Made by a program: the position numbers and the translations under genes. Source: a virus. Taken from it: DNA of 49,196 bases. The first letter of the stretch is position 1. Every line of letters starts with the position of its first letter. The stretch is taken from the IMG/VR virus record IMGVR_UViG_3300009168_000052, positions 1 through 49,196 of that record. One strand, 5' to 3'. Positions 1 through 49,196 of this stretch are shown here, in pieces. Below the pieces are notes generated by a model, which saw only the letters and a list, made by a program, of their open reading frames with translations, made no database searches and was not told where the DNA came from.

Positions 1-71
1 GGTCTGCGCCGTGTGCGCCTCCCCGTCCCCAGTCCTTCAGGACCGAGCTGGTCGGTGGAGTGCAAGGGAAC
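1..71 (+). repeat. Start of the window repeats its last 74 bases imperfectly
   Basis: Bases 24-71 match 49151-49196 with four substitutions in 45 positions, and the preceding 25 match with about six. Beyond that the similarity fades. Two explanations fit: the assembly closes here in a circle with low-quality ends, or a diverged tandem copy of the RTX-like unit lies at each end of the break. Collapsing the copies keeps the lysin reading frame; joining end to end does not. Confidence 0.75.
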
Positions 72-1100
72 GACCGGCTCGCTGGTGGCACCGGCAGTGA
101 CACCATCAACGCTCCTTCAGGTGTGACACGAGACTTAGGGGGTGCGGCGAGTGCTGTTCCCGGTGTCACCGTCAGCACCACGCCGGCGACCAAGACCGAA
201 CCCGCCACCGTCACCAAGGTCGACCCCCAGACAGGGGGACTACGTACGTATGTCCTGGCGGGACGCGATCCCGGCATCGTCGACCGGCTCAACCCGCAGT
301 TCTCGACCGGCCTTCAGAAGCTGATCGAGAGCGCACCGCCGGAGATCCGCGACAAAATCCGTGTCAGGTCGGCGTTCCGGACGGCCCAGGAGCAGGCCGA
401 TCTCTACGCGGCAGGGCTCAAGAAATACGGCTCGGAGGCCGCGACGCGGAAGTTCGTGGCCCCGCCGGGCCATTCCCGCCACGAAGGTGGGCAAGCCGTC
501 GATCTCGACTATGGGGCTCCCAGAGGCTCGCCTGAATACGAGGCGCGCAAGAACTGGGTGCACCAGAACGCGGCCAACTACGGGCTGCACTTTCCGATGG
601 GGCACGAGCCCTGGCATGTCGAGCCCGTGGGCTCACGCGGCGGCCGCGACGCCAGCGCCAAGGTACTTCCCCAGGAGGCTGGAGGGCCGGCGCCTGGCGC
701 CCCCATGCCCGAGCCTCGTGTCACGGAGATGCCGCCAGCGGCCAGTGCTGCGCCCGACGTGAACGTCACCACGCCGATGTCCGAAGCCGACCTGGCTGGA
801 GCTGACACCGGCGGCGGCGGGCTCGGCGGGCTCCTGGGAGGTCTGGCGAAAGGTCTCGGCGGAGGAAGTTCTTCGGGCAATCTCAACGTCGAGCGGACCA
901 TCTCGCCGGGGATGGGCCAGGGCTACGACGACAAGCTGGGCGCCCTGTCGAAAGCCGCGCTCGGGGCGCAGCCACTCTTCGGAAATGTCGGCGATCTTGC
1001 CAAGACCCGCGCTATGCAGAAGATGTTCGACATGCAGGGCTTGGGTGAGATCGGTCAGCCGCAGTTGGCGGCCCGGCGCAAATTAGGCTTCGGTCTTTAG
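1..1100 (+). CDS. Structural lysin, C-terminal part (M15 peptidase); 5' end off the window
   Basis: This is the 3' part of a virion-associated peptidoglycan hydrolase. The frame is open from base 3, so the GTG at 60 is not a convincing start. An M15/VanY-type D,L- or D,D-peptidase domain lies at about 240-640. It has the zinc-site motif HSRHEGGQAVD (about 472-504) and the second motif EPWHVEP, both typical of D-Ala-D-Ala carboxypeptidase or L-Ala-D-Glu endopeptidase. Before it sits an RTX-like nonapeptide (LAGGTGSDT). The last 150 residues are Gly/Pro-rich and not recognised. The gene at 48015-49196 is its N-terminal part: joining base 49196 to base 72 keeps the frame and gives a protein of about 737 residues. 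By position, after two ejection proteins, it is probably an internal virion lysin that opens the cell wall at entry. Confidence 0.85.
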   Translation, partial: SAPCAPPRPQSFRTELVGGVQGNDRLAGGTGSDTINAPSGVTRDLGGAASAVPGVTVSTTPATKTEPATVTKVDPQTGGLRTYVLAGRDPGIVDRLNPQFSTGLQKLIESAPPEIRDKIRVRSAFRTAQEQADLYAAGLKKYGSEAATRKFVAPPGHSRHEGGQAVDLDYGAPRGSPEYEARKNWVHQNAANYGLHFPMGHEPWHVEPVGSRGGRDASAKVLPQEAGGPAPGAPMPEPRVTEMPPAASAAPDVNVTTPMSEADLAGADTGGGGLGGLLGGLAKGLGGGSSSGNLNVERTISPGMGQGYDDKLGALSKAALGAQPLFGNVGDLAKTRAMQKMFDMQGLGEIGQPQLAARRKLGFGL

Positions 1101-1112
1101 AGGAGAGAGCTA

Positions 1113-1265
1113 GTGCCGTCCAAAACGCCTAAGCAGCACCGTGCGATGGAAGCTGCCGCGAAGGGCAGAAGCACGCTTAGCATCCCTAAGTCGGTCGGTA
1201 AGGAATTTGTCGCCGCTGACAAGGCTAAGGCCCAGCCCAAGCCGAAGCCGAAAGGGCGAAAATAG
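1113..1265 (+). CDS. Small basic phage protein (50 aa), [15 protein letters not shown] type
   Basis: A 50-residue lysine-rich protein starting with GTG at 1113, preceded by a good ribosome site (AGGAGAGAG at 1101-1109). Its pattern, [15 protein letters not shown] near the N-terminus followed by [14 protein letters not shown], matches a small family common in phage genomes (SKAQxRLMxAAA...[14 protein letters not shown]). The function of that family is unknown to me; the charge suggests nucleic acid or virion binding. It directly follows the structural lysin and is the last late gene. Its final 41 bases overlap, convergently, a minus-strand membrane peptide gene. Confidence 0.75.
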
Positions 1266-1395
1266 CCACAACCAGCAGGTTGGCGGCGAGCCACACGCCG
1301 ATCATGCCCCAGACCGATAGCCCGGCTTCAAGCGAGACCACGGTAATAATGGCACCGACAAAGGCGCAGATTGCCAGCAGAACAATGATCATCAT
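1225..1395 (-). CDS. Small two-helix membrane protein (56 aa)
   Basis: A 56-residue protein starting ATG at 1395, overlapping the stop of the upstream 51-residue gene (CGATGATGATC), so probably translationally coupled. Two hydrophobic stretches are visible, at about residues 3-21 ([19 protein letters not shown]) and 32-53 (rich in I, V, L, A, W), separated by a short [10 protein letters not shown] turn. No family recognised. It is the last gene of the left minus-strand operon and runs 41 bases into the end of the convergent late gene. A holin-like or superinfection-exclusion role is possible but unproven. A start at 1392 (the second ATG) is equally possible. Confidence 0.6.
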
Positions 1396-1547
1396 CGGCC
1401 CGCGTTCAGGTCCATGACCTTAGCGCGTAGCCGCAAATAGTCGATCAGTGCGTTGACGGCTTCGAAGGCCATCGACCCGGCCTGATGCTCCCGACACAGC
1501 TTCTCGATCTGCGCCGCGAGATCGCGAAGATCCTGGGCCTCGGTCAC
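1392..1547 (-). CDS. Small hypothetical protein (51 aa)
   Basis: A 51-residue protein starting GTG at 1547, overlapping the TGA of the upstream HTH gene (TTGTGACC). It is predicted helical and coiled-coil-like (AQDLRDLAAQIEKLC, then AVNALIDYLRLRAKVMDL) with no recognised family. The end-to-start overlaps on both sides place it in the replication operon and are the main reason to call it a gene. A helical partner of the neighbouring HTH protein is possible, but that is only a guess. Confidence 0.55.
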   Translation of the reverse strand: MTEAQDLRDLAAQIEKLCREHQAGSMAFEAVNALIDYLRLRAKVMDLNAGR

Positions 1548-1849
1548 AAAACGTCGTTCGTTCCGGAAAGGCTGGTCGGCTGGGCATAGACCATGCGGGT
1601 CTTGCCGGCGACGTTGATCGGCCGCAACATCTTGGCGAACCTCTGAACTTCGTTTTCGGCGATCACCGAATAGCGCCCAAACTTACGGATCTTGATCCTC
1701 CCCGCCAGGATGTGCGTGTACAGCGTCTGGCGCGACATCTTCAGCTTCGCAGCCGTGTCAGCCAGGGTGTAATACTGCATCACACCTTCTTCGGTCTTAG
1801 GCGCCTTGGGCACCAGTCTCTGCTTGGCTTCATGAGCGTGGGTGGTCAT
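1544..1849 (-). CDS. Excisionase/MerR-like helix-turn-helix DNA-binding protein
   Basis: A 101-residue protein. Residues 26-72 form a winged-helix HTH_17/excisionase-type domain: YYTLADTAAKLKMSRQTLY, then the wing GRIKIRKFGRYSVIAENEV. Such proteins bind DNA through the helix and wing and act as phage regulators or recombination directionality factors. Because no integrase gene is present, a regulatory role is more likely than excision. The start overlaps the stop of the primase-helicase gene by four bases (ATGA at 1846-1849). The last 30 residues are not recognised. Confidence 0.8.
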   Translation of the reverse strand: MTTHAHEAKQRLVPKAPKTEEGVMQYYTLADTAAKLKMSRQTLYTHILAGRIKIRKFGRYSVIAENEVQRFAKMLRPINVAGKTRMVYAQPTSLSGTNDVL

Positions 1850-4341
1850 ACGTCGGTATCCTTTGTCGGGTGTAGCTTGACTACTTTGTCATCTTCGTCC
1901 GCAATGTCAAGAGGGAACTTGCTCCCTCCATAGAGTTCGACCAGTTGGTCCGGGCTCAGCCAGGTATGGTCGCGGCCCTTGGCATCGCAGGGCGCCAGCA
2001 GCCAGAGCCGTTTCGTGCTGCCTCTGGCCCAGATCGAGGCGGCGCCCCGAGGGTTCTTCGGATCAGGCTTGACCGGGCGGGCGCCTGCGTTCCAAAGCGC
2101 GCTGGCAAGCTTGGTGCTACTGATGAACCTGAGACCTGAATGCCCCAGGATGCTGTCTTTGACCTCGCTGGCGGTCGCTACCAGGGAGGCGCCCTTGACC
2201 CCTTGCGCGACGGTGAGCTGCAACTCGGCGATAAACTCCTCGACGGCAGTATCGAGCGAAGGCTGGTTGGCCCTGATCAGCAGTCTTTTAGCTGGGCTAT
2301 CCGGCGCCGGGCCTTCGATCAGCCGGATGTCGGCCTCGGTCAACGGGTAGGTAGCGAGGAAGCTGGCGATCAGATCCTTGTTGGCGTCGAGATAGGGGAT
2401 CAACTGGTTATAATATTCTGGTGATTGTCGCGGCGTATCCATGTTGTTGACGACGTGTAGTCGGCGATCTCCCGGCTCCAGGTAGAGCGGATCACGGTAA
2501 TTGGAGAGAAAAATCCACGCACCCAAGTTAGGGATAGGATACGGCTTCTGACCTTTATTGTTGATCTTAATCTCGTCCGGCGGCCGAGCCAGATACTCTT
2601 TCAGCCGGTTATAGACATCTTCTGAAGATTGGCCTCGGGCTGAAGTCTGTTGATGCGTCTCTGACACGATCATCAGTTTGTGTTCAAGATAGTCTGTGAA
2701 CTGACCGTTCAAATGATCGACTGTCACTGAAGTATGGTTACGGTCGCCGACCGCCCAGCGCAGCATCTTGAGCAGCCAGTCCTTGCCGAGGCCCTGTACG
2801 GCCGAAATCAACCAAGCCCAATTCGGCTTGCGATCCGGAAACTGGACAACATAAGCACTCCAGATGATGAAAAGCCGAACGTTGAAATCGGTGCCCAGAA
2901 CCAGCTTGCAGTGGGCCAGAAAGGGCAGCACGTCGAAATCGGTGACATCAGGATGGGTGGTCTTAAATCCGAGCTGCCACGTGTTAGCCAGCACACGCCC
3001 ATCGGGGGTGCGGATCAGGCTCTCTTTTCCGGGATGATAGGTCAGGTTATGCGCGAAGACCCGGCGCTGCGGATCGTCGAAATAAATGTAGGCCGGGGTG
3101 ATGTTCCGGGCCTTGGAGGCGATTCCGGCTTCAGCCTTGAGACGGGGAAGAACCGGCTGATACTGCTTGTCGAAACTGCTATCCGCCCACAGCACGCGGT
3201 CTGACCGGCGAAAAAACTGCTTTTGCGCCGGAAGATAGGCCCAATCGGCAAACATCCCCGGCAACAGGGGTTCGCCTGTGATAGCCGCCGCAGTGGCGTC
3301 GACCTCAGTCTCGTCGAGCGGGGCCGTGTCATAGGCGGTGACAGCCAGTTGGCCGGGTGCCCGGGCCTGGGCTTCCTTGCGCAGCCACCAGAGCCCCAAG
3401 GGGCCGTGAGGAGATGCCGGCAGGTTCTCGTTCCATTTTTGCGCCGGGTAGCTCTCGCCCATGGTCTGGACGACCTGGTTCGACCAAGCTGTCCAGAGAT
3501 CCTGGCCCCAGGCGGCACCCCCGCTGGCGTTGATGAGCGCCAGGCCCATGTGCAGCCAGGCGTCGTAGTCGGCGAAGGCGTGGTCGTTAGGGATCAGGCT
3601 CAAAAACCGTGTCACGTCCTCCTGAGAGCCGACGATCTGGCCGGCATCGCCGGTGGGGCGGGTATGACTGACCGCGCCTCCAACGCTTCCATGAAGCCGG
3701 CGGACGCCGTACTTGGCGGACAGTTCCAGCTCGATCTCGATCAGCACTTTGCGCAGCGCGTCGAGGGTGATCTCGGGAAAGTCTCCGGGAGTGCGAAGCG
3801 TGTTGGCCCAGGCATAGGGCGATCCGGTGTCACGGTGCTGGCCCCAGGCCACGAACTGACGGTTCTCGCCGAGGATCTCCAGCTTGAAGATCGCCCCCAT
3901 CGGGTCCTGGAACCGGAGCACGGTCCCACGAGGCATCTGATCGAGGCGGAACGCCACTCCGGCGCGGGCATGATTTGGGTTGTCAACCCCTCGGATGGGG
4001 ATGTCCTTGCCGAAGTGCCGTCGGAATAGCTCAATGGCATCAGCGAGATATACGGGGTCGTCGAAATCCAGATCGACAAAGACCAGGTTCCAGGCCCGGC
4101 CACAAGCGAGCCCTACATTGGCTCCAGCCTGATCCCACTCCCGCGCCGTGGCCTGATCCCGGCAGGCGTGGTGCTGGACCCCGACCGGAACCCAATCCCG
4201 CGTGGAGGGCCGGTAGCGGGCCGGGACCTTGCCCATGCTTCTGGGGTCGAGAGTTGGCGCCGGTCGCCCTCCCGGCGGGGCGACGGAAATCATGTACGGT
4301 CCGAAACCGGCGGCTTGAGCGGCTTGGGCAATGGTTGACAT
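1846..4341 (-). CDS. Bifunctional primase-polymerase / SF3-like helicase
   Basis: An 831-residue replication protein. Residues 25-180 resemble an archaeo-eukaryotic primase-polymerase (Prim-Pol) domain with the metal-binding motif VDLDFDD (about 89-95). Residues about 245-315 resemble PriCT_2. The C-terminal half resembles the DUF5906/VirE-D5 type helicase-ATPase, with a Walker A (GLGKDW, about 515-522) in the context SAVQGLGKDWLLKMLRW and a following VSETH that may be Walker B-like. It probably lays primers and unwinds the fork for the adjacent DNA polymerase. An 80-base spacer with a strong hairpin separates it from the polymerase gene. Its own ribosome site is weak. Confidence 0.88.
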   Translation of the reverse strand: MSTIAQAAQAAGFGPYMISVAPPGGRPAPTLDPRSMGKVPARYRPSTRDWVPVGVQHHACRDQATAREWDQAGANVGLACGRAWNLVFVDLDFDDPVYLADAIELFRRHFGKDIPIRGVDNPNHARAGVAFRLDQMPRGTVLRFQDPMGAIFKLEILGENRQFVAWGQHRDTGSPYAWANTLRTPGDFPEITLDALRKVLIEIELELSAKYGVRRLHGSVGGAVSHTRPTGDAGQIVGSQEDVTRFLSLIPNDHAFADYDAWLHMGLALINASGGAAWGQDLWTAWSNQVVQTMGESYPAQKWNENLPASPHGPLGLWWLRKEAQARAPGQLAVTAYDTAPLDETEVDATAAAITGEPLLPGMFADWAYLPAQKQFFRRSDRVLWADSSFDKQYQPVLPRLKAEAGIASKARNITPAYIYFDDPQRRVFAHNLTYHPGKESLIRTPDGRVLANTWQLGFKTTHPDVTDFDVLPFLAHCKLVLGTDFNVRLFIIWSAYVVQFPDRKPNWAWLISAVQGLGKDWLLKMLRWAVGDRNHTSVTVDHLNGQFTDYLEHKLMIVSETHQQTSARGQSSEDVYNRLKEYLARPPDEIKINNKGQKPYPIPNLGAWIFLSNYRDPLYLEPGDRRLHVVNNMDTPRQSPEYYNQLIPYLDANKDLIASFLATYPLTEADIRLIEGPAPDSPAKRLLIRANQPSLDTAVEEFIAELQLTVAQGVKGASLVATASEVKDSILGHSGLRFISSTKLASALWNAGARPVKPDPKNPRGAASIWARGSTKRLWLLAPCDAKGRDHTWLSPDQLVELYGGSKFPLDIADEDDKVVKLHPTKDTDV

Positions 4342-4370
4342 GCAATACGTCCGTTGTTAGATCTTGTCTT

Positions 4371-4387
4371 GCGTTACTTTCGTCTGG
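4371..4387 (-). promoter_or_regulatory. Leader element shared with other minus-strand genes
   Basis: Read on the minus strand this is CCAGACGAAAGTAACGC, about 30 bases before the primase-helicase start. The same core, GA(C/G)(G)A(A)AGxAACGC, stands directly before the starts at 14564, 17746 and 19491, and before an in-frame ATG at 19245. A shared translational or early-expression signal is likely, but its nature is unknown. Confidence 0.4.
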
Positions 4388-4416
4388 GGGTGTCGGTTGT
4401 CCGTTCCGGCACCCCC
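4386..4416 (+). terminator. Terminator-like hairpin, oriented for plus-strand transcripts
   Basis: GGGGGTGTCGG and CCGGCACCCCC pair over 11 positions with one G:T pair and a 9-base loop, followed on the plus strand by GATTTTTTAC. This looks like a factor-independent terminator, but both neighbouring genes are on the minus strand, where the hairpin lacks a U-tract. It would stop antisense transcription entering the polymerase gene, or act as an RNA processing signal between polymerase and primase. Confidence 0.5.
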
Positions 4417-4422
4417 GATTTT

Positions 4423-6381
4423 TTACGCCTTGCCGTAGCGCTTCGCGACGTAGCCCTCGCCATCGAGGGGGAGCCCCGTGGCCCATTTAGGGCCGGTTCT
4501 AACCACCTTCAGAACCTCGCTTAAAACCGCCTTGGCCTGGGTCTCTTCGACTTCCAGCACCGCTTCGTCGTGGATCGACGCCACGAGTGCGTCGGGCCAG
4601 AGCCGGTCGATCTCGACCATCAGGTGAGCCATCAGATCGCGAGCCACCGCCTGAGTGGCATTTTCCACCAATTTCCCGCCGTAAGTTCTGATATCCGTCC
4701 AGGCGCGGGTGAGCTGGTGAACGCCGCTATACGTGATGCCGTCTTCGATCCGAGCGTCCCGGTAGACCAAATGCCGCCCACTCGGGAGCTTCATCAAGAG
4801 CGTCCCCGCCATCGGACCGTCGCTCTTCGCCATCCGAAAACCAAGCGCGCCGACCCTGTAGTACCGGTGCTGCACGTTGTCGGTAATGACTTGGCGGGCA
4901 CCCTCTTCGCAGTCGTACCAGAAGTTGACGATCCGGCGGTTGGCTTTGCGCCACGTGGTGACAACCCCTTGGGCATCGCCGAGGTCTAAATTGATGCCAT
5001 AGGTCTTAGCGGTGGCCGTAAACTTGTCAGCACCCATGCCAAAGCCCAGAGCGAGGGTCACGATCTTTCCAAGTTGCCGGGACGAAGAGCCGATCTTGTG
5101 CGCAGCATAAGTATAGACATCCTGGTTGCGTCGGAAGACATCAAGAACGTCTTGCTGGTCGGCGAGCCAAGCCACGACGCGGGCTTCCACCTGACTAAAG
5201 TCCACTGACACGAGAGACTTGCCGGTGTCAGCGACAAAGCACGGTCTTAGAAGCGTGCTGATAGTGCTGAGTACGCTTCCATATTTGAACTTTAGGGTGT
5301 CCGCGTCGTCGTGCTCGTCCAGCACGCTCTGGAGCGCGCCCCGGACCGGGAAGCCTTTGGGGGTCCTGGGATAGTTCTGGATCTGGATCAGCCGTCCAGC
5401 CCAGCGGCCAGTGCGGGCGGCGCCATAATACTGCATGGCGCCCCTGACACGGCCATCGCGGGAGGCGGCGGTCTTCATGGTTTTGAGCTTGGCGGTCGAA
5501 GTCTTGGCCGCTTCCTGCCGGATGAGGAGCGCCGTCGCGGCGTCGCCATCCAGGTTGGGGGTCTCCAGGAGCGCCCCTAGATGCCCCTTGGCGAGGCTCT
5601 CGACTTGGACGTTTTTGGAGAGGAGCCACTGTGTCAGGACGCCCACCATGCGGGTGCTGGCGGCACCCCCCGTGGCGTCGCGCATGTCCTGATCCAGGCG
5701 GAGGGTCTCTTCCCGGGTCAGCTTGTCGAGGGCCTCCACGAGGCTAAGATCAACCTTGATGCCCCGGGCGTTCATGCGATGATCGACGAGCCAGATGGCC
5801 TTTTCCTGTTCCGGCAACGGCGGCATGGCGTTGAAAGCCAGACGCTCGACCTCGATGTCGCGCTGGCAATAGCGCGCCAGGATGTCATACCGGATGGCGT
5901 CCTGCTCATGCCACCAGACTGGCTGGCCGTCTGGCGTGAAATGGCGCGGTCTCGCCATCCGAAGCATGAGGCCATGACCTACCTGGTCTTTCGTCTGTGG
6001 CAGGCGAAGCGCCTGCGCGGCCTGTTCGAGCGCAAGCGGCAACCCCCAGTACGCAGCCGCCGCCATGGTGCAATGGACTTGGCCCGGTGCCAGCGGGGGC
6101 ACCAGGGAGGCAGCGTCCTCACGCCGGAGGACGAGGTTCCAGACGGCTAATTCGAAGTTCGCGTTCCAGGCGTGGACCTCGCCGCCCTCTTGGACATGAT
6201 CGAGGATACGCCGGGGGAAAGGCTGTCCCGGAGCCCAGATGCGGGGTTTCTCGTCGTCGAAGGCGTAGCCCAGCATGACAACTTCGGTACCAGGATGCTC
6301 GGCATAGGCGTGGGCGCCGGTCCGGCTCAGATTGACCGTCGAGCACGTCTCGAAATCAAGATGCAATCGACGTGGCATCAT
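4423..6381 (-). CDS. Family A DNA polymerase with 3'-5' exonuclease-like domain
   Basis: The replicative polymerase, 652 residues from the ATGATG at 6381/6378. A GTG at 6426 extends the frame by 15 residues that look unlike the family, while the ATG pair has GAGGTGG just upstream. The N-terminal exonuclease-like domain has DFET at about 9-12. Polymerase motif A is DFSQVEARVVAWL (about 392), motif B RQLGKIVTLALGFGMG (about 432-447) and motif C SIHDEAVLEV (about 599-608). Length and order match T7/SPO2-like phage PolA enzymes. Its start overlaps the end of the ParB/MT-A70 gene by about 25 bases, so the two are co-translated. Confidence 0.93.
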   Translation of the reverse strand: MMPRRLHLDFETCSTVNLSRTGAHAYAEHPGTEVVMLGYAFDDEKPRIWAPGQPFPRRILDHVQEGGEVHAWNANFELAVWNLVLRREDAASLVPPLAPGQVHCTMAAAAYWGLPLALEQAAQALRLPQTKDQVGHGLMLRMARPRHFTPDGQPVWWHEQDAIRYDILARYCQRDIEVERLAFNAMPPLPEQEKAIWLVDHRMNARGIKVDLSLVEALDKLTREETLRLDQDMRDATGGAASTRMVGVLTQWLLSKNVQVESLAKGHLGALLETPNLDGDAATALLIRQEAAKTSTAKLKTMKTAASRDGRVRGAMQYYGAARTGRWAGRLIQIQNYPRTPKGFPVRGALQSVLDEHDDADTLKFKYGSVLSTISTLLRPCFVADTGKSLVSVDFSQVEARVVAWLADQQDVLDVFRRNQDVYTYAAHKIGSSSRQLGKIVTLALGFGMGADKFTATAKTYGINLDLGDAQGVVTTWRKANRRIVNFWYDCEEGARQVITDNVQHRYYRVGALGFRMAKSDGPMAGTLLMKLPSGRHLVYRDARIEDGITYSGVHQLTRAWTDIRTYGGKLVENATQAVARDLMAHLMVEIDRLWPDALVASIHDEAVLEVEETQAKAVLSEVLKVVRTGPKWATGLPLDGEGYVAKRYGKA

Positions 6382-7630
6382 CCACCTCGTTCCCCCAGGC
6401 GTCCCAGCCCGCACGGGGCTTACCACGACAATTCAATTCGATTTTTGGGACGTTCGGATAGTACTCTTCGATCATCTCGATGGCGGCTTCCGGTTTCTCC
6501 GAGTGCCTAAGTTCCTCGTCATCTTCTTCAGTAAATACCGAGTTCCATTGTGTACCCGGAGCGGGGGCCACAACGTTACCGCGCGTGCCAACTAACAGCA
6601 GCTCATGCGCGTTGCGAAACCAATAGCCAGTACCGACTGTCCGTTTCATCCACACGGCATGAGTCTTATAGTCAAAACCCCAAGCGCTCATCACCACCAG
6701 CGCTTGCGGCAGCATCGGCGCTGTCGCCCAGAGAAACAACACGCAATCCTTGGCCGCGATGCTCTCGACCGGACGCTCTGCGATCACTTCCGTGATCGAA
6801 GTCGGATAATGATTGTCGGCGGCGCGACCCAGGCCGGTTTCCCGTGACCACGGCTCGAAACGCCACTCGGGATCGGCGAGGATAACACCGTATTTTTTGG
6901 TGGGAAGTGCAACGATTTTGTCCGCGAGTTCCTGCTCGCGTTCTCCACGAGAGTGCTGTTTGAGCGCCGTCTTGGCGCTGACCTTTTCGCCTGCCTTAGC
7001 TTGAGCGATCAGCGCGTCGCGCTTGGCGTCGGGTAGCTTGATCAGAGCATCAAGCTCCTCGCCTTTATCGAGAGACGTGTGGGCGAGCGTCGCGACATTC
7101 GGAATGGTTTTCCCACGCGAAGCTTCCCGCGCAAGTGTCCTGCGCCCACGTCCGGATGCTTGCGCTGTTTGGTCGATAAAGGCCGGAGCTTTCAAAGTGC
7201 CAACTTGGCACTTTGATCTGCGATTACCACCGCGCTTCGTTTGTGGATGAAGGCGCTCATAAATTTCTTTACGAGCATCGACATGCGCCGCGATCTCAGC
7301 CGGTGAAAGGTCGGCCCGGATCAGGTTCTCGTCGATCTCCACCAGCGCCGCTTGATCGGCATCGAGCCCTTCAAGAATGGTGGCTCGGATCGAGTCCCAT
7401 TTGAGTTTTTTAGCGGCTTCGAAACGGTGCGCCCCGGCCAGCAGCCAGTAGCCGGTGCCGGGCTTCGGTTGCAGCACGATGGGCTGATACAGCTTTCCGG
7501 CTTGCATCGATTCCATGAGGCTCTTGACGGTCTCGGGTCGGAGCGCCCGTAGGCGCTCCTTTATCGAGATCCCGCCAAGACCGATGTCTTTAGTCTTAGG
7601 CGATGGTCGGGTAGTCATCGGTGCCCCCAT
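6356..7630 (-). CDS. ParB-like nuclease domain fused to MT-A70 adenine methyltransferase
   Basis: A 424-residue fusion. Residues about 15-110 are a ParB/Srx-like domain with the signature GAHRFEAA (66-73). About 110-235 are a helical, lysine-rich linker. From about 240 there is an MT-A70-type SAM-dependent N6-adenine methyltransferase with the catalytic motif DPEW at 253-256, where the family usually has DPPW, and a C-terminal HSEKP and GWDAWGNE. Such fusions occur in phages and prophages and are thought to methylate phage DNA against restriction. The start may instead be M5 (7618). The gene overlaps the preceding ParB-like gene and the following polymerase gene. Confidence 0.88.
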   Translation of the reverse strand: MGAPMTTRPSPKTKDIGLGGISIKERLRALRPETVKSLMESMQAGKLYQPIVLQPKPGTGYWLLAGAHRFEAAKKLKWDSIRATILEGLDADQAALVEIDENLIRADLSPAEIAAHVDARKEIYERLHPQTKRGGNRRSKCQVGTLKAPAFIDQTAQASGRGRRTLAREASRGKTIPNVATLAHTSLDKGEELDALIKLPDAKRDALIAQAKAGEKVSAKTALKQHSRGEREQELADKIVALPTKKYGVILADPEWRFEPWSRETGLGRAADNHYPTSITEVIAERPVESIAAKDCVLFLWATAPMLPQALVVMSAWGFDYKTHAVWMKRTVGTGYWFRNAHELLLVGTRGNVVAPAPGTQWNSVFTEEDDEELRHSEKPEAAIEMIEEYYPNVPKIELNCRGKPRAGWDAWGNEVDDATSIAS

Positions 7631-8642
7631 TCCACTTCAGGTCTTTGGCGACGACGAGTCGACCGTCACGGTAGGCGTTCCAGGTCTGAACCAAGAGCGC
7701 GTTGATCCACACGTCGTTGAGGCGACCGAAGTTGTCCTTGCGTGTTTTGTTTAGAAACGCGACCAGCTTTTTAGCGCCATGCGCGTTCTTATCGAAGTCG
7801 GCTGCCAGCCGCTTGGCGGTGTCAGGGTGCTTGCTCTCGAACAGATAGAAGTGCGCCGCGAGGGCGCCTCTCGGCACTGCTTTCGAGGCTTTCTTGGCCC
7901 GTTCGATGGCCTCGTTTAGAAAGTCCTCGTCGAGATTGTTACGGTAGAAATCCATCATCTCCTGGTTCGAGTAGCTCGTCCGGTCCTGCACCTTGTTGTA
8001 CTCGTAGAGCATCAGCCAGCGCACTGCCGGTGATACGATCTGTGGGTCTTTGATTCCGGCGGTGTAGAAGGTGTCACCGGCACTGCGGACAACGCCGGAG
8101 TTGATGGTGACGAACGCCTGATCGTCGATCCCGAAGCGGACATCAGTGCGGAACGGTTTACCCGCCCGCACGCAACCAGCCAGCCGGTTCTGGCCGTCAA
8201 GAAGGTTGGTGGAGACGCCGAAGATGAGAGGCTCTCCGGTCAGCACCCACTCGCCTTTGTCGATGGCGTCCGAGTAGCGCCGGATCCGCGCCGGCTTGCG
8301 CTTGCGGTTGCCGTACTTGCCGTGCTTTTCCAGGATGTAGGCCGACAGTTCTGGCGTGATGGTGACAGTACGGCTGTTCCCAGGCGGGTTGACGAGCCAA
8401 TACTCGAAGACCTCTACCTGCTTATCCACCGGCGCGTTTGGATCAATAAAGCGTCTTGCCGACGGCAGCAGTGGAGGAAGGTCAGCCGCCGGTGCCGGTT
8501 CGACATCGGTGAACTTCTTCTTGGTGGCGATCTCGGCGATACGTCCACCGTTGACACCGTAACGTGCAGCGATGTCGTGCTGGTGATCGCCTCTAAGCAG
8601 CATTCCTTTGATGATAGCGACTTGGTCAATGGTCAACGACAT
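7596..8642 (-). CDS. ParB/Srx-like DNA-binding protein with N-terminal HTH
   Basis: A 348-residue protein. Residues 7-45 look like a helix-turn-helix (GMLLRGDHQHDIAARYGVN, then GRIAEIATKKKF). Residues about 105-180 carry a ParB-like core with LLDGQNRLAG (147-156), the signature of this superfamily. The C-terminal helical half resembles phage proteins of unknown function. A clear ribosome site (GAAGGATC) lies about nine bases before ATG 8642. It overlaps the start of the ParB/MT-A70 fusion by 35 bases, which suggests the two ParB-type proteins work together, perhaps as DNA-binding specificity and modification factors. Confidence 0.75.
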   Translation of the reverse strand: MSLTIDQVAIIKGMLLRGDHQHDIAARYGVNGGRIAEIATKKKFTDVEPAPAADLPPLLPSARRFIDPNAPVDKQVEVFEYWLVNPPGNSRTVTITPELSAYILEKHGKYGNRKRKPARIRRYSDAIDKGEWVLTGEPLIFGVSTNLLDGQNRLAGCVRAGKPFRTDVRFGIDDQAFVTINSGVVRSAGDTFYTAGIKDPQIVSPAVRWLMLYEYNKVQDRTSYSNQEMMDFYRNNLDEDFLNEAIERAKKASKAVPRGALAAHFYLFESKHPDTAKRLAADFDKNAHGAKKLVAFLNKTRKDNFGRLNDVWINALLVQTWNAYRDGRLVVAKDLKWNGGTDDYPTIA

Positions 8643-8694
8643 CTCGTTGATCCTTCTGTTGTCCCGTCATCCGACCCAGACGGGCTTGGGTAAG

Positions 8695-8715
8695 ACGGTG
8701 TCAGGCTGACACCGT
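8695..8715. promoter_or_regulatory. Perfect palindrome built from two TGACAC motifs
   Basis: ACGGTGTCAG, one central G, and CTGACACCGT: 10-base arms with no mismatch. It lies in the 80-base gap between the ParB-like gene and the small gene downstream of DUF6378, about 55 bases before the ParB-like start. It could be an operator bound by a dimeric protein; the adjacent HTH/ParB-like proteins are candidates. It is also the cleanest example of the overrepresented TGACAC word. Confidence 0.5.
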
Positions 8716-8723
8716 GATTCTTG

Positions 8724-8948
8724 TTAGTGACTGGACGATTGCGGGTGGCGCTTCTTCTCTTCTTCGAGGACAGAACGAGCCAGATCCACATGCAACTGCT
8801 GGCGGGCCACGACCTGAAAGACCAAGTCTGTCAGGGCCATGAGGCGCTCTACGTAGGGCACATCCCTGTGCCCATGCAGGGTGTCTCTCAAAGCGGTCAG
8901 CTCATGGAGCAACCCGGTCAGCATGAGGTCCGGGCGCTGCTCTGGCAT
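8724..8948 (-). CDS. Small hypothetical helical protein (74 aa)
   Basis: I prefer the ATG at 8948 because GGAGG stands eight bases before it; the open frame extends to 9029, giving 101 residues, but without a ribosome site. The product is mostly helical (LLHELTALRDTLHGH, VERLMALTDLVFQVVARQQ) and ends in a charged tail. No family recognised. It overlaps the 3' end of the DUF6378 gene by 47 bases and closes this part of the operon before the TGACAC palindrome. Confidence 0.6.
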   Translation of the reverse strand: MPEQRPDLMLTGLLHELTALRDTLHGHRDVPYVERLMALTDLVFQVVARQQLHVDLARSVLEEEKKRHPQSSSH

Positions 8949-9282
8949 CCGAGGCGCCTCCGAGTATTTTTTCCACTGATCGTCCAGAGACGGCTTTGGT
9001 GTCACGTTGGGGGCTCTCCGGTTCGGCATCGGCGAACTCGGCCGCGAAGCTGAGATAGCTGACGCCGTCGACGTAATGATCGACGTTCTTCGGACTCTGG
9101 GCGATGCGGGCCAGCTTCATGGCGTGAAAGATCACTGCCAGCTCGTAGGGCGTGACCGGCTTGTCCAGCATCGCTCCGGCGATGACCGCCGCTCGCTCAA
9201 AACATTGGGCGGGAGACCCATAGGTCTCCCGACGTTTGGTGATGACTTGAGCCGAAGTTCGGAGGATGTCCCCGTGATCCAT
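8902..9282 (-). CDS. DUF6378 family protein
   Basis: Residues 3-85 match the DUF6378 pattern seen in many phages: ILRTSAQVITKRRETYGSP, then TPYELAVIFHAMKLARI, then NVDHYVDGVSYLSF. This helical bundle recalls MazG-like or dCTPase folds, so a nucleotide pyrophosphohydrolase role is sometimes proposed; that is not shown here. The start at 9282 is chosen because GAAAGG lies about nine bases upstream; starts at 9300 or 9321 would overlap the preceding gene. The last 40 residues are low-complexity and overlap the next gene, so they may be non-functional. Confidence 0.75.
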   Translation of the reverse strand: MDHGDILRTSAQVITKRRETYGSPAQCFERAAVIAGAMLDKPVTPYELAVIFHAMKLARIAQSPKNVDHYVDGVSYLSFAAEFADAEPESPQRDTKAVSGRSVEKILGGASDARAAPGPHADRVAP

Positions 9283-9286
9283 GGGT

Positions 9287-9850
9287 TTAGAACCTTTCAT
9301 CGACGCCGAACGCCCCCTCAAGTTCGGGCTCGTCTATGACACCAAAGCTTTCGGCAGCACTCTTTCTGCCGTCGATGCGAGGCATATCCGATTTAACGAT
9401 CTGAACATTCTCAAGCATCAAGCTGACACCCCGGTTGCCGGAGGTCTCATAGGCAAAGGGCCTCACGAATGCTCGTGCCAGTTGCCCGGCCCAGATCTCG
9501 GCCTTGGTCAAAATCTCGTTTCTGTTCCGGTCTACAAGTCCCGGCTGGGTCTTGGTCCAGGCGTTGATGAAGACGCTGCCCGCGTTGAAGCCGTTGACGC
9601 CCTCTTTTTCTTCACACTTGCGGATCGGAAAGCGCAGGTTCTTCTGGTTCTTCTTGTCCGGCCACCGTTCATCTGCGGCAGCGATGATCGCATCTTGAAG
9701 GGCTTTGAACTCGGGCTTCTTCTGCGCGGCTTCGTCGAAGATCAGAATCGTCGAAAACCTGGGCTCCTGACCGGTGCCAGGAACGGACCGTGGCTCGAAG
9801 AGGTTCGGGAAAGCCAAGATCCCGTAAGGGGTTATAGTGCTTTTGGGCAT
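9287..9850 (-). CDS. DUF2815 protein, T7 gp2.5-like single-stranded DNA-binding protein
   Basis: A 187-residue protein of the DUF2815 family, which is related to the OB-fold single-strand-binding protein gp2.5 of T7. Visible family features are the start with LAFPNLFEPR, EPRFSTILIFD, FPIRKCEEKEG, a long AEIWAGQLARAFVRPFAYE segment and an acidic C-terminus (DEPELEGAFGVDE) typical of SSB proteins that contact replication partners. GGAGACTGAAC before the ATG is a good ribosome site. It should coat single strands at the fork with the neighbouring polymerase, helicases and nuclease. Confidence 0.85.
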   Translation of the reverse strand: MPKSTITPYGILAFPNLFEPRSVPGTGQEPRFSTILIFDEAAQKKPEFKALQDAIIAAADERWPDKKNQKNLRFPIRKCEEKEGVNGFNAGSVFINAWTKTQPGLVDRNRNEILTKAEIWAGQLARAFVRPFAYETSGNRGVSLMLENVQIVKSDMPRIDGRKSAAESFGVIDEPELEGAFGVDERF

Positions 9851-9852
9851 GT

Positions 9853-11106
9853 TCAGTCTCCACAGTCTGAGGTTGCGATTAGTGGGAAGTTGGTCCCCGG
9901 CGATGACAGCACCGCCGGAGCCGGATGTGAGCTTGGCACTAAACTGACCCCGGTGACAGGGGTTTCGACCAGCGGATTGACGATCTTCGGATCGAGACGG
10001 CGCTGTTTAAGAAGCTTCTCGACCTGTGCCGGAGACCGGAGTTCCGGCTCCGTCATGATCTCGGCCTGTGAGAGCCCGAGCTTTGAGAAGATCGAGGCGG
10101 CCGCGGAGGTGTCGACCCACTTCCGATAGCCCTTCTTGGTGACGTGTTTCCAGCCCGTGACTGTTCGCCCTCGGGCGAGGCGAGCCGAAGTCTCGGCTCT
10201 GACTGCGTTGATCCATGTGCTTAGAAGCTCCCCTCGACTTAACGCCTCCCCCAGTTCGTCATCAGACAAATCAGACGGCGGCGTCAGACGAGAACTAACA
10301 ACGTCTATAGGGGTTGTCAAGTCCTCGGGGAAGGCGTTCCTGGCGGTCTGCATCGCCTGGGCACGAAGCTCGGGGCAGACTGGCGCCCCGACACAGAACC
10401 GGCAGTGGGAGCCCGTCTTGAAGGCGGTGTCCTTCTGCGCGTGGATCTTCTCGATAGCGGGTCTGAGGATGTCTTTGCCCCAATCCAAAAGCTCGACGAG
10501 ATCCAGGGTCCACCATCTGGGTTCGGTGTCACCTTGGCGTGGCGCGTAGATCCCTAGTCTCACATAAAGGATCTTACTCCAGATTTCTGGTGTCAAAGTC
10601 TCGTAGAGCCGGAAGTAAACCCCCAAAGCATAAAACATGAGCTGGGGGTTATCTTTGGGCGAAACAGCGACACCTTTTCCATACTTGAAGTCAAGCACAA
10701 TCAACGTGCGTTTATCTCGGCTCAACGCGCCAAAGTCCACGGTGCCATACAAAGGCTCTGGTGGGGTTCGTCCGACGTAGCGCCAGAGGTCTTCGAGCGA
10801 CACCTGCTCTTCGACCATCGACGTGAAGAGAGGTCTTAGGTCGTTGCAGTGATTCACGAAGTCGTAGGCGTGATCCAGCATCTCCCGGTCGCCGGCGGCC
10901 GCGTCAGAGGCGCGGGTATCCCGACCGTGCTGGAGATGCTCGATGACTTCGTGAGCGCGGGTGCCCTCGTCGGCGTAGGCCGACGAGAACCGCTTGCGGC
11001 CTTCCCAGAGTTCGGGCGCCTTGCTGCAAGCCAGGTAGATGCTGGCAGCGCTGCCACCTAAACGGCAGTGCTTGGGCTGGTCGATGGCGAGAGCCGGGAC
11101 GGTCAT
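9853..11106 (-). CDS. DUF2800 protein, Cas4/RecB-like PD-(D/E)XK nuclease
   Basis: A 417-residue DUF2800 protein. The nuclease core is seen as GTVDFG (121-126, the metal-binding Asp) and LDFKYGKG (138-145, the D-x-K of the motif), followed by NPQLMFYALG. Cysteines at about 235, 238 and 244 (CRFCVGAPVC) could hold a zinc or iron-sulphur cluster as in Cas4/AddB enzymes. In phages it is usually found with DUF2815 and a SNF2 helicase, as here, and probably processes DNA ends in recombination or replication. Its start overlaps the upstream gene by four bases (ATGA). Confidence 0.88.
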   Translation of the reverse strand: MTVPALAIDQPKHCRLGGSAASIYLACSKAPELWEGRKRFSSAYADEGTRAHEVIEHLQHGRDTRASDAAAGDREMLDHAYDFVNHCNDLRPLFTSMVEEQVSLEDLWRYVGRTPPEPLYGTVDFGALSRDKRTLIVLDFKYGKGVAVSPKDNPQLMFYALGVYFRLYETLTPEIWSKILYVRLGIYAPRQGDTEPRWWTLDLVELLDWGKDILRPAIEKIHAQKDTAFKTGSHCRFCVGAPVCPELRAQAMQTARNAFPEDLTTPIDVVSSRLTPPSDLSDDELGEALSRGELLSTWINAVRAETSARLARGRTVTGWKHVTKKGYRKWVDTSAAASIFSKLGLSQAEIMTEPELRSPAQVEKLLKQRRLDPKIVNPLVETPVTGVSLVPSSHPAPAVLSSPGTNFPLIATSDCGD

Positions 11107-11636
11107 GGCGCGGTCGCCTCCAGCTCGGCGATCAAAGCCCGTGCCTTGCCGAAGTCCTCGGCCCGGAGATCCATCATCGTGGCGATGCCGACTTCGCTCC
11201 GGAAGTTCTGGATGCGGGTTTTCAAAGCGGGGCTCTTTTTCCAGTAGCGCCCAAGCTCGGCGGTGATTGCCGCGCGCTCGTCGTCCTCGTTGACCTCGGC
11301 CGCCACAGGAGCTTGACCAGCATCCTCCACGCCCGTCTCTTCGGGCTCGGGTTCGTCAGCCCCGTTGGGCTCCGCCTTGATGGTGTTGAGAAATGCCGGC
11401 GGAGGGCTCGTGGGTTTAGGTTTATTGGTCGAGCCAGGAGGGCGCCCTGGGCCTCGCTTGGGAGTAACCCCATTGGTGTCAGCGGTGTCAGCCGTCGAGC
11501 TGCTGACACGGGGGTTGGTGTCAGGAGCCGTTGCTGGGGGTGCTGGGGATTGCGGGAAGTTTGGGGATTTAAACGTCGAGAGCGTGTTCCACAGCTCTTC
11601 CAACGAGTTAGCGGTGATCTTGAGTTCAAAACTCAT
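11103..11636 (-). CDS. Hypothetical protein (177 aa) of the replication operon
   Basis: Not recognised. It has a short N-terminal domain (FELKITANSLEELWNTLSTF), a Pro/Ser/Thr-rich and acidic linker (about 25-115) that contains an AT-hook-like KRGPGRPPGS at about 60, and a helical C-terminus of about 60 residues (ITAELGRYWKKS, then IATMMDLRAEDFGKARALIAELE). The AT-hook-like motif hints at DNA binding. It sits between the SNF2 helicase and the Cas4-like nuclease and overlaps the latter by ATGA, so it is probably an accessory factor of that recombination/replication set. The ribosome site is weak. Confidence 0.7.
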   Translation of the reverse strand: MSFELKITANSLEELWNTLSTFKSPNFPQSPAPPATAPDTNPRVSSSTADTADTNGVTPKRGPGRPPGSTNKPKPTSPPPAFLNTIKAEPNGADEPEPEETGVEDAGQAPVAAEVNEDDERAAITAELGRYWKKSPALKTRIQNFRSEVGIATMMDLRAEDFGKARALIAELEATAP

Positions 11637-11679
11637 GGCGAGGGACTTTCTGTCTTGTGAAGAGCGGGAGCTGCGGGGA

Positions 11680-13056
11680 TTAAGCCGGCATCCCTAGATT
11701 GACGGTGTCGTCGTTAGTGACAACGGCGATGTCTCGCGTCTTACGGTGTAGTATCTTGATGATACGTTCGTCAAGAGTACCTGGACAAAATAAATAGCGT
11801 ACGAGGACCGAATTTTTCTGGCCGAAGCGGTGGGCTCTGGAAGCCGCTTGGACATTCTGGGCTGGCACGAAGGAGGGCTCGACGATGAGCACATTGGAGG
11901 AGGCGGTCAGCGTGATGGCGACCCCGGCTGCCTGGATCTGCCCCAGAAAGATCCGGGTGTCAGGATTTCTCTGGAAAGCCTCGATGGCGAGGTCACGGTC
12001 TTTGGGCGATGTCCTTCCGTCGATTCTGGCGATTTTGACTTTGCCAAAGAACGCCTGGGCCATGAGATCCAAGACCGAGATGTGATGGCAAAAGATGATC
12101 AGCTTGGATTTGGGGTCTGACTCTAATTCGGAGAGCGCCAAGGCGACGGCCGGAAGAGCCTTGGCCTCACCCAGCATCCTCCGGGCGGTGCTGATCGCTG
12201 CGGGTGCTGCGAGAAGGCTCTCCAGGTCCTGATCGCTAAGCTGGTCGAGGACGGGATCGCTGGGCGGCGGGGCGTCCAGTGTCAGCGCGTACAGCTCAAA
12301 AGTCAGTGGCGGAAGATCCTTGAGGACATCCACTTTCCGGCGCCGGAGCATGAAGGGCTGGAGACGCTTGTTGAGGTCGGGTAAATTCTTGGAGCCGACG
12401 ACCTTGTTGCCCCAAGGCGTGTTCTGGATGACCGCGTAGCGATCACAGAACCGCTCGTAGGTCAGCGGATGCTCGGGGCGCAGGGGATCGGGGATCAGAG
12501 ACGGTGTTAGCGCGTGGAGATGGGTCCAGAGTTCACCGCTGTGATTAGGCATGGGCGTGCCGGTCAGAACGAAGACGTGCTGACACTGTGACACGAGGCT
12601 CGGGGCCGCGCCGTCGAGGCGCTTGCCATAGATAAATCTGGTTCGCTTGGCGTCGGGATTCTTGAGGGCGTGCGCTTCGTCCAACACCAGCGCGTCCCAG
12701 GCTTGCGCGAGGAGCTTGCGGCGCAGGGGTTGTTCCGGGCCGTGGATTAAATCGTAGTTGACGATGACCACAAGCGGCATCCCCTGGGGCCGCTTGGGGT
12801 CGATGGTGTCCCGCTGCTGGTTGAGCACCTGGATCTGGCGCTTGAGGGTCTGGAGCGTCTGGAACTCGCGCTGCCAGTGGCTCTTGGCTACGGCAGGGCA
12901 GAGTACCAGGACGCGCCGGGCCTGAAGCGTGTCACAGGCGGCGATGGCCTGCCTGGTCTTGCCAAGGCCAGGCTCGTCGCCCAAGAGCCTGCCCTTGGCC
13001 TTGGTGGTGTCAGCCAGGAAGCTGGCTCCTTCGTGCTGGTAGGGCCGGAGGTCCAT
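11680..13056 (-). CDS. SNF2/SWI2-family (SF2) DNA helicase
   Basis: A 458-residue helicase/translocase. Motif I is GDEPGLGKT (about 27-35), motif II DEAH (about 127-130), motif III FVLTGTPMPN, and motif VI QAASRAHRFGQ (about 400), the layout of phage SNF2 helicases. It should use ATP to move on or remodel double-stranded DNA during replication or recombination. The start may be GTG 13059 or ATG 13056, both overlapping the GH16 stop (CTGTGATGG). A 43-base gap separates it from the next gene. Confidence 0.9.
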   Translation of the reverse strand: MDLRPYQHEGASFLADTTKAKGRLLGDEPGLGKTRQAIAACDTLQARRVLVLCPAVAKSHWQREFQTLQTLKRQIQVLNQQRDTIDPKRPQGMPLVVIVNYDLIHGPEQPLRRKLLAQAWDALVLDEAHALKNPDAKRTRFIYGKRLDGAAPSLVSQCQHVFVLTGTPMPNHSGELWTHLHALTPSLIPDPLRPEHPLTYERFCDRYAVIQNTPWGNKVVGSKNLPDLNKRLQPFMLRRRKVDVLKDLPPLTFELYALTLDAPPPSDPVLDQLSDQDLESLLAAPAAISTARRMLGEAKALPAVALALSELESDPKSKLIIFCHHISVLDLMAQAFFGKVKIARIDGRTSPKDRDLAIEAFQRNPDTRIFLGQIQAAGVAITLTASSNVLIVEPSFVPAQNVQAASRAHRFGQKNSVLVRYLFCPGTLDERIIKILHRKTRDIAVVTNDDTVNLGMPA

Positions 13057-13913
13057 CACAGGAAGTCAAAGACCGGCGCTGGCGGGGCCAGGGACGGGTG
13101 ATCGAGGGCGATGGCTCCATAGAGGCCGGGATCATGCCCGTCGGGCGCTGACACGGGTCCTTGGCTGATGGCGACGGCATCGGGGTCGTTCGAGAAAACC
13201 CTGATGTAATCAATCTTCATTTCGAGGGGCTCGTCGAGCCCGTCGCCGTAGGTCGCCAGGTTCGCCAGCAGATACATGGGAGAGTGCATATCGCTGGGCG
13301 TTGGGCGGCTTTGGACGTAGTTTCCATCGAAATAGAAATCGAGGGTGTCAGGCCCCCAGAGGAGGCCATAGGTGTGGAAGGTATCTCCGACTTGGGCAGG
13401 CTGACTGCTGGTGGCGTCCGCGAAGTAGTTGTCGTCGGTCGTGTGGATGCCGGCATAGAGGTTGACGGCTGCCGCGCCGCCGTAATGCTCGACGATGTCC
13501 AGCTCCTGGTGGCCGTTGCCGTTCGGGTCCGGGATCTGGGTGACGGGGAGAAGCCAGAAGGCATCCCATCCGGGGCTGGCGTCGTTCAGGTCCGCCCGCA
13601 TTTCGAAGTAGCCATACGTCTGGTTGAACCCGTTCTGGGTCGTGATGATCCCAGACTCGTCGCCCTCCGGCGTGCCGAAGGGAGTCTGGTTTGGACTGGC
13701 GGTGATCGTCAGAGCACCTCCTGACACGTTGAACGGATCATAGCCCGAGGCCGGATCGACGAAGCTGGACCAGCCAAAGCCGATGTCGCTGTTGGCGTCG
13801 TAGCGCCACTCGTTGCGGATGCTGGACCAAACGGTGTCTTCGCCGGTCTGCGAGATGCTCCTGGTGTTGAACTCATCGCTGAAAGTCAGTTTGTAGCCAG
13901 AGAGGTCGATCAT
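13056..13913 (-). CDS. Glycoside hydrolase family 16 endo-glycanase
   Basis: A 285-residue GH16 enzyme. The catalytic motif ExDxxE is intact: E137-L-D139-I-V-E142 in the context HQELDIVEHYG. Family features around it include FSDEFN, YGYFEMRADL, GWDAFWLLP, FHTYGLLWGPDTLDFYFDG and a final MKIDYIRVF strand. GH16 enzymes cut beta-1,3/1,4-glucans, agars and bacterial exopolysaccharides (ExoK-type succinoglycanase). No signal peptide is visible, so it would leave the cell at lysis. It is embedded in the replication operon, its stop overlapping the helicase start. A start-proximal LTF-SDEF shows a complete N-terminus. Confidence 0.9.
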   Translation of the reverse strand: MIDLSGYKLTFSDEFNTRSISQTGEDTVWSSIRNEWRYDANSDIGFGWSSFVDPASGYDPFNVSGGALTITASPNQTPFGTPEGDESGIITTQNGFNQTYGYFEMRADLNDASPGWDAFWLLPVTQIPDPNGNGHQELDIVEHYGGAAAVNLYAGIHTTDDNYFADATSSQPAQVGDTFHTYGLLWGPDTLDFYFDGNYVQSRPTPSDMHSPMYLLANLATYGDGLDEPLEMKIDYIRVFSNDPDAVAISQGPVSAPDGHDPGLYGAIALDHPSLAPPAPVFDFL

Positions 13914-13917
13914 GGTG

Positions 13918-14007
13918 TCAGGGCCTCAAGAGCAGGTGATAGGACAGCAAGCCCATGGCGAAAGACGCTGCCATCAAGAGCGTCATGGCTTCGGCACCGA
14001 AGGTCAT
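13918..14007 (-). CDS. 29-residue single-helix membrane peptide
   Basis: Starts ATG at 14007, overlapping the stop of the upstream gene (CAATGACC), and ends four bases before the GH16 ATG. The sequence is almost wholly hydrophobic (MTLLMAASFAMGLLSYHLLL) with a charged end (RP), so one membrane helix is likely. The coupled start and tight spacing are the main evidence. No family recognised. Confidence 0.5.
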   Translation of the reverse strand: MTFGAEAMTLLMAASFAMGLLSYHLLLRP

Positions 14008-14564
14008 TGCTGCGGGCTCGTATGAAAGAGTGTGACTTCGTGCTGGTTCCGCTGGATGTCTTCGGGCCAGAGATCGGGCTCTTCGCGCCGGGTCTCACTC
14101 CGCATCCAACTGTAGACGATGAGGGGGCTTTGGGTCTCCCGGGTCGAGCGCCCAAGAAGCCTTTCCCATTGGGCGCGCGTGTCCATGAGCGCTGACCTGA
14201 GGGTGTCGCGCTCGTTGGTGACGGCGATGGGCGCCACGACCAGGATGATCGAGCCTTCGTGCTCCCGGATCTTGATCAGGAGATTGAAGAGCCGGTTGGC
14301 GTATTCCTCGGGGCTGAGGGTGCCTTGGACGAGATCGTCCGTGACACGAGAGGAGGAGCCGCCGTGGTGGGGGCTGAAGAGGTCCCGGTAATGGCCTTCT
14401 TGGGTCGGGATGTAGGCGCTGCGGCCGTACTCGACGAGCTTGGCGTAGAGGGCTGTCGCGTAGAGCGCCAGCTCCTTGAGGCGCTTTTGGTGAGCTGGAT
14501 CGGTCCTGGGGATCGAGGTTTCGAGATGCGGACCCTCATGGAGATGGGTCATACGGACATACAT
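14004..14564 (-). CDS. Hypothetical protein (186 aa), first gene of the left early operon
   Basis: Not recognised. The product is soluble and helical (KRLKELALYATALYAKLVEYG near residue 30), with a loop rich in H, G and S (SPHHGGSSSR), then LFNLLIKIREHEGSIILVVAPIAV around 95-115 that could be a buried strand, and an acidic C-terminal end. A good ribosome site, GAAAGGC, is in the shared leader element. It begins the operon that continues with the 29-residue peptide and GH16, and a possible promoter lies just upstream. Confidence 0.7.
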   Translation of the reverse strand: MYVRMTHLHEGPHLETSIPRTDPAHQKRLKELALYATALYAKLVEYGRSAYIPTQEGHYRDLFSPHHGGSSSRVTDDLVQGTLSPEEYANRLFNLLIKIREHEGSIILVVAPIAVTNERDTLRSALMDTRAQWERLLGRSTRETQSPLIVYSWMRSETRREEPDLWPEDIQRNQHEVTLFHTSPQQ

Positions 14565-14565
14565 A

Positions 14566-14589
14566 GCGTTGCCTTTCGTCGTCAGTGTC
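14566..14589 (-). promoter_or_regulatory. Leader element of the left operon (repeated at 19250-19272)
   Basis: On the minus strand, GACACTGACGACGAAAGG followed by CAACGC, directly before ATG 14564. A copy differing by one base deletion lies at 19250-19272, before an in-frame ATG of the AAA ATPase gene. It contains the ribosome-binding GAAAGG. Confidence 0.55.
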
Positions 14590-14593
14590 TATA

Positions 14594-14621
14594 ACGATAC
14601 AGACTCGCTTGAGGATGTCAA
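14594..14621 (-). promoter_or_regulatory. Candidate early promoter for the left operon
   Basis: On the minus strand, a perfect -35 TTGACA (14616-14621), a 16-base spacer and TATCGT (14594-14599) as the -10. Transcription would start near 14587, just upstream of the leader element and the gene at 14564. The same region is upstream of the divergent RuvC-like gene. Confidence 0.45.
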
Positions 14622-14626
14622 GTACC

Positions 14627-15088
14627 ATGTCTTTGCCGATTGCAGCTTTCGACCCTGGGCTTTCGGGCGCCCTGGCAGTGCTGGGGGACTTCGACGACGT
14701 GGTTCTGTTTGATCTGCCGCAGGCGAACCGGGAGTTGGACCCGGCGGCCCTGGCAAGGATGCTTCGGGAGGCTAGGCCACGGCGGGCCGTCGTGGAGGCG
14801 GTCGGGGCCATGCCGGGGCAGGGGGTGACTTCGATGTTCAACTTCGGGCGCTCCTACGGCACCATCCTGGGTGTGCTGGGGGCTCTGGAGATCCCGACTG
14901 TGCGCGTCCGGCCTGCGGTTTGGAAGCGCCATTTTGGTCTGATACGTCAAGACAAGGATGCTTCGCGGGCTCTAGCATTGAGGCTTTATCCAGCACTTCA
15001 GGGGCTCGAATTGAAGCGCCATCATGGCCGTGCCGACGCGCTTTTGCTGGCTCGGTTCCTGCTCGAAAGCGCTCCTCGCAGCACCTGA
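14627..15088 (+). CDS. RuvC-like Holliday junction resolvase
   Basis: A 153-residue RNase H-fold nuclease of the phage RuvC type. Catalytic acids are visible as FDPG (D9), VVEAVG (E57) and HHGRADA (D137), with the conserved GVTSMFNFGRSYG region between. It would cut Holliday junctions or branched concatemers before packaging. I chose ATG 14627; in-frame starts at 14615 (ATG) and 14585 (GTG) would add residues unlike the family. GAGG at 14611 is the only ribosome-like signal and is rather distant. It is the only plus-strand gene in the left arm, divergent from the early operon and next to the candidate origin. Confidence 0.88.
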   Translation: MSLPIAAFDPGLSGALAVLGDFDDVVLFDLPQANRELDPAALARMLREARPRRAVVEAVGAMPGQGVTSMFNFGRSYGTILGVLGALEIPTVRVRPAVWKRHFGLIRQDKDASRALALRLYPALQGLELKRHHGRADALLLARFLLESAPRST

Positions 15089-15097
15089 ATATGGGGG

Positions 15098-15275
15098 CCA
15101 CACACCACTTTTGAGAACCACACACCATTATATTCAGGATCAATTTCCGAGCCAATTTCCTTGAGTTTTTTATTCGGTGGCGCCTTACACCATAATTGGT
15201 CCACACACCACGGTGAATGGGTCGAAAAGCCATCGTTTTCAAGGACTTAGCAATATAACCACACACCACACACCA
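15098..15275 (+). repeat. Five direct copies of CCACACACCA
   Basis: Copies start at 15098, 15118, 15201, 15259 and 15266; an inverted copy lies at 15395-15404 and a partial TTACACCATA at about 15185. The spacing is irregular except that the first two are 20 bases apart and the last two share three bases. Such repeats commonly bind an initiator or regulator. Confidence 0.8.
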
Positions 15276-15431
15276 AAATCTATGTTGTTGATAAGCACAA
15301 AAAGAGAGGGGAAACAATTCCAGATAATTATCAGAAATAATATAAATATTCATATGGTGCAGTGCACAATGTGTGTATAGCGGAGGTTAGAACATGGTGT
15401 GTGGTGAGTGGGAATATTCTGGCCCATTTTC

Positions 15432-15452
15432 GGGGGGGATGCTGGGAGGGGG
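15432..15452 (+). other. G-quadruplex-forming motif
   Basis: Seven Gs, ATGCT, GGG, A, then GGGGG: four runs of three or more Gs within 21 bases, matching the usual G-quadruplex pattern. It lies at the edge of the iteron-rich segment. Confidence 0.5.
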
Positions 15453-15589
15453 CGGCGTGAGGGCGTTCCAGGTAGTGGTTGTGGGGTGTAACGGCTTTCC
15501 GGCCTTTGGCGTGAAACCGTGGAAACCGAATCAAAATTCCAATTTGCGCTTAAAATAGAGATCGGGGCCTCCCCCGAGGGCGTGGGCGC

Positions 15590-15656
15590 CGCGCGCCCGC
15601 CCGCGCCCGCGCCTGCGCCCGCCTGCCTGCGCCCGCGCCCGCGCCCGCGCCCGCCG
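15590..15656 (+). repeat. GCCCGC hexamer-type low-complexity repeat
   Basis: About 65 bases of near-perfect alternation of GCCCGC/GCGCCC/GCCTGC units. No reading frame through it looks like protein. Together with a similar stretch at 20221-20290 it brackets the CobS/CobT-like region. Confidence 0.7.
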
Positions 15657-15672
15657 CGTCTCCCGTCCCCGG

Positions 15673-15724
15673 TTCCCGAGCGGGAAGGGGTGCTGGTTGG
15701 ACGGGTGAAGGGTCCCGAGCGGGA
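15673..15724. repeat. Repeated small palindrome TCCCGAGCGGGA
   Basis: TTCCCGAGCGGGAA at 15673-15686 and TCCCGAGCGGGA at 15713-15724, each able to form a short hairpin, 40 bases apart in the gene-free region. Function unknown. Confidence 0.55.
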
Positions 15725-15793
15725 AGCCCACCAGGAAGCCCGCCAGCGGCGGCTAAGGGTTTCTGGGTATCGGCATAGCCCTAGACGCGGAAA

Positions 15794-15820
15794 GGCCGCC
15801 AGCGGGCTTCGCTGGCGGCC
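15794..15820 (-). terminator. Strong hairpin downstream of the VWA gene
   Basis: GGCCGCCAGCG, loop GGCTT, CGCTGGCGGCC: an 11-base perfect stem. On the minus strand it comes 25 bases after the VWA stop and is followed by TTTCCGCG, a short U-tract. It is the likely end of the AAA-VWA operon and shields the origin-like region from its transcripts. Confidence 0.65.
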
Positions 15821-15844
15821 TAGCGTCGATCTTGGTCTGAGGGC

Positions 15845-17746
15845 TTAGGCGCGTTTGACTGCCAGCGCTTCCCCGAGTGCCTCAAGACCCTGGGTTGCCA
15901 GTTCCCGCAGGCTCGTCACGTTCACGTAGGGCAGGCCAAGATGCTTCACGTCCGTGAGCGCTCCAATGACCAGGGTCTCGACGCCATCGCGTGTCAGAGC
16001 CGTTTTTGCAGCGGCACGAGCCGAACCCGCGCTCCACCCATCTTCGCCATCCGTGAGCACCAGCATGACACGGCGCGAGACGCCAGCCTTGGCCCGCAAG
16101 CGCTTCGCAACGTCGATCATGGCAGGCATCATGCTCGTGCCACCCTTTGGCGCGTGGATCAGGGACGCCACGTAGGGGCGAGCCTCTTGCCACGGATCGC
16201 GAAAGCTTTTGACTTCCATCAAGATGGATGTCGGTTGAGCACTCCGTCGTGCTCTGGGTGGAGGAGACAGAAAGCCCAAGACTTCAAAGGGTACATTCGA
16301 AGCTTTGCAAGCATCGCCCAGATGAAGCGCGAGCGCCGTGGTTGCTTCGATACAAGAGCCTCTCATGCTTGTGCTTAGGTCAATTAGGAAGGACACGGCG
16401 GCATTCTCGCCGAGTGCTTCCTCGCGACGACGAAAGACGCTTGTTGCACCGGCTTGAGCGCGGCTCACGTCGCGCATATCGAAGCGCCCTCGCGTCTCGT
16501 GCCGATGGTTCAGGGTCAGATCAGGGGAGCGAAGCGCCCGCGTCACGTCGCGCCGAAGCTTGGCAGGGGTTGGGATCAAGGCGGTTAGCGCCCGCGCCGT
16601 GTCTTCCCTCGGGGTCAGATCCTTGCGACGGGCAACCTTGCATTCGACCGCGTTGAGGTAGTCCGTGATGCCCCTGTTTTCGCGTGCCACGTCGGAGGGC
16701 GACAAGCCCGCGCGCTTGGACGCACGGTCTCCCATGTCGTTGAGGTTCACTTCAGGGTTCTCCGTGACGGTATCGTCGAGGGTCCACGGGTTCCCGTCGC
16801 CCTCGCCACCCTTGCCAGGGGTTCCAGCTTCGGGAGGAGTGCCGTCCTGAGGCTCTGGAGCCCCGTCCTGAGGCTCTGGGGCTTCCTGAGGCTCTGGAGC
16901 CCCGTCCTGAGGCTCTGGGGCTTCTTGGGGCTTGGGCTGGGAACCGGGGTCCTGCTTGGCGTCTTGCGGCAGAGCCTCAATCGACGCTTTCAGCCAACGC
17001 GCGATATCCAAGCACTCAGCGGTTCCAGCCTTGCCAGGGGAGGAATGCCGAACACGGACAAGCGCGTCGTCCACCAAGGCCAGGATCGCAGGTGGCAGCA
17101 CGTCCAAGCGCGGCATGGAAGGAACGACGTAACCTAGAAACTCAGTCATCCCTTTGCTTGCCAAGGTGAAGGGCAAGCAACGTGGAGCGCTTGGGTCCCA
17201 TCCATTCGCGAGCGACTGGATTGTCACGTATTGCGTGAGCATTTCCAGCAACGCGCGAGCATTCGTCACGCCCTTTGCATTCGCCACTAGGTCCCGCTCA
17301 ATACGGATATCTTCCAATCCATTCAGTAGATTGCCCAAGCCCTCGCGCTTGGCGGTTATCACTGCATCGAAGTCAGTGTAGAGCGCATGGCCTAGTTCGT
17401 GGACCGTATACGCGACCATGATCTCGGCTTCGCGCCGTGAGAGACGTGCATCCAAGGGCATGGCAGGCAGGCAAAGGGTCCAGGTGTTCCAGCCATCGTA
17501 GGAGAGTGCCGCCGTGCCAGGATATGGCTGGATAGTCCAGACATGGGAGGGCGATCCGCCGTTGGCGATATAGAACCGGGAGCAACTTTCGAGCGAAGCT
17601 TTGTAAGCATCCGCCACAGTCACGGTTGCGCCAGCCGGCAGGGTGGCGAGCGCTTGCGGATTATCTTTTGCTTGTGTCTCAAGGGCTTGCATCGCCAGGA
17701 CATGCGCCTGCTTTGCACGTGCGGCGGGAGTTAGGGTTGTTGTCAT
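15845..17746 (-). CDS. CobT-like protein: HExxH putative metallopeptidase plus VWA domain
   Basis: A 633-residue protein. The N-terminal half has VHELGHALYT (HExxH at 116-120) followed by GLEDIRIE (144-150), which could supply the third zinc ligand. A Pro/Glu/Gln linker with tandem repeats lies at about 270-300. The C-terminal VWA domain has a MIDAS motif (DLSTSM, about 453) and TDGEDG (about 563). The layout resembles CobT of aerobic cobaltochelatase and the DUF2201_N-VWA proteins that pair with MoxR-type AAA+ ATPases, and such a gene is directly upstream. Its role in phages is not established; protein remodelling or metal insertion are both possible. GAGAGTAACGC precedes the ATG. Confidence 0.82.
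   Translation of the reverse strand: MTTTLTPAARAKQAHVLAMQALETQAKDNPQALATLPAGATVTVADAYKASLESCSRFYIANGGSPSHVWTIQPYPGTAALSYDGWNTWTLCLPAMPLDARLSRREAEIMVAYTVHELGHALYTDFDAVITAKREGLGNLLNGLEDIRIERDLVANAKGVTNARALLEMLTQYVTIQSLANGWDPSAPRCLPFTLASKGMTEFLGYVVPSMPRLDVLPPAILALVDDALVRVRHSSPGKAGTAECLDIARWLKASIEALPQDAKQDPGSQPKPQEAPEPQDGAPEPQEAPEPQDGAPEPQDGTPPEAGTPGKGGEGDGNPWTLDDTVTENPEVNLNDMGDRASKRAGLSPSDVARENRGITDYLNAVECKVARRKDLTPREDTARALTALIPTPAKLRRDVTRALRSPDLTLNHRHETRGRFDMRDVSRAQAGATSVFRRREEALGENAAVSFLIDLSTSMRGSCIEATTALALHLGDACKASNVPFEVLGFLSPPPRARRSAQPTSILMEVKSFRDPWQEARPYVASLIHAPKGGTSMMPAMIDVAKRLRAKAGVSRRVMLVLTDGEDGWSAGSARAAAKTALTRDGVETLVIGALTDVKHLGLPYVNVTSLRELATQGLEALGEALAVKRA
16849..16925 (-). repeat. Tandem repeat coding the EPQ-rich linker
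   Basis: Two copies of a 39-base unit (GAGGCTCTGGAGCCCCGTCCT plus GAGGCTCTGGGGCTTCCT on the plus strand) within the VWA gene, encoding APEPQ and DGAPEPQ repeats. They form a flexible linker between the zincin-like and VWA halves. The copy number may vary between isolates. Confidence 0.75.
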
Positions 17747-17748
17747 GT

Positions 17749-17764
17749 GCGTTACTCTCTTTCC
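17749..17764 (-). promoter_or_regulatory. Leader element before the VWA gene
   Basis: On the minus strand GGAAAGAGAGTAACGC, two bases before ATG 17746. The same GAGAGTAACGCA precedes the AAA ATPase start (19491) and a variant precedes the primase gene. AGAGAG may serve as the ribosome site. Confidence 0.5.
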
Positions 17765-17773
17765 GATATGTTT

Positions 17774-17804
17774 TGACCCTGTTAGGCGAAGCCTAACAGG
17801 GTCA
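17774..17804. other. Perfect 14-bp hairpin flanked by direct repeats
   Basis: TGACCCTGTTAGGC, loop GAA, GCCTAACAGGGTCA: 14 paired bases without mismatch in the 86-base gap between the AAA and VWA genes. Neither strand has a U-tract directly after it, so it is not a standard terminator. Identical decamers TCCGATATGT flank it at 17762-17771 and 17814-17823. It could be an RNA processing or stability element, or a protein-binding site. Confidence 0.6.
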
Positions 17805-17832
17805 TGACTCTAGTCCGATATGTCAGAGCTTG

Positions 17833-19491
17833 TCAAACGATAGGACTAGCAGGCGTGAACGATACGTTCGGCACCGTCTCGAATGCGTTCGCGGCGTCGA
17901 TATTCTGGGGACGGGACGCGGACCCCTCGACGACAGGGGCGGCGACGGTGCCGCCTTGGGCCAAAGCGTCGATCTCACTGTGACGTAGGTTCCCGCTCTC
18001 CAGAGCCGTGAGTGTGGGCCTGTCCGCAGGGTCCGCAGGATTGATGATCGAAGCATTGAACGCGCTCTGCGAGGGCGCGCCCAAAGTAATCGCGTCCGCC
18101 CATGCCAGCAAACGACGATAGCTTGTGCCAGTTGTCAGCGTGCCATTGTCGCGGCCATGCCGCGTCAATCCCGCGTAAGTGACCATGCGCTCGCAAGCTT
18201 CCAGCGCTAGTCCAGAGTGCGTCGAGAGGCTTTTAGCCTCAAGATGTGGAGGCAGGTAGTCTACCGGCACGAAGAAGCCGATACGGTCCTGCAAGGCGAC
18301 GTTCTGCGCGATGGTGTCAGCGTATCGACCCGTTTCGTCGCCGCATAGGTTCGTGTTGTCGGCCAGCACAACCATGACGCCTTCCGCGAACTCCACACGC
18401 CTATTCTTGTCCTCCTTCAGGATGGTGTACCGCTTGTCGAGTATGGTTTGAAGGACAGCGGCGGTACCGGGGCGAAGGAAGCTTGGCTCGTCTATCAGGA
18501 TCACGGCATAGGGAACCTGCATCGCGGTCACGAGGGCGCCCTCGTGAAACATGGTTCCGCCACCAGGGACAGGCAGTCTCTGTCCGACTAGCTCCAAGCC
18601 CTCCGTGTTGCGATCGATCGCGATCCGAAAGAACGGGCGCCCACAGGCAGCGGCGAAGCATTCCACTGCACTCGTCTTGCCCGTGCCAGCCGGCCCATAG
18701 AGGAGCGCTGAAGCGCGTCTTCTCTTGGAAGCATCGTTAGACGCCGCCAAGTGCGCGACTGCCACCAAGTAGCCGAGCATGTCGCCTTGCCAGACATAGG
18801 TTACGTCGTGCATTGGCACGTCGCCCTCGCCTGCAATGCCGTCACACACGGGGATTGTCAGCGCGCCGAACTTCGTGGCTCCGCGCGTCTTGAGCGCCTT
18901 GGAGAACACCTTGGCGCCCTCGCGCATGTCTACAAGCGCAACCGGCGGGACAGGTGCCGCGACTGCGTGCCCGGTTTCGTCCACGGTGACGGTCTTTACT
19001 ACCTCGCGTGTCTCAACCCGCGTCTCGACGCGTGGGCCTTGCGAGGCGGCTTGTGCCAGGGGCGCAATCGACGCCTCAAGCTGTGCCACCATCTTGGAGC
19101 TAAGGAAGTCAGCCACGCCTGCCAGCGCGCCTTGCACCAAGGCGATAGGGTCTTGTCCTTCGAACGGCGTAGGGACGCGGCTTTCGCCGTTGCCCGCATC
19201 ACGCCATGCTTGCCAATCGGGGTCCATTGGGGCGGGTTCATTCATGGTGGCGTTGCTTTCGTCGTCAGTGTCGGGGCCATCGGGGAATGGAGTGCTGGCT
19301 GCAAGCGCGTTGAAGTCAACGCCAAGATCGCGGCAAGCTTTGATGGTTTCGTCGCGGTTCATGTCTGCCATGGAACGGCCATCGCCAAGGTTAGCTTTGC
19401 GCCAATCTTGCCAATCGGGATGCGAAGCTAGAGCCGCGCGGATAGCAATACGAAGTTTGCGCGAGATTGTCAGAGTAGAACTGGTGGCCAT
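17833..19491 (-). CDS. MoxR/CobS-like AAA+ ATPase
   Basis: A 552-residue protein from ATG 19491 (an open frame reaches 19602, but the leader GAGAGTAACGCAA stands before 19491). The N-terminal 170 residues carry two copies of a short motif (HPDWQDWRKANLGDG and DPDWQAWRDAGNG), then a helical segment. The AAA+ module has Walker A GPAGTGKT (about 263-270) and Walker B VILIDEPSF (about 328), followed by the arginine-rich sensor region and a C-terminal lid, as in MoxR/CobS. It is co-transcribed with the VWA gene and most likely forms an ATPase-VWA complex with it. An internal ATG at 19245 has its own leader and could give a shorter form. Confidence 0.85.
   Translation of the reverse strand: MATSSTLTISRKLRIAIRAALASHPDWQDWRKANLGDGRSMADMNRDETIKACRDLGVDFNALAASTPFPDGPDTDDESNATMNEPAPMDPDWQAWRDAGNGESRVPTPFEGQDPIALVQGALAGVADFLSSKMVAQLEASIAPLAQAASQGPRVETRVETREVVKTVTVDETGHAVAAPVPPVALVDMREGAKVFSKALKTRGATKFGALTIPVCDGIAGEGDVPMHDVTYVWQGDMLGYLVAVAHLAASNDASKRRRASALLYGPAGTGKTSAVECFAAACGRPFFRIAIDRNTEGLELVGQRLPVPGGGTMFHEGALVTAMQVPYAVILIDEPSFLRPGTAAVLQTILDKRYTILKEDKNRRVEFAEGVMVVLADNTNLCGDETGRYADTIAQNVALQDRIGFFVPVDYLPPHLEAKSLSTHSGLALEACERMVTYAGLTRHGRDNGTLTTGTSYRRLLAWADAITLGAPSQSAFNASIINPADPADRPTLTALESGNLRHSEIDALAQGGTVAAPVVEGSASRPQNIDAANAFETVPNVSFTPASPIV
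19250..19272 (-). promoter_or_regulatory. Copy of the 14566-14589 leader inside the AAA gene
   Basis: GCGTTGCTTTCGTCGTCAGTGTC on the plus strand, the same as 14566-14589 less one C. On the minus strand it lies five bases before an in-frame ATG (19245). This could mark an internal translation start or the scar of a gene fusion. Confidence 0.45.
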
Positions 19492-19493
19492 TT

Positions 19494-19506
19494 GCGTTAC
19501 TCTCGG
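19494..19506 (-). promoter_or_regulatory. Leader element before the AAA ATPase gene
   Basis: On the minus strand CCGAGAGTAACGC, two bases before ATG 19491, nearly identical to the element before the VWA gene. It supports 19491 as the start codon. Confidence 0.5.
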
Positions 19507-19537
19507 CTGGTTGCCCGAGCCCCATAGCGGCGCCCGG

Positions 19538-19589
19538 CTGGTGTTTGACACCAGACAGGACCTTAGAACGCAACGTCTAGTTGTGTCAA
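19538..19589 (-). promoter_or_regulatory. Candidate promoter and hairpin upstream of the AAA-VWA operon
   Basis: On the minus strand TTGACA (19584-19589), a 16-base spacer and TCTAAG (19562-19567), the same -35 and spacing as the candidate promoter at 14594-14621. Just downstream is a short hairpin, CTGGTGT-TTG-ACACCAG (19538-19554). Two further GTGTCA words (19583 and 19594) are in the same divergent region. Confidence 0.4.
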
Positions 19590-19650
19590 TACGCCGTGTC
19601 ACAGTTTGTCGGGATGGCGGGGAACGTTGAGCCTGTGGCAGGGTCCCTGG

Positions 19651-19908
19651 ATGTCGCTACGTCATCCAGGGAAGGGGACGCGCAAGCCCCATGGTCGTGG
19701 GCTTCCGGCGGCTTGCGCCTTGGCTCGCCAGAGCATTGCGCTCCGACCCAAGTGTACCGCGATCAAGGCGAACGGCGAGCCTTGCCGCATGGTGGCGTTG
19801 TCAGGGACGCGCTACTGTGGGCGTCACGGCGGGTTCGGCCATCTAGCTTTGATGGGCCGTTACAGCTCACCTCGCGTAAAGGTTGAAGACAGTGAGCCAA
19901 CCTGTTGA
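19651..19908 (+). CDS. Small CxxC/HGG-type protein (85 aa)
   Basis: The core CTAIKANGEPCRMVALSG plus RYCGRHGG matches a widespread phage protein family (CxAxTRxGxPCxxPAxxGxxCxxHGG) whose Cys and His residues may bind zinc. It is often found directly upstream of small-terminase-like genes, as here. I chose ATG 19651, which has AGGG upstream; the frame is open from a TTG at 19606 (100 residues). The N-terminal 30 residues are basic. It is the first gene of the late region. Function unknown. Confidence 0.7.
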   Translation: MSLRHPGKGTRKPHGRGLPAACALARQSIALRPKCTAIKANGEPCRMVALSGTRYCGRHGGFGHLALMGRYSSPRVKVEDSEPTC

Positions 19909-20230
19909 CAGTATGAGGGAATTGGTCGTTAGCACTCTCGTCGCCATCGTCAAGGATAGTATGGCAAGCCCGGCTGTCAGAGTACAGGCTAGTCGGACCT
20001 TAGCAGAGGTTCTGGGAATGCTGAAACAGGCTCCAAAAGCTGCCTCCGTGTCAGCCATCGAAGAGCTATCCGAGGGCGAGCTAGATGCCCTCATTGCGTC
20101 ACGCGCCAGCCAGGATGGTACGCAAGCGAACAATCCTGGCCCCGTGTCAGCGGCGCCCGTGTCAGAGCCCAAGGTGGTGTCAGGCAAGCGTGTCAGGCGC
20201 CCTCGTGCCAAGCGGGCGCCCGCGCGCTAG
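19892..20230 (+). CDS. Possible small terminase-like protein (112 aa)
   Basis: The start is GTG 19892 with AAGG nine bases upstream (a TTG at 19883 is also in frame). The helical N-terminus ELVVSTLVAIVKDS, then ASPAVRVQASRTLAEVLGML, resembles the repeat-helix segment of many phage small terminase-like proteins, and LSEGELDALIAS resembles their C-terminal SDEELxALI motif. The last 45 residues are basic and low-complexity (GKRVRRPRAKRAPAR), suited to DNA binding. The large terminase is about 11 kb away. The call rests on sequence style and position; a different DNA-binding role is possible. Confidence 0.45.
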   Translation: MSQPVDSMRELVVSTLVAIVKDSMASPAVRVQASRTLAEVLGMLKQAPKAASVSAIEELSEGELDALIASRASQDGTQANNPGPVSAAPVSEPKVVSGKRVRRPRAKRAPAR

Positions 20231-20349
20231 GCGCGCGCGCTCGCGCGCGGGTGCGCCCCCGCCCCCCGGCCACGCCCGCGCCCGGAGCCAAGGCCACGGC
20301 CACCCTGGTCGAGAAAATTTTTGTATTTTTGAGCTTTTCTTTTTTGTTT
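20231..20349. other. Gene-free stretch: GC-rich then T-rich
   Basis: A run of GC-alternating bases (20221-20290) is followed by a plus-strand T-rich tract (20309-20350, several runs of 4-6 Ts). The T-rich tract after GC-rich sequence would suit termination of the short plus-strand transcript from 19651. No clear stem was identified. Confidence 0.4.
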
Positions 20350-20577
20350 TCAGGCATTTAGAGCGCGGGCATTGATCCTCGCCCGCGCTCTTTGACGGAA
20401 TGTTGTCTTAGGACCGGGGCCCTCCGCCTTCTGCCTGGCGTCCCGGCGCAGAATTTGAGAAACACGCTCGGGGGAGATGCCATAGGCCCGTCCAATCGCA
20501 GCCCGTGACACGCCCTGAGCCCGGGCTGCCACGATCTCGGCGTTGCGGGTGGTTTTTGCTTTGAAAGCCTCTGCCAT
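20350..20577 (-). CDS. Small HTH transcriptional regulator (75 aa)
   Basis: A 75-residue protein with an excellent ribosome site: GGAGG six bases before ATG 20577. Residues 10-45 form a resolvase/sigma-region-4-like helix-turn-helix (IVAARAQGVSRAAIGRAYG, then ISPERVSQILRRD). The tail is basic. It is the only minus-strand gene within the late arm and is divergent from the first tail-fibre gene, so it may control early/late expression or its own promoter. The 3' end contains an inverted repeat (20361-20370 with 20381-20390) that may also act as its terminator. Confidence 0.78.
   Translation of the reverse strand: MAEAFKAKTTRNAEIVAARAQGVSRAAIGRAYGISPERVSQILRRDARQKAEGPGPKTTFRQRARARINARALNA
20361..20390. 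terminator. GC-rich hairpin at the end of the HTH gene
   Basis: GAGCGCGGGC, a 10-base loop, GCCCGCGCTC: a perfect 10-base stem. On the plus strand TTTG follows; on the minus strand it ends in CTCTAAATG. It overlaps the last codons of the HTH gene. It could stop plus-strand transcripts before the tail-fibre genes or minus-strand ones after the HTH gene; the U-tracts are weak. Confidence 0.45.
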
Positions 20578-20646
20578 CTTTGACCTCCAGCGCGAACTCT
20601 GACACGGTGAGTGTCTCTCGCGCCCAATTTCACGGGCCGAGGACGT

Positions 20647-23580
20647 ATGACACTAACCCCTCCGGCCCGGATCTACAGCTTTGAAAGCTTTGTCCGCGCC
20701 AACCCGCGCCAAACGATCCCCGGAGATAGGCTCGATGCTCAGTTCCAGGAGCTGATCGACGCCATCCGGAACATCCAGGGGGTGCTGGCGGGGATCGTCA
20801 GGTCGGATGGGGAACTCAGGTCCGGCTCGGTCAAGCCCGAGAGCCTCGATCCCAAATTCAAGACCGATCTCTTTCGGGAAATCACCAGTGAGCTGAAGGA
20901 TTTAAGGGCCCTCGTTCAAGCGACGGGCGAAGCCGCCCGGCTGGCCCGGGAGGGTGCTGTCGAGGGCCAGGCGGTCAGCGTCGAGACCAGCCTTCTGGCC
21001 CGCGCCACGGTGCTCGAACAGGATGGCGCCAGTGCCGCCGCCTATGCCCAGGCCGCCAAGGAGTGGGCCGAGCACATGCCGGATACGCTGCCGGCCGACA
21101 CCGTGGCGATCATGGGTGTCACCGGCAATCACTGGAGTTCCCGGTGGTGGGCCGAACAGGCCCTCCTCAACAGTGGCGAAGGCAGCGGCGGAGGGGGTGG
21201 AGGCGGGGGCGGCGGAGCGGGTGTCATCATCCAGGATACGCCTCCCGCGCCAGTTCACGGGCAACTTTGGTGGGAGAGCGATACCGGGGCGCTTTATGTC
21301 TCTTACAATGACGGCGACTCCCAAGCCTGGGTGCAGATCAACGGCACGGTTGCGGGAGCAGGCTCAGGGCCTGGTGCCACAGCCCCCGCCAATGCGGTCC
21401 CCCCGATTATTACCGGACCCCAGGTCCAAGGCCAGGTGCTCACCGTATCCCAAGGGGCTTGGACCAACAATCCGGTCGGTTTTATTTATCAGTGGTTTCG
21501 GGATAATATTCCCATCTTAGAGGCCACGGCGGCCGCCTATCTGCTCCAGGCGGCGGATGTCGGTGCCATCCTCTATGCCAGAATCACGGCGATCAATGGT
21601 AGCGGGGAAACGACGACGCAGAGCAATACGACGGCTGCCATCACTGGGGCGGTGCCGGCAGCGCCGGTCAATACCACCCTTCCGGCGATCACCGGAACCG
21701 AGACGCAAGGGCAGACGCTGACGGTTTCGAACGGGACCTGGTCCAACAGCCCGACGAGCTACAGCCGGCAGTGGTTTAGGGCCCAGGTCGCTATTTCAGG
21801 AGCCACCTCAGCCACTTACGTCCTTCAGGCGGCGGATGTCGGCGCCATCATCCATGCCAAAGTTACGGCGACCAATGCCTCCGGGTCAACCACGGCCCAG
21901 AGCAACTCGACCGGAGCCATTAGCGCCCCGGCCAGTGCCACACCGCTGGCGGATGCCCGCGCGGCGGCGATCATCACGCGGGGAGGCTCGCAGTCCTCGA
22001 CCACCATCGCCGCTGTTCAGCAGTTGGAGAAGGATCTCGCCCTCGCCGGGCTGACGGCCAAGTTCGTGTACTTCAATCCTCGGTGCGGCAACGATCTGAT
22101 CGCGGCCCGCTCCCCGCTCATTGCCACCAACGGCCCCGGCTATGACACCCAGGCGGGAACCTTCTCGACTTGGGTCGAAGGTAAGGGCCTGGCCGGCAGC
22201 TCCGGTGTCATGGACACCGGGGTCAATGCCGAAGCGGCCGGGCTGACGGTGATATCGTCTTGCATGGGCATCTACATGATGGAGGATGCCAAGGCTGACA
22301 CCAACAGTATCGCGGCGGATTACACTTATGTTGCCGGCGAAAAATACTTGACTTTGGTGAGTCGTGCTTACGGCCAATACATGATGTATGATGCCTTCGG
22401 GGCGACTGGAGGTAATCGCGTTCAGACGGATGCTTCGTTGTTTGCCTCGCCGGATTCGGCCAACACCAAAGGTTTGATCTGTGGGTCTCGCTACTCGGCG
22501 ACAGCCGCCATCGTCGCGCGCAACGGGGTCATTCGGGGGCTGCAAACGGCGGCGGCTGACCTTCTTCCCCCAACGGTGACGCGGAAGGTCTACACGGCTC
22601 CGGGCGCTTCGGGCGGCGATTTCATCGGTTTCGGCCTGACGCCCGATGATGTGTCTTTGCTCTTCTGGGTCTTGCACGAGTTCAACACGGCCTTAGGCCG
22701 GGCGGTGATGGCGGAAGGGGTCGTCGGGATCAACACGGTCCCGAACCCGTTCAGCTTCACCGACACGACTGGGGTCCCCCTGTCGTCGGTCTCGACCTCC
22801 AACAGCATCACCGTGTCCGGGCTGACGCCGGGTCTTAGCACTGCCGTCACCGTCACTGGGGGCGAGTACGCCAAGAACGGCGGTGCCTGGTCGACCGTTG
22901 CTACCACGGCGGTCAACACAGATACCTTTGTGGTCCGGCATACCAATTCTGCGGCCGATTTCACCGCGACCAACACAACCCTGACCATCGGCGGTGTCAG
23001 TGACACCTTCACATCCACGACGACGGGGGCCGTGGCCCCGGTTGTCTGGAACCCGGCCACGAGCAGTGATCAGATCATTGTTTCCGGCCCTCAGAACCGG
23101 ACGGCCAACCGGACGGAATTTGGCGGGCCGTATATCAGTGCGAAGTCGGCCACGTCGCAGTCAGCCGGGCTGCGATATGTCGAGGTTCATGTCGATATTC
23201 TAGGCAGCCCGGGGACGATCATCGGTGTCGCGGGGACGGCGGCAAGTTCGGGTTCCCACCCGGGAGCGGATAACTTCGGCGTTGGTTATGCTAATAACTA
23301 TGGGGCTTATTACAAAGGCGGTGGCAGTTCTGGAGTTAACAACCCCGGAGCTTATGTTACCGGCGATGTCATCGGCATCCTGGTCGATTTCACCGCCAAG
23401 ACGGTGAAGATGAACCTCAATAACGGCACGTTCAGCGCGACGGTCGACATCACCTCGCTGGGAACAGATGTTTTTATCTTTGGCGGTATAGGTGCTGGAA
23501 CAACGTCACAGGTGACGCTCAACAATCCGCTGATCTATCCGCTCCCTGGCGGGGCGACCAAGTGGGATGGCACGACATGA
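20647..23580 (+). CDS. Tail fibre / receptor-binding protein with Ig-like repeats and SPRY-like C-terminus
   Basis: A 977-residue protein. The start is ATG 20647 with GAGGA upstream; 20611 (GTG) is open but lacks a ribosome site. The N-terminal 130 residues (IYSFESFVRANPRQ, DRLDAQFQELIDAIRN) look like a virion-anchor and coiled coil. A Gly-only linker (about 179-191) leads to two Ig-like repeats (about 250-430) with matching QWFR and AADVGAI motifs. The middle part is a large domain of unknown type (about 435-700). The last 175 residues resemble a SPRY/concanavalin-like fold (GDVIGILVDFTAKTVKMNLNNG). It likely binds a surface glycan. Confidence 0.82.
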   Translation: MTLTPPARIYSFESFVRANPRQTIPGDRLDAQFQELIDAIRNIQGVLAGIVRSDGELRSGSVKPESLDPKFKTDLFREITSELKDLRALVQATGEAARLAREGAVEGQAVSVETSLLARATVLEQDGASAAAYAQAAKEWAEHMPDTLPADTVAIMGVTGNHWSSRWWAEQALLNSGEGSGGGGGGGGGGAGVIIQDTPPAPVHGQLWWESDTGALYVSYNDGDSQAWVQINGTVAGAGSGPGATAPANAVPPIITGPQVQGQVLTVSQGAWTNNPVGFIYQWFRDNIPILEATAAAYLLQAADVGAILYARITAINGSGETTTQSNTTAAITGAVPAAPVNTTLPAITGTETQGQTLTVSNGTWSNSPTSYSRQWFRAQVAISGATSATYVLQAADVGAIIHAKVTATNASGSTTAQSNSTGAISAPASATPLADARAAAIITRGGSQSSTTIAAVQQLEKDLALAGLTAKFVYFNPRCGNDLIAARSPLIATNGPGYDTQAGTFSTWVEGKGLAGSSGVMDTGVNAEAAGLTVISSCMGIYMMEDAKADTNSIAADYTYVAGEKYLTLVSRAYGQYMMYDAFGATGGNRVQTDASLFASPDSANTKGLICGSRYSATAAIVARNGVIRGLQTAAADLLPPTVTRKVYTAPGASGGDFIGFGLTPDDVSLLFWVLHEFNTALGRAVMAEGVVGINTVPNPFSFTDTTGVPLSSVSTSNSITVSGLTPGLSTAVTVTGGEYAKNGGAWSTVATTAVNTDTFVVRHTNSAADFTATNTTLTIGGVSDTFTSTTTGAVAPVVWNPATSSDQIIVSGPQNRTANRTEFGGPYISAKSATSQSAGLRYVEVHVDILGSPGTIIGVAGTAASSGSHPGADNFGVGYANNYGAYYKGGGSSGVNNPGAYVTGDVIGILVDFTAKTVKMNLNNGTFSATVDITSLGTDVFIFGGIGAGTTSQVTLNNPLIYPLPGGATKWDGTT

Positions 23581-26225
23581 CCCTTCAGGCGGCCATCACC
23601 CTCACCCCGACGCAGTTGCACGAGAATGGCCGCACCCCGGTGCTGGTCTCGGTCGGCGGCGGCAACGACTACTACGATGTCGGCAACGGCGCCTATTGGG
23701 AGTTCACCACATCCGCCAGATACGCGGAGCTGGATGGCTACGCCACAGCCCCGTTCGGGGTCGGTAACGTCACCAACCGGGTCTGCGCCCGCACCATTCA
23801 GGGGGGCAAAACCGAAGACCGGTTCTTCAAGGTGCCCGAGGCGCTCGGAGCCTTCACCGCTAAACTCCTCCTGCCCCCAGGCACTGGCAAGACGGTGCAG
23901 ATCTTCGTCCCCGCCCAATACGCCATGGGCGGGGGAGCCGCGCCGGTCGGGGTCTACCCAATCCGCGTCCGGTTCGATGCGGCAGCCACGCCCATCACCC
24001 CGGCGCTGCTCGCCAAACATGTCGTGATTTACGGCGACAGCATCGCCTCGGGCGGCGTGGGCGTGTGCCCAACTCTCTTTGGTTATGCGGGCCTGATGAA
24101 GCGGCCCGTCGCCAATGGTGGCTACAACGGCAGTGTGACGCTAGTCTCGCACGGCTACCGCCGCCTGCTGGACGATTGTGACACCGCCCCCAAACGGTCG
24201 GCCTTCGCCACCTTCCTTCTCAGTTTGAGCCCGACCCGGATCATCCTCGCCATTGGATCGAACGACCAGGCGGTGGCAGGCGGCCCGAACCTGGCGAACT
24301 TCACTGCTTACTATGGCGGCCTGTTGGACGCGATCCACGCCATCGCCCCCAACCTGCCGATTGTCTGTAGCAGCCCAATCATTCGCGATGAGACCAGCAC
24401 CACCAATGGCTGGACCATGCCGCAGGGCCGCACGGCCATCGCCGGCGAGGTGACGGCCCGCGCCGGATGGGCCACACCTCCAACTTACATGGACGGCCTG
24501 CCGATCTGTGTCTTGAGCGATTTGCCGGATCTGACGCATCCCGGCACGACCGCCAACGAGACCAAGATGCTGCCAGCCTTTCTGGCTGCGGCGACGGGAC
24601 TGACACTCAGCGCCAACACCGTCGGGGAGAATGCCGCTGTCGGGGCTAAGGTCGGAACTCTTTCGGTCGCTGGCGGCACTGGTACTTACACCTATGCGAT
24701 CACCCATATCGACGGCGTCGATCTCGCCACCAACTACTATGTCGACCCGGTGGCCGGCAGCGATGCTGCTAATGGGCTGGCGCCCAACACCCCGTTCAAG
24801 ACCTTCAGCAAGGCCCTCACTCTGATGGTGCCGGGGGATCGCTACTATGGCAAAGGCGGGACAACCGGCTACGAACATCTGAGTGCGGCGAAGGTCAAGA
24901 ATCGGACCACTATCGGGGCTTACGGTACCGGTCCCCTGACGATCTCCGGTTCACGGCGCATCGCGGCAGGGAGCATCACCGCCCAAGGTACGCCAAACGT
25001 CTATCAAGCGACGGTTACGCACGAAGTGACCACTGCTCCGCTCGGGCCGACCCACGCCAACACCTTCCACTGCATGATGTGGTCAGGTCCCGACGAGAAC
25101 AACCTGACGCATCTGACCGGGGTCTGGAGCGGGGCTAATATCGCCGCCAACATCGCGGCCCTTCAGCCGGGGCAGTTCACGTCCCACAAGCAGGGGTCGA
25201 CGGTCAAAGACCCGCGCGAGGCCACGGAGGCCACCAACCAGATCCACTATTACTTTCGGCTTCCCGCCAATGCCAATCCGACCGGCGGCGCCCCCGTCGT
25301 GCACTACGGCGAGCAACTGACGCCGCTGGCGGTCGGCTCGGGCGGTGGGTCGGCGGCCAACGTCAAAGTGGCGCGTACCGCCACAAAAGACGCGGCGGCC
25401 AACAGCGGCGGCAACGGCAATGTCCAGGCGCTGACCGATTTCAGCGCCATCGATGTCGCCGTGCATGGCTGGGTGGGCTGGGCGCGGACGATAACCAATT
25501 ACACCGCCGTCGGCCTACCGTCGGCGCGACTCATGAGCGGCGGCGGGCTCACGATCTTCTGGGGGTTTGAAACCACCTCCGGGATCGACCTGACCAACTT
25601 GAATATTAACGGCTTCGGCGGCGCCATCTACGGCCACGGCGATGGCGATCCCCTGGTCCAGCACCAGTACATGCACGTCAACACGGTCACTGTGGCGAAC
25701 TGCGATTTCGTCATTCAGGGCGACACGGCCTTCGAGACCACCCTCGCCGGGCTGACCGCCACCAATGTTTACTACCTGGTGCAGGATGCGACCAACTTCA
25801 CCGCCCGCAACGGCACGCTGACCACCTCCACCAGCTCCCCGGCCAACACCCCTCTGGTGATGCTCGGCAACGGCAATGCGACTATCGAGGACTTCACCTT
25901 CACCAAAGGCCAGGCCGGCGATGCTTTCCTCTGCATCAACAAATACGCCTACACCACCGGCAGCGACACCCATCAAGCCACCCTCACTCTGCGCCGGGTG
26001 ACGGCTCACAATTTCTATGCGTGCCCGGTGCAACCTCGCTGGAAGCGGTATCACCTGATTTTGGATCATTGCACGCTGGATCAGTTGATCCTGCCGAGTT
26101 GGGGTTCGGAATATCCATTCCTGTCGATCACCGCCACGGGCTCGACCTTCGGGCTCGGCGGTCGCTCGCTGGCCGCCATCCAGGCCGACCATCCCGGCGT
26201 GGATGGCACCAACACGATCATCTGA
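23577..26225 (+). CDS. Tail spike: GDSL/SGNH esterase plus beta-helix
   Basis: An 882-residue protein that starts within the stop of the preceding gene (ATGA at 23577). After a beta-rich N-terminus (residues 1-140), an SGNH/GDSL hydrolase domain shows block I IYGDSIASG (about 150), block III GSND (about 226) and block V DLTHPG (about 318), so it should deacylate a surface sugar. The first half of a cadherin-like repeat follows (about 345-380, NTVGENAAVGAKVGTL). From NYYVDPVAGSDAANG (about 382) onward it looks like a right-handed beta-helix of the pectate-lyase type. It probably acts at adsorption on capsule or LPS. Confidence 0.82.
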   Translation: MTLQAAITLTPTQLHENGRTPVLVSVGGGNDYYDVGNGAYWEFTTSARYAELDGYATAPFGVGNVTNRVCARTIQGGKTEDRFFKVPEALGAFTAKLLLPPGTGKTVQIFVPAQYAMGGGAAPVGVYPIRVRFDAAATPITPALLAKHVVIYGDSIASGGVGVCPTLFGYAGLMKRPVANGGYNGSVTLVSHGYRRLLDDCDTAPKRSAFATFLLSLSPTRIILAIGSNDQAVAGGPNLANFTAYYGGLLDAIHAIAPNLPIVCSSPIIRDETSTTNGWTMPQGRTAIAGEVTARAGWATPPTYMDGLPICVLSDLPDLTHPGTTANETKMLPAFLAAATGLTLSANTVGENAAVGAKVGTLSVAGGTGTYTYAITHIDGVDLATNYYVDPVAGSDAANGLAPNTPFKTFSKALTLMVPGDRYYGKGGTTGYEHLSAAKVKNRTTIGAYGTGPLTISGSRRIAAGSITAQGTPNVYQATVTHEVTTAPLGPTHANTFHCMMWSGPDENNLTHLTGVWSGANIAANIAALQPGQFTSHKQGSTVKDPREATEATNQIHYYFRLPANANPTGGAPVVHYGEQLTPLAVGSGGGSAANVKVARTATKDAAANSGGNGNVQALTDFSAIDVAVHGWVGWARTITNYTAVGLPSARLMSGGGLTIFWGFETTSGIDLTNLNINGFGGAIYGHGDGDPLVQHQYMHVNTVTVANCDFVIQGDTAFETTLAGLTATNVYYLVQDATNFTARNGTLTTSTSSPANTPLVMLGNGNATIEDFTFTKGQAGDAFLCINKYAYTTGSDTHQATLTLRRVTAHNFYACPVQPRWKRYHLILDHCTLDQLILPSWGSEYPFLSITATGSTFGLGGRSLAAIQADHPGVDGTNTII

Positions 26226-26233
26226 GAGACCTC

Positions 26234-27019
26234 ATGCCGAAGTTCGCTATCGACGGGGCCGATCTGGAAGTCGCCGGGCCGCTCGATTACGAGACGGCGA
26301 CGTTTCACGATGTGACCGTGATCGCCGACAACGGCATCGGCGACATCATCACCAGGACATTCAGGATCAATGTCACCGACGTGGCGGTCGAGACCGGCGC
26401 CGCCTCGATGCTGACCGACGAGACCGATGGCTTCGCCGTCGATTTCACCCTGAACGACGTAGCGGTGAAGCGCGCCGGCGTCATCACGTCCTCGACCGTC
26501 GCCAGCTTCTTTACCCAGGCCGGTTCCCGAGGCGCGGGGGTGTTCGCGCTGAGCGCCGCCGGACTGGCGGTCGATGGCACCGACGACATCCGCTTTCCGA
26601 AGACGGCGATCCCCTACATCCCGGCGGCTGGCACCTGGGTCGTCAATCTGAAGAGCCCCAGCCCGGCTTTCCCAGCCCGGGTCATCGGTTATGACACCGA
26701 CAGTGCAGCGCCGCTGATGCTGGGGGCGGACGGGGTGATCTATGTCTACCCGACTCCCTCCTATGTCTCGGCGACCACTGAGACCGGCACTTCTTACGTA
26801 ACCGGCGCCAAAGTCGCGGCGGCCTATGATGCGGCAGGCTGTGGGGTGCTGATCACCGGCGCGCCGATCACCACCACCGCCGACGTGATGAAAACGGTCG
26901 GGACCCTGATCTTCATCGGCAGCGTCAACAGCAGCAACCAGATGACGGGCACCATTCGCACGGTGAAGTACGTGCCGCGCAAGATGCCCCCGGCCGAACT
27001 GATCACGGAAACGACATAA
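26234..27019 (+). CDS. Tail protein beginning with the second half of a cadherin-like repeat
   Basis: A 261-residue protein starting ATG 26234, nine bases after the GDSL-spike stop. Residues 1-52 (KFAIDGADLEVAGPLDYETA, then IITRTFRINVTDV) match the second half of a bacterial cadherin-like repeat, whose first half is in the preceding gene about 1.5 kb upstream. The remainder, beta-rich, may be a jelly-roll or concanavalin-like domain (AAGTWVVNLKSP, GTLIFIGS, MTGTIRTVKYVPRKM). It overlaps nothing and ends at the start of the next tail gene. Role: an accessory tail-fibre subunit. Confidence 0.75.
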   Translation: MPKFAIDGADLEVAGPLDYETATFHDVTVIADNGIGDIITRTFRINVTDVAVETGAASMLTDETDGFAVDFTLNDVAVKRAGVITSSTVASFFTQAGSRGAGVFALSAAGLAVDGTDDIRFPKTAIPYIPAAGTWVVNLKSPSPAFPARVIGYDTDSAAPLMLGADGVIYVYPTPSYVSATTETGTSYVTGAKVAAAYDAAGCGVLITGAPITTTADVMKTVGTLIFIGSVNSSNQMTGTIRTVKYVPRKMPPAELITETT

Positions 27020-29179
27020 ATGGCTTTCGATTTTCCCAGCAGCCCGACGTTCGGCCAGGTCTTCACCGCCAACGGCATCGACTATACCTGGAATGGCTAC
27101 GCCTGGGCCGGCGGGGGCTTCCCAGCCGCTGGCACCGGCGGCGGCGGTCTGCCCGGCGGTGGCACCACCGATCAGGTTCTGACCAAGCTTTCCAATGCCG
27201 ACCAGGATGCCGGTTGGCTTCCACCCACCGGCGGCGGCGGCCCTGCTTATGTCCATCCGACCGGCGACGGCAATCTTCACGTTCCTGCCACGGGCACCGC
27301 CAACAACAACAAGGTGCTGACGGCGGGAGCAGTCCCAGGAGCCATTTCATGGCAACCGGCTGGCACTGCGGGCACGGGTGCCGGCAGCGTGCTGATCCCG
27401 GACCTCGTGACCCTGGGCGGCGTCGGTGACGGTGTCACCAACTGCGACGCGGCTTTCACGGCGGCCGAGGCCCATGCCAGCCGCCGGATCTGGGTGCCGC
27501 CGGGCACGTTCTACACGACCAAGACCAACCTGACGAAGCGCTATCTGGGCGCCGGTAAAGTCAAAGTTAACACCAATCCTAACGATGTTTACGACGATGT
27601 GGCCTTCGTCCGCACCCGTATTCCGCCCAGCCTCTATCACGGCGGCGACACCGGGCGGATGCACAATTCGTGGACCCAGATCGGCACTCCGGCCAATGCC
27701 AATATCCGCAACGGCTGGGCTGTCACCGTCCACGCCGATGGCGGCCAGACCAACGCTTACTTCGATGCCGCCGTCACCCCGTACCACGTGATCGTCGACA
27801 ACTATGCCGGGCACCCGGGCAAGTCGGCGGTTCTCAATCTCGCGGCCAACGACGGAGCCATGAGTGTTCAGGTCCAAAGCCCGGGGGTCGAGGTCGTCGT
27901 CGGCGCCAAAGTGCGGATGTGGGGCAGCGATACTATCGGTTACAGCGATTACACCGTCACCAGTGTCACCGCTGCCGGGGGCTCCAATGCCAATATCGGC
28001 CTGAACCGGGCGGTCTATGGCGGCCCCTATCCGGCCATCTATGCGTATCTGACGATCTCCGACCGCACCATGAGTGCGGCCTATTATACAGAATACGCCC
28101 ACCGGGGCGGCGGCGACGCTTATGTGCACACGGCGCAGATGGTCGTCAGCCACAAATACAATATCAATGCCGGCCAGACCTACTTTATGAACACCGCCAC
28201 CGGCGGGTTGTTCGGCGGCGCCCTGCATGGCGACGGCGCTGGGGTCTTTCTAACAGCATACGAAGTTCAATACACACAGAACCCCGATTACAACATTGCA
28301 GTCATCCACGAGCCCATCGCCTTCGACCGCGACCGGGACGACGGAGCCCATGACGGGCGCTGGTTCGGCAACCTGTTCAAGAGCCCGAGGATGGCCTGCG
28401 ACGGCGCCTGGGTGCTGGACGGGAACTGGAAAGTCGGCCTCGATACGGTCAAGGGCTTCCATCTAAGAGATGGCGCCGAACAGCCGTTCGCAGCGGTCAA
28501 TATGGGCGCGGACCAGAGGCATTATTATAACTCTGTCGCGACGCAGAGCAATTTTGGTTATTACTATAACGGTAACTTCTTCGGTGATTGTTATCGGAAG
28601 TTCGACAAAACGACAGCCACGCTCCAGGATTATGTCGGCGGGACTCTGTCCCTCGTACAAGGGCCGATCTCGACCTTCCAGAAGAAGGTCCTTGTCTGCG
28701 AAAAGGATGTCGAACATCGCGGACGGAGCTATTTTCAACAGGATGTCTCGGTCTATCGAACCCCGGCGGTGAACACCGGCTACATCTATTTAAATCAGTC
28801 CGAGACCCGGCTCGTTGGCTATGACGGCACCTACTATCACATGCCGGGCGCCGACCTGATCGTGAACGGGGTCGTCACCACCTCCGATGAGCGGCTCAAG
28901 GAGAACGTCCGCGACATGCCGGGCGGACTGACCGTGGTGGATGGCCTCCACCCGGTCGTCTTCGACTGGATCAACGGCAAGGCAAACGACCTCGGCATGA
29001 TCGCCCAGGAAGTCCAGGCCGTAGCCCCTGAGATCGTGCTCGATACCGGAGGTGACGACCATTACCTGGCAGTCGATTACGGCAAAGGCGTCGTCATGCA
29101 TCTGGTGCTGGCCGTTCAGCAGCTCTCGGCCAAGGTCGCAGCACTGGAAGCCCAGCTCGTCGCCAAGGGGCAGGGATGA
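27020..29179 (+). CDS. Tail fibre/spike with beta-helix and C-terminal S74 auto-chaperone
   Basis: A 719-residue protein. The N-terminus FPSSPTFGQVFTANGIDYTW is a common phage tail-fibre start, followed by Gly/Pro-rich linkers. A beta-helix segment begins near GGVGDGVTNCDAAFTAAEAH (about 133). The C-terminal peptidase S74/intramolecular chaperone is clear: TSDERLKENV (about 622) with the auto-cleavage serine, then GMIAQEVQAVAPEIV, YLAVDYGKGVVMH and a coiled coil. It folds and trimerises, then releases its chaperone. It overlaps the next gene by four bases. Confidence 0.88.
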   Translation: MAFDFPSSPTFGQVFTANGIDYTWNGYAWAGGGFPAAGTGGGGLPGGGTTDQVLTKLSNADQDAGWLPPTGGGGPAYVHPTGDGNLHVPATGTANNNKVLTAGAVPGAISWQPAGTAGTGAGSVLIPDLVTLGGVGDGVTNCDAAFTAAEAHASRRIWVPPGTFYTTKTNLTKRYLGAGKVKVNTNPNDVYDDVAFVRTRIPPSLYHGGDTGRMHNSWTQIGTPANANIRNGWAVTVHADGGQTNAYFDAAVTPYHVIVDNYAGHPGKSAVLNLAANDGAMSVQVQSPGVEVVVGAKVRMWGSDTIGYSDYTVTSVTAAGGSNANIGLNRAVYGGPYPAIYAYLTISDRTMSAAYYTEYAHRGGGDAYVHTAQMVVSHKYNINAGQTYFMNTATGGLFGGALHGDGAGVFLTAYEVQYTQNPDYNIAVIHEPIAFDRDRDDGAHDGRWFGNLFKSPRMACDGAWVLDGNWKVGLDTVKGFHLRDGAEQPFAAVNMGADQRHYYNSVATQSNFGYYYNGNFFGDCYRKFDKTTATLQDYVGGTLSLVQGPISTFQKKVLVCEKDVEHRGRSYFQQDVSVYRTPAVNTGYIYLNQSETRLVGYDGTYYHMPGADLIVNGVVTTSDERLKENVRDMPGGLTVVDGLHPVVFDWINGKANDLGMIAQEVQAVAPEIVLDTGGDDHYLAVDYGKGVVMHLVLAVQQLSAKVAALEAQLVAKGQG

Positions 29180-29361
29180 CCGTGAGCCAACTGATCAATC
29201 AGGCCGTCGACAGCCTCAAGTCGTCGCCGGTGTTCCTGGCGCTGATCCTACTCAACGCGATCATGGTCAGCGCCGCCCTCTGGTTTCTCGCCACCCTGGC
29301 GGCGGCGCAGCAGGGGCGGTTCGAGACACTGATGAAAGCCTGCATGGGCAGGCTGTCATGA
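29176..29361 (+). CDS. Holin-like membrane peptide (61 aa)
   Basis: A 61-residue protein with one long hydrophobic segment (about residues 19-46: VFLALILLNAIMVSAALWFLATL) and a charged amphipathic end (GRFETLMKACMGRLS). It overlaps both neighbours by ATGA and lies directly upstream of the endolysin, the usual place for a holin. Small proteins of this pattern are common before phage lysozymes. The assignment is by position and topology only; no spanin gene was recognised nearby. Confidence 0.65.
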   Translation: MTVSQLINQAVDSLKSSPVFLALILLNAIMVSAALWFLATLAAAQQGRFETLMKACMGRLS

Positions 29362-30068
29362 GCTTTGATCGCAAAGTTTTCTTCGATGCTATCCGTGGCA
29401 CGCTGTTTCACGGTGCCATGACACAGCAGCAGGTGGATGGCATGAACGCCATCCTGGATGCCTGGGAGGTGAACCCCCGGTCCGACAACCTAAGACACTT
29501 GTCCTATCCCCTAGCCACGACCGCTCATGAAACTGGCTTCACCATGCAGCCCATCGAGGAGTACGGCAAAGGCAAGGGCATGGCCTATGGCGTGTCAGAC
29601 CCTGAGACCGGCCAGACGTATTATGGCCGGGGGTATGTCCAGCTCACCTGGCGGGACAACTATGCCCGGGCTGACACGGAACTTGGGTTCCAGAATATGG
29701 ACAGCCTCGAATGGCACGCTGAGCGCGCTCTGGACTATTACGTCGCCGCCCAGGTGATGTTCGAGGGCATGAGCGAGGGCTGGTTCCGGAGCGACAGCGA
29801 GGGGTGTCAGGACCTCGACCGCTACTTCAACGAGGACGTGGACGACAGCTACCGCGCCCGTGAAATCATTAATGGCGATAAGCACATCGTCCCTAGCTGG
29901 TCGGGCGGTATCTCAATCGGCAATCTGATCAAAGGCTATCATATCGCCTTCCTGAGCGCGCTGGAAGCCGCGTCCACACCGCCTGAAGACGAGACCGGCG
30001 AGGTCTTCGTCAGGACCATCACGATCACATCGCGTTCCCCCATTCAGATCGTTATCGAGGAGGATTAG
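29358..30068 (+). CDS. GH19-like endolysin
   Basis: A 236-residue muramidase-type enzyme of the GH19 chitinase-like superfamily, as in many phage endolysins. Family features are TTAHETG (the catalytic Glu region), MQPIEEYGKG, YYGRGYVQLTWRDNY and the later FNEDVDDSYRAREIING. It should cut the glycan backbone of peptidoglycan from inside the cell once the upstream holin-like peptide opens the membrane. No signal peptide is visible. The C-terminal 35 residues (TGEVFVRTITITS) are extra. The start ATG 29358 overlaps the holin-like gene's stop. Confidence 0.87.
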   Translation: MSFDRKVFFDAIRGTLFHGAMTQQQVDGMNAILDAWEVNPRSDNLRHLSYPLATTAHETGFTMQPIEEYGKGKGMAYGVSDPETGQTYYGRGYVQLTWRDNYARADTELGFQNMDSLEWHAERALDYYVAAQVMFEGMSEGWFRSDSEGCQDLDRYFNEDVDDSYRAREIINGDKHIVPSWSGGISIGNLIKGYHIAFLSALEAASTPPEDETGEVFVRTITITSRSPIQIVIEED

Positions 30069-30069
30069 T

Positions 30070-30507
30070 ATGGTTGCTCCAGCAAGCTACGGTTGGTCTT
30101 TGGCCCTTGTCGAGGCGATGCCGAATATGGGCACCGTCGATGTCCCGGCCCATGACATCAACGAGAATGTTGACGAAGACAGCGCCGAACTGGCCGTTGA
30201 CGGCGATGTCATCGCCAACAGCGAATGTGAGATCGCCTTCGATATTCCAAACAAGAGAGTGACGGTCACCAACCTGACCGGCGAGGAGTGGGAAGCGCAG
30301 TCGAACCTCTATGTCTCAGCCCGGCGTACGCCGATCACGGGCGCCAATGTCGGCGGTGACACCGAAGCCCTGGAGGCCCGCATCGCGACGCTCGAAGGCC
30401 AGGTCACGGATCTCTCAGGCCAGGTCGTGGACCTCTCAGGCCAGCTCGACGACCACGAGGGCCGGATTTCGGCGCTTGAGACCCCCGCCGGCACTCGGAA
30501 GCGTTGA
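30070..30507 (+). CDS. Coiled-coil protein (145 aa), possibly structural
   Basis: Not recognised. The first 85 residues are acidic and beta-rich (VDVPAHDINENVDEDSAE, CEIAFDIPNKRVTVTNLTG). The last 50 form a repeating coiled coil with LSGQ heptads (ATLEGQVTDLSGQVVDLSGQ), typical of trimeric phage fibre or head-decoration proteins. It follows the endolysin by one base and has a modest ribosome site (GAGGA). Confidence 0.65.
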   Translation: MVAPASYGWSLALVEAMPNMGTVDVPAHDINENVDEDSAELAVDGDVIANSECEIAFDIPNKRVTVTNLTGEEWEAQSNLYVSARRTPITGANVGGDTEALEARIATLEGQVTDLSGQVVDLSGQLDDHEGRISALETPAGTRKR

Positions 30508-30528
30508 TCAGCATAGGGAGTGCTTCAC

Positions 30529-31407
30529 ATGACAGCCAAGTCCGACCACGACAAAGAGCGCGAACGCCGCGAACACGAGAAGCACCAAGCTGCCAAGGAG
30601 GCGGACGCCAAGAAGGGCGGCCGCGAGCGGGTGGTTCCGGAAGACCCGGAAGCCCAGCGCCGCGAGCAGGCGCGCCAGCAGACCCAAGGCCCGGCGCAGC
30701 CCTCCGAGGACTTCCAGCCCGGACCTCACGTTGAGGGCACAGTCTTGCGCGAAGGCCCCGAAGGTCCGCGTCCTGACACGCCCCGCCAGGCTCCGGCGCC
30801 CGGCGATGTCATCATGGGTTCGCCTGGCGTCGGTGAAGGCGAAATGACTCGCATCCAGATGGAGCCGCATCCCGGCGCCAGCGACGAGATGCGCAACGCG
30901 CCCTTCGCCCAGCCTCTCCCCCAGCCAGATCACGGCATCGGCACCGAAGGCCGCCAGGCCGCCGAAGAGCGCATGGGCCGGGGGCATATCCCTAACGACC
31001 CGCCGCCTCCGCTTCCACGCATCAGAGTGGACCAGAGCCCGAAGTTTCCCGAGGATCTGAGCGCCCGCGATGCGCGCGAAGCCGAAAAGGTCACGACCGG
31101 CGGGGCTACCCAGCAGCAGAACCAAGCCTATGCCGGCCAGGTCCGTCCCGAAGAGGGCCGGGCCAATCTCGATGTCAACACGCCCAAGGGCGAACACCTT
31201 CTGGGCAGGCAGGACACCGACAGCCGGTTGCCAAGACCGCCACTGACGGCGGCCAGCAAGATCCAGGAACGGAGAGAACACGATGACCCAGGGCCAGGCC
31301 GGAATGCCGTTTCCGATGACACGCGGCGGGATCAGCGAGGCGGGGACCATGACCCCGGTCGAAGTGCACGTCACCGGGACGAAGAGCGCCCCCGAAACCA
31401 ACCCTGA
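30529..31407 (+). CDS. Hypothetical charged, disordered protein (292 aa)
   Basis: The start is ATG 30529 with AGGGAG upstream. The product is very hydrophilic, rich in E, K, R, P and Q (SDHDKERERREHEKHQ), with no predicted fold that I recognise. A phage scaffold, DNA-binding or virion-filler role is possible. The last 41 codons (from 31283) overlap a second frame that has its own ribosome site, and those residues (RRDQRGGDHDPGRSARHR) look like a shadow of that gene. Confidence 0.6.
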   Translation: MTAKSDHDKERERREHEKHQAAKEADAKKGGRERVVPEDPEAQRREQARQQTQGPAQPSEDFQPGPHVEGTVLREGPEGPRPDTPRQAPAPGDVIMGSPGVGEGEMTRIQMEPHPGASDEMRNAPFAQPLPQPDHGIGTEGRQAAEERMGRGHIPNDPPPPLPRIRVDQSPKFPEDLSARDAREAEKVTTGGATQQQNQAYAGQVRPEEGRANLDVNTPKGEHLLGRQDTDSRLPRPPLTAASKIQERREHDDPGPGRNAVSDDTRRDQRGGDHDPGRSARHRDEERPRNQP

Positions 31408-31672
31408 GAAGACGGCGCCGACGGCCAGCGGCGAGGACGCCGCTCTGACCTCGGCGGAGCCGACCGGACAAGAGTCCATCGGCTCCATCGAGGGGGCGGG
31501 GCTTCCGTATACGGCCGAGAACGCGGATTTTGGGCCTGGCAATCATCGCCCGGAGCCGGGACCTCCGAAGTTTATCGGCCGTGAAGGTCCCAATCCGACG
31601 CCTCTGACACGCCTTCAGCAGAACCAGAAGGCGCCTGACACCGGCATCGGCATCCAAAAGAAGAAGTCATGA
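31283..31672 (+). CDS. Hypothetical disordered protein (129 aa) before the terminase
   Basis: Starts ATG 31283 with GGAGAG seven bases upstream and ends overlapping the terminase start (ATGA at 31669). Pro/Gly/Thr-rich with no recognised fold. The overlap of 125 bases with the preceding frame is unusually long for this genome; one of the two overlaps may reflect a sequencing error or a real frameshift. Confidence 0.6.
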   Translation: MTQGQAGMPFPMTRGGISEAGTMTPVEVHVTGTKSAPETNPEKTAPTASGEDAALTSAEPTGQESIGSIEGAGLPYTAENADFGPGNHRPEPGPPKFIGREGPNPTPLTRLQQNQKAPDTGIGIQKKKS

Positions 31673-33249
31673 CGGCAGCGCCTCCGCAGGATCGGGTTCT
31701 CTTAGCTCTCAAGCGCAAGAGGGCGATCCTGCGGGCGCGCAAGGATCTGATCGAGTTCACCAAGCTGACACGGCCAAGTCCGGACTACCCGGACGATGCC
31801 GACTATTCCACCTATGTCCCCGTCAGGCATCACCGGGCCGTGGCAGCCGCGCTCGAAAAGGTCGAGAGCGGCGAGATCAAGCGCCTGATGATCACGCTTC
31901 CTCCGAGGCACGGGAAGACCACGCTCGCTTCGCATAGCTTTCCAGCCTGGTTCATCGGCAGAAATCCCCAGAAGTCGATGATCCTTGCCACCTACAACGA
32001 GAAGTTCTCCTGGGATTTCGGCCGCCAGGTGCGGGCGATCATGCAGTCGACGCCCTACACGCAGGTATTCCCGAAGACCATCCTGAAGCCCGGCGCGGCG
32101 GCCATGGACCGCCTGGAGGTCGAGAACGGCGGCGCCTTGTTCTTCGTCGGACGAGGCTCGTCCATCACCGGCCGTGGCGGCGACATCTTGCTCCTGGATG
32201 ACCCGATCAAGGACCGCAAGGAGGCCGACAGCCCGACGATTCGGGAACAGTGCTGGACCTGGTTCAAACAGGTGCTCAGCTCACGCCTGATGTCCGAGAC
32301 CGGCTGCATCGTGATCATCATGACGCGCTGGCACGAGGACGACATTGTCGGCCGGATCACCGATCCGAACGGGGCCTATTACAACGAGGAGGAGGCTCAG
32401 GATTGGCGTATCATCGACATCCCGGCGCTTGCCACTTCGCCAGACGACCCATTGGGTCGGAAGATCGGTGAAGCTCTGTGGCCGGAGCGATTTTCGGCCG
32501 AGTATCTGCGGGTGCAGCAGCGCTCGGACCCGCGCGGTTTCCAAGCATTGTATCAAGGCTCGCCGACGCCGGTTGACGGCGCGTTTTTCAAGGCGGGCCA
32601 CATCCTCACCTATTCGCGGCTGATGGAGATGCCCCCAAAGGAAGAGCTGCGCTACTACGCGGCCTCGGATCACGCCACTTCGGTTGACCAGGCACGTGAT
32701 AAAACCTGTCTGATTGTCGTGGGCGTCGACCGCAACGACCACATTTGGGTGCAGAACGATCTCTTCTGGGAGCACGCCTCGACGGATCGCGTGGTCGAGG
32801 CGATGATCCTCCTTATGCAGAAGTATAAGCCCGTGTTCTGGTGGGCTGAGCGCTCGCAGATCTCGAAGGCCATTGGCCCGTTTCTGCGCAAGCGGATGAT
32901 TGAGAAGAACACGTTCTGCGCCATCGACGAGGTGGTGCCCATCGCTGACAAACAGGCACGCGCCCAATCCATCCAGGCGCGGATGGCGATGGGGCGAGTA
33001 CATTTTCCAAGCTGGACGCGCTGGTGGGCTCAGGCTCAGGACCAGATCCTCAAGTTTCCGGCCGGGAGCCACGACGACTTTGTCGATGCGCTTGCGCATG
33101 TCGGGATGGGCTTAGCCAAACAGACCCCGAGGCGCTATCAGAGACCTTCTCCCGTCGTACCAGCCTTCGGCACCATCGGCTGGCTCAAGGCTGACACCAA
33201 GAGCCGGGACCGGGAGGCGAGCTACGCCAAAATCAAGGAAGGCTGGTAA
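31669..33249 (+). CDS. terL: Terminase large subunit
   Basis: The 526-residue packaging motor. The ATPase half has a Walker A-like LPPRHGKT (about 77-84), Walker B DILLLDD (about 175) and a following TRWHEDD. The nuclease half (RNase H fold) has AASDHATS (about 331), VVGVDRND and SHDDFVDALAH (about 467). It should cut the concatemer and drive DNA into the prohead through the portal encoded downstream. It shares a base with the next gene's start. The closest general type is the phage terminase Terminase_6/GpA-like large subunit. Confidence 0.92.
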   Translation: MTAAPPQDRVLLALKRKRAILRARKDLIEFTKLTRPSPDYPDDADYSTYVPVRHHRAVAAALEKVESGEIKRLMITLPPRHGKTTLASHSFPAWFIGRNPQKSMILATYNEKFSWDFGRQVRAIMQSTPYTQVFPKTILKPGAAAMDRLEVENGGALFFVGRGSSITGRGGDILLLDDPIKDRKEADSPTIREQCWTWFKQVLSSRLMSETGCIVIIMTRWHEDDIVGRITDPNGAYYNEEEAQDWRIIDIPALATSPDDPLGRKIGEALWPERFSAEYLRVQQRSDPRGFQALYQGSPTPVDGAFFKAGHILTYSRLMEMPPKEELRYYAASDHATSVDQARDKTCLIVVGVDRNDHIWVQNDLFWEHASTDRVVEAMILLMQKYKPVFWWAERSQISKAIGPFLRKRMIEKNTFCAIDEVVPIADKQARAQSIQARMAMGRVHFPSWTRWWAQAQDQILKFPAGSHDDFVDALAHVGMGLAKQTPRRYQRPSPVVPAFGTIGWLKADTKSRDREASYAKIKEGW

Positions 33250-33416
33250 TGGCGACCGTTCCCTTTCTGCTGATCGTCCTGGTGATCCTGCTGCTCATCG
33301 GGGTGCTTCCCATCCATTCCTACAGCTCCTCCTGGGGATATGGTCCGTCCGGAATGGCCGCCGTGCTTGTCGTCGTCATCCTCGTATTGCTGCTGACAGG
33401 ACGCCTTAATGGCTGA
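33249..33416 (+). CDS. DUF3309-type membrane peptide (55 aa)
   Basis: Two hydrophobic segments (residues 5-20 and 36-50) flank the family signature YSSSWGYGPSG. DUF3309 peptides are common in Alphaproteobacteria and Betaproteobacteria and their phages; the function is unknown. Start and stop both overlap the neighbours (TAATG; and eight bases with the portal), so it is translated with them. Confidence 0.83.
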   Translation: MATVPFLLIVLVILLLIGVLPIHSYSSSWGYGPSGMAAVLVVVILVLLLTGRLNG

Positions 33417-35766
33417 GCCGTTCGGAACCGCCGACCCCAACGATCCGACCAGCAACCGCGCGGTCCAGCCGGAGGGGTATGACCTTCAGCCCAGAGAAGG
33501 GCGGGCCTACAATGACCCTGAGCACGAGCCCGACGAGAAGCGAAGGGCTCTGGTGTCGGCCTGGGAAGAGCGTGTCGTCAGCGCCAAGAGCCATTGTGAC
33601 AAGCCCTTCAAGCGCATGAAGAAGGACGCGGATTTCTGCTTCGGGTTGCAATGGTCGGACGACTTCAACGACGACCGCTACGTCGCCAATATCACGCTTC
33701 GAACCGTTCAGCAGAAGACCGCCTTCCTCTACGCCAAGAACCCGAAAGCCGTCGCCAAGCGCCGCGAGCGCATCCTGCACACCGCCTGGGATGGCACGGA
33801 GAGCCAGCTTCAGACCCTCGCCCAAACGGGGATGGCGATGATGTCCGGCGGCCCGCAGATGGGGCCGGGCATGGGTGGTCTGATGGGTCCGGTTCCTGGT
33901 GCGCCACCGCCAGGAATGCCGTCCGGGATGCCGCCCGGAGCGCCGCCGATTTCTCCCGGAGGCGCGGGGCCAGGAATGGCCCCCGGTATGGGACTCCCGA
34001 TGGCGGGAGGCGTCGATCCGATGATCGCCGCCCCGGCCCAGCAAGGCTTTCAGATCGCCACCGATGCCGGGGCGGTGAAGGCCGAAAGCCGTCAGATGGA
34101 TCTGATGGGGCGAACCCTGGAGCTGCTCTACGAATACAACATCGACGAGCAGAGCCACCCCTTCAAGCAGATGATGAAGATGGTGGTGCGACGCACCATC
34201 ACGGCGGGCGTGGGCTACATCAAGGTCGCCTTCCAGCGCAATCTGGGGCGGAGACCTGAGATCGAGGCCCGCATCAAGGATGCCGGCGAGCGCCTTTCGG
34301 TCTTGGAGCGCCTGGCCGAAAGCCTGCGCGACGCTGACACGCCGATGGACGAGAACTCGGCCGAGATGGAGCAGCTCCGGGTCCTGATGCAGGACCTCCA
34401 GACGCAGATCGAGTTCGTGGTCCGCGAGGGGTTAATTTTTGACTATCCCAGCTCCACGCAGATCATCCCGGACCCGAAGTGCATCCGCCTCAGAGAGTTT
34501 CTCGGCGCCGACTGGGTGGCGCAGGAGTTCATCCTCTCCAAGGACGAGGTCAAGGAGATTTACGGAGTCGATCTCGGCGACAAGTATACAGCGTATGCCC
34601 GGCCCGACGGAGGTAAAAGTCTCGATCAGCGCGTGCACGAGATCATGGCCGGCTCCGGTAAAGGGCTCGGCAAGACGGAAAAAGAAGCGGCCTGCGTCTG
34701 GGAGATCTATTCGCGGCGCGACGGGCTCGTATACGTCGTCTGCTCCGGGTACTGCGACTTCCTTCGCGAGCCCCAATCCCCGGATGTCCAGCTTGAGCGT
34801 TTTTACCCCTGGTTTGCCCTGACCTTCAACGAGGTTGAAAACGAAGATCATATTTTCCCTCCATCCGATGTGAGCCTGATGCGGGCTCAGCAGATGGAAT
34901 ACAATCGGGCGAGGCAAGGGCTCAGAGAGCATCGCGTCGCCGCCAGGCCCAAGACCCTGGTGTCAGCGGGGGTGCTGGACGAGGAAGACACGGCCAAACT
35001 GGAGAACCACGTCAATAACGCGGTGATCGAACTGAATGGCCTTCAGCCAGGCCAGGACGTGAAGACCGTGCTCCAGGCGTGGGCCGGTCCCGGCATCGAC
35101 CCGAACCTCTACGAGATCAACCCGATCTGGGAGGACGTGCTCAGAACCACGGGGATCTCCGAAGCCAATGCTGGGATGAGTTCTCAGGGCACCGCCACCG
35201 AGAGCCAGATCGCCGAGGCGTCGCGCCAGACCTCGATGGGCTCGAACATCGACGATCTCGATGATCTGCTGACACAGGTTGCCCGAGCCGGAGGCCAGAT
35301 CCTCTTGAAGGAGGTGTCACAGGACACCGTCAAGCGTGTGATCGGCCCCGGCGCGGTCTGGCCCGAACTCTCGCGCCAACAGATCGCCGAGGAGATCTGG
35401 CTGGAGATCGAGGCGGGTTCGACGGGCCGCCCCAACCAGGCCCAGGAGATCGCCAATATGGAGCGGCTGGCCCCTCTCCTGTTCCAGCTTCCGAACATCG
35501 ACCCGGAGTTCCTGGCCCGAGAACTCCTCCGGCGCCTGGACGACCGGCTCGATCTGACCCTCGCCTTCAAGAGTATGCTTCCGTCGATTGTCGCCATGAA
35601 CGCCGCCAAGCCGTCGGTGCCAGGAGCTGGGCCGGTGGCAGGTGCCGCTCAGGGTCCGGCGGGGATGTCGAACGCCCCTGGGCTTCCGGGCCAGGCCGGT
35701 TCGCCCCCGCCGGATCAGGTCGGGATGCTGGCCGGCGCCCCGCCACCTACGGGACCGATGCAGTAA
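33409..35766 (+). CDS. Portal protein
   Basis: A 785-residue portal by content and position, right after the terminase. Landmarks: FGLQWSDDFNDDRYVANITLRTVQQKTAFLYAKNP near the N-terminus, YNIDEQSHPFKQMMKMVVRRTITAGVGYIKV at about 240, IFDYPSSTQIIPDPKC, LGADWVAQEFILS, and a later ATESQIAEASRQTSMGSNIDDL. A 65-residue Met/Gly/Pro-only insertion (about 140-205) interrupts the clip region and is unusual. The C-terminal 60 residues are also Pro/Gly-rich. It forms the dodecameric head-tail connector. Confidence 0.88.
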   Translation: MAEPFGTADPNDPTSNRAVQPEGYDLQPREGRAYNDPEHEPDEKRRALVSAWEERVVSAKSHCDKPFKRMKKDADFCFGLQWSDDFNDDRYVANITLRTVQQKTAFLYAKNPKAVAKRRERILHTAWDGTESQLQTLAQTGMAMMSGGPQMGPGMGGLMGPVPGAPPPGMPSGMPPGAPPISPGGAGPGMAPGMGLPMAGGVDPMIAAPAQQGFQIATDAGAVKAESRQMDLMGRTLELLYEYNIDEQSHPFKQMMKMVVRRTITAGVGYIKVAFQRNLGRRPEIEARIKDAGERLSVLERLAESLRDADTPMDENSAEMEQLRVLMQDLQTQIEFVVREGLIFDYPSSTQIIPDPKCIRLREFLGADWVAQEFILSKDEVKEIYGVDLGDKYTAYARPDGGKSLDQRVHEIMAGSGKGLGKTEKEAACVWEIYSRRDGLVYVVCSGYCDFLREPQSPDVQLERFYPWFALTFNEVENEDHIFPPSDVSLMRAQQMEYNRARQGLREHRVAARPKTLVSAGVLDEEDTAKLENHVNNAVIELNGLQPGQDVKTVLQAWAGPGIDPNLYEINPIWEDVLRTTGISEANAGMSSQGTATESQIAEASRQTSMGSNIDDLDDLLTQVARAGGQILLKEVSQDTVKRVIGPGAVWPELSRQQIAEEIWLEIEAGSTGRPNQAQEIANMERLAPLLFQLPNIDPEFLARELLRRLDDRLDLTLAFKSMLPSIVAMNAAKPSVPGAGPVAGAAQGPAGMSNAPGLPGQAGSPPPDQVGMLAGAPPPTGPMQ

Positions 35767-35789
35767 CCGTCTGGACGAACAATAGCTTT

Positions 35790-35813
35790 CGTGTCAGACC
35801 AGCACTTGACACG
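35790..35813. promoter_or_regulatory. TGACAC inverted repeat between portal and scaffold
   Basis: CGTGTCA, a 10-base spacer, TGACACG, in the 70-base intergenic region before the capsid genes. It could form a short hairpin or bind a regulator. The right arm includes TTGACA but no matching -10, so a promoter is not supported. Confidence 0.4.
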
Positions 35814-35836
35814 CTAAAACGTACAGGAAACACGAC

Positions 35837-36934
35837 GTGGCAGACGGCGAGGGCGGCGAAGGCGCTGCCCCCAACGGCGTAGACAGCGGCTCGGGGCCTG
35901 CCCCCGATGCGGCTCCGCCGTCACCGGCTCCGTCTACTCCCAGCACGACCCCTTCTTCTACGGACGCCACGAACGCGCCTTCGTCCAGCGCACCGGCTGA
36001 AAGCAAGGAAACCTTGCTTGACGCGGTCCTCAAGGCGGTGCCCCCGAAGGGCGAGGACCCCGACAAGCTTGTGCTTCCTGGCGAGGCTCCGCCAGCCTCA
36101 GGCACGGGTCCGGATGGACCTTCCGAATCAACCTCTCCTGATGACCTTCCGGCCGATCCGACGCCGGAAGAGATGGCGCGCTATTCGTCGAAGACCCGCG
36201 AGCGTGTGAAGCTGCTGCTCAAGCAGCGCAACGAGGCTTCACAGCAGGCTCAAGCTCTTCAGAGCGAGGCCGAACTCTCCCGGGGCCTGCGGCAGTATCT
36301 GACCGAAGTCGACATCGGCAAGGAGGATTTCTCCCTGCTGATGGATCTCGGCGCAGCTTTACGCCGGGGCGACTTCAAGACGTTCTATGCCGGTGTCAAA
36401 CCCTATGTGGATCTGGCCGAGGAAGCCCTCGGGCTCCAAATCCCGCCTGACGTAGCCCGCTACGTTCAGGAAGGACACATGACGACGGAGGCCGCGAAGC
36501 GCTACGCGCAAGAGCGGCTCAACCGGCAGATGGCGGAAAGCCAGGCGCAACGCGCCCGGGCAACGCACGAACAGGCACAAGCGCAGCGTCAGCAGGAAGC
36601 CCTCGGCAACACGGTGCGGGATACGATCTCGCAGTGGGAGAACGAGGTTCGGAAAGTCGATCCGGATTACGGCCATAAGCAGGACCTGATGAAGGACATG
36701 CTCTGGTCGGTGGTCCGCGAGATGGGGGAGCCTCAGAACCCCCAGCACGCGATCCAGATCGCCAATGAAGCCTACAGGCGGGTGAACACCCAAGTCGCGC
36801 GTTTTCGCCCTCAGCCTCGGCCCACCCAGGCCAGTCCTTCCTCGGTTCATCGTGCAACGGGCGTGACGCCTGAGCCGAAGAGCCTCATGGAAGCAGCCAT
36901 GATCGGTTTGGAGAGGTCACGCCATAGGGCCTGA
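35837..36934 (+). CDS. Putative scaffolding protein (365 aa)
   Basis: Starts GTG 35837 with AGGA nine bases upstream. The first 115 residues are Pro/Ser/Thr/Ala-rich and disordered; the rest is helical and charged (PEEMARYSSKTRERVKLLLKQRNEASQQ, RYAQERLNRQMAESQAQRARATHEQ) and ends RSRHRA. This composition and its position between portal and major capsid fit a scaffold, which would shape the prohead and be removed later. No catalytic residues of a protease are visible. Confidence 0.75.
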   Translation: MADGEGGEGAAPNGVDSGSGPAPDAAPPSPAPSTPSTTPSSTDATNAPSSSAPAESKETLLDAVLKAVPPKGEDPDKLVLPGEAPPASGTGPDGPSESTSPDDLPADPTPEEMARYSSKTRERVKLLLKQRNEASQQAQALQSEAELSRGLRQYLTEVDIGKEDFSLLMDLGAALRRGDFKTFYAGVKPYVDLAEEALGLQIPPDVARYVQEGHMTTEAAKRYAQERLNRQMAESQAQRARATHEQAQAQRQQEALGNTVRDTISQWENEVRKVDPDYGHKQDLMKDMLWSVVREMGEPQNPQHAIQIANEAYRRVNTQVARFRPQPRPTQASPSSVHRATGVTPEPKSLMEAAMIGLERSRHRA

Positions 36935-36946
36935 AAGGGCTGAGCT

Positions 36947-38053
36947 ATGGCTTTTACCGCTAACGAAATCGCCAGCGTCGCCAATGCGTCGACGGATTTT
37001 TACTTCAATCGGGGTGAGACCTTTAAGCAGAGCGTCCAGCAGCGGCCTCTGCTCTCCATCATGGAAGGCACCAAGAAAACCTTCCCGGGTGGCAAGGGCA
37101 ATATCTCGATTGGTGTCAAAGGCGTGTCAGGGGATGGCTCCGGGAACGACGTTCTCAAGGGCTACACCCACAATGACCTGGTGAACTTCTTCACGCCGGC
37201 CAACATCAAGCGGGCCAATTATCCCTGGCGCGAGCATCACCTGGGTCTGACGCTGACCCATACCGAACTGAAGATCGACGGGATCTCGGTCGTCGACACC
37301 AACGGCGAGCGCACGACGGAGCACTCGAAGCGGGACATGACCGTCCTGGTCGGCTTGCTCGAAGACAAGCTCTACGAGCTGGGCGAGCAATACGCGATCT
37401 CGATGAACAACCTGCTCTGGGGCGACGGCACCGCCGATCCGAAGGCGATTGCCGGCATCCAGAGCATCGTCACGGTCGACCCCTCCGTCGGGGTCGTCGG
37501 CGGCATCGACCGGGCGACCAATCCGTGGTGGCGCAACCGCGCCCGGACGGCGGCCTTCGGCGCCAAGGTCACGGGCACGCCGGCCCTCGCGGCCTGGGGT
37601 GGCGACAAGATCACGGCGGCGGCGACCAATGGCGGCGCGCTGATCACCGTGCTCCAGAACGACTACCGCCAGATGGTCAGGTACGGGGGCAAGCCGAACA
37701 AGTTCCTGGCCGGAAGCGACTTCCTCCAGGCGCTGGAAATGGAGTTCCGGGCCAACGGCTACTATACGAATTCCGGCTTCGCGAGCGGTGCCGATGTGAG
37801 CGTCGGCGCTATGCGGGTGCCCGGCGGTGCCACGGTCGAATACGACCCGACCCTGGACAGCCTCGGCAAGTCCAAATTCGCCTACTGGTTCGATAGCCGC
37901 CGGCTGTTCCTGGAGGCCATGGAAGATGAATGGCGCAAGGAGCACACCCCCGCGCGTCCGGCCAACCAGTTCGTGCTCTACAGGTCGATCACGTCGACGG
38001 GCCAGCTCGTCGCGACCCAGAACAACTGCCACGAGGTCCTTGAGATCGCGTGA
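36947..38053 (+). CDS. Major capsid protein
   Basis: A 368-residue protein. Order and sequence style (QQRPLLSIMEGTKKTFPGGKGNISI, KRANYPWREHHLGLTLTHTELKIDGI, EQYAISMNNLLWGDG, AYWFDSRRLFLEAMEDEWRKEHTPARPANQFVLYRSITSTGQLVATQNNCHEVLE) match phage major capsid proteins of HK97-like fold; the exact family (possibly N4-gp56-related) is not settled. It lies after scaffold and portal and before connectors. A strong hairpin follows at 38067-38098, as is usual for abundant capsid transcripts. Confidence 0.85.
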   Translation: MAFTANEIASVANASTDFYFNRGETFKQSVQQRPLLSIMEGTKKTFPGGKGNISIGVKGVSGDGSGNDVLKGYTHNDLVNFFTPANIKRANYPWREHHLGLTLTHTELKIDGISVVDTNGERTTEHSKRDMTVLVGLLEDKLYELGEQYAISMNNLLWGDGTADPKAIAGIQSIVTVDPSVGVVGGIDRATNPWWRNRARTAAFGAKVTGTPALAAWGGDKITAAATNGGALITVLQNDYRQMVRYGGKPNKFLAGSDFLQALEMEFRANGYYTNSGFASGADVSVGAMRVPGGATVEYDPTLDSLGKSKFAYWFDSRRLFLEAMEDEWRKEHTPARPANQFVLYRSITSTGQLVATQNNCHEVLEIA

Positions 38054-38066
38054 CGTGTTGTCGGGC

Positions 38067-38098
38067 GCGGGCGGGTGAAGGCGAGAGCACCCGTCCGC
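38067..38098 (+). terminator. Hairpin after the major capsid gene
   Basis: GCGGGCGGGTG and CACCCGTCCGC pair over 11 positions with one mismatch and a 10-base loop, followed by GTCTTGTT. A weak or partial terminator that would set the capsid transcript above the downstream genes. Confidence 0.5.
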
Positions 38099-38136
38099 GT
38101 CTTGTTACCTCTCGCAACTCTCGTGGAGGATCTCTC

Positions 38137-38295
38137 GTGACGATTTTCTGGGATAAGACCGGACCGTTGATCAAGTACGACGGCAAGCTTCTCGTGGTCG
38201 AGGATCTAAACCCCGACCAGCGGATGCAGTGGCGCATGAGCCGGTGGGAGATGATCCGCACCGGGCTGCGCTTCATGCTCGCTGCGCGTCTTTAA
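38137..38295 (+). CDS. Small hypothetical virion-region protein (52 aa)
   Basis: Starts GTG 38137, with GGAGGA eight bases upstream; the longer frame to 38050 runs through the hairpin and is unlikely. Product: FWDKTGPLIKYDGKLLVVEDLNPDQRMQWRMSRWEMIRTGLRFMLAARL-like, mixed and tryptophan-rich. No family recognised. By position it could be a head-completion or decoration protein. Confidence 0.7.
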   Translation: MTIFWDKTGPLIKYDGKLLVVEDLNPDQRMQWRMSRWEMIRTGLRFMLAARL

Positions 38296-38306
38296 GGAGA
38301 TCCACG

Positions 38307-38903
38307 ATGCATATCTGCACGGCCTACATCATGCTCGGCGGCGACCACGGTTCGGTGGTCTATCGCGGCCCCGACAACCCGGTGTCATGGCCGGAGATCG
38401 GCGTGCTCCAGACCATCCATGGTCAGGACTGCGTGTTCAATATCGAGGTGATCGACGAGCTAGTCCGGCACCGGGCAGCCGAAAAGCTCAGGCTCCAGCG
38501 CATCTACGGCGACGGCATCGTCGAGGCGATCTATCCCGGCCGTTCGGCCGCCATCGAGATGCAGGTGCCGGGATACGAGCCGAAGAAGCGCGGCCGCAAG
38601 GCAACGACCCCTCGCGACCCCGATGCCGACGAGTTCGAGCCGGAGACCTCGGCGGAATACGCTGACACCGATCTGGTCCTCTCCGGTACGCCAGGCCGTC
38701 CCGGTCAGCCGGTCGAGCCCCCGATCCCGATCCCGGAGCCCGAGCCCGAAGGCGATCCCGACGACGACAACCTGGCCCAGGCCAATTTCGAAGCCGTGGC
38801 CGCCTCGAAGACCAAACCCCCGCGCAACAGGACCACAGGCCCCAAAGGGGTCCTGGTCACGTCCACCGGCGACCGCATTCCGCTCGGTAAAGAGACGCTC
38901 TGA
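38307..38903 (+). CDS. Hypothetical protein (198 aa) of the head-tail joining region
   Basis: Starts ATG 38307 with AAGGAG seven bases upstream. The first 95 residues are folded (ICTAYIMLGGDHGSVVYRGPDNPVSWPEIGVLQ, DCVFNIEVIDELVRH); the rest is acidic and Pro-rich (PPIPIPEPEPEGDPDDDNL). Not recognised. It overlaps the next gene's start by one base (TGATG). A head-completion or connector function is a positional guess. Confidence 0.65.
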   Translation: MHICTAYIMLGGDHGSVVYRGPDNPVSWPEIGVLQTIHGQDCVFNIEVIDELVRHRAAEKLRLQRIYGDGIVEAIYPGRSAAIEMQVPGYEPKKRGRKATTPRDPDADEFEPETSAEYADTDLVLSGTPGRPGQPVEPPIPIPEPEPEGDPDDDNLAQANFEAVAASKTKPPRNRTTGPKGVLVTSTGDRIPLGKETL

Positions 38904-39637
38904 TGGCTTTCGGGACCTCGCTGCTCAACCTGCGCAACAAGCTGCGGGCCGAGGTCTCGCAGAGCCTCAACACGGCCCAGGGCGTCAACGCCCAGGGTCA
39001 ATACGACATGGCCCTCGACCGAACCCAGAAGGAACTCTGGGAGAGCTACGAGTGGCCGCATCTGACCTATTACAGCAACCTCGCCTTGCAGAACGGCCAG
39101 CAGCTTTACGCCTATCCGGTCGACATGCCGTTCGATTACATCGTCAAGGCGTATGTGCTGACCGGCAGCGTCGATTGGGTGCCGATGTCGTTCGGCATCG
39201 GCCTGGAGGACTACGCCCAATATGGGGGCGAGGCCGGGCGCTCCTGGCCGCCGCAAAAGTGGGCCAACCGACCCACCGTGTCAGGCGGTGTCACCGACCC
39301 CATCGGCAGGCTCGAAATCTGGCCGGTCCCCAACAAGAACGGGTCCCTCCGCTTCAAGGGCCAGGCGCCGTGCAACCCCCTGGTTTCCGACAGCGACAAG
39401 GCGGTCCTCGACGACGTGCTGATCACGCTCTTCGCGGCGGCCGAGATCCTGGCCGCGCAAAAGTCCGAAGTCGCCCCGCTGAAGCTCACCAAGGCGAACC
39501 AGTTCCTGCGCCGGCACTTTGCCAATCTGGGCGGCGGCAAGCGCCGGACTATCGCTCTGGGCGGCGTCGGCTCGATGCCGGGCGTGCCCGGCGGAACCCC
39601 TTATATCGACTATATCCCGATGACGACTGGGCATTAA
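38903..39637 (+). CDS. Head-tail connector / tail tubular A-like adaptor
   Basis: A 244-residue protein. The start LNLRNKLRAEVSQSLNTAQGVNAQGQYDMALDRTQKELWESYEWPHL is common to phage adaptor proteins (tail tubular A or P22 gp4-like), which bind under the portal. It continues with beta-rich sequence (RLEIWPVPNKNGSLRFKG) and a helical end (DVLITLFAAAEILAAQKSE). The next gene, three bases downstream, is the matching nozzle-type protein, which supports the call. Confidence 0.72.
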   Translation: MAFGTSLLNLRNKLRAEVSQSLNTAQGVNAQGQYDMALDRTQKELWESYEWPHLTYYSNLALQNGQQLYAYPVDMPFDYIVKAYVLTGSVDWVPMSFGIGLEDYAQYGGEAGRSWPPQKWANRPTVSGGVTDPIGRLEIWPVPNKNGSLRFKGQAPCNPLVSDSDKAVLDDVLITLFAAAEILAAQKSEVAPLKLTKANQFLRRHFANLGGGKRRTIALGGVGSMPGVPGGTPYIDYIPMTTGH

Positions 39638-39640
39638 TCT

Positions 39641-41134
39641 ATGCCCACGCAGTCTACATACTACGAAATTAAAGACTTCATCGCAGGCATGGACCTGCGA
39701 AAGAGTCCCATCACGGCGCCGGCAGGTACGCTGCGCACGCTGACCAATGCCCATGTCACCGCCGGCGGCGAGATCGAAAAGCGCGGCGCCTTCGTGCATC
39801 GCGGCAATGCCGCGCCAAACTCGTTCGGCCTCGTCTCGATCAGCGGGCTGCTCTATACGCTGACTTCGAATGGCGCCTATGCCGAGGCCGGCCCCATCGA
39901 CATGAGCGGCGGGCCGATTGTCATCGGCAACATCGCGCTGCCCACCTCGCCGCCGCTGACCGATCTGTTCGATTGGGACATCTATGGCGGCCGGCTTTAT
40001 GTGACGACCAACTCGGCCATCAGCAACTACCACTACTTCCAGGACCCCGGCGGCCCTTCGGCGCCGATGGTCTGGATCGACAACACCGAAACGGCACCGT
40101 ACGGGGCCAATCCGGCCTTCGCCAGCGCGTTCCGGACCTACAAGACCAAGATCCATTCCGTCTGGGCCAACACGCTGCGCTTCTCGGCGGCCGGCCATCC
40201 GGAATGGTGGGGCGCCGACAAACCCGAGCAGACACCCGATCCCCTGGTCGGCGCGGGCTATATCATCCTCGACCAGGAAGACAGCGAGATGCAGAGTCTC
40301 ACTGGCCTGGAGGTCTATTACGACAAGCTGGCGGTGTTTTCGAACAAGGCGTGCCAGCTCTGGGCGATCAGCCACGACAGCACCCAGAACCAGTTGCTCC
40401 AGACGCTCAGACAATGCGGCACCATCGCGCCGCAGAGCATCCGGCAATACGGGTCCGGGGACGTGCTGTTCCTGGGCTCGGACGGCATCCGCTCGCTGAA
40501 GGCCCGCGAGCAACTGGTGTCAGCGGCGGTCTCGGATATCGGCTCGCCCATCGACCCTCTGATCCGCGATCTCTACATGACCATGGGCCCGGCCTGGATG
40601 TCTCAGGCCGTCGCCACCCTCCAGCCCTATACGGGCCGCTACTGGATGGTGTTTCCTGATAGAATTTTTGTTCTATCTAACTTTCCCAGCCCGAAGGTCT
40701 CCGCCTGGAGCGTCTACACGCTGCCGTTCACGGTGACGGATGTCTGCGAAGCGGGCCAGGGCGGGGTGTTCCTGCGCACCAGCGACCACCGGATCTTCCA
40801 GTACGGCGCCATCGAGCCGCAGCAGTTCGACGCGACCACCCAGGTGGAGATCTCGACCCCTTTCCTGGGGATGGAGCGCCCGGCGACCTTCAAGCAGTTC
40901 AAGGCCATCGACGTGGCCTGTACGGGCGCCTGGGATGTCTACGCGGCGCTCAACCCCGGCAATCTGGAGGCCGAAGACTTTCTCGGGACGGTCACGGGGC
41001 CGACCTTCCTCGAAGGGCAGTTTCCGATGATGGGCCATTCGACCCACATCTCGCTGCGCTTCCGGCATGTGGGTGCCGGCCCGGCGACCCTTGCCTCATG
41101 CATGATCCACTACGACCGGGCCGAAACCACGTGA
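39641..41134 (+). CDS. Tail nozzle-like / stabilization protein (497 aa)
   Basis: The N-terminus (EIKDFIAGMDLRKSPITAPAGTLRTLTNAHVTAGGEIEKRGAF) matches a widespread podovirus tail-hub family that follows the adaptor gene; the rest is rich in beta-strands (PYTGRYWMVFPDRIFVLSNFP, ISTPFLGMERPATFKQFKAIDVACTG). It likely forms the tail tube below the adaptor ring, as T7 gp12 does. The stop overlaps the next GTG start. Confidence 0.7.
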   Translation: MPTQSTYYEIKDFIAGMDLRKSPITAPAGTLRTLTNAHVTAGGEIEKRGAFVHRGNAAPNSFGLVSISGLLYTLTSNGAYAEAGPIDMSGGPIVIGNIALPTSPPLTDLFDWDIYGGRLYVTTNSAISNYHYFQDPGGPSAPMVWIDNTETAPYGANPAFASAFRTYKTKIHSVWANTLRFSAAGHPEWWGADKPEQTPDPLVGAGYIILDQEDSEMQSLTGLEVYYDKLAVFSNKACQLWAISHDSTQNQLLQTLRQCGTIAPQSIRQYGSGDVLFLGSDGIRSLKAREQLVSAAVSDIGSPIDPLIRDLYMTMGPAWMSQAVATLQPYTGRYWMVFPDRIFVLSNFPSPKVSAWSVYTLPFTVTDVCEAGQGGVFLRTSDHRIFQYGAIEPQQFDATTQVEISTPFLGMERPATFKQFKAIDVACTGAWDVYAALNPGNLEAEDFLGTVTGPTFLEGQFPMMGHSTHISLRFRHVGAGPATLASCMIHYDRAETT

Positions 41135-41631
41135 GCATCGTCAAGACCGGACTGGCCTTCGATCCCTTGCGCTACGTGCTCCAGCGGCTGCGGCCCCTCG
41201 ACCACAAAGAGCTGTTCGCGACCCGCGCCCACGACAGCCCGGAGCTGGCGACGGACGAGATCATGCGCGCCTGCGGACCCTTCGGCACCCTCTTCTGGCA
41301 TGACACCGAACCAGTGTCAGCGCTGGGGTTCTTTCCGATGTGGCCTGGCGTCGTCTCCGTCTGGGCCTTCGGCTCGCATCGCTGGAGCCTCGTGGTCCAG
41401 GCCATGACCCGGCACGTCATCAACGAATTGGGGCCGGATCTTCTGATACGCGGCGTCCACCGGGCCGAGTGCCGCGCGCTCACCGAACGCAAAGACAGCG
41501 ACCGCTGGCTGCGCGTGCTCGGCGGCCGGGTCGAAGGCATCCTGAAAGACTTTGGCCGTAACCGAGAGGACTTTACGCTTTATGCCTGGTCAGACCGCCA
41601 TGTTGGCGCCCGAGGCCAGCCCGTCCACTGA
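41131..41631 (+). CDS. DUF2833/T7 gp13-like protein (166 aa)
   Basis: Starts GTG 41131 in the stop of the preceding gene (ACGTGAGC). The pattern SALGFFPMWPGVVSVWAFGSHRW, ARxRxECRALTERKDSDRWLRVLGGRVEGILKDFGRNREDFTLYAW resembles the GNAT-fold family of T7 gp13 (DUF2833), a head-assembly factor. No clear acetyl-CoA loop. It overlaps the next gene's start by about 50 bases. Sequence resemblance is moderate. Confidence 0.62.
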   Translation: MSIVKTGLAFDPLRYVLQRLRPLDHKELFATRAHDSPELATDEIMRACGPFGTLFWHDTEPVSALGFFPMWPGVVSVWAFGSHRWSLVVQAMTRHVINELGPDLLIRGVHRAECRALTERKDSDRWLRVLGGRVEGILKDFGRNREDFTLYAWSDRHVGARGQPVH

Positions 41632-42136
41632 TCGACGGCGGGCCTTGGCGAGCATCCCCGGCGTGCAGCGGCACGTCCGCCTGCGCATGGCCGTGCCCGA
41701 AGACGTGCCGGAACTGACACGGATTTTCACCGGCTACTACAAGTCCTCGGACTGGCCGAATTTCATCAAATTCGACGAAGAGCGTTGCGCCGACTATCTG
41801 GAGAACGTCATCGCGATCCCGATTGTCCCGCACATGCTGGCGGAGACGCGGAAGGCGCCTGCCGAGATCGTCGGGGTCCTGTCCTACGAGCTGCTCCACG
41901 ACTTCTCAGAGAAGCCCATCGCCACCGGGCATACCCTTTGGGTGCAAAAAGACTATCATCGGACGGCGCTCGCCCGCCTCCTCATTGACACCTTCCTCGA
42001 TCTCGCCCGGATCGACGGTGCCAGCGTCATCCACCTACCGGTCATGAGCAATCTGCCGGAAGCCCGCTCCCTGAAGAACCTCCTGCGCAAGAAGGGCTTC
42101 GCCGAGATGGGCTATGTCATGCGGAAGGGACTGTAA
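41582..42136 (+). CDS. GNAT-fold acetyltransferase-like protein (184 aa)
   Basis: Starts ATG 41582 (a TTG at 41552 is in frame). It has a GNAT-type pattern: RLRMAVPEDVPELTRIFTGYY, EIVGVLSYELL, HTLWVQKDYHRTALARLLIDTFLDLA and a C-terminal KKGFAEMGYVMRKGL. The usual RxxGxG/A acetyl-CoA loop appears only as KDYHRTALAR, so activity is uncertain. Second of two GNAT-like genes in tandem; both may be structural in the virion. Confidence 0.68.
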   Translation: MPGQTAMLAPEASPSTDRRRALASIPGVQRHVRLRMAVPEDVPELTRIFTGYYKSSDWPNFIKFDEERCADYLENVIAIPIVPHMLAETRKAPAEIVGVLSYELLHDFSEKPIATGHTLWVQKDYHRTALARLLIDTFLDLARIDGASVIHLPVMSNLPEARSLKNLLRKKGFAEMGYVMRKGL

Positions 42137-42138
42137 CC

Positions 42139-42783
42139 ATGGGTGGAAAAGGCGGCGGCGGCGGCTCGTCCAACAACATGGCGATCCAGATGCAGATGCA
42201 GGCGGCGCAGGAAGCCCGCATGAAGGAGTGGCAGCGCGAACAGCGTCTGCGCCAGGGCGAAGCCTCGATCAACGCCGAGTACGACAACCCGGAGAAATTC
42301 CAGGCCCTCTACGACAAGTACGAGACCGGTCAGCGCGATTTCTACATGCCGGAACTCCAGAAGCAGTACGGGGACGCCCGCAAGAAGGCTTTCCTCGCGC
42401 ACGCCGGCGCCGGCACGCTCTGGTCCTCGATGCGCGGTGACACCGAAGCCGACATCGCCAGCCAGAACGCCCTCAACAAGGGCCAGATCGAAAGCCAGAT
42501 CCAAGACTCTGTAGGTGGTCTCCGGCGCCAGGTCGCCTCTGACAAGAGTTCGCTGATCAATCAGCTCTACGCGACCGAGAACCCGGAGATGGCCGCCAAT
42601 GAGGCCCTCTCCCGTGTCAGGACCATCTCGCAGCAGACGCCGCCGCTGTCCCCCATGGGGGACCTCTTTAAGACTGCCGCCATCGGTCTCGGAAACGCGT
42701 TCAGCAATGCCAACAATCCCTACAACAAAGTCACCAATCCCGGCATCGGCAGAGTCAGTTCTGGCCTGACCCGCTACGGCTAG
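42139..42783 (+). CDS. Internal virion / ejection-type protein (214 aa)
   Basis: Starts ATG 42139, with AAGGGA nine bases upstream. A Gly-rich start (GGKGGGGGSSNN) leads to a long helical region (MQAAQEARMKEWQREQRLRQGEASINAEYD, SQNALNKGQIESQIQDSVGGL). This pattern is typical of small internal virion or DNA-ejection proteins next to the larger ones. No family recognised with certainty. Confidence 0.62.
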   Translation: MGGKGGGGGSSNNMAIQMQMQAAQEARMKEWQREQRLRQGEASINAEYDNPEKFQALYDKYETGQRDFYMPELQKQYGDARKKAFLAHAGAGTLWSSMRGDTEADIASQNALNKGQIESQIQDSVGGLRRQVASDKSSLINQLYATENPEMAANEALSRVRTISQQTPPLSPMGDLFKTAAIGLGNAFSNANNPYNKVTNPGIGRVSSGLTRYG

Positions 42784-42798
42784 CCTTGGGAGGCTGAT

Positions 42799-43470
42799 AT
42801 TTGCGATCCGCTCAGTTTAGTCCTTGGAGGACTTTCCGCCGCCGCTTCGATGGCTTCGTCGAGCGTGCAGGCCAGTGCCATCCGCAAACAGGAAGACGCC
42901 AACAACCAGTGGATGATGATGCAGCAGCAGCAGCGCCGCCAGGAGCAGGCGCGCCAGGAGCAACTGCGCGAACAGGCCGAGAGCGCCCGGGCGGCGACGG
43001 TGCAGGATATGACCGCCGAGAACCAGATGACGGCCCAGAGCGCCGAACAGGCTCGGCTTCAAGAGAAGCTCGGCGGCAACGAACCGGCCCCCGATCCGAA
43101 CGCCGCCGCCGCTCAGACCAGCGCCAACGACGCCTTGCTCTCGGGCAAGGCCATGGGCGGCACGGAGTTCAACGCCGACATGGGGGCGAGGATCTCCAAG
43201 GCCACGGCCGACGCCCGGTCCCGGATCAGGGCCTTGGCTCAGGTCCAGTCGTTTGGGGGCACCTCGGGCGGATTGCAGACCCGCAACGCGCTTGAACTCA
43301 ACGAAGGCGAGCAGGGGATCAATCTCGCCAACAACCTGCGCCAGGGATCGCTCTCCGCGTTTGGGGCGGTCCAGAACATCGAGCCGCCGATCATGAAGCC
43401 GGTCTCGAACCCCTGGGGCGGGATCGCCTCCGCCCTCGGCGGCATGACCGGCAAATTCGGAAAGGCGTGA
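42799..43470 (+). CDS. Internal virion protein (223 aa), likely starting at ATT
   Basis: An open frame runs upstream of ATG 42850 to a stop at 42781. It encodes CDPLSLVLGGLSAAASMASS, a typical N-terminus of phage DNA-transfer/ejection proteins (MCDPxxL...). The matching start codon would be ATT 42799, six bases after GGGAGG (42788-42793). If so, ATT initiates translation; a single-base error of ATG is the alternative. ATG 42850 (206 residues) has a weaker and more distant ribosome site (GGAGG at 42826). The rest is helical, Gln-rich (QQQQRRQEQARQEQ) and Gly/Ala-rich near the C-terminus. Confidence 0.65.
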   Translation: MCDPLSLVLGGLSAAASMASSSVQASAIRKQEDANNQWMMMQQQQRRQEQARQEQLREQAESARAATVQDMTAENQMTAQSAEQARLQEKLGGNEPAPDPNAAAAQTSANDALLSGKAMGGTEFNADMGARISKATADARSRIRALAQVQSFGGTSGGLQTRNALELNEGEQGINLANNLRQGSLSAFGAVQNIEPPIMKPVSNPWGGIASALGGMTGKFGKA

Positions 43471-43473
43471 GCG

Positions 43474-45576
43474 ATGCCGACCTTAGTCGTTAACGATCCG
43501 GGGATTGGCGAGGGCCTCGGCCATCTGATGGGCGGCCTTGCAGCCGGCAACGACCCGGAGAAGCGCGCCCGGGCGATGGCGCTTCAGGCCCAGATCGACC
43601 AGCACAATCTCAAGTCGCGCCAAATCCAAATGGAGAACGAGAGCTTCGCCCAGCAGCGCAAGATCCAGGACGAGACCGCCAACACGCTCGCCGGGCAACT
43701 GACACCGGACATGCTGTCCAAGCGGCTGCCGCAGACGATCATCCCGGGACAGGAGACTCTTCGCCAACCCTTCGGAGAAGGTTTCCAGGGACCTCTTCCG
43801 GCATCCCCGGTGCGCAATCCGCAACTCGACGAAGTGGCCCGGAGGTCCCCGGCGGCGCAGCAGATCGCGCGCTTCGTGATCTCGCGCGGCGGCACCCCTC
43901 AACAGGCCGTGGACGCCGCTTACAAAGCCCTGGAGCTGGGCGGCATTTATGGCGCCGGGGCGCTGCCCGCGACCGAGGGTGCCGCCCGGACCTCGCAGAC
44001 CTTGCTTACGGGGCAGATCCCGGACGCCAAGACGCCTCTGACCGAGCAGCAGCGCCGTGTCATGGACACCGAAGCGCGGGCGCAGGCGGCAGCGCTGGAA
44101 GCCCAGCGCCAGGCCGGCGCGTTCTCGCGCAACGAAGCCGACAACGTGCGTGCGCTCGAAGCGACCCGCATCCAGCAGGCGGGCGCACTGGATCGCGTCT
44201 ACGCGACGCCGCGCTTCGCTCCGGAAAACTCGACCCCGTTTGCGACCCCCGAACAGCGGAGCCGTTGGGGCCTCGATCCCACCGGGGCGATCCCGGTGCA
44301 GCGTTCGGCGGGCAAGGGCGAGACGGTGGAGACTCCCGGTCGGGGGACGCTCTACGGCCAGGGCGCCGGGCCGCCGGACCCCAACGCACCTACGACCGAA
44401 CCAATCCTTGGTAGCGGCAAGGGCTTCGATCAGGAGGCTAACCGCACGGTACTGAGGCTCTTGGCTCTGGAAGAGAAAGCCCCCGGTACGCTGACACGCC
44501 CGCAACTGCGCGAGTATGCCGCCGCCTACAAGAAAGCTGTCGAGGACTCGACGTGGCAGGCGATTGAGGTCGACGACCCCACCCGCCCGGGGCAGACGAT
44601 CAAGAAATGGGAGCAGCGACCGGGCGGCGCGGCGCCGCTTGGTTTCATGTCGCCACAGGAGCTTTGGGCCAAGTACGGTCTGGGACCGGCCCCGGAGGCA
44701 AGTCCGTCAAGCACGCCCCGAGGAGGTCCTGCCGGAGGCCAGGCGTCGGTGACACCGCCAGTATCCGCCAGCACCGTCGCGGCAACCGCTGTGCCTCCAG
44801 CTCAAGCGCAGGCGTCCACGCCGCAAGGCGGCCCCGGCAATGTCATCGGCACGGTCGGCGCTGACAAGGGCGCCCCCGAGCACATGGCGAACAGCTACAC
44901 CTACACCAAGCAGGCTGAGGACGCGGTCCGGAACATCGACCGTATTCTGGCGGAAAACCCGACCTGGCAGCCGAGCTTTTCGGCCGGTGTCATGGGTGCG
45001 GCGGCGACCGCCGGCGGCCAGGCCAACCAAAGCCCCATGGGGGCGATGGTCGACCAGCTCAGCAAGCAGATCATCGGCGGCGTCAACACCTCCATCAACC
45101 CCATCGACGCCCAGATCCAGAGCCACGAGCGCTCGCTCTTGGTCGCCATCCTGCGCGATGACACCGGCGCCGCCATCGCGCCGAGCGAGTTCGGCTACTA
45201 CCGCGACATGCTGGTGCCGAGCTGGAACGACAGCCCGACGGTGCGTCAGGAGAAGCGCGAGCGCGTCCACAACATGGTCGTCGCCCGGCAGAAGGGCCGC
45301 CGGTTGACCGAGATCATGTCTGACGTGGGCCTGCCGGCGCCCGATCCGAGCAAGATTGTTCGCGGCAATCCTGGCGAGCAAGCGCCGGCAGCGAGTGCCG
45401 GTCAGGCCGTCAGGGTAGCGCCCTCGTCAGAGCCGGCCGCGACCCCGCCGCCATCGCCGCAGTCACCGCCGACCAATCCATCCTCGCCGCAGATCCCGGA
45501 GGGAGCCCCCGTCGGCACCCGCTCCGGTGAGTGGTTCTTCAACCCGAGGACCCGCCGGAGGGAGCGTGCACCATGA
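43474..45576 (+). CDS. Internal virion (ejection) protein, 700 aa
   Basis: A large protein of the ejection group. The N-terminus is helical (LQAQIDQHNLKSRQIQMENESFAQQRKIQDETANTL), and the middle is Pro/Ala/Gly-rich with a low-complexity stretch (PASPVSAS..., around 400-450). A C-terminal folded segment has ANQSPMGAMVDQLSKQIIGGVNTSINPIDAQIQSHERSLLVAILRDDTGAAIAPSEFGYYRDMLVPS. The final 25 residues (GTRSGEWFFNPRTRRRERAP) are basic. It probably forms part of the trans-envelope channel with its two neighbours. The start of the next gene overlaps its stop by four bases. Confidence 0.7.
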   Translation: MPTLVVNDPGIGEGLGHLMGGLAAGNDPEKRARAMALQAQIDQHNLKSRQIQMENESFAQQRKIQDETANTLAGQLTPDMLSKRLPQTIIPGQETLRQPFGEGFQGPLPASPVRNPQLDEVARRSPAAQQIARFVISRGGTPQQAVDAAYKALELGGIYGAGALPATEGAARTSQTLLTGQIPDAKTPLTEQQRRVMDTEARAQAAALEAQRQAGAFSRNEADNVRALEATRIQQAGALDRVYATPRFAPENSTPFATPEQRSRWGLDPTGAIPVQRSAGKGETVETPGRGTLYGQGAGPPDPNAPTTEPILGSGKGFDQEANRTVLRLLALEEKAPGTLTRPQLREYAAAYKKAVEDSTWQAIEVDDPTRPGQTIKKWEQRPGGAAPLGFMSPQELWAKYGLGPAPEASPSSTPRGGPAGGQASVTPPVSASTVAATAVPPAQAQASTPQGGPGNVIGTVGADKGAPEHMANSYTYTKQAEDAVRNIDRILAENPTWQPSFSAGVMGAAATAGGQANQSPMGAMVDQLSKQIIGGVNTSINPIDAQIQSHERSLLVAILRDDTGAAIAPSEFGYYRDMLVPSWNDSPTVRQEKRERVHNMVVARQKGRRLTEIMSDVGLPAPDPSKIVRGNPGEQAPAASAGQAVRVAPSSEPAATPPPSPQSPPTNPSSPQIPEGAPVGTRSGEWFFNPRTRRRERAP

Positions 45577-48014
45577 GCGACAAGGAAGAGACCGTCGTTC
45601 TCCCTAACGGCACGCGCAAGACGTTTCCGGCTGGCACCTCGGATGCGTATATCGATAACTGGACGGAGCGGGCCTACAACCGGATCGAGAGCCAACAAAA
45701 GAGCTGGGCCGACCGCAGCCCGGCCGACTTCGCCCGTGTCATGGCCGGGCGTGGGTCGCTGATTGGCAACGTCACCGACTTCATGAGCGAACCGCTCCGG
45801 TATCCTGAAGGGATGCCGTTGTTGGGCGGTAAAGACGTGGTGCCGGATGTGATCGGGCGCGGCGCGCTTTCACGTCCGCTTCCCGTCGCCCTTGGCGATC
45901 TCGCCACAGCGGCCACGAACATCGGCACCGGCAAGCTCAACGAGGCGGCCGGAACTGAGATCCCACGCCTGACACCGCCCAGCACCGCCATCGGCGATCT
46001 GATTGGCGTCAAACCCCAAGCCGCCGATGCTGGCTACCTGGAGCGCATTCTCGAAGCTTTAGTTGGCGTCGCCAAAAACCCGTTGACCGCTGCCGGCCAC
46101 TCGGCGCCAGGCACGGCGGCCGGGGTGGCTTCTAGCGCCGTTCCCTATGGGCAACGCATGGGCAGGCCCGGTGATGTGATCGACCGGGTGATGGAAAACA
46201 TCTCGCCGGAAGTCCGGCGCCTGGCCGCGACCCGGATCTCCGGAGCCGCCGGACGTGGTGGCGCGGCCGTCGGCGGCGTGCTCGGCGGCGATGTCGGCCA
46301 ATACTATGGCGGCGACCTTGGTGCCCTACTCGGCTCGATGACGGGCAGCATGGTGCCCGGCGCCGCAGGCGCGGCGCTGCGGATGCCGGTCCAAAACCAC
46401 TATTCCAAACCTGGCGACCAGAGCGAGCGCGCCCTCCAGGTCCAGGAAGAACTGGGCATGACACCGACGCCGGGCGCCACCGGCAACGCCCGTGTCTCCT
46501 CGTTGCAGAGCACGGCGGCGCGGCTACCGGTGCCGTTCAATCCGGCGGCCAAGCGCCAGGACCAGGCCATGCAGCAATACCGGGACGCCGGCATGGAGAC
46601 GCTGAACCAGATCTATGACCAGGGTCCTGTGATCCAGACACCGGATGTCACCGGCACACAGATGCGGTTCGCCTCTGACCGCGCCCGTGAAAACCTCGAT
46701 GACTACTGGAATCGCGGCTACGCCATTGTTGGTGAAGGAGTGCCGCCTGAGACACGGGTCTGGCCGGGTCAGACCCGACAGGCCGTGGGGGACATCCGGA
46801 CTCCGGGCAGCGGCGAAAGTGAAGCCACCCGGCGGTTGGTTGAAGGAGCTAACAGGGAGAACGTGACTCCCAGCATCGTACCCGGCTTCCATCCTGATCC
46901 GACCAGACAGGACGTGATAGCCGGGCTGCCCTACGCCGACGCACGGCCCTCCGGCACCGACCTGTTTCACTCGCAGGAGAGAGCCAATCCTACCGCCGGG
47001 GGCGCTATCAACATCATGCGTCGAGCCTTCGCCGGTGACACCGCCGACATGCTCCTTAACGATCCCTGGATGTTGGAGCGGTTCCCCGACCCCGCCGACC
47101 GCATCGCCAAAGCCGAACGCCTGCAAGTGCTGGCGCGCGAATACGCTCAGGAAAAAGCCAGAACCCGCGTTGACACCACGGCGGGACCGACGTTCCGGCC
47201 CGGGCAGGGCGGGGACACCGGCCTCGACATTACGCAGATGGACCCCGGCTCGATGCCCCCCGGTGCGACGGAGCTTCCAGGCGGCGGCTCCTACCGGGTG
47301 CTGGATGAGATCGACGCCACCAAGACCGGCCCGAGCGCCTTTACCACCGGCAAAAGACCCGAAAGCATGGCGGTGCTTCAGCGCAACGACCAGGCGGGCT
47401 ATCCGATCATCGCCCGCAACGTCATCGGCAATATGTGGCAGGACCCCACCAGCCAGACCGGCGAGATCGGCCCGATCCAAACCGCCAATAGCTGGATGCC
47501 GAACACCAAAGGCGGCATCAGCGAGAACGCGAAGGGCATCCTCGCCAACGACGACGGTCAGGTGGTGGCACGGGGCAATCTCTTGGCCGAAGGCGGCAAC
47601 CTGCTGCGCGAACAGATCGCCGCCGACAAAGGCTCCAGGACCATGCCGATGATGGCGACAGCCATGCTGCCGCTCACAGCGGTGACTTCGCCTGGCTTCG
47701 GTCTCCCAGCCTTGGGTGCCGCCTATCTTGGGGCGAATGCCGCATCGGGCGAGACCTTCGCGAGATACCTCGCGCGGACAGCTCCGCAACAGGCTGAGCT
47801 GCTGGCCCGCAAGGGCGTCGACAGCGCCATGATCGCGTCAGGCCAAATGGCTGACGACGAGGCGATGGCGATGCGCGCTCCCGTCAATCCCGTCGAGGGA
47901 GGCGCGGCGGCCTACAATCAGGCGTCCGGTATCGCGCGGGGCGCCTACGATAAGCTGCCACGTGGCACCTTCTGGATGCCGCCCGTCCTACTAGACCAAC
48001 TGTATGGACCCTAA
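45573..48014 (+). CDS. Internal virion (ejection) protein, 813 aa
   Basis: Starts ATG 45573 within the previous stop. The N-terminus (VVLPNGTRKTFPAGTSDAYIDNWTERAYN) is followed by Gly/Ala-rich, weakly hydrophobic blocks around residues 210-270 (GAAGRGGAAVGGVLGGDVGQYYGGDLGALLG) and 695-730 (MMATAMLPLTAVTSPGFGLPALGAAYLG) that could insert into membrane. The C-terminal end (GTFWMPPVLLDQLYGP) is hydrophobic. Such Gly/Ala-rich, alpha-helical giant proteins are typical of the podovirus ejection complex. No enzymatic motif seen. Confidence 0.7.
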   Translation: MSDKEETVVLPNGTRKTFPAGTSDAYIDNWTERAYNRIESQQKSWADRSPADFARVMAGRGSLIGNVTDFMSEPLRYPEGMPLLGGKDVVPDVIGRGALSRPLPVALGDLATAATNIGTGKLNEAAGTEIPRLTPPSTAIGDLIGVKPQAADAGYLERILEALVGVAKNPLTAAGHSAPGTAAGVASSAVPYGQRMGRPGDVIDRVMENISPEVRRLAATRISGAAGRGGAAVGGVLGGDVGQYYGGDLGALLGSMTGSMVPGAAGAALRMPVQNHYSKPGDQSERALQVQEELGMTPTPGATGNARVSSLQSTAARLPVPFNPAAKRQDQAMQQYRDAGMETLNQIYDQGPVIQTPDVTGTQMRFASDRARENLDDYWNRGYAIVGEGVPPETRVWPGQTRQAVGDIRTPGSGESEATRRLVEGANRENVTPSIVPGFHPDPTRQDVIAGLPYADARPSGTDLFHSQERANPTAGGAINIMRRAFAGDTADMLLNDPWMLERFPDPADRIAKAERLQVLAREYAQEKARTRVDTTAGPTFRPGQGGDTGLDITQMDPGSMPPGATELPGGGSYRVLDEIDATKTGPSAFTTGKRPESMAVLQRNDQAGYPIIARNVIGNMWQDPTSQTGEIGPIQTANSWMPNTKGGISENAKGILANDDGQVVARGNLLAEGGNLLREQIAADKGSRTMPMMATAMLPLTAVTSPGFGLPALGAAYLGANAASGETFARYLARTAPQQAELLARKGVDSAMIASGQMADDEAMAMRAPVNPVEGGAAAYNQASGIARGAYDKLPRGTFWMPPVLLDQLYGP

Positions 48015-49196
48015 ATGGCCCGCGTCTTTGCCCCCGACGACCAGGAAGACGACGACTTCCTCCAGCAGCTCCTGAAGTCGCGGGTCAAGCGCAATCCGCA
48101 GCTCCAGCGCCAGGTGCTTCAGTTGGTGGGCGGCGCCCCCGAAGACCCCCCGCTGCCACCTCCGAGGCCCCAGGCGCTCACAGGGTTAATCCGTTCTGAG
48201 AAACCCACGCCAGCGCCCTCCAGCGGCCCGCCCGTGCCATCGCTGACACCGGGGGCATCCACGGGCTCCAGCCGGGGTGGAGGTGCTGTCACGGGCTCCA
48301 AAGCCGAAGTCGCGGCCGCCTTCGACCGAGGAATGCAACGCGCTGGATTAGGCCCCGCCCAGCGAGCGGCCGGCCTCGGCTCGGCCCAGACCGAAAGTTC
48401 GTTCAACCCCAAAGCCTGGAACCCCAAAGAGGGCGCCGGGGGGATGATCCAGTGGCGGGCCAACCGGCTCAGCGCCCTCCAGAAGTTCGCCGCGTCCAAA
48501 GGCGAGACTGGCGTCGGCTCCCCTGAAACGCAGGGCGAGTTCTTCGGGCTGGAGGCCCAGGGCAAAACCAAGCATCTGGGATCGGATGAGAGCCGGGGCT
48601 CACGCGCCTTTCTGGCTGCCACCGATCCGGTCCAGGCGAGCCAGGCCCTCAAGAGCAACATCCGCTGGGGCCTGGAAGGTGGGAGACATGAAAATTCCCG
48701 CGCCTGGAGCACCAGGCTGCCTAGCGCTGGCCCATCGGCTCCGGCATCATCGCCGCCTGCTGCCGCGTCCCCCGCGGTAACAGCGCCCGGGCCCCAGGCC
48801 GAAGCTCAGCCCTCCAGCCGGGACGGCCGGGTCCGGGCGGCTGCCGACCCTAATCTTATCAGTGGTGGGCAAGGGACCGAGGTCCTCGCCGGGGGTGCTG
48901 GCCGTGACACGCTCCGGCCCCCGGCCTTCAGGACCGAGCAGGCCGGCACTGGCGCAAGTCCGCGTCCTGCGTCTGGATCACCGCTGTCGCCGGCCAATCT
49001 CGCGACGATAGACCAGGCTCTCGCCGGCACTGGCCCGATGGGGTCTTTGTTCAAAGGCTTGGAAGGCGCCAGGCTTACCGCCGGGGAAGGCTTCTCATAC
49101 GAGCCTCCCGGCCAACCACCAGGTGGGGCAGCGCCGCTGCCGCCTCCACGGCCCCAGTCCTTCAGGACCGAGCAGATCGGCGGAGGGCAAGGGAAC
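48015..49196 (+). CDS. Structural lysin, N-terminal part (tail lysozyme-like domain, RTX-like repeats); 3' end off the window
   Basis: The first 394 codons of a large virion lysin; its 3' part is at bases 1-1100. Residues 1-50 are acidic. Residues about 95-230 resemble a phage tail lysozyme domain (Phage_lysozyme2-like): RAAGLGSAQTESSFNPKAWNPKEGAGGMIQW, with a Glu in the AQTESSF motif. RTX-like nonapeptides follow at about 283-296 (GGQGTEVLAGGAGRDTL) and again at the very end (GGGQGN), each next to FRTEQ. The part beyond the window carries the M15 peptidase. It follows the ejection proteins, and by order it would be an internal virion or tail-tip lysin. Confidence 0.8.
   Translation, partial: MARVFAPDDQEDDDFLQQLLKSRVKRNPQLQRQVLQLVGGAPEDPPLPPPRPQALTGLIRSEKPTPAPSSGPPVPSLTPGASTGSSRGGGAVTGSKAEVAAAFDRGMQRAGLGPAQRAAGLGSAQTESSFNPKAWNPKEGAGGMIQWRANRLSALQKFAASKGETGVGSPETQGEFFGLEAQGKTKHLGSDESRGSRAFLAATDPVQASQALKSNIRWGLEGGRHENSRAWSTRLPSAGPSAPASSPPAAASPAVTAPGPQAEAQPSSRDGRVRAAADPNLISGGQGTEVLAGGAGRDTLRPPAFRTEQAGTGASPRPASGSPLSPANLATIDQALAGTGPMGSLFKGLEGARLTAGEGFSYEPPGQPPGGAAPLPPPRPQSFRTEQIGGGQGN
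48863..49196 (+). repeat. Imperfect repeats coding FRTEQ and RTX-like motifs
   Basis: TTCAGGACCGAGCAG lies at 48928 and 49156 (with CTG instead of CAG at position 34-48). Next to it are GGGCAAGGGA(A/C)C and a following GCTGGnGGnnCCGGC-like stretch. They encode FRTEQ and GGGQGN...LAGGxGxDT, a two-motif RTX-like unit. The copies at the two ends of the window align over about 70 bases with about 10 differences. Confidence 0.65.

Follow-up and report, generated by a model that had tools for sequence, protein, structure and literature searches.

Domains of the SGNH hydrolase and pectin-lyase-like (beta-helix) types recombine in phage tail fibres and spikes, and recent shuffling among them has been documented (Smug et al. 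2023, PMC10684548). Compared with the receptor-binding protein mosaicism described in that work, the locus reported here differs in that a small repeat is cut internally and its halves lie in two adjacent genes. Rhizobium phages provide similar neighbourhoods: in RHph_I46 and RHph_Y68 a cadherin-like repeat protein adjoins a pectin-lyase-fold protein, and in RHph_Y65 a cadherin/Ig-like domain is fused to a pectin-lyase-fold protein. Unlike in the present locus, the repeats of these phages are not cut mid-way by the helix. Fibre-type proteins from three other loci (L103, L104, and L107) share with our locus the same repeat subtype and a GDSL domain, but their cadherin repeat is intact and placed before the GDSL domain, whereas here it is split and placed after it. 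Two further loci (L003 and L166) contain a stand-alone GDSL tail gene, homologous to the one studied here and likewise found behind a homologous partner gene, yet both genes end after the GDSL domain and have no cadherin, helix, or C-terminal domain.

Composition of the tail module

The stretch of DNA analysed (hereafter the window) is the 49,196-base record of an uncultivated phage, in which terminase and portal genes are present. The terminase shares 54% identity with its counterpart in Microcystis phage Mae-Yong1326-1, which is annotated with portal, tail tubular, and DNA stabilisation proteins. The tail module occupies approximately 20.6-29.2 kb and consists, in order, of gene A (Ig-like and SPRY-like parts), gene 2 (GDSL domain, half-repeat, probable helix), gene 3 (half-repeat, C-terminal domain), and a tail gene with an S74 chaperone, which genes 2 and 3 directly precede (Table 1). 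Gene A has a module border of its own near 21933, the second in this region and located at a domain edge, where the Ig-like front is fused to a part that is a separate gene in L003.

Table 1. Features of the split-repeat locus (positions are those of the window).
Feature	Position	Strand	Support
GDSL/SGNH hydrolase domain of gene 2	23577..24593	+	Pfam PF13472, 2.9e-7; 90% identity to L003, 45% to L166
Half 1 of cadherin-like repeat, behind GDSL domain, gene 2 frame	24600..24716	+	Profile columns 1-38 of 86; absent in L003 and L166
Block missing from closest relative L003, between GDSL and S74 gene	24600..27019	+	DNA alignment stops at window 24599 / L003 7040, resumes at 27020 / 7048
Left copy of imperfect direct repeat, ATATCGACGGCGTCGATCT	24706..24724	+	16/19 against right copy
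Segment inferred to be inserted (1,523 bp), with probable beta-helix coding sequence, a stop, and the next ATG	24717..26239	+	Exactly between complementary halves; join THIDG/KFAIDG
Probable right-handed beta-helix module, start TNYYVDPVAGSDAANG...	24732..26222	+	Start motif, phrog_30606, weak Foldseek match
Gene 2 stop TGA (26223), short spacer overlapping GAGAG stretch, gene 3 ATG (26234)	26223..26236	+	Sequence
Gene 3, 261 aa: repeat half 2 and C-terminal domain of unknown fold	26234..27019	+	ORF, profile columns; codon usage
Half 2 of cadherin-like repeat, gene 3	26240..26383	+	Profile columns 39-86 of 86, 61 bits
Right copy of imperfect direct repeat, CTATCGACGGGGCCGATCT	26247..26265	+	Codon register same as left copy
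Downstream conserved tail gene, C-terminal S74 intramolecular chaperone	27020..29179	+	PF13884, 7.8e-13; 73% identical to L003

Gene 2 (23577-26225) encodes 882 aa and likely starts at the ATG at 23577, which overlaps the stop codon of gene A (ATGA); the GTG at 23562 was rejected as a start, being an artefact of the ORF list. The PF13472 match of its GDSL domain scores 31.6 bits, slightly under the curated cut-off of 32.9. The residues expected of SGNH hydrolases (Ser in GDS, Asn in the GxND block, and Asp/His in DxxH) are all found in gene 2, and the catalytic residues GDS153-155, N229-D230, and D318/H321, numbered from the ATG at 23577, are invariant across the window, L003, and L166. We regard the domain as a putative SGNH esterase, which, judging from its family, would attack esterified surface polysaccharide. 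The helix of gene 2 and the C-terminal domain of gene 3 may, by the same kind of reasoning from families, bind the receptor or surface polysaccharide. Gene 3 has in-frame codon usage typical of the phage genome, and its translation would be coupled to that of gene 2.

Two complementary halves of a cadherin-like repeat

An initial annotation of the window had described the GDSL gene as carrying the first half of a cadherin-like repeat, with the second half opening the next gene in another frame, and our searches agree with it both on where the halves lie and on their forming one repeat. Half 1 (LTLSANTVGENAAVGAKVGTLSVAGGTGTYTYAITHIDG) is read with gene 2, and half 2 (KFAIDGADLEVAGPLDYETA...FRINVTDV), behind the ATG at 26234, is read in a different frame, so that the repeat is not contained in one polypeptide but in two ORFs with a stop codon and a frame change between them. 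When the halves were searched singly against the Pfam cadherin family, half 2 matched with an E-value of 0.12 and half 1 yielded no match. In contrast, the joined halves match PF00028 with an E-value of 6.7e-5 over profile positions 5-90 of 93, although the score of 23.7 bits is under the curated 28.8. The joined sequence also aligns over at least 80% of its length with intact phage repeats in 56 of 57 phage records, including Rhizobium, Caulobacter, and Brevundimonas phages.

The halves meet without gap or overlap on a profile of 28 phage repeats, half 1 filling columns 1-38 and half 2 continuing from 39 to 86, and the joined repeat spans columns 1-86 of 86 with 109 bits. A profile from 648 repeat matches places the halves at columns 1-37 and 39-87. 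The repeats for profile building were collected using the joined sequence, which makes the procedure mildly circular, but this should not generate the abutment, because the targets are natural uninterrupted repeats. Among 875 junction offset pairs, the best join was THIDG/KFAIDG, which leaves over only Met-Pro in gene 3. With 104 bits, the joined repeat outranks 97% of 109 intact viral repeats and therefore shows no sign of decay. Of the calcium-site motifs (LDRE and DxNDN), the repeat has only LDYE and NVTDV, like many phage repeats. Near full-length matches make up 716 of the 760 repeat matches collected (164 open frames), and many of the partial ones sit at contig ends or frameshifts. Two bacterial genomes contain cadherin repeats cut by apparent frameshifts (L035:6490-7518/7503-11855 and L083:3639-3851/3832-7473), in contrast to the insertion considered here.

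It is improbable, in our judgement, that the halves are two independent partial repeats, derived from different genes cut near the same point and never part of one repeat, given that an abutment within one column in 87 would arise by chance in about 3% of cases by our estimate, and that both halves match best to repeats from viral contigs of one subtype. What speaks for separate origins, if weakly, is the GC3 of half 1 (0.66, over 41 codons), lower than that of half 2 (0.84). A comparison of shared nearest repeats was equivocal, the halves overlapping by 10, between the median of 19 for natural pairs and that of 3 for random pairs. Additionally, genes that begin inside a repeat do exist elsewhere, as at L104:12172-12909, where a gene starts within a cadherin-like repeat (columns 61-86) and the missing part is not in the preceding gene.

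Neither half-repeat need still function, and the front half may serve simply as a linker. That the two halves fold in trans into one cadherin domain, docking the C-terminal domain of gene 3 non-covalently on the GDSL-helix spike, such that the insertion made a two-part receptor-binding complex, is a reading to which we give still less credence than to independent halves.

The segment between the halves

The length of the segment separating the halves is not divisible by three. Its helix start motif, TNYYVDPVAGSDAANG, is in frame with half 1 and is common to gene starts in three other phage loci (L162-L164), where it falls within the first 14 to 45 residues of the ORF; this proximity to ORF starts suggests the capture of an almost complete gene body. 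We consider 24732-26222 probably a beta-helix, on the strength of the start motif and weak matches. A search of the module against PHROG returned phrog_30606 with a weak E-value of 4.3e-4, and a Pfam search of it returned no match. Structure prediction, which had been proposed for the two halves, was run on genes 2 and 3 without alignments and gave mean pLDDT values of 39 and 31, respectively, AlphaFold models too poor to be used. The low-confidence model of gene 2 has repeated short strands at 660-866, and Foldseek retrieved for it only weak matches to pectate lyases and SGNH enzymes, the top PDB match being a pectate lyase with an E-value of 0.089. Two viral Foldseek matches below 1e-3 were set aside, as their TM-scores were near 0.1. 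For the helix and the gene 3 C-terminal domain alike, peptide-pattern scans of viral contigs retrieved no homologues, and the phage collection had none at a useful E-value.

Base composition had been suggested as a marker of the insert, but the segment does not stand out: its GC3 is 0.81 and its codon score is as in the rest of the genome. Composition is thus uninformative here, and a foreign composition was rejected. The helix and gene 3 match the remainder of the phage genome in GC3 and codon usage. The imperfect direct repeat found at both junctions (Table 1) was equalled by 6 of 274 random region pairs, making it modestly rare, and as a hint at the entry route of the segment it is only suggestive. 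At the left junction, ATCGACGGCGTCGAT (window 24708-24722) forms a perfect dyad with 6-base arms, the sole such site in the window; its counterpart at the right junction is imperfect.

Since short imperfect direct repeats lie at the junctions of what is an uncultivated virus contig, a metagenome assembly chimera, in which the helix was misjoined into the repeat, was also considered. We think this very improbable: two misjoins would be required at exactly complementary points, each with the correct frame, stop, and start, and the codon usage agrees with that of the phage. Flanks that join into one repeat are also what a self-splicing intron or an intein would leave, its removal yielding one protein. 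Nevertheless, Rfam searches of both strands found no intron family (the only match was a meaningless miRNA, with an E-value of 0.32), the Pfam matches of the segment include no homing endonuclease or intein family, and the segment has a stop codon and shifts the frame, such that we consider the chance of an intron or intein close to negligible.

Relatives of the locus and its possible history

The closest relative, L003, retains the second part of gene A, the GDSL domain (90% identity), and the S74 gene, which there begins within approximately 15 bases of the GDSL stop. The far more distant L166, with a GDSL domain 45% identical, also has the pair of gene-A part and GDSL gene. Both stand-alone GDSL genes end just before the position of the cadherin half, a form that, being shared by two relatives at different distances, is most simply taken as ancestral. 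On this view the window lineage probably gained the cadherin halves, the helix, and the C-terminal modules, together or stepwise, as judged from the sequences compared; loss of the block in both L003 and L166 instead is possible and less simple. The initial annotation had taken an interrupted GDSL-cadherin fibre as the ancestor. The interruption by approximately 1.5 kb is supported, but that ancestor is not: L003 is without the whole 2.4 kb, the cadherin unit is most simply a gain as well, and a GDSL-cadherin-C-domain form would have been an intermediate at most.

Of the comparison with relatives lacking the insert, one side was obtained, in that the block is absent in L003, and the other was not, in that an un-split GDSL-cadherin-C-domain gene was found in no genome searched. 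No second copy of the split appeared among 58 viral loci, 76 genome loci, and 50,697 phage records; its occurrence in relatives having no intact cadherin version was what the initial annotation had named as counting against its reading. An intact cadherin-like repeat fused to a GDSL, SASA, or other fibre domain is a frequent arrangement in related phages. A scan of 385 genomes from the class of Rhizobium chutanense, run without a positive control, found no GDSL.

The relatives L003, L006, and L008 each carry other modules ahead of the same S74 gene, and the differing fibre modules found there in L006 and L008 mark the place as a site of module exchange. A short N-terminal module (FDFPSNPTxGQVF...YTWNGYAW) opens several fibre genes of one phage, near 1796, 4238, and 7048 in L003 and at 27020 in the window, and is possibly a shared virion attachment signal. 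At L003:7048 the S74 gene has ATC in place of the window's ATG, with GGAGG five bases upstream, which may reflect a rare start codon, an error, or a later start. Between the window (27020-29179) and L003, the S74 gene differs by large in-frame indels: L003 has an extra stretch containing YVHPTGDGNLHVPATGT and is missing approximately 50 residues before the chaperone that are kept in the window and L006.

An insertion of approximately 1.5 kb inside the repeat is the simplest reading, because the complementarity is exact and there is no decay. As neither an intact GDSL-cadherin-C-domain form nor a second split copy was found, the complementarity carries this argument by itself; it argues that one repeat was cut and does not indicate the genome in which the cutting occurred. 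The main alternative is accordingly that a ready-split block of approximately 2.4 kb (half-repeat with helix, half-repeat with C-terminal domain) was imported through one recombination event between the end of the GDSL part and the beginning of the S74 gene, the split having been made earlier in another phage. The stretch 24600-27019 is missing from L003 in one piece with clean ends at gene borders, and composition is uniform across most of the block, both of which would fit a single transfer. We nevertheless hold it to be unlikely, though less so than the other alternatives, as no donor with the split was found in the collections named above and the undecayed joined repeat favours a recent split.

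The best explanation, which we favour with some reservation, is that a phage receptor-recognition locus grew module by module, in steps. Direct observation provides the complementary halves, the absence of the block from two relatives, and intact frames with native codon usage. The starting point would have been an ancestral stand-alone GDSL/SGNH gene, putatively encoding an esterase active on a host surface glycan, to whose 3' end a cadherin-like repeat and a C-terminal binding domain would have been added. A complete beta-helix coding segment would then have entered the repeat between two codons, bringing a stop codon, a short spacer, and an ATG, such that the front half would now connect esterase and helix, and the back half would open a separate gene. 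The order of the two steps, cadherin unit before helix, is one that we infer.

Mosaicism of receptor-binding proteins is already well documented, and the window is a clean new instance of an ordinary kind. Its value is that, whereas evidence for the exchange of fibre modules normally comes from chimeric end products, the two junctions of a single event can be read here, in a surrounding repeat that is undecayed and with two relatives in which the block is absent. Should the split prove functional, it would illustrate the conversion of one fibre gene into a two-protein complex.
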